Source of the DNA: Acidobacteriota bacterium
Lineage (GTDB): Bacteria; Acidobacteriota; Polarisedimenticolia; SMYD01
NCBI GenBank assembly: GCA_004356015.1
Contig: SMYD01000013.1
Location: 1-42,411 of the forward strand
Direction of reading: 5' to 3'
DNA length: 42,411 bases
Shown: positions 1 through 42,411 of the stretch, piece after piece
Position numbering within the stretch: the stretch's first letter is position 1
Layout: each line of letters starts with the position of its first letter
Made by a program: the position numbers and the translations under genes
The notes under the pieces: model-generated
Told to the model about the DNA's origin: nothing
What the model saw: the letters and a program-made list of their open reading frames with translations, nothing else
Databases searched by the model: none

Positions 1-60
1 CTGCTCTCACGGGTTGCAACCGGCAGCATGGCGGCAGTGTAGCCGCCCGCCAGCTTCCCC

Positions 61-1113
61 TCAAGCGGAGAATCGAGAACGTGGACTGACGCGGGTCGTC
101 AGGAGATCCAGGACAAGCCGGGTCAGGACCACCCGGGGAGATCCGGAACCGCCTCCCTTGAGCGCCGAATCGGCTTCCAGGAGCAGGGCGGGTGCCCTGC
201 TCAGATCCCTCAGATGGTGTTTCCGCACCCGGTTGAGGATGGCACGCCTGAGGCGCGGGGCGGCGCGGGCCCGGGGATGAACGCCCATGGCTTCCAGCAC
301 CTGGTCATCTCCCCCGCGATCTTGCCGCACCGAGCTTCCCGCCAGCATCTGACGGCGGCTGCGGGCCATGAGCCGGAGAATCGACTCGGGCGCTTCCCCC
401 TGTTCCAGCAGGGCCTGAAGTCCGGCCAGAGCACGACCCCGATCACGATCTTCGAGAGCCTCGATGAACGCCCACACCGTCCCGTGAGGAACCGGAGACA
501 GCACCTGAGAAACCGTCTCCGGCGTGATGATGTCGTCCTTGACCCCGAGATAGAGGAGAACCTTGTCAAGACCCCCCAGAAGTTCCTCCGGATCGTCACC
601 CAGGATCTCCTGCAATCGTTGCGCCACGCCTGCGGCGGCACGTCCTCCCCGGCGCTTGATCTCCTCCTCCAGCCAGCGGGGAATCTGGTACGGACGCAGG
701 GATGGACAATCGACCACCACAGCTGCGGCGCGCAAACGCCGCGCAGCACCGCCCGTGGAGGGCAACTTCTCTCCCTCCAGGACCAGGCAGGTGGTAGCGC
801 AGGGAGCCAGGACATACTCGGCCAGAAGCTCCAGGTCGGCGATCTTCAGATTCTCGGCTCCGGTCAAGATCACCAGGCGTCGTGCCACACCCATGGGCCG
901 CGTTCGCGCCCCATCCAGCAACGCTCCCAGATCGGTCTCTCCGGCCCCCCCCCTGCTCACGGCCCAGGGAGAGTCATCATCGCCCACCGATGCCCGGCGC
1001 AGGCCGGCCATGGCCTGGCGCCGCAGCCAGCTCCCAGGGCCCAGGACCAGGTAGACAGGGCCGGGCCCCTGGCGCTTGAGGTCCGCCTGCAGTGTCTCCA
1101 GGCTGACGGCCAC
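61..1113 (-). CDS. holA: DNA polymerase III subunit delta (HolA)
   Basis: Full-length ORF; HolA-like architecture (PVYLVLGPGSWLRRQA, later ILGDDPEELLGGLDKVLLY, VWAFIEALEDRDRGRAL); directly downstream of an LptE-like gene, a common lptE-holA order. Confidence 0.85.
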   Translation of the reverse strand: MAVSLETLQADLKRQGPGPVYLVLGPGSWLRRQAMAGLRRASVGDDDSPWAVSRGGAGETDLGALLDGARTRPMGVARRLVILTGAENLKIADLELLAEYVLAPCATTCLVLEGEKLPSTGGAARRLRAAAVVVDCPSLRPYQIPRWLEEEIKRRGGRAAAGVAQRLQEILGDDPEELLGGLDKVLLYLGVKDDIITPETVSQVLSPVPHGTVWAFIEALEDRDRGRALAGLQALLEQGEAPESILRLMARSRRQMLAGSSVRQDRGGDDQVLEAMGVHPRARAAPRLRRAILNRVRKHHLRDLSRAPALLLEADSALKGGGSGSPRVVLTRLVLDLLTTRVSPRSRFSA

Positions 1114-1115
1114 TT

Positions 1116-1634
1116 TCAGAATCCCTCGAGGATGGAAGTCACCACGGCTTCGGCAAAATCCCTGGCAACACTTTCCAGGGCGAGAGACTCCACATCCACG
1201 AACTCAGCGCCCTCCTCCCCCACCGGGTAACTCTGGCGAAAGACAAAGTGATCCGCGGCCCAGATGATGCGATCATCGCTGGTGGCCTGGAGGCGGGACC
1301 GGGCCGTGATGACCACTTCGATGGTTCTGGCCCGGCCATCGGGGTTGAATTCGACGGGCAGGGAGCGGAAACTGGTCACTTCGCCCAGAAGCACGGCATC
1401 CACGCCCTCACGTCCGGCCGTGGTGCGCCGCCGGCTGCGCACCTGCAACTGACGCAGGAGTTCCTCGGTGATCCGCTGCTCCAGTTCAGGCCGATCGGTA
1501 CGATTGATGAACTCAGGAACGCCGATGCTCTGGATATCATCGGGTAGGAATCCGCCGTGGCCCACCAGACTGTATCCACAGCCCGCAAACACCAGGGACA
1601 AGACCGCCACAGCTCGTATGAAGAAAACAGCCAC
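1116..1634 (-). CDS. lptE: LPS-assembly lipoprotein LptE-like
   Basis: Lipobox-like LVFAGCGYSLVG; IQSIGVPEFINRTDRPELEQRITEELLRQL typical of LptE; adjacent to holA; GTG start. Confidence 0.8.
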   Translation of the reverse strand: MAVFFIRAVAVLSLVFAGCGYSLVGHGGFLPDDIQSIGVPEFINRTDRPELEQRITEELLRQLQVRSRRRTTAGREGVDAVLLGEVTSFRSLPVEFNPDGRARTIEVVITARSRLQATSDDRIIWAADHFVFRQSYPVGEEGAEFVDVESLALESVARDFAEAVVTSILEGF

Positions 1635-1666
1635 CTGGTGATGCTAGGCGGCCGGACCGGTCGGGA

Positions 1667-2068
1667 TCAAGGTCTGAGGCAGGCTTCGGCCCTCCGATCC
1701 CTCAGAACCTCCTCCACCCGGCGCACCAGCAATTCCGCTTCAACAGGCTTGGGAATATAAGCATCGGCACCCAGATCCAGACCTCGCTGGCGATCTTCAT
1801 CGGCGCCCTCAGTCGTGATGATGATGATGGGCAGGTCGCGGGTACGGGCATTGCTCCGTAACAAAGCCACCAGTTTGAGACCATCCATGATGGGCATGTT
1901 GATATCGGTGAGAACAAAATCGATCTCCTCGAACGCCATGCGCCGCAGCGCATCGGCCCCATCCACGGCTTCGATGATGCGGCACTCGGGAAACCTGCGC
2001 AACGAAAAACTGATGAGCTGGCGCATGGTCGGCGAATCCTCCACGATGAGAAATGTCATGGGGCTCAT
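1667..2068 (-). CDS. CheY-like single-domain response regulator
   Basis: VEDSPTMRQ, DFVLTDINMPIMDG (phospho-Asp), IIITTE, ADAYIPKPV (Lys) all present. Confidence 0.9.
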   Translation of the reverse strand: MSPMTFLIVEDSPTMRQLISFSLRRFPECRIIEAVDGADALRRMAFEEIDFVLTDINMPIMDGLKLVALLRSNARTRDLPIIIITTEGADEDRQRGLDLGADAYIPKPVEAELLVRRVEEVLRDRRAEACLRP

Positions 2069-2916
2069 GCGCGCCTCCCTTCCGACTCGTCGACATGAGC
2101 GCCGGCCGGCGAAGCAGCCGGCCCGGCATCGTCGGACACCATCTCAACCTGCAGGAGCAGCTCATGCCAGGCCACGGGCTTGCCATTGGCCCGGCTCAGG
2201 AAGCGGCGGCGAAGGAGAGCGGACATCAGGGCTGTGCCCGCCGTCTCTGCCAGGAGGGTGAAGAGTTCATGATCCTTGGAAGTCAGAGATTTTTTCTGGG
2301 TGAACAGGCTGTGGACCTGGATGACACCCAACAACCTCCCGTCGGCCTTGAGGGGGACACAGGCAACAGGATTTCTGAAGTCGCCCTCCTGCCGGTCACC
2401 GTCGAAGAACGGAATTCCTGTCTTGGCCACCACACCCATGATGCCCGCGCTCAGCGGGATGCTGCGAGGATTATGGCCCTGGCCGCGCTCGCTGGCGACC
2501 TGGCTCAGAGTCTCCCCGTCACGGTTGAGGAGAAAAATGCCGAACTGCCGCGCGCCGACCAGATCCAGAAGAATTTCCGTCATGGAGGTGAGCACCGAGT
2601 CCCATTCCAAGGCTCGATGAAGATTGAAACCGGCCACGTAGAGGTTGGCCAGCAGGTCCTCCTGGACACCCTCGGGCCGGCGCTCTGTAGCCGTCTCCAG
2701 GCGCAGCGACAGATCACGGTTTTTCATCTCCAGCACCTTGACACGCTCCTCCAGAGATCTGGTCTGCGCCACGTCGGCGGCTTCCGGTCGCTGCGGGTCT
2801 TTCCGGAGTTGCAGGTTCTCGCGGGCGATTTCCCCATGGACGTATCTCAGGGTGTCCAGCGCTGCTTCGAACCGGGCATGGTGTGTTCCCTGCCCGTCTT
2901 TTCCCGGATTTCTCAT
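2065..2916 (-). CDS. GAF-domain protein with N-terminal coiled coil, part of the che operon
   Basis: Start refined from ORF 2979 to 2916, where the ATG forms an ATGA overlap with the cheB stop; GAF-like region (WDSVLTSMTEILLDLVGARQFGIFLLN...GVVAKTGIPFF...VPLKADGRLLGVIQVH). Confidence 0.8.
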   Translation of the reverse strand: MRNPGKDGQGTHHARFEAALDTLRYVHGEIARENLQLRKDPQRPEAADVAQTRSLEERVKVLEMKNRDLSLRLETATERRPEGVQEDLLANLYVAGFNLHRALEWDSVLTSMTEILLDLVGARQFGIFLLNRDGETLSQVASERGQGHNPRSIPLSAGIMGVVAKTGIPFFDGDRQEGDFRNPVACVPLKADGRLLGVIQVHSLFTQKKSLTSKDHELFTLLAETAGTALMSALLRRRFLSRANGKPVAWHELLLQVEMVSDDAGPAASPAGAHVDESEGRRA

Positions 2917-4019
2917 GGGTTTCCCTTTCCCTGCTGGAACGGCATCGCCATCACTTCCTCCCCGGGATAAGACCTGCACCCCAGCGTCATGCTCTCCATG
3001 AGCGCGGCCATGGATTCCAGTGGCACGACGCGATCAATCATGCCGGCGCGGATGGCGTTTCCCGGCATTCCGAAGACGATGGCTGAACGTTCAGATTCTG
3101 CCACCGCCAGGCCGCCAGCCGCGGCAAGAGCCGAGATGCCACGGGTGCCATCATGCCCCATCCCCGTAAGAACGATTCCAGCCGCTGCCTCGCCGGCCAC
3201 GCGCGCCGCCGAATCCAGAAGGAGATCCCCGCTGGGCACATGAAGATCGCCCTCCTGCGTCGCCACCACTCTCATCCTGAAGCAACTTCCGGTCATCCCC
3301 TCCACAAGCAAATGCCGCCCGCCGGGAGCCAGAAGAATCTGTCCGGGACGCAACAGGTCGCCGTTTCTCGCCTCCCGTACCGGCAGAGAACAGATCGCAT
3401 CCAGACGACGCGCAAAGGGTCCGGTGAACTCGCCGGGCATATGCTGCACCAGAGCTACCGCAGCCGGAAAATCGGCCGGCAGCCGGGCCAGGATGTGTTG
3501 CAGCGCCTGAGGGCCACCGGTGGAGCTCACCATGGCGATGAGCCGGATTCCATGGCTCACTGCGGGCAGGCTCGCCGGAGGCCGTGGCCTTGGCACCGGG
3601 GCACCCTGAGAAACCAGCCGCTCTACCCGGGGACGTGCATGGCCAATCTGCAGGATCTTGGCCATGAGCTCCTCGCCGATGGACGGAAGGTCCGGGCTGA
3701 CCCGTCCCGGCTTGAGGACGAAATCGAGAGCGCCCAGCTCAAGGGCTTGGAAGAGGCTGTAATTGGACTCCCTGGAAGTGACCACAACAATGGGGAGCGG
3801 CTGTTCCGCCATGACCCAGCGCAGGAGGCTCAGACCGTCCATGCCGGGCATTTCCAGGTCCAGAGTCAGGACATGGGGCTCATGCTGCCGGATCATGCGA
3901 ATGCCCTCCAATCCATCCCGGGCCGCCCCCACGACCTGCAGATCAGGATGTCCGGCCAGCAATCGTGAGAGCGTAGCCCGGTTGTAGGCAGAATCATCGA
4001 TGATCAGAACCCGTGTCAC
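2913..4019 (-). CDS. cheB: Chemotaxis protein-glutamate methylesterase CheB
   Basis: Receiver (VLIIDDSAYNRA, TLDLEMPGMDG, LKPG) plus methylesterase motifs (SSTGGPQALQ, VQHMPGEFTGPFARRLD, TGMGHDGTRG); GTG start overlaps the cheR stop. Confidence 0.95.
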   Translation of the reverse strand: MTRVLIIDDSAYNRATLSRLLAGHPDLQVVGAARDGLEGIRMIRQHEPHVLTLDLEMPGMDGLSLLRWVMAEQPLPIVVVTSRESNYSLFQALELGALDFVLKPGRVSPDLPSIGEELMAKILQIGHARPRVERLVSQGAPVPRPRPPASLPAVSHGIRLIAMVSSTGGPQALQHILARLPADFPAAVALVQHMPGEFTGPFARRLDAICSLPVREARNGDLLRPGQILLAPGGRHLLVEGMTGSCFRMRVVATQEGDLHVPSGDLLLDSAARVAGEAAAGIVLTGMGHDGTRGISALAAAGGLAVAESERSAIVFGMPGNAIRAGMIDRVVPLESMAALMESMTLGCRSYPGEEVMAMPFQQGKGNP

Positions 4020-4876
4020 CGCTCCTCCCGACGATAAGCCACATCGTTGTTCAGGCTGGCGAACTCGAACCGATCCGAGAGATCCAGAAGCGATTCCGAA
4101 TGACCCAGAAGCAGGTAGCCGCCTTCGTTGAGACGGTCATGGAAGAGGTTGATAACCTGGCGCCGCGCCTCCTGATGAAAATAAATGAGAACATTGCGGC
4201 AGAAAATTGCGTCGAATTTGACCAGGGGAAGATCGCCTGCCGGCCCCATGAGATTGCAGCGCCCGAATTGGACCATGCGGCGCACACGTGGCACCACCTG
4301 CATTCTGCCAGCCTCTGCTTCCTGAAAGTACCGTTCCTGGTAGCCGTCAGGCATGGAGCGAAAGGAAAAACGTCCATAGATCCCGCGCCTCGCCTTCTCC
4401 AGAGCTTTACGAGACTGATCCGATCCGAATATTTCCACGGCACCCTCCAGCGATGGATCGGTTTCCAGCACCGCCATGGCCAGTGAGTAGGTTTCTTCCC
4501 CGGTGGCACATCCGGCGCTCCACACGCGGACCCGGGCACCGGGCCGGGCCTTCCGCCGCTCCTGCAGAATCTCCCTGGCAAATGTCCAGATCTGAGATGG
4601 CTCGCGAAAAAAGTACGTTTCATTATTGGCCAGCGTTTCGAAAAGGGCTTCGATCTCAGCCTCGCTCTGTTCGTCATAGAGCAGGCGGTAGTAGTAATCC
4701 TGCAGGTTGTCCAGTCCCAGTTCGGCCATTCGCCGGGCCAGCCGGGCGCGGGCCATTTCACGGAATGAGTCGCGGAAAAGGAACCCGAACCGTCGATTGA
4801 GCAGTTCCAGGATTTGCCGAAGGATGTCGTCGGGTAGCTGGCAGGCTTCCACGGCGTGCCCGGTTGCCGGGGTCAC
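4016..4876 (-). CDS. cheR: Chemotaxis protein methyltransferase CheR
   Basis: SAM-binding VWSAGCATGEETYSLAM; FCRNVLIYFHQEARRQVINLFHDRLNEGGYLLLGHSESL; start refined to GTG 4876 (GTGA overlap with the upstream stop). Confidence 0.95.
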   Translation of the reverse strand: MTPATGHAVEACQLPDDILRQILELLNRRFGFLFRDSFREMARARLARRMAELGLDNLQDYYYRLLYDEQSEAEIEALFETLANNETYFFREPSQIWTFAREILQERRKARPGARVRVWSAGCATGEETYSLAMAVLETDPSLEGAVEIFGSDQSRKALEKARRGIYGRFSFRSMPDGYQERYFQEAEAGRMQVVPRVRRMVQFGRCNLMGPAGDLPLVKFDAIFCRNVLIYFHQEARRQVINLFHDRLNEGGYLLLGHSESLLDLSDRFEFASLNNDVAYRREER

Positions 4877-7083
4877 GTGGTCTCCCCCGGTTCGACGTCG
4901 AGGGTGGCGGAGATCTCCCGGCGGAGGCTCTCCCTGAGGACCGCTGCCAGGCCTTCCCGGACAGCAGGATCTTGAGCCGACGCCCACGCTGCCCGCAGAT
5001 CATCGGAGAACACGGATTGACCCTCTATCAGCAGGGCCGCTGCCGTCTCGGCAACGTCCTTTTCTGCCAGGGCGGACACAAGGTAGGAAAGGGCCGACTC
5101 CGGCTCGGCATGGTACAGGGCGCGCAGCAGCGCTTGCCTGGCCACCGCGTCCCTCTCCCTGTCCATGGCCCGGGCCAGGGGAATGAACGCGCCGGCGTGC
5201 CCCGACTCCCCCAGACTCTCGGCGGCGGCGCAGCGCACGCTCCAGTCCTGGTCCTCCAGGCCCGCCGCCATCATCTCCATGGGTACCGCCTCACCGCCGG
5301 CACCCAGAGCACGCAAGACAGCGCGCCGGATTTCCGGGTCCGGATCCCTGGCCACCTCCTGGAGCACCTCACGGCTCTCCGGCCAGAGCTGTCCCAGGGC
5401 ACAAATTGCGCTGGCGCGCACAGGTGTCGCTTCACGCCGAGCAACCTCCTCCAGGGCAGCCTGCACCTCGACGGCGGCGTGATCCGCCAGGGCCTGGGCA
5501 GCCCGGCAGCGGACCCAGATGGTGCGATCCTGTAAAGCCGCCAGGAGCACCCCCCTGGCGCGGTCGTCACGCAGACGGCCGACCGCCGCAACTGCCTCCT
5601 CACGCACCCTGGCATCCTCATCCGCGAGGGCCACCGTCAAACGCCAGAGCCGTTGCGGATCGGTACTCTCACCGAGCAGTGAAACGGCTGTACGGCGCAC
5701 CGATGGTGCCGGATCGTGAAGGGCCAGATCCAGCGTCTCCGCCGAGCCCTCGCTGCCCAGACCCGCGATGACGGCCAGCGCCGCGCAGCGCATCTCCGCA
5801 CTGGAAGAAGCGGTGAGACCCTCGACCCGGCCGGAAACTTCATCCCTGTTATCGTCGGAAAGAGCCGCCAGGCGGAGAAGACCTTTGACGGCCTCCTGGG
5901 ACACAAGCAGCGACAGGTCCCCCAGCGCCCCCACCAGAGCGTCCAGATCCTCACGCCGCGGCTCAGCAGCCATTGCGGCCGCAGCCGCCTGCCTCACGAT
6001 ATCTTCTTCATGCTCCAGATGGCGGCGCAGAAAGAGATCCACGGCTGAATCACGACGCAAGCCGATGATTTCGACAAGCCTGTGGATGGCATCGGCGGGC
6101 AGAACTGCCTCGGCGGCGACCTTCAGGATTGTCCGTGCGTGCTCCTGGGCCAGGTCGCGCAATGCCTCCACCGCCAGATCAGCCATGAGCGGCTCTGCCA
6201 GGCTCTCCACCATGGCTGGGATAGCGGCTGGGTTGCGGCACCATCCCAGTGTGCGCAGAGCGTACCTTTTGCGATCTCCGTCACTTCGCCCGACCATATC
6301 TTTCAGACCCTGAAACAGGCCTGAACTGGTGACCTCCTGCATCTCTTCAACGATCCGGTTCACCAGGACTTCTCGCGCCCCGCCGATACGGGCGCGCTCC
6401 ACCATCTCGTTGAGAGCAACCAGTGCCGTTCGATCGGGGCAAGGCGTTCCCCCCACCATCGCGTTCACCAGTGGCCCGATGGCAGATTCATCGCCAATGC
6501 GGCCCATGGCTCTCAGAACAGCTTTGCGGTAATACGGTTCATCAACGAGGGGAATAAGCCGGGATACAGCGGCAGCGTGTCCCACCTCCCCCAGAGCGTC
6601 AATGGCGTAGAACATCTGCCAGCGCTCACCGCTGTCCAGCACCGAGAGAAGCGTGGGGACGCAGGAGGGATCTTTCAGCGCACCCAGGCAACTGATGGCC
6701 GCGGCAGCTACCGACGGATCGGCGTGGCGGGCCAGGGGAATGACAACTTCCACCGTCTCACGGCTGGGAATCTTTCCCATGATGACCAGGATCTGGATGG
6801 TGAGGTCCCTCCGGCGCACAGGATCGAGAGCTCGTATGAGCCCGGGAAGCGCTTCCTCCCGGTAGCGCATGAGGACGTCAGCGGCTGAACTGCGCGCCGT
6901 GGCATCCTCCGGGTCAGACAGTGCTGCCAGCAGGCCGGGCATGGTCTCGGCGGGATCGCGCCCGGCCAGACCGGTGATGGCGGCGCGGCGCACTCTCAGG
7001 CTGGAGTGCCCCAGCAGAGCCGTCAATTCTCCCACGCTTTCCTGACCATCCAGGAAAGGGTGCTCTTCCAGATGGGTGCTCAC
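4873..7083 (-). CDS. HEAT-repeat / PBS-lyase-like repeat protein in the che operon
   Basis: 736 aa of tandem ~30-aa helical repeats (VRRAAITGLAGRDP..., DPSVAAAAISCLGALKDPSCVPTLLSVL, DQDWSVRCAAAESLGESGHAGAFIPLARAM). Confidence 0.9.
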   Translation of the reverse strand: MSTHLEEHPFLDGQESVGELTALLGHSSLRVRRAAITGLAGRDPAETMPGLLAALSDPEDATARSSAADVLMRYREEALPGLIRALDPVRRRDLTIQILVIMGKIPSRETVEVVIPLARHADPSVAAAAISCLGALKDPSCVPTLLSVLDSGERWQMFYAIDALGEVGHAAAVSRLIPLVDEPYYRKAVLRAMGRIGDESAIGPLVNAMVGGTPCPDRTALVALNEMVERARIGGAREVLVNRIVEEMQEVTSSGLFQGLKDMVGRSDGDRKRYALRTLGWCRNPAAIPAMVESLAEPLMADLAVEALRDLAQEHARTILKVAAEAVLPADAIHRLVEIIGLRRDSAVDLFLRRHLEHEEDIVRQAAAAAMAAEPRREDLDALVGALGDLSLLVSQEAVKGLLRLAALSDDNRDEVSGRVEGLTASSSAEMRCAALAVIAGLGSEGSAETLDLALHDPAPSVRRTAVSLLGESTDPQRLWRLTVALADEDARVREEAVAAVGRLRDDRARGVLLAALQDRTIWVRCRAAQALADHAAVEVQAALEEVARREATPVRASAICALGQLWPESREVLQEVARDPDPEIRRAVLRALGAGGEAVPMEMMAAGLEDQDWSVRCAAAESLGESGHAGAFIPLARAMDRERDAVARQALLRALYHAEPESALSYLVSALAEKDVAETAAALLIEGQSVFSDDLRAAWASAQDPAVREGLAAVLRESLRREISATLDVEPGETT

Positions 7084-7087
7084 GAGA

Positions 7088-8077
7088 TCACGTGCGCAGG
7101 CCCGCGGGCATCCCCGCAGCAGAACGGTGGCGCTCCACAGCGTCCTTCACCGTCTGGTGGTAAACCTGCCCATGGCCTTCCAGATGGCCGAAGCGCGCGC
7201 GCACCAGTGCCTCCCCCTCACGGATCTCCTGGGCGAACGCCTGCAGGAAGGTTCCGGAGGCCATCACCCCATCGGCCGTATCCGGGTTGTACAGGATGAT
7301 GTCGCCCACCACGATGCGGGCCAGCCGCGTGAGTTCATCCCATTCATCACCATCGGTGTCGGCCACGGACGAAGGCAAGGCCTCGCCTGCCCGGCAGAAT
7401 TGCACAAGCTCTCGATGCATTTCATCCCGCTTCCCGTTGCCGTCCAGAAATCCATCGGCTCCGTAGAGGTCGTCAGGATGGCGCATGAATCGGTCCCGGC
7501 GATAGAGGGATCCGACCAGCAGGACCCGCGTCTGGTTCAGCTGCGGGTGGCGTTTGATCTCCGAGCACAAGGTCACGCCCAGGACATGGGGCAGGAATAC
7601 GTTCAGGACCACCAGCCGCGGAGGCCAGCCGGCCAGGAGGCGGCGTACCTCGAGACCATCCTCGACAGCCTTGACTTGGTACCCTTCATGTTGAAGGCTT
7701 CCTGTGAACAGATCCCGCAACACCGGATCCTGTTCCGCCACCAGAGCCCTGGGCCTGCCGGGGGTATGCCCCGCTCCGTGAACATCTGCAGCCTCTGGTG
7801 CATCGCCATCCTGCTGCCCTGTGGCGGTCTGCGCCTTTGCCCCTGTGGTGTCAACCTCCCGGGGACGAGACAACGCAACCACATGGGAGGACGCCTGGGG
7901 CTCATGGATTCCGGGCACATCCCCGGACGCCGGCTGTAAAGCCGCCGGGATATCGACGCGCATGACCGCTTCGCATGTCCGGCAGCGGATACGCACACCC
8001 TGGCTGCCGAATCTGACGGCGTCATAGCGATAACGTCGACCGCATGTGGGGCAACCGATGAGAACCGTGCCTACCAT
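7088..8077 (-). CDS. Zinc-ribbon (MJ0042-like) plus pseudo-receiver protein
   Basis: N-terminal IGCPTCGRRYRYDAVRFGSQGVRIRCRTCEAVMRV zinc ribbon; receiver-like RALVAEQDPVLRDLF...RLVVLNVFLPHVLG with Asn in place of the acceptor Asp. Confidence 0.8.
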   Translation of the reverse strand: MVGTVLIGCPTCGRRYRYDAVRFGSQGVRIRCRTCEAVMRVDIPAALQPASGDVPGIHEPQASSHVVALSRPREVDTTGAKAQTATGQQDGDAPEAADVHGAGHTPGRPRALVAEQDPVLRDLFTGSLQHEGYQVKAVEDGLEVRRLLAGWPPRLVVLNVFLPHVLGVTLCSEIKRHPQLNQTRVLLVGSLYRRDRFMRHPDDLYGADGFLDGNGKRDEMHRELVQFCRAGEALPSSVADTDGDEWDELTRLARIVVGDIILYNPDTADGVMASGTFLQAFAQEIREGEALVRARFGHLEGHGQVYHQTVKDAVERHRSAAGMPAGLRT

Positions 8078-8086
8078 GACTCCTCC

Positions 8087-8593
8087 TCAGACCTTGAGAA
8101 CAGCTTCGCGGTCCAGGATGATGAGAATCGACTCCTGGCGCGTGTCACAAACCCCGGAAATACCCCGTGCAGCCGCATCAACCAGAGTCGAAGGCGGCGG
8201 TGCGATGCTGTCTACCGGCAACTTCTCCACCTGCAGCACTTCATCCACAAGCAACCCCACCGATTCTTCTCCGTGGCGAAGAACAATGATGCGGGAAGCA
8301 GACCCAATCTCCGCTGCTTCCAGTCCCATGCGAACGCGACCGTCCACCACTGTGATGATGCGCCCGCGCACGGAGATGATGCCGTGAATAACGTCCGCCG
8401 CCTGGGGGATGGGCGTCGCTGAGCGATACTTGAGGATCTCGAGGATCTCCTGGATATCCAGGGCATACCGTTCACCAGCCAGACGGAACGCCAGAACCTG
8501 AAGAACAGGAACCGTGGCGCCCGTTCGCGCCTCGTTCAGGGCCATGTCGTGAGATGGCGCCAAATCGCTGATATTCATGGTTTTCCGGCTCAC
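8087..8593 (-). CDS. cheW: Chemotaxis coupling protein CheW
   Basis: LQVLAFRLAGERYALDIQEILEILKYRSATPIPQAADVIHGIISVRGRIITVVDGRVRMG; ATGA overlap with the cheA stop. Confidence 0.92.
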   Translation of the reverse strand: MSRKTMNISDLAPSHDMALNEARTGATVPVLQVLAFRLAGERYALDIQEILEILKYRSATPIPQAADVIHGIISVRGRIITVVDGRVRMGLEAAEIGSASRIIVLRHGEESVGLLVDEVLQVEKLPVDSIAPPPSTLVDAAARGISGVCDTRQESILIILDREAVLKV

Positions 8594-10623
8594 GGGGAAG
8601 CCTCCGTTTCAAGCCGTGTGCTGCCGAACATGCGCTGAGGCGTGGCTACCAGGGACGCCAGGTCCAGCACCAGTGCGGCCCGGCCACCACCCATCTCCGT
8701 GGCACCTGAGAGTCCCGGCAGGCCATCAAGTAATGAGCCCACCGGTTTGATCACCACCTCATGCTGACCCAGGAGTTCATCCACTCCCATGGCCAGTCGT
8801 CCCCCTCCGACCCGCGCGACCACGATGAACCCGGGTTTGTCATGTTCCCCCATGGGTATGTGCAGAAGCTCACGCAGGTCCGCATAGGGCATGGTTTCGC
8901 CGCGGAGACGCAGGACAGGGCTCTGGGCCACCGTCTCCACACGCTCCTGCTGGTAGCGCAAAGTTTCCGAAATTCCGGACACGGGAATGGCAAAATCCAT
9001 CTCCCCCGAGCGCACGACCATGCAAGGCATGATGGCCAGAGTGATAGGGAGAATAATCTCGACGGTGGTACCGGCGCCTGACTCGCTGAACAGATGCACT
9101 TCGCCACCAAGCTTCTGGAGCTCACTCTTCACCACATCCAGACCGACTCCACGACCGGAAACTTCCCCCACCTGTCCCACCGAACTGAATCCCGCCTGGA
9201 AGACCAACTGCCTGGCGACATCCAGGTTGCATTCGGCGTGCTCCTCGAGCAATCCCCTCCGCACAGCCGCCTGGCGCACAGCCTCCAGATCCAGGCCTCG
9301 CCCGTCATCACTCAGGCTCAGGACGACTTCGTTCCCCCTCTGGACCGCCTTCAAGAGCAGCCGCCCGGTGGGCTCTTTCCCCGCCTGCTCGCGTTCCCGA
9401 GGCGATTCGATCCCGTGGTGAATCGCGTTCCGCACCAGATGGATCAAGGGACTCTGCAGGTGATCCATCATCATCTTGTCCAGCTCGGTGCCCGAGCCTT
9501 CTGTTTCCAGCGTCACGTTCTTGCCCGAGGCACGCGCGAGCTTTCTCACCAGGCGCTTGAGCCTGCCCACAATGCGCGCCACCGGCACCATGCGGGCGCC
9601 GATGACCGAGCACTGCAGATCTTGAAGTTTCTTATCCAGTTCGCCGGATGCCCGATGCAACTCCTGGCCCAGAGAGTGCGTCCCCTCCCCTTCCATGAGT
9701 TCACGGGAGACACCATCCATGCGATGGCGAAACAGGAGGAGTTCACCCACAACATCCATGATCCGGTCCAGGCGCTCCAGGGGAACACGGACGCTGGCCC
9801 GGTCCAGAGATTCGGTAAAGACATGGTCCTCGTCCCCCGTTTCAGCGGGAGTCTCTTCATGGTGGACCGATGTTCCCTCAGCCGGTGATTCATGGACGGT
9901 CACAACCTCGAGACTTGTGTCTTGCGGGAGGCGCACCTCGATGTCGCCTGCAGGGGACCCACTCGCGTAAAGGAGACGAAAGGAAATTCGCGCCTCGGCG
10001 TCATTGGCCGCATAGGACGGCAGGGTACTGATGACCTCCCCACAGTCATTGAGTTGATCAGCCAGGCGCCGCAAATCTGTATCGAAGGTCTCCAGGGGCA
10101 GAGTGACACTCACGAGCCATAACTTGTGCCCGGCGTGAATGTTCGCTTCCAGGCGATGTTCTTCGTAGCGGGTGAGGGAGCGCAGAATATCCTCAGGCAG
10201 AGAGGTGCTGCTGCCAGCGGTGGCCGACTCCTTCTCCTGCCCAACAGCCAGCCTTTTCAGCAGGCCGGCTGACGCCGCCTCAGCATCCTTTCCCGCGGCC
10301 ACCATGGACTCCATGCGTTCATGGGATTCAAACAGGATGTCCAGAGCCGACTCATCCAGGGAGTGCCGACCCATGCGCAGGCCGTCAAGAAAGTCTTCCA
10401 GAACATGGGCCAGCCGGCCAAGGTGATCATGGCCGAAAAGACCGGACAGCCCTTTGAGAGAATGCACGTGGCGAAAAGCAGCGTTGATTCCCTGGGGACG
10501 CACTCTTCCCTGGCGCCTCTCCTTGTCCAGATTCTGCAATTCACGGCCCAGTTCCTCCAGCAGGTCTTCCGCCTCGCTGACGAACTCGCAGCCGTCGGCC
10601 CTCGTATCCTCGCGCCCGGTCAC
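8590..10623 (-). CDS. cheA: Chemotaxis histidine kinase CheA
   Basis: Hpt HVHSLKGLSGLFG; dimerisation domain VPLERLDRIMDVVGELLLF; N box HLVRNAIHHGIE; DDGRGLDL; GRGVGLDVVKSEL; C-terminal CheW-like domain; start refined to GTG 10623. Confidence 0.95.
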   Translation of the reverse strand: MTGREDTRADGCEFVSEAEDLLEELGRELQNLDKERRQGRVRPQGINAAFRHVHSLKGLSGLFGHDHLGRLAHVLEDFLDGLRMGRHSLDESALDILFESHERMESMVAAGKDAEAASAGLLKRLAVGQEKESATAGSSTSLPEDILRSLTRYEEHRLEANIHAGHKLWLVSVTLPLETFDTDLRRLADQLNDCGEVISTLPSYAANDAEARISFRLLYASGSPAGDIEVRLPQDTSLEVVTVHESPAEGTSVHHEETPAETGDEDHVFTESLDRASVRVPLERLDRIMDVVGELLLFRHRMDGVSRELMEGEGTHSLGQELHRASGELDKKLQDLQCSVIGARMVPVARIVGRLKRLVRKLARASGKNVTLETEGSGTELDKMMMDHLQSPLIHLVRNAIHHGIESPREREQAGKEPTGRLLLKAVQRGNEVVLSLSDDGRGLDLEAVRQAAVRRGLLEEHAECNLDVARQLVFQAGFSSVGQVGEVSGRGVGLDVVKSELQKLGGEVHLFSESGAGTTVEIILPITLAIMPCMVVRSGEMDFAIPVSGISETLRYQQERVETVAQSPVLRLRGETMPYADLRELLHIPMGEHDKPGFIVVARVGGGRLAMGVDELLGQHEVVIKPVGSLLDGLPGLSGATEMGGGRAALVLDLASLVATPQRMFGSTRLETEASP

Positions 10624-10624
10624 A

Positions 10625-10996
10625 TCAATCCTCCGCGGGCACCAGCGAGCGCAAGACATCTTCCAGTTCTTCGGGCTGGAACGGCTTGGTCATGTAGGCG
10701 GCAGCACCGGCCGCCAATCCCCTGTCGCGATCCTCCTGGGCCATCTGGGTGGAAATGATGATGACGGGAATTGCACGATACCCCGGGTGAGCCTTGAGGT
10801 AACGCAACAGTTCGAAGCCGTTGATATCCGGCATGTTGATATCGGCGATGATGGCGTCGAAGGCCTGTCCGGGCAGAACTCTGAGAGCTTCAAATCCTGT
10901 ACTCGATTCTGTAACCTCCGCTCCGAAGGCTTTTTCCACGGTCCCGCAGATGAAGGCCCGGGTGGAAGGTGAGTCATCCACAACCAGGATTTTCAT
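10625..10996 (-). CDS. CheY-like response regulator
   Basis: MKILVVDDSPSTRAF, DAIIADINMPDINGFELL, IIISTQ, YMTKPF; start refined to ATG 10996. Confidence 0.92.
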   Translation of the reverse strand: MKILVVDDSPSTRAFICGTVEKAFGAEVTESSTGFEALRVLPGQAFDAIIADINMPDINGFELLRYLKAHPGYRAIPVIIISTQMAQEDRDRGLAAGAAAYMTKPFQPEELEDVLRSLVPAED

Positions 10997-11091
10997 GCTC
11001 CCTCCTCCCGGGCACACAGCGGCCCGATGGCGCACGCGAAGCGGAATATAGGTTCCGGGAAGGCACCCTTCAAACCGACCCTGAGGCGGGT

Positions 11092-12087
11092 TCAGGAGCG
11101 CAGAGCCAGGAGGCCGGACAGAGCCATTCGGGCCGCTCCTGCAAGGGCGATCAGGGGCCGGAGATCGGGCAAGGAACCGCCCTTGGGACCAGAATCCGCA
11201 TAAATGACCGCGATGATGCCGTCAGGCCCGAGGAGGGGAAAAGCAACGGCGTCCCCTTGCGGGGGATCTCCCAGACCGGGTGGCAGCGCCTTCTCAGGTG
11301 GACAGGTCGCACGTTGCAGGCGCGCCGACCAGAAGGCGCGCGACGGCAGGTTGTCTCTGTCCAGCGGGATGTTCTCCTCGTCTCCCACCACATCCGTGCC
11401 GAATCGCCCGAGAACCGTGAGGTGATCCCCGTCAACCTCCATGAGCATGCCGCGGGCGGCCAGGTCGGCCGCCACCCGCATGACCAGGAGCAGAATCGCC
11501 ACGCGATCGCGGGCATGGCAGAGTTCTTCCAGAGCACCCAGCAGCACACTGTCCGCCTGGAGTGGTGCCTGCTGGCTGTTCCGGCCCGAACTGTCCTGCT
11601 CTGCCGCCGGAAGGGGGGCCCCTTCTCCAGGGTCACCAGCCTCATCCTCTCCAGCCACCTGCCGGGCAAAGGCACTGAGGGCATTATCCAGGTGTTCAGG
11701 CTGAATGCGGCGCAAATCGGGCTTGCGGATCACCCGGGTGGCTCCCAGGCTGCGGGCGGCTTGTTCCAGCCAGAGGGCGTCGCTGTTCATGACCGCAACA
11801 ATGGACCGGGTTCCTGCCGGTCGCAATCGTCGCAGAAGATCCAGGCCACCCAGATGACCATTGCCCTCACCAGGCTGAATGAGATCCACGACCAGTGACG
11901 GTCTGCGCCCTTCCTCTTCCAGACGCCGGAACGCAGCCTCAGCCGCCGGCAGGTCGTCACAGCAGATCACGGCGTGGCCACGCTTCTCCAGCCCTCCGGC
12001 CATGGCACGTCGATAAAGCCCCTCGTCATCGACAATGACAACCGGGGTCTGGGCTGGGTAAAGTATCGGTTCCACCGCGCGCTCCAC
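11092..12087 (-). CDS. Receiver plus divergent GAF-like protein
   Basis: VVIVDDEGLYRRAM, PSLVVDLIQPG, VIRKPDL receiver motifs; C-terminal region resembles GAF (SRAFWSARLQRATCPPEK...AVAFPLLGPDGIIAVIYADSG). Confidence 0.7.
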   Translation of the reverse strand: MERAVEPILYPAQTPVVIVDDEGLYRRAMAGGLEKRGHAVICCDDLPAAEAAFRRLEEEGRRPSLVVDLIQPGEGNGHLGGLDLLRRLRPAGTRSIVAVMNSDALWLEQAARSLGATRVIRKPDLRRIQPEHLDNALSAFARQVAGEDEAGDPGEGAPLPAAEQDSSGRNSQQAPLQADSVLLGALEELCHARDRVAILLLVMRVAADLAARGMLMEVDGDHLTVLGRFGTDVVGDEENIPLDRDNLPSRAFWSARLQRATCPPEKALPPGLGDPPQGDAVAFPLLGPDGIIAVIYADSGPKGGSLPDLRPLIALAGAARMALSGLLALRS

Positions 12088-12116
12088 ACCATATAAGACC
12101 GGTGCTGAGCAAGAAT

Positions 12117-12539
12117 CTAGGGCCGCGACGGCGCGTTTTCAACATCCCGGCGCACGGCATCAAGGACACCGTTGATGAACGGAGCCGACTCGGGAGCACC
12201 ATACTTGCGGACCACTTCGATGGCTTCATCGATGATCACTGCCGGTGGTGTCTGCTCATGGAACAGAAGTTCGAAGATGGCCATGCGCAGAACATTCCGA
12301 TCCACGACGGCCATGCGCTCCAGGCGCCAGTTCTCGGTGGCGCCGGCGATGCGCTGATCGATGATCTGAAGATTTTCCAGGGTCCCGAAAGCGAGAGCCT
12401 CGGCAAACTCTTCGGCCGCCCGGGCATGGCGCTGGGATGACCAGAAGCGGCGAACAACCTCGGCAGCCGGATCCCGAGTCATCTCCACCTGGAAGAGGAG
12501 CTGCAGCGCCAGCTCCCGGCCCTGGCGCCTGAGTCCCAT
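12117..12539 (-). CDS. nusB: Transcription antitermination factor NusB
   Basis: GRELALQLLFQVEMT...RNVLRMAIFELLFHEQTPPAVIIDEAIEVVRKYGAPESAPFINGVLDAV; overlaps the ribH stop. Confidence 0.93.
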   Translation of the reverse strand: MGLRRQGRELALQLLFQVEMTRDPAAEVVRRFWSSQRHARAAEEFAEALAFGTLENLQIIDQRIAGATENWRLERMAVVDRNVLRMAIFELLFHEQTPPAVIIDEAIEVVRKYGAPESAPFINGVLDAVRRDVENAPSRP

Positions 12540-13042
12540 CAGCCGCGGCCCGCAGCAGAGGAGCCATTGCCGGCAGCGATCTCGGTACTCAGCCGGGCCA
12601 TCTCGATAGCTGCCAGCGCTGCATCCCAGCCGCGATTACCCGCCTTGCCGCCACAGCGCTCCAGCGCCTGTTCCTGGTTTTCGGCGGTCACGACGCCATA
12701 GGTCACCGGGCAGCCACCGCGGCGGGCGCAATCGCCAAGTCCCCGGGCCGCCTCGGCAGCCACCTGCTCATAGTGTGAGGTGGCGCCGCGGATGAGAACA
12801 CCCAGAGCGATCACCGCATGGAATCCGCCCCTGGCCTGCAAGCCCGCAACCGCAGTGGGTAACTCGAAGCACCCCGGCACCCTCACCACCATCAGATCAT
12901 TGTCCAGAGCACCATGCCGCTGGAGACAGTCCAGGGCCGCGCTCAGAAGCCGCCGGCCGAAGATCTCGTTGAAGCGCGGCAAGACCAGGGCGAACCGCAG
13001 CCCTGCGGCGTCCAGCGAACCTTCCAGCGTCTTGACTCCCAT
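12539..13042 (-). CDS. ribH: 6,7-dimethyl-8-ribityllumazine synthase
   Basis: LRFALVLPRFNEIFGRRLLSAALDCL...VPGCFELPTAV...IALGVLIRGATSHYEQV...VTYGVVTAENQEQALERCGG...NRGWDAALAAIEMA; start refined to ATG 13042. Confidence 0.93.
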   Translation of the reverse strand: MGVKTLEGSLDAAGLRFALVLPRFNEIFGRRLLSAALDCLQRHGALDNDLMVVRVPGCFELPTAVAGLQARGGFHAVIALGVLIRGATSHYEQVAAEAARGLGDCARRGGCPVTYGVVTAENQEQALERCGGKAGNRGWDAALAAIEMARLSTEIAAGNGSSAAGRG

Positions 13043-13086
13043 GACATCCTCCCCGGCGGCGAGCGCTCCTCGCCGCCCCGGTCCGC

Positions 13087-13806
13087 TCATCCCGTCAGGC
13101 GGACCAGCCATTGGCGCCACGACGGCGCCAGCATGGCCTTGACGACCGCATCCAGCACCAACCCGGCGAGAACCAGAAACAGCCAGCGACCCCGCCCGGT
13201 CCCGGGGACCCGATTGCTGCCACTGATGCGACGCAGGAGCGGCTCCGCCAGCACCACCCCCAGCACCACAAATGACGCCACGCGCACCAGGGACCACGGG
13301 TGCCAGGCCATAACTCCGGCCAGGAGATCCCCGTCGGCAGCCTGGATCACCCTGGCAACATAATAGGCCATGTAGTTGAGAAGAACAGTCCCGAAGTAGA
13401 TGGAGGCCAGGCTGGCAGTGGCCAGAGACAGGACGGTGAAGAGAACCAGGTGCACGGCATGCTCCACGAGAAACTCCGCCGGGCGGGATTCACGGCCCTC
13501 GCCGGTGCGCAGCCAGTGGAACATCTCATCGGCATAGACCTCCCCGCGCAGAACGGTTGCCGCAGCCTGTTCCGGTGCCCAGAATGACAACATCACGGAA
13601 GTGGGTGCCAGCGTGGCCGCCCAGACAAGCATGGTACAAACCGCACGACCTCTCTGCCCGGCCAGCAGCCGCCGGATCATGAGGGGGTAGGCCGGTGCCA
13701 TGCAGAACAGGGGGAAGAGCAACATGTTGCCGGTGGCGAAGCCAGCCGCAGCCGCCACCATGGTGGACGGAACAAGCCATGCAGTGTGCAGGCGGCCGAT
13801 GTTCAT
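13087..13806 (-). CDS. Multi-pass membrane protein, YIP1-like (weak)
   Basis: Several hydrophobic segments (MVAAAAGFATGNMLLFPLF, AVHLVLFTVLSLATASLASIYFG, LVRVASFVVLGVVLA); family assignment tentative. Confidence 0.6.
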   Translation of the reverse strand: MNIGRLHTAWLVPSTMVAAAAGFATGNMLLFPLFCMAPAYPLMIRRLLAGQRGRAVCTMLVWAATLAPTSVMLSFWAPEQAAATVLRGEVYADEMFHWLRTGEGRESRPAEFLVEHAVHLVLFTVLSLATASLASIYFGTVLLNYMAYYVARVIQAADGDLLAGVMAWHPWSLVRVASFVVLGVVLAEPLLRRISGSNRVPGTGRGRWLFLVLAGLVLDAVVKAMLAPSWRQWLVRLTG

Positions 13807-14723
13807 CCCCGGGCGCTCAGAGGCTCGAACCGGGTCAAGTCCTGGAACTGGCGGAAGCGTTGCTCCACTTCCTCCCTGGTCAGACGCCAGAGCCGGTCCA
13901 TGCTGAAATCCTCCACGTTGAAGGAGGCCATGACCGAGCCGCAGATCATGGCCTGCCGCATGGTCGCGGCATCGGTGTCTCCAGCCTTGGCCAGGTAACC
14001 CATCATGCCACCGGCAAAACTGTCACCGGCACCGGTAGGATCCAGAACACTCTCCACTGGGAACGCCGGGGCCGCGAAGGTATCGTTGGCCGCGAAAAGA
14101 GCGACTCCATATTCTCCCCGCTTCACAATGACCGATTCGGGTCCCATCTCACGAATGACCCGTGCCGCCCTGAGCAGGGAACTCTCCCGGGCCAGCATGC
14201 GGGCCTCGGCATCATTGATGACCAGGAGATCCACATCTTTCAACGTGCGCACCAGATCGTCACGCTTCCCGTCAATCCAGAAGTTCATGGTGTCCGCCGC
14301 CGTCAGCTTCGCCCCGGGAACCTGCCGGCGGACCTTGGCCTGGAGAACCGGATCGATGTTGGCCAGAAAGAGAAGATCCGCCTGGCGATAGACATCCGGC
14401 AGAACCGGGTCGAAACCCTCCAGGACGTTGAGCTGGGTCTCCAGGGTGTGGGCCTCGTTCAGATCCTGCCGGTACTCCCCTTTCCAGCGAAAGGTCCTTC
14501 CCGGGACGCGGAGAATGCCGGAGGTGTCGATGTCACGCCTGGAAAGATCCTCGAGATACTGCTCTGGAAAATCCTCACCGACCACCGCGAGCATGCGCAC
14601 GGGCGTGAAGAACGATGCCGCCACGGCAAAATATGTTGCGGATCCGCCAAGGGCCTCCTCACGGGCACCTGCGGGAGTTTTAACCGAGTCCAGGGCGACG
14701 GTACCTATGACAACGAGGGACAT
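13803..14723 (-). CDS. PfkB/ribokinase-family kinase
   Basis: GGSATYFAVAASFF, VLDPTGAGDSFAGGMMGYL signature; start refined to MSLVVIGTVALD at 14723. Confidence 0.88.
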   Translation of the reverse strand: MSLVVIGTVALDSVKTPAGAREEALGGSATYFAVAASFFTPVRMLAVVGEDFPEQYLEDLSRRDIDTSGILRVPGRTFRWKGEYRQDLNEAHTLETQLNVLEGFDPVLPDVYRQADLLFLANIDPVLQAKVRRQVPGAKLTAADTMNFWIDGKRDDLVRTLKDVDLLVINDAEARMLARESSLLRAARVIREMGPESVIVKRGEYGVALFAANDTFAAPAFPVESVLDPTGAGDSFAGGMMGYLAKAGDTDAATMRQAMICGSVMASFNVEDFSMDRLWRLTREEVEQRFRQFQDLTRFEPLSARG

Positions 14724-14733
14724 GCCTGCTCCT

Positions 14734-15600
14734 TCATGCGCCGGGAAGACGATGGGCAAGGATGGGCGCCAGTTTCTCGCGTGTGGCGCGAGGGATCGCC
14801 GCCGGGGCGGTCAGGATGGCATGAACCAGGGCTTCGCCGCAATTGCAGGTTCGCTCGCGAGGGAGGGCACCCACAATCCCCTTCAGGATCATGGCCGCAT
14901 GGGCGGCATTGTGCCGCAGGTTGTCAAGAATCTCCCGCACATCCACGGCCTGACCCTCTCGCCAGCAATCATAATCGGTGACCAGGGCGAGAGTGAGATA
15001 ACACAGTTCGGCTTCCCTGGCCAGACGGGCTTCCTGAAGATTGGTCATGCCGATGACAGCAACATCCCATGCCCGATAGAGAACTGATTCTGCCCGGGTG
15101 GAAAACTGGGGCCCTTCCATGCAGAGGTACACGCCTCCCTTGTGCAGCAGCACCGGTACCCTGGCCGCCGCGGCCACCGCTGTTTCCGAAAGTTGCGGGC
15201 AGAAAGGGTCTGCCATGGAGACGTGGGCTACCACACCATCACTGAAAAATGTATCGGGACGGTGGCGCGTGCGATCGATGAACTGATCCGGCAGAACTAT
15301 GTCCCGGGGCGCGATTCCCTCCCGCATGGAGCCTACCGCTGATGCGGAAAGGAGACGCCGAACCCCCAATTTCTTGAAGCCGAAGATATTGGCGCGATAG
15401 TTGATGCAGGTGGGTGAAAGATTATGGTCGACACCATGCCGCGGCAGGAAGGCCACACTTCGACCGCTCAGACGCCCCACCCGGTAGGGCGCCGAGGGCT
15501 CCCCGAAGGGTGTCTCCACCCTCACATCCTGCCCATCTTCAACCCCCGCCAGCTCGTACAACCCGCTGCCGCCGATGATCCCGAACTCGATGGCGTTCAT
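14734..15600 (-). CDS. S-methyl-5'-thioadenosine phosphorylase / purine nucleoside phosphorylase family
   Basis: GIIGGSGLYELAG, LPRHGVDHNLSPTCINYRANIFG, YLCMEGPQFSTRAES, VIGMTNLQEARLAREAELCY, VTDYDCW. Confidence 0.9.
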   Translation of the reverse strand: MNAIEFGIIGGSGLYELAGVEDGQDVRVETPFGEPSAPYRVGRLSGRSVAFLPRHGVDHNLSPTCINYRANIFGFKKLGVRRLLSASAVGSMREGIAPRDIVLPDQFIDRTRHRPDTFFSDGVVAHVSMADPFCPQLSETAVAAAARVPVLLHKGGVYLCMEGPQFSTRAESVLYRAWDVAVIGMTNLQEARLAREAELCYLTLALVTDYDCWREGQAVDVREILDNLRHNAAHAAMILKGIVGALPRERTCNCGEALVHAILTAPAAIPRATREKLAPILAHRLPGA

Positions 15601-17534
15601 TCCTCCTCCTCGCTTCCTGACCGGGTTCCCTCCGTATCACCCTCTCCGCCAGGTGGGGGGAGGGGCTGGCGTGCTTCCCTGAGAGCCGCCGCCAAGGCAC
15701 CGGGATCCACAACGGGGCCCACGCAGCGTTCACCGACGCAGATCATGGCACCGGCGGCCGGGGGCGCGCTACCGGGCTGGGGGCCACCCCTGAGGATCAC
15801 CACGCTTCCGGCTGCAGGCAGCAGCAAGGCGGCTCGCCGCAGGGCGCGGCCGGCATCAGCAGGAAGAACGGCTCTGACAGGCGGCAACGAGGCTGCCAGG
15901 ACCGCTTCGGTATACGGCGCGGCATGCGCACCGGACATGAGGGGGATCGTTCTGCGCAGGGCACCGAGAATCTGTTCGCCCACAAGACGCCATGCAGGCG
16001 TTGTCGTGAGGGACGCCAGGCGAAAGGAGGCGAGCGCCAGACGGCTGTTGAGGCCGCGGTGAATCCGGGGACGCCGCATTTTTCCGACCGCCTCTGCATT
16101 GCTCACCCTGTCAACGAATAAGCCTGCCGGACGGCGCAGGTTGGCGCGGCAGAAAGCATGGATATCCAGAGCCCGTTCCAGGTCCCCGGGGAGGCCCCTG
16201 ACCTGGAAGGCCATGAGCAGTGCCTCCAGAACCGCCACCTGATCCGCAAGGATCCCGCGCAACCGCGGTGTCCCCGACTCATCCAGATATCGGGCCACGC
16301 CACGACCCCTGGTATAGAGATGCCGAACGATAGAGTCCACCGCCGCCAGACCGGATTCCTCCAGCTTGTCGTCCTCCAGCAGGGCGCCGGCCTCCATGAG
16401 TCCCATGGCCGCCATGGCCAGAGCCTCACCCAGGGGACGAATGACGAGACTCGGGGGGCGCAAGGACTCCCGCCCTTCCTCATCGGACTGAAAGTAAGTG
16501 CCCGGGTCATCCCCGCCAAGCGATCCCTGCTGGGAAAAGGCCAGGGTGCCATCCTCTCTGGCCAGCACAGCAAGCAGGAATCGAGCCGTATCCCTGAGGC
16601 CGGCGCGAATCGTCTCGTCGTCCGGTGCAAGCATCGCCGCGGAGGTCAGCAGGCGCAGAGCACGGCCATTTTCAAGCAACCGTTTTTCGAGAGCCGGAAC
16701 ACCCCACTCCCTGGTGGTGGCGAAATGGTGGAACCCGCCGTCCACCTTGTCGTGGATGGAGCCGGCCAACATGCCGCCGGCGGTGGCCGCCACCGCACGC
16801 CGCAACGCCGGCTGATCCGACTCACCGGCCAGAATCCTGAAAAGGCGCACAGAATCATCCTCGATGAACTTCCATCCCCTGCCGTAGCCCCCATGGGTGA
16901 AGTCCAATCCCTCTCGGGTGCGCGCAATGAGCTCTTCCAGCTGTCCCACAGGCACAGGCCCCGGATCATACTCACCGAGCTTCTGTTCCAGTTCGCCCAC
17001 TTCCCTCGCCTTACGTGCAAGATCCTGCCCATGGACGTCAAAATAGGTCACCACCTGCCTCATGTATCCGTTGAGCCCGTCAGCAGACGTGAAATACCCA
17101 CCCACCCGTTCCAGAGAGGAGGCATCGCCCACCTCGTAGATCGGTTCGCCGTTGGGAAGAAGGAAAATCAGGGTCGGGACCGTGCCCACGACGTAGCGTG
17201 CGGCCAGATCGGGGCGCAGGTCGGCATCCACCACCACGGGCACAAACCACCTGGCGACATTCCGCACGACCGATGCTCTCGCCAGCACCGACTCCTCCAT
17301 GACCAGGCACAAGCGGCAGTCCACAGCGCGCAGGTAGAGCATCACCGGACGCCGCAGGCCTGTTGCCAGTTCAAAAGTCTCGCGGCTCCAGGATCGCCAC
17401 GCGATCCGTATCTGTCCGGTCTTCACATCCAGCTCGGCCCCACCGTCATCCAGCCGGGCGGCGTCGGCGGTGGCCGGCGCCATGAGACTGAACAGAGCCA
17501 GAGTGAGGGCCAGAACGAGGGCAGGGCGCCCCAT
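15597..17534 (-). CDS. Secreted thioredoxin-domain DUF255/YyaL-like protein
   Basis: Signal-peptide-like N terminus (LVLALTLALFSLMAPATADA); CRLC redox motif in a thioredoxin-like fold; HGGYGRGWKF and helical-barrel-like C-terminal part. Confidence 0.75.
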   Translation of the reverse strand: MGRPALVLALTLALFSLMAPATADAARLDDGGAELDVKTGQIRIAWRSWSRETFELATGLRRPVMLYLRAVDCRLCLVMEESVLARASVVRNVARWFVPVVVDADLRPDLAARYVVGTVPTLIFLLPNGEPIYEVGDASSLERVGGYFTSADGLNGYMRQVVTYFDVHGQDLARKAREVGELEQKLGEYDPGPVPVGQLEELIARTREGLDFTHGGYGRGWKFIEDDSVRLFRILAGESDQPALRRAVAATAGGMLAGSIHDKVDGGFHHFATTREWGVPALEKRLLENGRALRLLTSAAMLAPDDETIRAGLRDTARFLLAVLAREDGTLAFSQQGSLGGDDPGTYFQSDEEGRESLRPPSLVIRPLGEALAMAAMGLMEAGALLEDDKLEESGLAAVDSIVRHLYTRGRGVARYLDESGTPRLRGILADQVAVLEALLMAFQVRGLPGDLERALDIHAFCRANLRRPAGLFVDRVSNAEAVGKMRRPRIHRGLNSRLALASFRLASLTTTPAWRLVGEQILGALRRTIPLMSGAHAAPYTEAVLAASLPPVRAVLPADAGRALRRAALLLPAAGSVVILRGGPQPGSAPPAAGAMICVGERCVGPVVDPGALAAALREARQPLPPPGGEGDTEGTRSGSEEEE

Positions 17535-17845
17535 CAGACGTCGCTGGCCAGAAAGCTGATGAGAGGGCGCCCCAGACGCTTTTCGGCCCGCTCTGCCAGC
17601 GACGGCATTCCCGATGCCCCCCGGTCCAGCAATACCCGCTCCACCCGCACCATGGGATAGAAGACCAGGGAGAAATGCTGCATGGGATCCCCGCCGTCGG
17701 CCATGTCCTGCAACCAGCTGTCGAAGAGCTCCACGGACAATCCCTCGAGGGTCACACCCCGTTCATCCAGGGCACGCAGCACGCCCCAGATCTGCTCCCT
17801 GGGATCGTGCAGCGTGATCACCACAACATGTCCAGGCTGAATCAC
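17534..17845 (-). CDS. Small conserved-looking protein of unknown function (103 aa)
   Basis: Overlapping start/stop on both sides in the operon; GHVVVITLHDPREQIWGVLRALDERGVTLEGL...FYPMVRVERVLLD. Confidence 0.75.
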   Translation of the reverse strand: MIQPGHVVVITLHDPREQIWGVLRALDERGVTLEGLSVELFDSWLQDMADGGDPMQHFSLVFYPMVRVERVLLDRGASGMPSLAERAEKRLGRPLISFLASDV

Positions 17846-18269
17846 GAACGCTCCTTTTCCACAAGCTCAACCAGCACGCCGGCCATTCCCCGGGGATGAA
17901 TGAAGGCCACGCGACTCCCACCGGCGCCTGCTCTCGGCTTCTCATCCACCAGCTCCACGCCCGCCTTCCTGAGTCTTTCCAGCGTGGCCTCAAGGTTATC
18001 CACCTGGAAGCAGAGATGATGAATGCCTTCTCCCCTGCGCTGCAGAAAGCGGGCAATGGGCGAGTCATCACCGGTTGGCTCCAGGAATTCCAGCCTGGTG
18101 TCACCCATGGGGAGGAAGGCGACGCGGACCTTCTCCGTCGGCAGCTCCTCGATGTCAACGACGGTCAGTCCCAGGCCCTTCTCATAGGGCGCAAGGGCCT
18201 CTTCCAGGGAGCGCACGGCAACCCCCACATGGTCCAGGCGGCCGGGCGCGACATCCTGCTTCCGACGGG

Positions 18270-18273
<4 letters not shown>
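17842..18273 (-). CDS. mce: Methylmalonyl-CoA epimerase
   Basis: LDHVGVAVRSLEEALAPYEKGLG...VRVAFLPMGDTRLEFLEPT...GEGIHHLCFQVDN...RVAFIHPRGMAGVLVELVEK. Confidence 0.93.
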
Positions 18274-19220
<947 letters not shown>

Positions 19221-19224
19221 GGGT

Positions 19225-20367
19225 TCAGGCATCCAGCAGGCGGCGGGCAATGACCAGGCGCTGGATCTCCGACGTCCCCTCACCGATGGTACAGATCTTG
19301 GCATCCCGGTAGAATTTCTCCACGGGATAGTCCTTGGTATATCCATATCCGCCATGAATCTGGACCGCCTCGTTGGCCACGCGCACGACCACCTCGGATG
19401 AATACAACTTGGCCATGGCGGCGGCGAGGTTCACGTCCTCGCCCCGGTCCTTCATATCGGCCGCCCGGTACACCAGCATTCGCGCCGCGGCAATCTCGGT
19501 GGCCATGTCGGCCAGCTTCCACTGAATGGCCTGAAAAGACGAGATAGGCCGATTGAACTGCCTGCGTTCCTTGCTGTAGGCCAGTGACGCCTCATAGGCC
19601 CCACGGGCCATGCCCACAGCCAGGGCACCGATGGAGATGCGTCCACCGTCCAGGATCTGCAGCGCGTTCACGAACCCATCGCCGCGCTTGCCCAGGAGAT
19701 TGTCCAAAGGGATGCGACAATCCTCCATGATCAGTTCGGCGGTATCCGAGGCCCGGCATCCCATCTTGTCTTCTTTCTTGCCCGGCTTGAAGCCCTGAGT
19801 GCCCCGCTCGATGATGAAGGCTGAAATTCCCCTCTTGCCTTGTCCCGGGTCGGTCACCGCGAAGACAACCGCGATGTCCCCCGAAGCACCATGGGTCGCG
19901 AAGGTCTTGGCGCCATTGAGGACCCAGGTGCCATCTTCCAGGACCGCTGTGCTGCGCGTCCCGCCGGCATCGCTGCCGGCCGTTGGCTCGGTCAGCGACC
20001 AGCTGCCGATCTTCTCCCCCCGGGCCAGCGGCACCAGGTATCGCTGTTTCTGATCCTCACTCCCGAACATGAAGATGTGGTTGGAGCAGAGGGAATTGTG
20101 TGCGGCCACCGACAGACCGAGAGCGCCGTCCACAGCCGAGATCTCCTCGATGACCGTGACGTAGTCCACGTAGGAGAGGCCCGCGCCGCCGTATTCCTCG
20201 GGGAACAGGCATCCCAGAAGGCCCAGCTTCCCGGCCGCGGCCATGATCTCACGCGGGAACGTCTGGGACTCGTCCAGCGCCCGGCTATGGGGAGCAATCT
20301 CCCGGCGGGCGAACTCACGCACGGTCCTCTGCAGCGCTTGCTGCTCATCATTGAGTTCGAAGTCCAT
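19225..20367 (-). CDS. Acyl-CoA dehydrogenase (short-chain type)
   Basis: [87 protein letters not shown] 20367. Confidence 0.93.
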
Positions 20368-20440
20368 CCCTGCTCCCGGCGATCCTTTCAGACCTGGACA
20401 ATCCGCCACAAATCTTCTGTTTCCTTGCGTTTGTTGGTCG

Positions 20441-20470
20441 ATTATAGAAGCCGGATCAGGGACTGGTCAA
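20441..20470 (-). promoter_or_regulatory. Sigma70-like promoter TTGACC-N18-TATAAT for the minus-strand train
   Basis: Minus strand: -35 TTGACC (20470-20465), 18-nt spacer, perfect -10 TATAAT (20446-20441), about 74 nt upstream of the acyl-CoA dehydrogenase ATG. Confidence 0.7.
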
Positions 20471-20505
20471 GGCAGCCCATCCCGGGGATCACGTAGAATC
20501 GGGGC

Positions 20506-21195
20506 ATGCATCGAGGCAGATCAGGGTTGTCCTCCCAGTCCGGCGCCCACAGACGCTGCCGTGTCATTCTCACCACCCTCACCCTGGGATCTCTGCCTGC
20601 ATGGCTTCTGGCAGCCCTGGGGCCTCTGCCCGCCCAGAGTGGCGGACTGCGCTGGAGTTTCCTGCTGGCCTCGCCCCTGCTGACCACGGCCCTCCTCCTC
20701 ACAAGTGCCTATGGCATGGCCAGGGAAAGCACCGGCCGTGGCGCCGGCCGGGCACTGACTCTCGCCAGTATCCTGTTCATCATTCTGGCCACGGCCATGG
20801 CCGTTCCCATCCTCGTCTTTCCACGTCTGCCACCGGCAACGGCGCGCCTGATCATGCTGAGCCGGCTGCCGGTAGATCGCCTGAACCGGCAGGCCATGAC
20901 CCACCCCGATCCCAGGCAGCGGCTGGAGTCCGCCCTGAGCCTCTATATGCAGACCGGGCGCCCCGTCATGTTCCTGGACCGGACAGGCCATCCCGCGATC
21001 TACAGCCCGGACGCCGACGAGTCTTCCCGACTGGCCGTGCCACGGTGGCTGGCGGCCCGACCCGGTGCTCTGCCGGGCGAACGGCGCGTTCTGGCCGTGT
21101 CCGATCTCCTGCTCATCTTCGTCATCCTGGGTGGCCTGCCCCTGGCGATCCGCAGTGGGGCACACCCAGCGCCGTCTCCCCGACCGCCTGACTGA
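20506..21195 (+). CDS. Hypothetical membrane protein
   Basis: Only frame in this gap with clear TM-like segments (ILTTLTLGSLPAWLLAALGPL, WSFLLASPLLTTALLLTSAYG, ALTLASILFIILATAMAVPILVF, LLLIFVILGGLPLAI). Confidence 0.55.
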   Translation: MHRGRSGLSSQSGAHRRCRVILTTLTLGSLPAWLLAALGPLPAQSGGLRWSFLLASPLLTTALLLTSAYGMARESTGRGAGRALTLASILFIILATAMAVPILVFPRLPPATARLIMLSRLPVDRLNRQAMTHPDPRQRLESALSLYMQTGRPVMFLDRTGHPAIYSPDADESSRLAVPRWLAARPGALPGERRVLAVSDLLLIFVILGGLPLAIRSGAHPAPSPRPPD

Positions 21196-21210
21196 GTGGA
21201 CTCCCCCGCT

Positions 21211-22386
21211 TCAGGGCAGGAACGCCTGAAACACTTCGTTGCTCAGGAGAACACCCCGGGGGGTCAGCCGCAGGCGATCTCCCTGCCGCACCAGGAGTCC
21301 AGCGGAGATCACCCGCGCAAGGCGCTTCATGGGCGGCGACGCATGCCGATTGCCTGACCGCCTGACGACCTCAGCGACGCTCACACCTGCATCCAGGCGC
21401 AGGCCAAGAATCCACACCTCAGCAGTGCGCTCCTCCAGGCCGGACGGATCACGTTCGAGAGGTGGGTCTTCCCGGCGCCTGGCAGCGGCAAGATACGCAG
21501 CCAGATCGCGGGTCACCCCATGACGTTTCCCCGCCACAAGGGAATGGGAGGAGACACCGAATCCGAGGACATCCTGGCACCGCCAATAGCGCAGGTTATG
21601 CTGCGACTGGCAACCGGGCCCGGCAAAATTGCTGATCTCGTAACGTGCAAGGCCCGCCCTGGCCAGTTGCTCCACCGCGCGCGGATAGACGTCCGCGAAC
21701 CAGTCCTCATCGGGGGCATGGGCGCGGCCCGCCTGGACCTGGCGCGCCAGACTCGTGACGCCTCCCACTTCCTCTTCATCCAGTTCAAGAAGGTACATGG
21801 AAAGGTGATCCGGCTCCAGCTCCGTGGCCCGCCGGAGATCATCCAGCAGGTGGTCACCCTGGACGCCGGCGATGATGTCCAGGCTGACCTGGCCGATGCC
21901 CGCCTCCCGCACCCGCTTCAGCGCGACTCCGATGCGCTTCCCGTCGTGCCGCCGGCCAAGGGCCCGCAGAACAGAGTCGCGGAAGGACTGGGCTCCCAGG
22001 CTCACCCGCGTCACACCAAGCGCCTGCCACCCGCCGGCCGCCTCCCGGGTGACCGTTTCGGGATTGGCTTCGAGGGTCACCTCGGCGCCTTCCTGCAGAA
22101 CGAAATGATCGTGAATGGCACCCAGAACATGCTCCATCTGCGCGTGCGTCAGGAGTGAAGGCGTTCCCCCGCCGAGAAACACGGTGGAGATCCTGCGTCC
22201 ATGCTGGGGAGGCAGGGTCACTCCCCCCCTGCTCCGCCCATGGCGCGCGACACTGCGAATCTCCTCTGCCAGGGACTGAACGTACTCTTCACGGGTCCCC
22301 TGGTGGTCCGTGACGGTGGTGAAGGCACAGTACGAGCAGCGGGCGGCACAAAAGGGAAGATGCAGATAGATGCCCGCGGGTTCCAT
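21211..22386 (-). CDS. hemW: HemW/HemN-like radical SAM protein
   Basis: GIYLHLPFCAARCSYCAF (CxxxCxxC), STVFLGGGTPSLL, EANPETVT, RVSLGAQSF, DIIAGVQGD. Confidence 0.9.
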   Translation of the reverse strand: MEPAGIYLHLPFCAARCSYCAFTTVTDHQGTREEYVQSLAEEIRSVARHGRSRGGVTLPPQHGRRISTVFLGGGTPSLLTHAQMEHVLGAIHDHFVLQEGAEVTLEANPETVTREAAGGWQALGVTRVSLGAQSFRDSVLRALGRRHDGKRIGVALKRVREAGIGQVSLDIIAGVQGDHLLDDLRRATELEPDHLSMYLLELDEEEVGGVTSLARQVQAGRAHAPDEDWFADVYPRAVEQLARAGLARYEISNFAGPGCQSQHNLRYWRCQDVLGFGVSSHSLVAGKRHGVTRDLAAYLAAARRREDPPLERDPSGLEERTAEVWILGLRLDAGVSVAEVVRRSGNRHASPPMKRLARVISAGLLVRQGDRLRLTPRGVLLSNEVFQAFLP

Positions 22387-22395
22387 GGCAGTCGC

Positions 22396-23214
22396 TCAGA
22401 TGGGAGCCACGGCAGTGGACGGCACCCAGCCGCGCAGGCCATTGGGCAGAAGAACCTCCATCCAGTCGCCCCGGCGCCGGCGCACGCGCACCTTCAGGCC
22501 TTCATGAATGGTGGTTATACGCACCGCGCTTTCGCCCGGTGCCGAGAGGAGGTCGGCTCGCGCCGGTTGCACGATGCCCTGAAGCACCACATCCCGGCGA
22601 TAGACCAGCAACCCGAGGACAGCGCCGCTGCACATGACAACCAGCAGGGCCACGGGGAGCAGGTAGGCCGCCAGACGCCGCAGGCGCGGCACCCTCATGA
22701 ACAACGCTCCCGCCAGGCAGGCATTGAAGAACCACCATGAGACAAGAAAGAGGGATGTGGCGACGGCGGCGGGAAGACGTCCATGCCAGCGCCAGAGAGA
22801 CTCCAGGGGATCGCTGTCTTCTGCACCGCCCACGCGATCGATGATGCGGTCCCCGGCAAAGAGCAGGTTCTCCAGGATGACGCTGTCCGCAGGTGCCCGG
22901 CGTCGGGCCCGCTCCCACGCCAGAATGCTCTCACCGGTTCGGCCCAGCCTGTAAAGACAGTTCCCCAGATTGTAATAAGCAGCGGCACTATCCCGTCCTC
23001 CCTGCACCAGGCGGCGGTATTGTTCCTCAGCGACCGTGAAATCGCCGCGTTCATAAGCCTCCGCCCCGGCTGTGGCCAGCTCAACGGCTTCGGCGTCACT
23101 GAGGGGATCCCGTGCCAGTTCCTGCCCGACAGCGGTGAAGGGAGCTACCAGCATCAGGGACAGCAGCGCAAGAAACATGGGCTGAAACAGGCCGCTGGCG
23201 GCATGACGTTCCAT
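22396..23214 (-). CDS. BatE-like TPR + transmembrane + SH3 protein
   Basis: TPR-like (AYYNLGNCLYRLGRTGESILAWERARRRAP), TM segments, C-terminal SH3-like LKVRVRRRRGDWMEVLLPNGLRGWVPSTAV; start refined to 23214 (overlap with the batD stop). Confidence 0.8.
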   Translation of the reverse strand: MERHAASGLFQPMFLALLSLMLVAPFTAVGQELARDPLSDAEAVELATAGAEAYERGDFTVAEEQYRRLVQGGRDSAAAYYNLGNCLYRLGRTGESILAWERARRRAPADSVILENLLFAGDRIIDRVGGAEDSDPLESLWRWHGRLPAAVATSLFLVSWWFFNACLAGALFMRVPRLRRLAAYLLPVALLVVMCSGAVLGLLVYRRDVVLQGIVQPARADLLSAPGESAVRITTIHEGLKVRVRRRRGDWMEVLLPNGLRGWVPSTAVAPI

Positions 23215-25031
23215 CAGAGGTTGTCCTCCAGGGCATCCAGGGCCAGGCCGGCACGGGCCACCATCTCGCTGCGCGCCCCCCCGCCGCCGGCCGGCGAGAA
23301 ACGTGCACAATCACATTCCTCGAGCACGGCCAGGTACTCGCCGGCGATATGCTCCGAGATCCGCCGCCGGGCCAGGAGCGCCGCGATCCGGTCATAGGTC
23401 AATCCTGTGGCCGGCGTATTGAACTTGTCGGCGACAAACTCGGTCAAAGCCTGCGCCACGAGGCGGTAAAAGTCCCTGGGATCATCACTGCCGGCCAGGG
23501 CGGTGGCATGGTTCAGCCGTCGCCTTGACGCCCTGCGGGCGCGCCGGCGCCTGACGGCGGGAAGACGGATCAGCGTTCGCCGCGTCCGCCAGCGATAGCC
23601 CAGGACAGCAAGGTTCATCAGCGGAGGCAACCCCAGAAACAACCAGAACCAACCCGATCGGTACATGTCCCGGCCGGCCGCCGCCGGGACAGGAGCCAGC
23701 GGCTTGATGAAATGAATATCCGCCCCCAGCCTTTTCAGATCCTGGCGCAACGGTGACAACCCGACGGCACCCTCCGCCAGTCTGGGCCCCTGGGCGATCA
23801 GTTCCAGTTTCTCGCCCACCAGGGTTTCATAGCGCCTGCTTTCGGGATCGAAATAGCTGAAGCTGACCGCCGGTAGAGGCTGCCGTCCCGGTATGTGGGG
23901 AACCAGGATGTATTCCCAGCGCCGAGCCGTGGCAAAGGGCCCCAGGGAAGTCGGGTCCAGGCTCTGTTCCTGGGGGTCGTAGGGTGTGAAGTCGGGCAGC
24001 GGTTCCAGCCTCGGCGCTCGCGCCGACTTCAGATTGCCCACACCCTGGATGTTCACCACGAGCCCCAGTGCTTCTCCGGTGCGGGCAGTCTCGCGATCGG
24101 CCTGCACCTGCATCCGGAACTGTCCCACGGCCCCGCTGAAATCATCGGGGCGCCCTTCCCTGGGCAGAGGACGAACATTCATCTCCACCGGCAGAGTCCG
24201 CCGATAGACCGGCGCCACGGAGCTCAGGTTGAAAAAGAAGGAACGGCCCTGGCGCGACGTGGAGCGCAGAGGTACGGAAAAGGTTACCTGGGGGAGAACT
24301 TTCTTTCCTGACGCCGTGGGCAGAAGAGCCATTTCGCGAATGACGTAGACCCGGTATTCCTGACCGTTCACATTCTCCAGGGTGGCCCTGATCTTTTGAG
24401 GGCCCTCCAGTTCTCGGGCCAGGAAGTCCGGATAGGGTGGCACCTCCTGCAACTGGGGCACTCCTGCCACTTCCACCTTGCTGTAGAGACGATAGCTCAG
24501 AAGCGTGGGCTGCCCCACGAAGGGATCCCTCGGTTCAACGACAGCTCGGACAAAGACATCCTCAGGGTCCGCCATTCCCGGGGACGGTGATGTCGCGGGC
24601 CTTCCCGCCGCGGGGGCGGCAGGCAGGTCACTCACCCTCACCATCTGGGGGGCGGTGGCGTAATTGCTGCCCTCCACCACCAGGGTCAGAGAGGGGATCA
24701 CCAGGCGCCCCGACCGGGTGGGCGCCAGAATCCAGGTGAAACTATGGCGGGAACTGGAGACGCCGTTGACAAAGCGAAGCTGGGACGATGAGGAAGGGCC
24801 GGTGATCACCTGCCAGTCCTCGAGGCCGTCCAGGCGAGGTGGCTGCACCTGCTTCCCCATGGCACCGTCCAGGACCACCCGCAGGCGCACCGTTCCGTCC
24901 ATGGGGATGCTCTCCGGCTCCACCACGGCCCGCACCGCTACGCCCGCGGCCGGCGTCACCGTCACCGCGGCAGCACACAGAATCGTGAGCAGCCAGCCGG
25001 CGAGAAGGTGTCTCTGAGCACTACCAGTCAT
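23214..25031 (-). CDS. batD: BatD-like oxygen-tolerance protein
   Basis: Signal peptide, Ig-like repeats (FVRAVVEPRDPFVGQPTLLSYRLYSKVEV), TM near the C terminus, bat operon context. Confidence 0.82.
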   Translation of the reverse strand: MTGSAQRHLLAGWLLTILCAAAVTVTPAAGVAVRAVVEPESIPMDGTVRLRVVLDGAMGKQVQPPRLDGLEDWQVITGPSSSSQLRFVNGVSSSRHSFTWILAPTRSGRLVIPSLTLVVEGSNYATAPQMVRVSDLPAAPAAGRPATSPSPGMADPEDVFVRAVVEPRDPFVGQPTLLSYRLYSKVEVAGVPQLQEVPPYPDFLARELEGPQKIRATLENVNGQEYRVYVIREMALLPTASGKKVLPQVTFSVPLRSTSRQGRSFFFNLSSVAPVYRRTLPVEMNVRPLPREGRPDDFSGAVGQFRMQVQADRETARTGEALGLVVNIQGVGNLKSARAPRLEPLPDFTPYDPQEQSLDPTSLGPFATARRWEYILVPHIPGRQPLPAVSFSYFDPESRRYETLVGEKLELIAQGPRLAEGAVGLSPLRQDLKRLGADIHFIKPLAPVPAAAGRDMYRSGWFWLFLGLPPLMNLAVLGYRWRTRRTLIRLPAVRRRRARRASRRRLNHATALAGSDDPRDFYRLVAQALTEFVADKFNTPATGLTYDRIAALLARRRISEHIAGEYLAVLEECDCARFSPAGGGGARSEMVARAGLALDALEDNL

Positions 25032-25827
25032 GGCCGCCCCGCCTGGCGCGCGGTTGAGGTTTTTCCAGACTCTCTTTCAGATCCTGGCGCTCATCCCGCG
25101 CCAGGGAAGCCAGTAGACGGCGCGCTTCTTCCTCGCTCAGATCCTGCTGCTCATCCACCAGATCGGGCTGGCTGTCCGCCGGCGGCTCCGGTGCCGTGTC
25201 CTCCTCTTCACCGCGTGGCTGAGGCGGCGGCGCTTCGGCGGAATCGGACTCCTGTTGCTGCTGCCGGTCCTGTGCGCCACGCTCCTGGTCCTCCCCCGGC
25301 GCCTCCTCCGCGCCGGCGTTCTCTTCTTGATCTTCCGAGCCCGATTCTTCCTGGCCCGGATCTCCCCCCTGTTTCTGTTGTTCCTGTTGCTTCATCCGGA
25401 TCAGGGCCAGTTCCAGATTGTGTCTGAAGTCCGCATCGGTGGGGTTCGCCCCGACAGCCTGGCGAAGACTGCGCACAGCGGCGGCAAAATCTCCGGCCTG
25501 CAGACTCGCCGTCCCCTCGTTGAACCGGGCCGCCTGCCCCAGTTCCGTATCCGGACGGGCCTGCTCTGCCACGGCGCCATAGGCGTTCAGAGCCTCCTCC
25601 AGGCGGCCCAGCCTGTAGAGCGCGTTGCCAAGGTTGTAGGTCAGCGGAGACGAATCAGGATCCCTGGCCAATGCCTCCGCGTAGCGCTCAAGGGCATCTT
25701 CTGTCCTGCCCTCAGCATAGAGCTCGTTGGCCTCCTGATTGAGGCGGGCCGCCGTGCCATCGGCGGCTGGACTCCAGGCCCCGGAGAGGAGAAACACCAT
25801 CACGCTCCCCGTGGCAACCCGCTTCAC
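25021..25827 (-). CDS. BatC-like TPR protein with acidic/Gln-rich tail
   Basis: TPR (PLTYNLGNALYRLGRLEEALNAYGAVAEQARPDTELGQAARFNEGTASLQAGDF) followed by low-complexity E/Q/D region. Confidence 0.8.
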   Translation of the reverse strand: MKRVATGSVMVFLLSGAWSPAADGTAARLNQEANELYAEGRTEDALERYAEALARDPDSSPLTYNLGNALYRLGRLEEALNAYGAVAEQARPDTELGQAARFNEGTASLQAGDFAAAVRSLRQAVGANPTDADFRHNLELALIRMKQQEQQKQGGDPGQEESGSEDQEENAGAEEAPGEDQERGAQDRQQQQESDSAEAPPPQPRGEEEDTAPEPPADSQPDLVDEQQDLSEEEARRLLASLARDERQDLKESLEKPQPRARRGGHDW

Positions 25828-26837
25828 AGCTCCTCCCGCAAGCTCCGCCCGGGGGAGATCATCATCTCGACAAGGAGGATGCAGACAGCCACCAGCAGCG
25901 GCAACTGATACCGCTCCTGGTGGGTGGTGATCATCCGGCTGGAGAGATCCGATTTTTCCATGCGATCGATCTCCGCGGCGAGAAGTTCCGCTTCCGCCAG
26001 GGCAGCGCCGGCCCTGAGATAACGCCCACCTCCGGACCGGGCAATTTCCTCCAGGTGGTCCTGATCCAGACGGGTGGTGATGATGCGCCCCGCCCTGTCC
26101 TTCTTATACCCTGCTGAACGGGACGAGGTTGCAACCGTGGGAATGGGCCCCCCGGTGGCCGTGCCCAGACCCACGGCATAAACCACAACGCCTGCCTCGG
26201 CGGCGGCGGCCGCTGCGGCCACCGCCCGGCCATCAAAATCCTCTCCATCGGTCAGCAGGATCAGAACCCGGCTACCGCCACTCTCCCTGGGAAAGGCGGT
26301 GAGCCCGACCCGGATCGCCTCCTCAAGGTTGGAGCCAGGATCGGGAACGTCACCCACTTCGAGAATGTCCAGGAAGAGGCGGAGCGCCGATTGATCCAGG
26401 GTCAGGGGACATTGAACAAAACCACTCCCGGCAAAAGCCACCAGGCCCAGGCGATTACCATCGAGACGTCTCACCAGTTCACCGGCCAGCGCCTTGGCCC
26501 GGGTGAACCTGTCCGGTGTGACATCCCGGGAGTGCATTGATGCTGAGACGTCGAGAGCCAGAACCACATCAACGCCGCGCCGTGTCACAGGCTCAACGAC
26601 CTGGCCCCACTGTGGGCGGGCCAGGGCCAGGATCAGGAAAAACAAAGCCGCCAGTATGAGGCCGGCTTTGGCGGTTCGCCGCTGAACACTGGCCGACCGG
26701 GCCAGACGCCGCACCGAACGGCGCTCTCCCAGGCGCGCCAGCAGCGACCGTTGACGCGCCATCCCGAAGCCCGCGAACAGGGCCAGGAGAGGCAGAATCA
26801 ACCCCACAAGGAGGAACGCCGGTTCCGCCATGCGCAT
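25824..26837 (-). CDS. batB: BatB-like VWA-domain membrane protein
   Basis: MIDAS DVSAS in VVLALDVSASMHSRDVTPDRF, VAFAGSGFVQCPLTLDQSALRLFLD, LLTDGEDF. Confidence 0.88.
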   Translation of the reverse strand: MRMAEPAFLLVGLILPLLALFAGFGMARQRSLLARLGERRSVRRLARSASVQRRTAKAGLILAALFFLILALARPQWGQVVEPVTRRGVDVVLALDVSASMHSRDVTPDRFTRAKALAGELVRRLDGNRLGLVAFAGSGFVQCPLTLDQSALRLFLDILEVGDVPDPGSNLEEAIRVGLTAFPRESGGSRVLILLTDGEDFDGRAVAAAAAAAEAGVVVYAVGLGTATGGPIPTVATSSRSAGYKKDRAGRIITTRLDQDHLEEIARSGGGRYLRAGAALAEAELLAAEIDRMEKSDLSSRMITTHQERYQLPLLVAVCILLVEMMISPGRSLREEL

Positions 26838-27865
26838 CAGGGCACCTGCCGAAAGACGGTCCAGCCCAGGAGGGTTTGCAGGATCAACAGGCCCAGACCC
26901 GGAACAGCGACATAGGGGAAGAGTTCCGTCCGCCGGACCCGTTCCTTGATCTTCACTTCCACGGTCTCAAGAGCATCAATGCGGGCGAAGATCTCCTCCA
27001 GGGCCCGCGCATCGGTCGCACGGAAGTAACGCCCATCGGTCAGATCGGCGATACGCCGCAAGGTCTTCTCATCCAGGTCGACGGGCTGGTAAACATAACG
27101 GCGGCCGAACACCGGATCATTCACCGGGACGGGCGCCACCCCCTCGGTACCCACTCCCACCGTGTAGACCTTCACGCCCATGGTGCTGGCCAGGCGGGCC
27201 GCCGTTTCGGGATCGATTTCGCCGGCGTTGTTGCGCCCGTCGGTCACGAGAATCACGACCTTGCTGCGCGCCTCGCTGTCCTTGAGGCGGTTCACGGATG
27301 TCGCCAGGCCCATGCCGATGGCCGTGCCGTCGTAACGCCGGGTGATCTCGATGCTCCCGAGAATCTGGTTCAGGAGACCATAGTCCAGAGTCAGAGGACA
27401 GCGGGTGAAGGCGCGGCCGGCGAAGACCACAAGGCCTATCCGGTCCGCCTGGCGCCCCTGGATGAACGCCTCGATGACCCGCTGGGCGTAATCGAGACGC
27501 GAGACGGGATCGAAGCCTCCGCCGGGTTTCCGGCCCAGATCCACGGCCGCCATGGAGCCGGACTGGTCCAGGGCGATCACCACATCAACGCCTTCACTCA
27601 GAATTTCCTGCCAGCGGTTCTCCACCTGGGGACGCGCCAGTGCCAGGAGGAGCAGGACCAGGGCCAGGACTTTCAGGACCAGCGGCACGGCCAGGAGGCG
27701 GACGCGCCAGCCCGGCTTCAGGCCCGACAGTATCCGCGTATCGGAATAAGTGAGGGCGGGCAGGCGTCCCCGGCGCCACGTCCAGAACAAGGCCGCAGGC
27801 ACCAGCAGAAGGCCGGCCAGAGCCCACGGCATGGCCAGGCGCAGAGTTTCTCCGGAGTCCATCAC
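26837..27865 (-). CDS. batA: BatA-like VWA-domain membrane protein
   Basis: MIDAS DQSGS in VVIALDQSGSMAAVDL, VVFAGRAFTRCPLTLDYGLL, LVTDGRNNAGEIDP, YTVGVGTEG. Confidence 0.9.
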   Translation of the reverse strand: MMDSGETLRLAMPWALAGLLLVPAALFWTWRRGRLPALTYSDTRILSGLKPGWRVRLLAVPLVLKVLALVLLLLALARPQVENRWQEILSEGVDVVIALDQSGSMAAVDLGRKPGGGFDPVSRLDYAQRVIEAFIQGRQADRIGLVVFAGRAFTRCPLTLDYGLLNQILGSIEITRRYDGTAIGMGLATSVNRLKDSEARSKVVILVTDGRNNAGEIDPETAARLASTMGVKVYTVGVGTEGVAPVPVNDPVFGRRYVYQPVDLDEKTLRRIADLTDGRYFRATDARALEEIFARIDALETVEVKIKERVRRTELFPYVAVPGLGLLILQTLLGWTVFRQVP

Positions 27866-28842
27866 GAGCCGCTCACCGCCGTCTCCACCGGCGGCCGGGG
27901 CCGCGTTTCTTCCACAAAGGTTCTTGTCCTGCCCAGCAGTTCTCTGGAGACTCCCGGCAGGGGCTTCCGACGAGCGAACTTGACCAGATCGCAGGCCATC
28001 AACAGGTCCCGCAGGCTGGACCGGGAACCAGGAAGCCTTTCCATCTGTGCGCCCGCGTCGTACACCAGTTCGCTGGTCGTCCGTTCCAGCGTCGGGACGT
28101 TGTACCGCCCACCCAGGTATCGCCTGAGGATATCGGCCAGGCGCACATGGAACACCACCGTGCCCCCACGGGCCAGAACATCATCCCGCGCCAGCGTGTC
28201 CAGCGCGGCCAGGGCCCATGCCGCCGGGTCCAGTCCGCCGAAGGGATCCACTGCCGGCGGGACCACGGTCACGGCGGGACGGGATCTCCGGCGCCACCAC
28301 CAGAACCAGAGGCCGGCGGCGAGAACCAGGAGGAGAAGCCCGAAACCCCATCCGGGCAGGCGGAAGGGCACCGGTATCACGGCGGGACCGCGAATATCAG
28401 CCGCGGTGGCTGCTGCAGGGTCCTCGATGGTGGCAAGAATCGTGAGGGCCAGGGGTCCCGAAACCGATTCTCCCGCGCCACCTCCATCCAGACGCCAGGG
28501 GACCTTGAACCCGCTGAAGGTCACCTGGCCCAATTCCAGCGGGATCAACTCGAAGGAAAAGACCTGGATCATGCCACCACCCGGGCGAGCACTCCCTTGA
28601 GGAACCGCTCCCGGCTGCACGACCAGTTCATCCTGCTCTGCCACTGGCTGCGGAGGCGCCGCCTGGTAGCCCGCCGGCAGGCGAACGGTGACCCGGAGGA
28701 ACACGGGTTCACCCAGATGAATATCAGACGGTGCATCTCCAGGCACCGGCAGGCGTTCCACTTCCACCTGCGGCAGGTCGGCGCCCCTGGCCGCCACCCA
28801 GGCAGACAGCAGCAGAAGAACCGGGATCAGGAGCCGGGACAT
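27862..28842 (-). CDS. Bat-operon membrane protein (DUF4381-like, tentative)
   Basis: Signal peptide, extracytoplasmic beta-rich part, one TM (GFGLLLLVLAAGLWFWWWRRR), cytoplasmic helical tail; position between DUF58 and batA. Confidence 0.65.
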   Translation of the reverse strand: MSRLLIPVLLLLSAWVAARGADLPQVEVERLPVPGDAPSDIHLGEPVFLRVTVRLPAGYQAAPPQPVAEQDELVVQPGAVPQGSARPGGGMIQVFSFELIPLELGQVTFSGFKVPWRLDGGGAGESVSGPLALTILATIEDPAAATAADIRGPAVIPVPFRLPGWGFGLLLLVLAAGLWFWWWRRRSRPAVTVVPPAVDPFGGLDPAAWALAALDTLARDDVLARGGTVVFHVRLADILRRYLGGRYNVPTLERTTSELVYDAGAQMERLPGSRSSLRDLLMACDLVKFARRKPLPGVSRELLGRTRTFVEETRPRPPVETAVSGS

Positions 28843-29721
28843 CTAGCGGCAGCGCCTCTGTCGCCGGCGGAAGAACTGCAGCAGAGGCCGCTGGTAGGAG
28901 TGGTCCGTACGCACATGAACAACATCCACGCCGGCCCGTTTCAGCAGGCTATCCCGGGTCTCCCGCCGCACCCTGGCCGCCCGGGCAAACGCGGACCGTA
29001 CACTGCGCCGGGACGTGTCCACCACCATGGACCTGCCTGTTTCAGCATCCTCCAGGCGCAGCAGGCCAAGGGCCGGCAGTGCCTCTTCACGAAGATCCGA
29101 CAGGGTGACGGCGATGAGATCGTGGCGGTGGGCAGCCAGGCGAAGTTGACGCTCATAGCCCTGATCCTGGAAGTCGGAAACCAGAAACACCACGGCCCTC
29201 TTGCGCACCATCTTGTTCAGCTTATCCAGCCCCAGGGCGAGGCTGGTTCCCAGGTGTTTCGGCCGGAAGATGAGCAACTCCCGCACCACGCGCAGAACGT
29301 GTTCCACGCCCTTCCCCGGCGGCACGTAGAGTTCAATCTGATCGGTGAACATCAGGAGGCCGACCCGATCGTTGTTCTTGATGGCGGTGAACGCGATGAG
29401 GGCCGCAATTTCTGCCGCCATTTCCCCTTTGGTCTGGGAGGCGGTGCCGAAGCGATCCGAGGCCGAGCAGTCCACGGCAAGGATCACGGTCAGCTCCCGC
29501 TCTTCCACATATTTCTTGATGTACGGATGCCCCATGCGACTGGTGACATTCCAGTCGATGGCCCGGGTGTCGTCACCGGGCTGGTATTCGCGCACCTCCG
29601 AGAACTCCATGCCCTGGCCGCGAAAGACGGAATGGTAGCGTCCGGCCAGGGTTTCGTTGACCATGCGGTTGGTCCGGATCTCGATACGCCGGACCTGGCG
29701 GAGTATCTCCCTGGGAATCAT
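28843..29721 (-). CDS. DUF58-domain protein of the bat operon
   Basis: GRYHSVFRGQGMEFSEVREYQPGDDTRAIDWNVTSRMGHPYIKKYVEERELTVILAVDCSAS; ATG refined to 29721. Confidence 0.92.
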   Translation of the reverse strand: MIPREILRQVRRIEIRTNRMVNETLAGRYHSVFRGQGMEFSEVREYQPGDDTRAIDWNVTSRMGHPYIKKYVEERELTVILAVDCSASDRFGTASQTKGEMAAEIAALIAFTAIKNNDRVGLLMFTDQIELYVPPGKGVEHVLRVVRELLIFRPKHLGTSLALGLDKLNKMVRKRAVVFLVSDFQDQGYERQLRLAAHRHDLIAVTLSDLREEALPALGLLRLEDAETGRSMVVDTSRRSVRSAFARAARVRRETRDSLLKRAGVDVVHVRTDHSYQRPLLQFFRRRQRRCR

Positions 29722-29749
29722 GGCGACAATCCTGTCTCCTGCCGCGGTT

Positions 29750-30736
29750 TCAGGGGACCTCCACGGCATCGAAAACCCTCTGGATGACATCTTCAGTGGT
29801 CACTTCCTCCGCCTCGGCCTCGTAGGTCAGAATCAGGCGATGACGAAGAACATCGAAGCCGATGGACTTCACGTCCTCAGGGATGACAAAACCGCGGCCA
29901 TTGATGAAGGCATGAGCCTTTGCGGCCCGGGCCAGGCAGAGGGTCGCCCGGGGCGAGCCGCCATAACGCACGATCTGGGTCAGGTCGAGACCGTATTCCC
30001 CGGGATTCCGCGTGGCGAAGACCAGGTCGAGGATGTAGGACTTGACCCGGTCATCCAGGTAGACAGTGTCCACCATCTTCCGCGCCTCGATCACCTCGTC
30101 GAGGGTGACCACGGCTTTGACCTGGGGGATCTGCCCGCCCTCCATCCGCTCCAGGATCCTCTTCTCTTCCTCACGGCTGGGATAGCCCACCGTGACCTTG
30201 AGCATGAACCGATCCACCTGCGCTTCCGGCAGCGGGTAGGTCCCCTCCTGCTCGATGGGGTTCTGGGTGGCCAGGACCAGGAAGGGGTGAGGCAGCGGGT
30301 ACGTCGTATCGCCGATGGTGACCTGCTCTTCCTGCATGGCTTCCAGCAGCGCCGACTGCACCTTCGCCGGCGCTCTGTTGATCTCATCGGCCAGGACGAC
30401 ATTGGCGAACACCGGTCCCTTCCGCGGGGTGAAAGTTCCCTCCTTGGGATTGAAAATAAGAGTCCCGATGAGATCCGCAGGGAGGAGATCCGGTGTGAAC
30501 TGAATGCGCTGGAACACGCCATGAATCGACTGGGCCAGGGACTTGACGGCCAGTGTCTTGGCCAGCCCGGGCACGCCTTCCAGGAGAACATGTCCCCGGG
30601 CCAGCACGCCGATGAGCAGACGTTCGAGGAGCTTATCCTGGCCCACGACGACGCGCCGCACCTGCTCAAGGATGGGGTTCACACGGGCCAGAGCATCCCC
30701 GATGCGGGCGTTGAGTTCACGAAGATCTGCATCCAC
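29750..30736 (-). CDS. MoxR-family AAA+ ATPase
   Basis: HVLLEGVPGLAKTLAVKSLAQ Walker A, VVLADEINRAPAKVQSALLEAMQE Walker B, LVLATQNPIEQEGTYPLPEAQVDRFMLK. Confidence 0.95.
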   Translation of the reverse strand: MDADLRELNARIGDALARVNPILEQVRRVVVGQDKLLERLLIGVLARGHVLLEGVPGLAKTLAVKSLAQSIHGVFQRIQFTPDLLPADLIGTLIFNPKEGTFTPRKGPVFANVVLADEINRAPAKVQSALLEAMQEEQVTIGDTTYPLPHPFLVLATQNPIEQEGTYPLPEAQVDRFMLKVTVGYPSREEEKRILERMEGGQIPQVKAVVTLDEVIEARKMVDTVYLDDRVKSYILDLVFATRNPGEYGLDLTQIVRYGGSPRATLCLARAAKAHAFINGRGFVIPEDVKSIGFDVLRHRLILTYEAEAEEVTTEDVIQRVFDAVEVP

Positions 30737-30906
30737 CGGTATCCATCCTCCCTGTGGCCCTCCCCATGGCTCTCACCACCACATGCAATCTCGGGGCCAG
30801 GTTCGACTGCGCCATCACAACGCGCCGGAAACTGTATCATTTGCCCCTTCCCGCCCCCAGCCTATATTCGCTCTGTTCCGCCCTCACGCCCGGAAATCGA
30901 GCGACC

Positions 30907-32217
30907 ATGCGCAAAAAACTGGCTCTGGCATTCCTGGCCGTCATCGCCCTGATTCTTGGCGGCAACCTGGCCCTGGATCTGGCCCTTCCCCGGGACACCT
31001 CCTCGGGGCTGACATTCCGTATGCTTGGCCAGGTCAGCCTCATGCTGGCCATTGGCCTCACCGCGGCTCTCCTCCTGGCCCGCAACTTCACCAGGGACCT
31101 GCTGCGCCTGGCCGCCGCGGCACGGGAGATGAGCCGGGGGACCCTGCCGGGGGCCGTTCATATCAAGTCCCGGGACGAAGTGGGTGACCTTGCCCGGGCG
31201 TTCAACGACATGGGAGCCGCACTGCGGGCCGCTCTCTGCGAGATCCAGCGCAGCGCAGAACAGATGGCGGAGGCTGCTCTTCTTCAGTCCGGCGGCAGCC
31301 GGGAACTGGATCAGGGCACGGAAGAGATCGCCCGTCTTTCCCGGGAGATCTCACGCGGCGCCGATCAGCAGGCCGACGGCTCCCGCCGGACCTCAGCCAT
31401 AGCCCGCCAGCTGGCGACCTCCCTGGCCGAGGCCGCAACCAGTTGCCATGAAACAGCCCGGGCCGCCGAGAAAGCCCGCGAAGGGGCGGTGACCGGGGTC
31501 GACTCCGCCCGCCAATCGGCGGAGAGTCTGCTTGCCGTCGCGTCATCCAGCGAGCGCTCACGCCTGAGCGTCGAATCGTTCCACGCCAGCGCCGAGGAGA
31601 TCGAGCAAATCGTCGATTTCATCCGGGGCGTGGCACGACAGACTGAGGTCCTGGCGCTGAACGCGACCATCGAGGCGGCCAAGGCCGGGGATGAAGGGTA
31701 CGGCTTCGCCGCCGTGGCCGAGGAGATCCGGGGACTGGCGGATCGCACCGCTCAGTTCAGCCATCGCATCCACGGATTGGTCCGCGCCATCACCCGGCGT
31801 GCCGCGGACGTGGCCAGAACCATGGAGGAGGGCGGCCGGGTGGCGGCCCAGGGCCGGGAAACAGCCCTCCATGCCCGCACGACGCTCGAACAAAACCGCG
31901 CCATATTTGCACAGGTTGTGCGAGCCGTTGACAAGGTGGCATCCGTGACCTCGGAGCAGAGTCTGAATGCGGAAAGACTCGCCGCCGACATGGAGGAGAT
32001 GGCCGCCATCGCCCGCGACCAGGCGGAGAGGACGGAACGCACCTCCGCTGCCGTCAGCGAACAGAAGATCTCCACCCAGGGGATGTCCCAGGCGGCCCAG
32101 ACCCTGGCCGACTCCGCCCGCCTGCTGCGCGAGAAGGCCGGCCGGTTCCAGACCGTGCAGACCATCAGGGATCACGGCGAGGACCCCGTCAAACAGACAA
32201 TCGTGGATCGCCCATGA
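30907..32217 (+). CDS. Methyl-accepting chemotaxis protein with minimal extracytoplasmic loop
   Basis: Two TM segments with a short connector, HAMP (RNFTRDLLRLAAAAREMSRGTLPGAVHIKSRDEVGDLARAFNDMGAAL), signalling tip QTEVLALNATIEAAKAGDEGYGFAAVAEEIRGLADR; ATG refined to 30907. Confidence 0.9.
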   Translation: MRKKLALAFLAVIALILGGNLALDLALPRDTSSGLTFRMLGQVSLMLAIGLTAALLLARNFTRDLLRLAAAAREMSRGTLPGAVHIKSRDEVGDLARAFNDMGAALRAALCEIQRSAEQMAEAALLQSGGSRELDQGTEEIARLSREISRGADQQADGSRRTSAIARQLATSLAEAATSCHETARAAEKAREGAVTGVDSARQSAESLLAVASSSERSRLSVESFHASAEEIEQIVDFIRGVARQTEVLALNATIEAAKAGDEGYGFAAVAEEIRGLADRTAQFSHRIHGLVRAITRRAADVARTMEEGGRVAAQGRETALHARTTLEQNRAIFAQVVRAVDKVASVTSEQSLNAERLAADMEEMAAIARDQAERTERTSAAVSEQKISTQGMSQAAQTLADSARLLREKAGRFQTVQTIRDHGEDPVKQTIVDRP

Positions 32218-32684
32218 ACACGGCCCACCTCCTGTTTCCCCAGGCTGATTTTTTTCTCTCTCTGCCGGCCGACCGAATCCAGCGCATTCAGGAGGCCGGA
32301 TCGGTCGTGCCCTTCCCCGGCGCCGGTGGTGCTGTCCGGGGCCTGTCGGTCTGTGGAGGAAGAAGCCGCATCGTCCTGAACCTGCCGGGCCTGCTCCCGC
32401 CCGGCGCTGCGGGAAGCGACATGATCCTGGCCGATGGACCGCCTCTCTGGGTCCTTCTGGAAGGCGAAGCCGACGGCCTGGTTCTCGAGATCCAGGCGCC
32501 GCTCTCCTTCTCCACACCCGTGGCGAAGGCGCCGCGGCCAACCGGGACCATGGTGATTTGTGACCGTGGTGAGCGCCATTCCGCCGGGGTCGCGGGCCTG
32601 ATCTCGACCCGGCGATTGCTGGTTTCATTCCGCCGCACAGCCGGTTCCCTGACCGCCATCCCTCCCTCCGGTGGGACGCGGTGA
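32214..32684 (+). CDS. Divergent CheW-like protein
   Basis: Between MCP and CheA genes with ATGA/TGATG overlaps; faint CheW pattern (FFLSLPADRIQRIQEAGSVVPFPGAGGAVRGL); most CheW residues not conserved. Confidence 0.6.
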   Translation: MNTAHLLFPQADFFLSLPADRIQRIQEAGSVVPFPGAGGAVRGLSVCGGRSRIVLNLPGLLPPGAAGSDMILADGPPLWVLLEGEADGLVLEIQAPLSFSTPVAKAPRPTGTMVICDRGERHSAGVAGLISTRRLLVSFRRTAGSLTAIPPSGGTR

Positions 32685-34216
32685 TGACCCACTCCGATCG
32701 GTACATGGCGCTCTTCCTGGAGGAGAGCCGCGATCTCCTGCGGCAGGGAGAAGAGTGCCTGCTCGACCTGGAGAAAAATCCGGATCTCTGCAGCACAGCG
32801 CCGTTGAACCGTATCTGGCACAGCATCAAAGGCATGGCGGCAGCACTGGATCTGGAAGACCTGGTCACCCTGGCCCACGCCGCGGAGGAAGGTCTCCCGT
32901 CACCGGATCTGTCTCCGGAGCAACGCCACACTGCTCTGGACCGCCAGGGCCAGGCCATGCAGACAGCCGCCCGCCTCCTGGCGGCGTTGCAGGACGGCCG
33001 GCCCGCCCCGGCCCCTCTGGTCAGCTCAGCGCCAGTCCCGGCGCCACGTGTGCCCGAGACGCTGCGGGTCGCGGTGCGGGAACTGGACGCGCTTCTGGCC
33101 GACGTGGTGGACCTGGAAGGATCACTGGCTGCCGGCGACGACCTGGCCGGTGCCGCCGGCCAGGATGACGCCACGCTCCCGACGACCCGGTGCCTGGCAC
33201 GCATGCGGCACAGACTTGCCCGCCTGCGCCACCTGCCGTTTTCCACCATCGTCCCCTCCCTGGAGAGTCTGGTGCTGACCGGCGCCCGCCAACTGGAAAG
33301 CCGGGCCCATCTCGAGGTCCTTGGCGCCGAGCACCGGCTGGAACGGGGAACCCTGGAACTCCTGGCCGAGATTCTCCCCCACCTGCTGCGCAACGCCCTG
33401 GCTCATGGCATCGAGCCTGAGGCCGTGCGCCGCCGGGCCCGCAAGCCTGAAAGTGGCCTGCTGCGCATCCTTATCCAGCCGCGACGGGGCCGCGTGCGTA
33501 TCGTGGTGGAAGATGATGGTCGCGGTGTCGACCTGAACGCCCTGCAAACAGCCGTTGGCGCATCGACCGGGGAGGGCCGGGCCCTGATGCGGCCGGGTGC
33601 GGACCTTGCTCCGGTACTCTGCCGTCCCGGATTCTCCACCGCGCGGACCACGAATACGGTGGCGGGGCGGGGCACCGGTCTTGATGCGGTCCGCGAGCGC
33701 CTGGCGCTGGCCGGCGGCGGAATGAGCATTCGCCGGCGGAGTCAACATGGAACCCGTGTCATGCTCGAAGTCCCGGCCACCCTGGCCGTCACCACCTGTC
33801 TGGTGGCCCGGATCGGACACAACCACCTGGGATTCCCTCTCCCCGGCATCTGCGGGCTGGAGGTCATTCCCGCCGGCACCACGGCAAGCGGCGGACCTCT
33901 GGAACGCCTCCTGGCCGGCTCGCCCGCGCGGCCGCCGGCTGAATATGCCCTGGAGTTGTCCCTCCGCGGGCAGGGCGGCCACACCTACCATCTCCAGGTG
34001 GACCAGATCATGGGGCGCATGGAGGCTGTGGTCCAGCCCCTTTCGGGTCTGAAGACAGGCAGCGCGATCCTGGGTACCGCGGTGTGGAAGGCCGCAGTCC
34101 CCGTCCTCATCCTGGACCCGGCGATTCTCTTCCTCCACCTGCCCCGGCCATGGGCCGGCGACCAGGATGACAGCGCGGGTGGTCTCCCTACAGGTGCTTC
34201 TCCAGCAGCCGGCTGA
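32684..34216 (+). CDS. Short CheA-type histidine kinase (P1-P3-P4-P5, no obvious P2)
   Basis: Hpt IWHSIKGMAAALDL, N box HLLRNALAHGIE, VVEDDGRGVDL, CRPGFSTA, GRGTGLDAVRERL, P5-like C terminus. Confidence 0.88.
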   Translation: MTHSDRYMALFLEESRDLLRQGEECLLDLEKNPDLCSTAPLNRIWHSIKGMAAALDLEDLVTLAHAAEEGLPSPDLSPEQRHTALDRQGQAMQTAARLLAALQDGRPAPAPLVSSAPVPAPRVPETLRVAVRELDALLADVVDLEGSLAAGDDLAGAAGQDDATLPTTRCLARMRHRLARLRHLPFSTIVPSLESLVLTGARQLESRAHLEVLGAEHRLERGTLELLAEILPHLLRNALAHGIEPEAVRRRARKPESGLLRILIQPRRGRVRIVVEDDGRGVDLNALQTAVGASTGEGRALMRPGADLAPVLCRPGFSTARTTNTVAGRGTGLDAVRERLALAGGGMSIRRRSQHGTRVMLEVPATLAVTTCLVARIGHNHLGFPLPGICGLEVIPAGTTASGGPLERLLAGSPARPPAEYALELSLRGQGGHTYHLQVDQIMGRMEAVVQPLSGLKTGSAILGTAVWKAAVPVLILDPAILFLHLPRPWAGDQDDSAGGLPTGASPAAG

Positions 34217-34511
34217 GGGCTTCCTTGGGAACAACGCCGACAACCTTGTCGACCATCTCGCCGTTCTTGAAGAGCAGCAGGGTCGGGATGGACTGGATCC
34301 CGTATTGCTGTGCGGCGGCACTCTCCTCATCGACGTTCAGCTTGGCGATTCTGAGGCGCCCCTCGTATTCGCCGGCCAGTTCCTCGAGAATCGGCGTCAG
34401 CATCCTGCATGGCGCACACCAGGCCGCCCAGAAGTCGACCAGGATCGGAATCTCTCCCTGGATGCTTGCCGCGAACCCGGCATCGGTCAGATGTTCCAGC
34501 TCGCTGCTCAT
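34188..34511 (-). CDS. trxA: Thioredoxin
   Basis: ILVDFWAAWCAPCRMLTPILEELA...KLNVDEESAAAQQYGIQSIPTLLLFKNGEMVDKVVG; ATG refined to 34511. Confidence 0.93.
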   Translation of the reverse strand: MSSELEHLTDAGFAASIQGEIPILVDFWAAWCAPCRMLTPILEELAGEYEGRLRIAKLNVDEESAAAQQYGIQSIPTLLLFKNGEMVDKVVGVVPKEALSRLLEKHL

Positions 34512-34573
34512 GATGTCCTCCTCTGCCGGCTCCCGGGCGGGTACCGCCGGGCCTGCCGCCGCAGACGACGCGA

Positions 34574-34602
34574 ATCCTAACATCCGGTCCTCCCCGTCAC
34601 AA
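34574..34602 (-). promoter_or_regulatory. Candidate trxA promoter TTGTGA-N17-TAGGAT
   Basis: 4/6 match to both sigma70 boxes with 17-nt spacing, about 63 nt upstream of the trxA ATG. Confidence 0.35.
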
Positions 34603-34663
34603 TGACCCGCCGCAGTTGCATTTCCAGCGCGAGGCCAGGCCGACCTTCGGTTAGAATGCGCCC

Positions 34664-35539
34664 ATGCCGGGAAGATTGATGGAGGACCGGGGAGCGAGAG
34701 ATGTGCCAGGCCGGGCGCCGACCCGGCGCCAGACGGCCGCCCGGCGCCATCGCCTGGGGCAGCATTTTCTCAAGGATCAAAGGGTCATCCAGGCAATCCT
34801 GGCGGCGTTCGCTCCCGGGGCAGGGGATCGTGTGCTGGAGGTCGGACCCGGGCGTGGTGCTCTGACCGAACCTCTGGCGCTCCGGGTCGCGACGTTTGTG
34901 GCCGTGGAACGTGACGCCTCTCTGGCCACGGTTCTTCAGCAACGCTACCAGCAGGAGGCAGACGTCACCATCCTGGAGGGCGACATTCTGGAGATCGATC
35001 TGGAGGCGGAACTGACGGGCGCCGCCGGCGGGCCGGCACGATTCAGGTTGCTGGGAAACCTGCCATACAGCATCGCCACCCCGCTCCTGGTGCAGACCCT
35101 CGCCCGGGCCGATCTCTTCTCCGACATGACCATCATGGTTCAGCGGGAAGTCGCCCGGCGCATGCTGGCGCCGACCGGTACAGCCGACTATGGCCCCCTG
35201 GCCGTCCTTGTAGCCCTCAGGTCGACAGACGCGCGTCTGGTCAGGGATGTCCCCCCCGGCGCCTTCGTACCTCCCCCGGATGTGCATTCCAGCGTGGTCC
35301 AGCTCGACCTTCCGGCGCACGCCGCCACCGACGACACAGCCATGGGGATCGCCCTGGCCAGGCAGGCCTTCCTGCAGCGCCGCAAGAAACTGGTCAACAC
35401 CCTGGGCGGAACTGCACCCCGCCTGGTCGCCGGCGCCATGGCCTCGCTGGGCCTGGCGCCCCGGGTGCGGCCGGAACAGGTCGCACCGGAAGATTACGTG
35501 CGTCTCGCGCGCTGCCTCGGACAGGAGGATAACCCGTGA
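34664..35539 (+). CDS. rsmA: 16S rRNA (adenine1518/1519-N6)-dimethyltransferase RsmA/KsgA
   Basis: RLGQHFLKDQRVIQAIL, VLEVGPGRGALTEPL, VAVERDASLA, LLGNLPYSIATPLL, MVQREVARRMLA. Confidence 0.94.
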   Translation: MPGRLMEDRGARDVPGRAPTRRQTAARRHRLGQHFLKDQRVIQAILAAFAPGAGDRVLEVGPGRGALTEPLALRVATFVAVERDASLATVLQQRYQQEADVTILEGDILEIDLEAELTGAAGGPARFRLLGNLPYSIATPLLVQTLARADLFSDMTIMVQREVARRMLAPTGTADYGPLAVLVALRSTDARLVRDVPPGAFVPPPDVHSSVVQLDLPAHAATDDTAMGIALARQAFLQRRKKLVNTLGGTAPRLVAGAMASLGLAPRVRPEQVAPEDYVRLARCLGQEDNP

Positions 35540-36375
35540 CCTGGGCCACAGCTCTGCTCCTGGCCATCCTGCAGGGCCTGACGGAGTTCTTCCCTGTCTC
35601 AAGTTCCGGCCACCTGGCTCTCGTTCAGTCCTACCTGGAGAGGCAAAGCGGCCGGCCCATGACCGAGGCCCTGGCGTTCGACATCCTCCTCCACCTGGGA
35701 ACGCTGCTGGCGGTGCTGTTCTACTTTCGCGCGGATCTCGGCCGCCTGGCCTCATCCCTCTTTCCCGCCCCCGCCGGCGGAACGGATGCCCCGGGCCGCC
35801 GCTCCAGCCGTCGTGAACTCGCCTTCCTCGCCATCTCCCTCCTCCCCACCGCAATCATCGGACTTGCTCTGCGCAACCTGGCTGAGCGTCTTCTGCAGTT
35901 GCCGGTGGTGGTGGCAGCCTTTGTCGGCGTGACCGGCCTCATCCTGCTCACAACCCGCCTCAACGCCGCCGGCCGTGGGGAGAACGGGGCCCGGCTCACG
36001 TGGGGCCGGGCACTGGCCATGGGCGCGGCCCAGGGAATCGCCGTGATGCCGGGACTGTCCCGCTCAGGCCTGACCATCGCCGCCGCCCTGGCCACCGGCC
36101 TCTCACCCATGGCTGCCTTTCGCCTCTCGTTTCTGATGTCGATTCCGGCCATCGCCGGCGCCGCCCTGGTGGAGCTGGCCAGGAATCGCGCCGCCCTGGA
36201 GACCCTGGGATGGCCGGCGGTCTGCGCCGCCCTGATCGCCGGCCTGGTGGCCCTGGCCGCACTCCGCCTTCTCTCCAGAACACTTCTGCTGGGGCGCTTT
36301 CATCTCTTCGCGTGGTACTGTTTCGCGGTGGCCGGCACCGGTATGCTGCTGTTCACACTTTGGGGGGGGAGATGA
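35536..36375 (+). CDS. uppP: Undecaprenyl-diphosphatase UppP/BacA
   Basis: LLLAILQGLTEFFPVSSSGHLALVQ; AMGAAQGIAVMPGLSRSGLTIAAAL. Confidence 0.94.
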   Translation: MTWATALLLAILQGLTEFFPVSSSGHLALVQSYLERQSGRPMTEALAFDILLHLGTLLAVLFYFRADLGRLASSLFPAPAGGTDAPGRRSSRRELAFLAISLLPTAIIGLALRNLAERLLQLPVVVAAFVGVTGLILLTTRLNAAGRGENGARLTWGRALAMGAAQGIAVMPGLSRSGLTIAAALATGLSPMAAFRLSFLMSIPAIAGAALVELARNRAALETLGWPAVCAALIAGLVALAALRLLSRTLLLGRFHLFAWYCFAVAGTGMLLFTLWGGR

Positions 36376-38732
36376 GCGCAACAACCCGAAGGTCCGGAAA
36401 ACCGCCCGCGCGCCGCAAGGGTTCCCGCTGGTCCCATATTCTGGACGGACCGCTGGTCAGCGAAGCCCTGACCCTGGCGCTCATGGCCCTGACGGCTCTC
36501 CTGCTCATCAGCTTCCTGACCTATAACGCAGCCGACCCGGCGCCAGTTTTCGGCGCTGCCAGCGGCCGTCGCGGCGTCGCCAACGCCGCCGGTCCCCTGG
36601 GTGCCTTCGTCGCCGCCGCATGCTTTCAACTCCTGGGTCTGGCGGCCTATCTCCTCCCCCTGGGAACGGCTCTCGCCATCTGGGAGCGCCTGCGGCAGCG
36701 CCCCCCCCGGCCGCGGCGGGGAACGAGCGTTCTGGGCATGGGCCTGCTGCTCTGGAGCGGCGCGGCCCTCCTGCACCTGGTGCTGGGAACAGCGGCCTCA
36801 CCGGCCGGACGGTCGCCGGGAGGTCTTCTGGGCTCGGAGACCGCCTCCGGCCTGGTGGGCATGGTCGGTTCCGTGGGCGCCGGCATCGTCCTGGTCACGC
36901 TCCTCCTCCTGGCTCTCATCTTCTCCACCCGTTTGTCTCTCCAGTCAACAGCCGGCTCCCTGGGGCGCAGGGCCAAGAGCACCGGCGCCCAGGGCCGCCT
37001 GGCCTGGGCACGGCTGAAGGAGCAGCACAGGCGCCGGCAGATCCAGCGGCAGGCCGTCCGCCGCCAGCTCAACAAGGAGAGACAGCCGCCCCGGCCCACC
37101 CCTGAGCGGACGCCCATTGTTCTGCGGGATACCGACCTTCCGGAGGGACGGACAGCATCTGCTGCAGCATCCCCTCCGGCTCCCACACCCCGGCGGCACG
37201 CGCCGCCTCAACCCGCACGCCAGCTCACCCTGCCCGATCCGCCGGGTGACTATTCCCTGCCACCCCTCACCCTGCTGACCCCCGGCGATGAGCGGTTGCC
37301 GGTGGATGAGGATGAACTCAAGGATCGGGCCCGCCAGCTCACCGAGAAATTTCAGGAGTTCGGGATCGGCGGCACGGTCGTGTCGATTCACCCCGGACCG
37401 GTCATCACGACGTTTGAATTCAAACCGGACGCCGGCGTCAAGGTGAGCAAGGTCACCAGCATGGTGGATGATCTCTCCATGGCGCTGCAGGCCGACACGA
37501 TCCGCGTCGAGCGCCTGGCCGGGAAGGCCACCATCGGCATCGAGGTCCCCAACAGGCAACGTGAAACCATACGGATCCGCGAGATCCTCGAGGATCCGGC
37601 CTTCATGGACTCCACCGCCTGTCTCCCGCTGGCCCTGGGCAAGGGGATCGACGGCAAGGCATGCTCCACGGCACTGGAGAAAATGCCTCACCTCCTCATC
37701 GCGGGTGCCACCGGCAGCGGCAAGAGCGTGGCTCTCAACTCCATGATCGCGTCGATTCTTTTCCGCGCTTCACCTGACGAGGTGAAATTCATCTTCATCG
37801 ATCCCAAGATGCTGGAGCTGGGCATCTACGAGGATATCCCCCATCTCATCTGCCCGGTGGTCACCGACGCCGACCGCGCCGCCCGGGTTCTGCGCTGGGC
37901 CGTGGGCGAGATGACCCGCCGCTATCAACTGCTGTTCAAGTTCGGCGTGCGCAACCTGGAGCAGTACAATCGCATGGTCAGCGGAGCCGGGAAGGAAGGC
38001 CTGCGCCCCACCGGCAAAGATGGCGAGGTGGACCCCAACAGTGAGCCTGCCACGAAGCAGCCGTTTCTCATCATCGTCATCGACGAGCTGGCCGATCTGA
38101 TGATGGCCAGCTCCAAGGAGGTCGAGGCCTCCATCCAGCGGCTGGCTCAGATGGCCCGGGCCGTGGGAATCCATCTCATCGTCGCCACCCAGCGCCCATC
38201 GGTGGATGTTCTCACCGGCATCATCAAGGCCAACTTTCCCTGTCGCATGGCCTTCCGCGTTTCCAGCCGTACCGACTCCAACGTCATCCTGGACCAGAAA
38301 GGAGCGGAGCGCCTGCTGGGCATGGGCGATATGCTCTTCCTGCCGCCCGGCGCGGCAACCCTCAAGCGCGTTCATGGCGCCTTCCTCGAGGAAGCTGAAG
38401 CCCTGCGCCTCATCGCCTACCTCAGGAAGCAGGGCAAGCCGGTGTACAACAAGGAGATTCTCAAGGACGAGGAGGAGGGCACCGACTCCAGCGGGCTCCC
38501 GACCCTCCCACGGGATGAACTGTTCGATCAAGCGGCCCGCCTTGTGGTGTCCATGGGCCAGGCCTCCGTCTCCAATCTGCAGCGGCGCCTGGCGCTGGGT
38601 TATGCCCGGGCCGCCCGCCTCATGGACTCATTGGAGGCGGAGGGCATCGTGGGTCCCCCGGAAGGCTCGAAGCCGCGCCAGGTGCTGGTGCCTCCCGATT
38701 ACTTTGAAGAGGTGGACAGCACTCATTTCTGA
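36372..38732 (+). CDS. ftsK: DNA translocase FtsK/SpoIIIE
   Basis: N-terminal TM segments, LLIAGATGSGKSVALNSMI Walker A, IVIDELADLMM Walker B, C-terminal gamma domain (QASVSNLQRRLALGYARAARLMDSLEAEGIVGP); ATG 36372 overlaps the uppP stop. Confidence 0.94.
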   Translation: MSATTRRSGKPPARRKGSRWSHILDGPLVSEALTLALMALTALLLISFLTYNAADPAPVFGAASGRRGVANAAGPLGAFVAAACFQLLGLAAYLLPLGTALAIWERLRQRPPRPRRGTSVLGMGLLLWSGAALLHLVLGTAASPAGRSPGGLLGSETASGLVGMVGSVGAGIVLVTLLLLALIFSTRLSLQSTAGSLGRRAKSTGAQGRLAWARLKEQHRRRQIQRQAVRRQLNKERQPPRPTPERTPIVLRDTDLPEGRTASAAASPPAPTPRRHAPPQPARQLTLPDPPGDYSLPPLTLLTPGDERLPVDEDELKDRARQLTEKFQEFGIGGTVVSIHPGPVITTFEFKPDAGVKVSKVTSMVDDLSMALQADTIRVERLAGKATIGIEVPNRQRETIRIREILEDPAFMDSTACLPLALGKGIDGKACSTALEKMPHLLIAGATGSGKSVALNSMIASILFRASPDEVKFIFIDPKMLELGIYEDIPHLICPVVTDADRAARVLRWAVGEMTRRYQLLFKFGVRNLEQYNRMVSGAGKEGLRPTGKDGEVDPNSEPATKQPFLIIVIDELADLMMASSKEVEASIQRLAQMARAVGIHLIVATQRPSVDVLTGIIKANFPCRMAFRVSSRTDSNVILDQKGAERLLGMGDMLFLPPGAATLKRVHGAFLEEAEALRLIAYLRKQGKPVYNKEILKDEEEGTDSSGLPTLPRDELFDQAARLVVSMGQASVSNLQRRLALGYARAARLMDSLEAEGIVGPPEGSKPRQVLVPPDYFEEVDSTHF

Positions 38733-39469
38733 GGGACAGCTTTGTCCCCGGCCTCCTCCAGAGCACGCCGCGCCGCCTGGCGCTCCGCCTGCTTCTTGCT
38801 GTCCCCTTCCGCCTCCGCCAGCATCCTGCCGCCGTGCCAGACCTGGACCCGGAAGCGGCGCCGGTGATCCGGGCCCGAACTGCCGGCCACCCTGTATTCC
38901 GGGGGGGAGGCGCCGCCCACCTGCAGCGTTTCCTGGAGGGTACTCTTGGGATCGATCTCCCCGGCAGGCAGCCGCTGGAGCAACTCCCCCAAACGCGCCC
39001 CCAGGTGCTTCTCGATCCATTCGCGTGCCGCCGCCAGCCCGCCTGTCCGGTAGAGAGCCCCCATGAGGGCTTCGCAGGCTCCCGCCAGGATCGTCGTCTT
39101 GTCATGCCCTCCGGAGCGGGCCTCGCCCTCGCCCAGGCGCAGTAATGGCCCCAGCTCCAGACGGCGGGCCAGGGCTGCGAGCGCTTCGGTGTTGACCAGT
39201 GCGGCCCGCACCCGGGAGAGCGTGCCTTCCGTGGCCCGGGGAGCCCGTTCCTGGGCCATGTCGGCCACCACCAGGCCCAGAACAGCATCCCCCAGAAACT
39301 CCAGCGTCTCGTTGGCGGTGTAGCGGGCCTGTCCCGCCACGAGGAAGGAGCGGTGTGTCAGCGCCTGTTCAAGAAGCGCCCGTGGCCGGATATCGTGCCC
39401 CAGTTCCTTCTCGAGCCGGCGCAGGCCAAGCCGGCGCCGATCTTCCGGTTCTGTCTCATGGCCGCGCAC
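38723..39469 (-). CDS. rnc: Ribonuclease III
   Basis: ALTHRSFLVAG...NETLEFLGDAVLGLVVADM...TILAGACEALMGALY plus C-terminal dsRBD (DPKSTLQETLQ...GDSKKQAERQAARRALEEA). Confidence 0.92.
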   Translation of the reverse strand: MRGHETEPEDRRRLGLRRLEKELGHDIRPRALLEQALTHRSFLVAGQARYTANETLEFLGDAVLGLVVADMAQERAPRATEGTLSRVRAALVNTEALAALARRLELGPLLRLGEGEARSGGHDKTTILAGACEALMGALYRTGGLAAAREWIEKHLGARLGELLQRLPAGEIDPKSTLQETLQVGGASPPEYRVAGSSGPDHRRRFRVQVWHGGRMLAEAEGDSKKQAERQAARRALEEAGDKAVPQK

Positions 39470-39478
39470 TCGCTCCCC

Positions 39479-41299
39479 CTACCGCATGACGTAACCCAGC
39501 GACTCCAGGCGCCGGATCTCATCTTCCGTGAGGTGTACCCTGGCGCCGCCACCCCGGCTCTGTTCCAGCCAGAAGGCGGCCGCCGGGGCTTGGGGCGTGG
39601 GAATTCCGCTGAGAAGGCCGGCCTGATGGGTGTCGGCTTCGACCCCCCCCGCAGGCGTGAGGTCGCCGTCACGGCCGAGGGCGATGGCCACGTCCCGGCC
39701 GGCACTTGTGGGCGGTGCCACCACCAGGACCGCATCCACGGGGATCACCGCCATCTCCAGGACACTGCCCGGCTCGAGCCGATAGCTGAGTCCACTCCCG
39801 TCAGCATCCATGGTGATCCGGCCGTCACCGCTGCGCAGCCGGGCACTTGAGAAATCACCTGTGGTGGTCACCCGGCCTTCCAGGAGAGCGTCCCCGTCGG
39901 CGAACCAGCGCAGCAGCCAACGATCCGGCACCAGGATGGAGGCCGTGAGCAGGATCTCTGCCCGCATCTCCCGCATGCGCGCAGGCAGTGCCGCCGCCAG
40001 GTTGTGGAGCTCGCCCGGATCCCGGGAGAGATCGAACAACTGCTCCTGCCCGTCCACCAGGTTGAGGATCGCCTTCCAGCCATCACGGCGCACCCCGATG
40101 AGATTGGAATCGAACCGGGAGGTCTCCATGAACGCCGGCCGCGGACCCGAAGGCGTCTTCACGCCCTCGATCTCCTGCAGGTCACGACCTTCCGTGAGGA
40201 GAGGCCAGAGAGAACTGCCGGGGAGGCGGGCAGGACCGGCCAGGGAAAAGGCCTCCATGAGGGTGGGGAGAATGTCCACCTGCCGGACCTGGCCCGGCCA
40301 GCGGCGACCGCCCTCGATCCCGGGTCCCTTCACGATCAACGGCACACGGATGACCTCTTCGAAGAGAGTGTGGGCGTGTCCCCATGAACCCCGCTCGAAG
40401 AATTCCTCTCCGTGATCCGAGGTGATGAGAACCAGCACATCGTCGGCAAGGCCCATCTCCTCCAGGATGCCGTGCAGTCGGCGCAACTCCGCATCCACGA
40501 AATGAATCTCCGCGTCGTAGAGTGCCACTTCCTGGGCCAGGAGATCGGGCGGCAGGGGATGATCCGGATAGTAGGAATACTTCCTGTACGGTTCCCGCGG
40601 GCCGGTATAGCCGGTCGCGAAGAGGGCGGCGTGCCGGGCAGGAGGGGCATAGTTGAAATGTGCGTCATAGAGATGGACGAAGAGAAAAAACGGATTGTCC
40701 CCATGCGCCCGCAACCAGCGGCCGGCGGCGTCGATGACCTGGGTGGCGGTGATCTTCTCCCTGGTGTTGTTCTGGAGGGTGCGCTGGAAATCGTCGAACT
40801 GATCGAAGCCGCGGTCGAAGCCGTATCGGCGCGAGACGAACCAGGAGGCCACGAAGCCGCCGGTGGCGTAGCCGGCGTCCCTGAACATCTCGGCGGCCAT
40901 GGTGACGTCGGCCGAGATCGCTGCATTCCCCTCCACCGCACGATGGGTCACAGGGTCCAGGCCGGTCATGATGCTGGCATGGGCAGGCAGGGTCCAGGGG
41001 GCCGAGCTGACGGCGTTCTCGAACAGCACACCGCCGGCGGCCACCTCATCCATGAAAGGGCTGGTGGCCCGTTCATAGCCGTAAGCGCCCAGGTGATCCG
41101 CCCGCAGGGTATCGATGGAGATGAGCACCAGACCTCGCGGCGTGCCCCGCAGGCCGGCGGAACGCGCCGCATGATCGCCCTGGCAGGCGAGAAGAACCAT
41201 GCAGGATAAGGCGGCGAGAGGGAGTCCCAGCCATCCGGCGACGCGCCGCCGGGAGCCGCACCTTCCGGCTCGATCAGGAATGCTGGCGGCTTGCCTCAC
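39479..41299 (-). CDS. Alkaline-phosphatase-superfamily 'sulfatase' (PF00884-like), predicted lipoprotein
   Basis: Lipobox MVLLACQG; LVLISIDTLRADHLGAYGYERATSPFMDEVA; APWTLPAHASIMTG; ITSDHGEEFFERGSWGH. Confidence 0.88.
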   Translation of the reverse strand: MRQAASIPDRAGRCGSRRRVAGWLGLPLAALSCMVLLACQGDHAARSAGLRGTPRGLVLISIDTLRADHLGAYGYERATSPFMDEVAAGGVLFENAVSSAPWTLPAHASIMTGLDPVTHRAVEGNAAISADVTMAAEMFRDAGYATGGFVASWFVSRRYGFDRGFDQFDDFQRTLQNNTREKITATQVIDAAGRWLRAHGDNPFFLFVHLYDAHFNYAPPARHAALFATGYTGPREPYRKYSYYPDHPLPPDLLAQEVALYDAEIHFVDAELRRLHGILEEMGLADDVLVLITSDHGEEFFERGSWGHAHTLFEEVIRVPLIVKGPGIEGGRRWPGQVRQVDILPTLMEAFSLAGPARLPGSSLWPLLTEGRDLQEIEGVKTPSGPRPAFMETSRFDSNLIGVRRDGWKAILNLVDGQEQLFDLSRDPGELHNLAAALPARMREMRAEILLTASILVPDRWLLRWFADGDALLEGRVTTTGDFSSARLRSGDGRITMDADGSGLSYRLEPGSVLEMAVIPVDAVLVVAPPTSAGRDVAIALGRDGDLTPAGGVEADTHQAGLLSGIPTPQAPAAAFWLEQSRGGGARVHLTEDEIRRLESLGYVMR

Positions 41300-41306
41300 G
41301 AGAATG

Positions 41307-41336
41307 ATTGTAGGCCACCTGCCTCCGCCAGGTCAG
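41307..41336 (-). promoter_or_regulatory. Candidate promoter CTGACC-N18-TACAAT for the sulfatase gene
   Basis: Minus strand -35 CTGACC (41336-41331), 18-nt spacer, -10 TACAAT (41312-41307). Confidence 0.45.
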
Positions 41337-41346
41337 ACCTGCCGGC

Positions 41347-41384
41347 AAGAAAAAAGCCACCGGAGCCGATGCTCCGGTGGCTTT
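41347..41384 (-). terminator. Rho-independent terminator hairpin
   Basis: Perfect stem AAAGCCACCGGAGC-CGAT-GCTCCGGTGGCTTT (41353-41384); followed on the minus strand by a T-rich tract (CTTTTTTCTTG); lies downstream of the CDS ending at 41429. Confidence 0.9.
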
Positions 41385-41428
41385 GAGAACTCACGTTGGA
41401 CCTTCAATCACTCGCGCTGTTGTTCAGG

Positions 41429-42411
41429 TCAGCGCCGGGATCTCCCACGAGAGGGCTTCACCGAGAGATCCACCGACTGGAAGATCTGGGTCAGGTTGCC
41501 GTTGAAGTCCTCGGCGATGATCCGGTAGGTCGCGGAAGCCGGACGGCGGCCGCGGATGGTGTCGGTGAAGGAATAGTCGGTTTCACCGGTTGCGGCCACC
41601 GTGCCAAGGTCCACGAAGCTGACCCCGTCATCGGCCCGCTGGATGGTGAACTCCACGAAGCTGCCACCCACCGTCTGAAAGTCGATGACCACGCGGTTGC
41701 CGCTGGCGTCGATGCGCGTGAAGCTGACCCGCGCTACCAGGGCGCTATACGACACGCGGGTTGAAGCCGCCGAGAAGAGCGACACCATGCTGGCATTCAC
41801 CGCGGTGACACCCGGGTTGGCCTGAGATCCGGCCACGGAGCCGCGGTAATGAACCTTGGTCAGGAACACGGCCACATTCTCGCCCAGAGGCGCGCCCAGG
41901 GCCGCATCGACCACCGGGGAACTCACGTCGAAGCTGCCGCCACCCGGCGCCAGCAGGTCGCCGAGACAGGTGGCCCCGCCCAGGGAACTGCAGGGGATGA
42001 ACGCAACACCCGGGCAATCACCGGTGGCACTGTTATCGGTGCAGGCCATGCCGCTGCTCGGATTGATCAGTGTGGTATGAAGGCTCGCAGTCCCTTCCAG
42101 ATCAAGGAGGGTCCGGAAGGGGGCGCCGGCGGGAAGAGAGTAGACATACAGGCCGACGCCATAGACGGCACCGGGTCCTTCTGCCGCCGTCAGATCATCG
42201 AAGAAGAACGGCACAAAGTCAGATGATGTTTCCAAGCACGGGTCAGACGCAGCGCAATCTCCGCACGGCACACCGGTCTTGCTGGGCGTATTGAGGTTAT
42301 TGCCCAGATTCAGGGCATCCACCGAAAGAGTCGCCACGTTGGACGAGGCGCCGTTGGTGACCACCGTGGGCACCGGCACGGGCGTAAAGCCACCCTCGGC
42401 CGACAGAGCAC
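41429..42411 (-). CDS. Secreted/surface protein of unknown function, 5' end outside window
   Basis: Frame stays open to the window edge (ALSAEGGFTPVPVPTVVTNG...); Cys-containing segments; C-terminal Fn3-like region (VEFTIQRADDGVSFVDLGTVAATGETDYSFTDTIRGRRPASATYRIIAEDFNGN). Confidence 0.7.
   Translation of the reverse strand, partial: ALSAEGGFTPVPVPTVVTNGASSNVATLSVDALNLGNNLNTPSKTGVPCGDCAASDPCLETSSDFVPFFFDDLTAAEGPGAVYGVGLYVYSLPAGAPFRTLLDLEGTASLHTTLINPSSGMACTDNSATGDCPGVAFIPCSSLGGATCLGDLLAPGGGSFDVSSPVVDAALGAPLGENVAVFLTKVHYRGSVAGSQANPGVTAVNASMVSLFSAASTRVSYSALVARVSFTRIDASGNRVVIDFQTVGGSFVEFTIQRADDGVSFVDLGTVAATGETDYSFTDTIRGRRPASATYRIIAEDFNGNLTQIFQSVDLSVKPSRGRSRR

Follow-up and report, generated by a model that had tools for sequence, protein, structure and literature searches.

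The locus raises two questions: how a full set of chemosensory enzymes encoded without a receptor obtains its input, and which cellular process it controls. The window, meaning the whole stretch of 42,411 nucleotides of Acidobacteriota DNA analysed here, contains an operon of nine minus-strand genes, transcribed from position 11035 to 1667 in the order cheY1-cheA-cheW-ZnR/pseudoREC-HEAT-cheR-cheB-GAF-cheY2, and the Pfam scan found no MCP among the nine. A first-pass annotation had proposed this order and place, and both hold, since all nine reading frames lie on the minus strand and Pfam confirmed the domains named for them. That annotation overlooked a tenth gene at 11092-12087, a second chemosensory module at 30754-34216 and the three other MCPs of the genome.

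The enzymatic core begins with cheY1 (10625..11035, although the start may be 10996; Pfam REC 4.7e-25) and cheA (8590..10659), identified by Pfam and the tree, whose product carries Hpt, dimerisation (H-kinase_dim), ATPase (HATPase) and CheW-like domains. The cheA start is probably at about 10623, because the corresponding frame of the sister genome begins there and a TGA of the sister falls inside the longer reading. CheW is encoded at 8087..8593 (Pfam 1.5e-33), and a four-domain CheA with a CheW is the Pfam domain content required of a chemosensory pathway in general. The methylation enzymes are encoded by cheR (4016..4987; CheR_N and CheR, Pfam 3.5e-58), whose start is probably at about 4876, right where the HEAT frame stops, since the open frame of the sister begins there, and by cheB (2913..4019; REC plus methylesterase, Pfam 6e-60, with NCBIfam NF001965 over its cut-off). 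The last gene is cheY2 (1667..2068; Pfam 2.4e-26). Inspection by eye showed that the signature residues are kept, including the Hpt histidine and ATP-binding boxes of CheA, the GCATGEE motif of CheR and the Ser, His and Asp motifs of CheB, and the best sequence match of CheA among solved structures is 6s1k. Both CheYs are single-domain proteins in Pfam, with no output domain and with catalytic residues intact in the alignment. Of the six operon proteins compared, CheY2 has the highest identity to distant orthologues (62-68%), while CheY1 reaches 43-55% and the ZnR, HEAT and GAF proteins 19-35%.

These last three are the extra members of the operon. The ZnR-pseudoREC protein (7088..8077) consists of a Cys4 zinc ribbon, a receiver and a conserved C-terminal segment; Pfam detects the receiver at 41 bits and the zinc ribbon under its cut-off. 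In the alignment the phospho-acceptor Asp is gone from all 19 orthologues (Asn in 17, Ser in one and Glu in one), and the zinc-ribbon cysteines are retained in 18 of the 19. A structure model of ZnR, built from two sequences, was too poor to use (pLDDT 44) and was discarded. The HEAT protein (4873..7083, 736 aa, eight Pfam HEAT_2 matches) has orthologues of about 740 aa and can be aligned over its full length to the distant ones at roughly 19-29% identity; its AF2 model is an all-helical solenoid (pLDDT 78). A fold search of this model against the PDB names no partner, because the best 50 matches were solenoids of the HEAT type, none of which had a query TM-score above 0.37. The GAF protein (2065..2979; Pfam GAF_2 3.7e-13) has an N-terminus that looks coiled-coil-like by eye.

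The annotation had suggested a neighbourhood search as a check, and the gene order proved to be conserved in relatives. A CheA search over 396 Acidobacteriota genomes found a match at 1e-60 in 176 of them, and 40 neighbourhoods, for the most part around the stronger hits, were compared after their genes had been assigned by means of sequences and profiles made for this analysis. The HEAT gene occurs in 16 other genomes, and the HEAT-bearing versions span 11 families including the window's own; among named records an Acidobacteria MAG comes closest, its HEAT protein being 88% identical. A full order of 12 genes, nusB-(DUF4388/REC/GAF)-cheY1-cheA-ATPase-cheW-ZnR-HEAT-cheR-cheB-GAF-cheY2, was found in three loci (L049, L055 and L056). 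In the window and in all 16 other HEAT-bearing loci HEAT stands immediately before cheR. An apparent CheR-HEAT fusion in one locus (L068) was rejected, since the CheR match lay only at the end of a long frame overlapping the HEAT frame. Families f14 and f39 have the operon split into two loci, with the cheW-ZnR-HEAT-cheR-cheB block intact away from cheA and, in L102, GAF-cheY2 joined to it. In family f3, which belongs to the same class as the window genome, the operons (L067 and L070-L074) lack HEAT, cheR and the receiver of CheB all at once: CheB there is short, with the esterase domain and no receiver, and CheR is encoded elsewhere, outside the operon. Against the sister genome, dN/dS was 0.07-0.25 over the operon genes, which indicates purifying selection on each of them. 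The cluster is not a chance arrangement, because other families show its order again and purifying selection acts on all of its genes; it is a real, conserved variant of the chemosensory pathway. The open-access papers searched contain no description of it, and the variant is apparently undescribed before.

The gene at 11092..12087 (minus strand) is the tenth member of the cluster. It encodes a degenerate receiver (Pfam REC 23 bits, under cut-off) with a GAF-like tail, and its position beside cheY1 is conserved in relatives. Its counterpart in the nine relatives scanned is a DUF4388-REC-GAF protein or similar, and DUF4388 is absent from this gene in the window and the sister. In one relative (L058:11671-13383) the upstream DUF4388-REC protein contains an MshE-type c-di-GMP-binding motif over the NCBIfam cut-off. 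Relatives also have, between cheA and cheW, a gene for an AAA_22 ATPase, nearest in NCBIfam to the XrtA-associated ATPase but under cut-off. The window operon does not have this gene, and a relative's copy used as query had no match in the window genome, the sister or four f3 genomes. Judging from these comparisons, the window lineage has lost both the DUF4388 domain and the ATPase.

With regard to input, the claim that CheR and CheB imply a receptor encoded elsewhere is borne out. The genome (2.73 Mb in 196 contigs, estimated 92% complete, the window being contig C80) has four MCP genes, one at 30754-32217 of the window and one on each of contigs C122, C65 and C29, and none of them adjoins the operon. 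The absence of an MCP holds for the operon and not for the window. Around the MCPs of C122, C65 and C29, the MCP alone of the query set matched, with no operon protein beside it. A CheW-domain search of the genome returned one CheW and one CheA C-terminal domain, both in the operon, and the single CheR that exceeds the Pfam cut-off is also the operon's. Since these are the sole matches, the operon is the main recognisable chemosensory core of the genome, with receptor genes in trans. In the CheA tree the nusB-linked CheAs, including the window's, form one clade apart from the MCP-linked CheAs (100/99).

With regard to output, we favour a complete chemosensory core with receptors in trans that most likely acts on a type IV pilus motor rather than on a flagellum, a reading to which we give a probability of about 0.6. 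FlhA, used as a single marker, had no match in the window genome, which is about 92% complete, and of the 26 genomes that encode this type of CheA, 21 are without it (the window genome, the sister and 19 others). PilT, likewise a single marker, is present in the window genome and in all 26, but this is weak evidence for a pilus output, because 335 of the 396 sampled Acidobacteriota (85%) have PilT. The location of receptors in relatives is stronger evidence. In five genomes (G067, G079, G246, G295 and G064) pilB-pilT-pilC has an MCP no more than about 10 kb away, and in the first four a second cheW stands next to that MCP; the domains were confirmed for G067, and the other four were judged by sequence likeness. 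The linkage occurs in four of the five f34 genomes (G267 is without it) and in G064, and not in the window genome; the loci concerned are L090-L094, of which L094 belongs to G064. Given the handful of MCPs per genome, such placement near pil genes by chance should be rare. The upstream gene of relatives contributes DUF4388, which we take to be PATAN, a domain carried by regulators of the cyanobacterial pilus. In Synechocystis, PilB1 is an interaction partner of PATAN regulators (PMC12288463, PMC7690835). Our search of the open-access literature turned up no relevant paper on DUF4388 together with type IV pili.

The same upstream gene is also an argument for an alternative cellular function, in which the pathway would control a process other than motility, such as the level of a second messenger, matrix or development. 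In relatives it encodes a regulator with several domains, DUF4388-REC-GAF, and such pathways are marked by multidomain regulators (PMC3447774). The first-pass annotation preferred this interpretation to a flagellar one; its non-flagellar part stands, with FlhA unmatched in the genome, while the alternative function itself is weakened by two CheYs that are single-domain and catalytically intact, by PilT in a genome with no FlhA match, and by the MCP found in the pil locus of five relatives, in four of them with the second cheW. We regard it as rather unlikely. On present sequence comparisons control of a type IV pilus seems likelier, because FlhA is absent, PilT is present, an MCP stands beside pil genes in five relatives and DUF4388 is encoded upstream in relatives.

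The second module of the window has to be considered in the same context. It consists of three plus-strand genes, beginning with the MCP at 30754..32217 (HAMP and MCPsignal in Pfam; conserved in the sister, L108), followed by a divergent, presumably CheW-like protein at 32214..32684, which has no Pfam match and occupies the place of cheW in L109-L114, and by a compact divergent CheA at 32681..34216 with Hpt and HATPase and no CheW-domain match. This kinase matches NCBIfam CheA_Halo at 2.5e-44, under cut-off, and in the tree it groups with the MCP-linked CheAs of second systems (100/99) on a very long branch of 4.18. The matching system in L109-L114 is cheR-MCP-cheW-cheY-cheA, and a KsgA-like gene lies downstream of it in L109, as at 34664-35539 of the window. 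By its gene content the module looks like a reduced relative of this system of other families, and as it is without the cheR and cheY of its relatives, it may depend on the enzymes of the operon. Its MCP is a possible receptor for the operon. One could go further and consider operon and module a single cross-wired pathway, in which the module gives a receptor and a second kinase and the operon gives CheR, CheB and the CheYs. The single CheR over cut-off in the genome and the purifying selection on both sets (dN/dS 0.07-0.27 against the sister over the genes of operon and module together) agree with this view, which is compatible with a pilus output. However, the two CheAs are distantly related, as the long branch of the module kinase illustrates, and the genome has three further MCPs, so that such cross-wiring is in our opinion unlikely.

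The annotation had also placed the HEAT, ZnR and GAF proteins in the stead of an MCP, which would mean that they replace the receptor and that CheA and CheW signal without MCPs. Neither the sister nor any of the HEAT-bearing clusters has an MCP immediately linked to the operon, in agreement with the annotation's view of it as receptor-less, nor was one found inside any examined cluster of the nusB-linked CheA clade, and GAF is a common sensory domain. Nevertheless, this substitution is unsupported and quite improbable, as at least one MCP is encoded in each of the 26 genomes whose CheA is of this type, and MCPs are the targets of CheR and CheB in the characterised pathways that we know of. Ordinary flagellar chemotaxis with dispersed receptors, although it uses the same core enzymes and FlhA does occur in five of the 26 genomes, is largely refuted by the absence of FlhA from the window genome, the sister and the 19 others, and is very improbable.

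Under the favoured pilus output, CheA and CheW would couple to the dispersed MCPs, whose methylation would be set by CheR and CheB, and CheA would phosphorylate both single-domain CheYs. CheY1 and CheY2 may form a working pair comparable to PixG/PixH or to PilG/PilH, the opposing CheYs known in Pil-Chp (PMC10519157). For the three extra proteins we propose roles as hypotheses. HEAT is most likely a solenoid scaffold that would keep CheR, and possibly CheB as well, in place at the array or the cell pole, ZnR could be a pseudoreceiver adaptor that works independently of phosphorylation, and the GAF protein may be an accessory factor for input or localisation. More tentatively, and as a possibility on the doubtful side, the operon could represent a distinct chemosensory class found across Acidobacteriota, in which the methylation enzymes are organised by the HEAT solenoid and the dead zinc-ribbon receiver serves, independently of phosphorylation, as a switch or adaptor from CheA to the pilus motor. 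Acidobacteriota occur widely and are poorly cultured. With its three standing extra members, this conserved operon offers a defined set of proteins for testing the scaffolding of chemosensory arrays as well as the coupling of chemosensory signalling to a non-flagellar output.

The operon can be compared with several known systems. With pathways of alternative cellular function such as Wsp it shares a non-flagellar set of chemosensory enzymes, but Wsp uses a REC-GGDEF regulator (PMC3447774), unlike CheY1 and CheY2, which have no output domain. A search of the open-access literature for HEAT repeats together with cheW found nothing relevant; a HEAT_PBS protein encoded in the che region of Halobacterium, OE2401F, couples Che signalling to the motor and is required for switching (PMC2666748). 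Both are HEAT-repeat proteins encoded with che genes, a likeness for which we do not claim orthology. The homologues of OE2401F adjoin CheF (DUF439), a family without a match among the operon genes in the Pfam scan, whereas the operon HEAT adjoins cheR. Cyanobacterial Tax/Pix phototaxis, with its paired opposing regulators, is a possible model for CheY1 and CheY2, and the DUF4388-REC-GAF gene upstream in relatives would be the counterpart of a PATAN-REC regulator if DUF4388 is indeed PATAN; unlike Tax/Pix, the upstream gene of the window has no DUF4388 and the operon cluster has no photoreceptor MCP. The Pil-Chp system of Pseudomonas aeruginosa differs in that neither the operon nor the HEAT-bearing clusters of relatives include a PilJ-type MCP, that the operon carries the extra HEAT, ZnR-pseudoREC and GAF genes, and that one Hpt was detected in its CheA, whereas ChpA carries several. 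What the operon shares with Pil-Chp is CheA, CheW, CheR, CheB and two single-domain CheYs, in the similar setting of a genome that has no FlhA match and encodes PilT.
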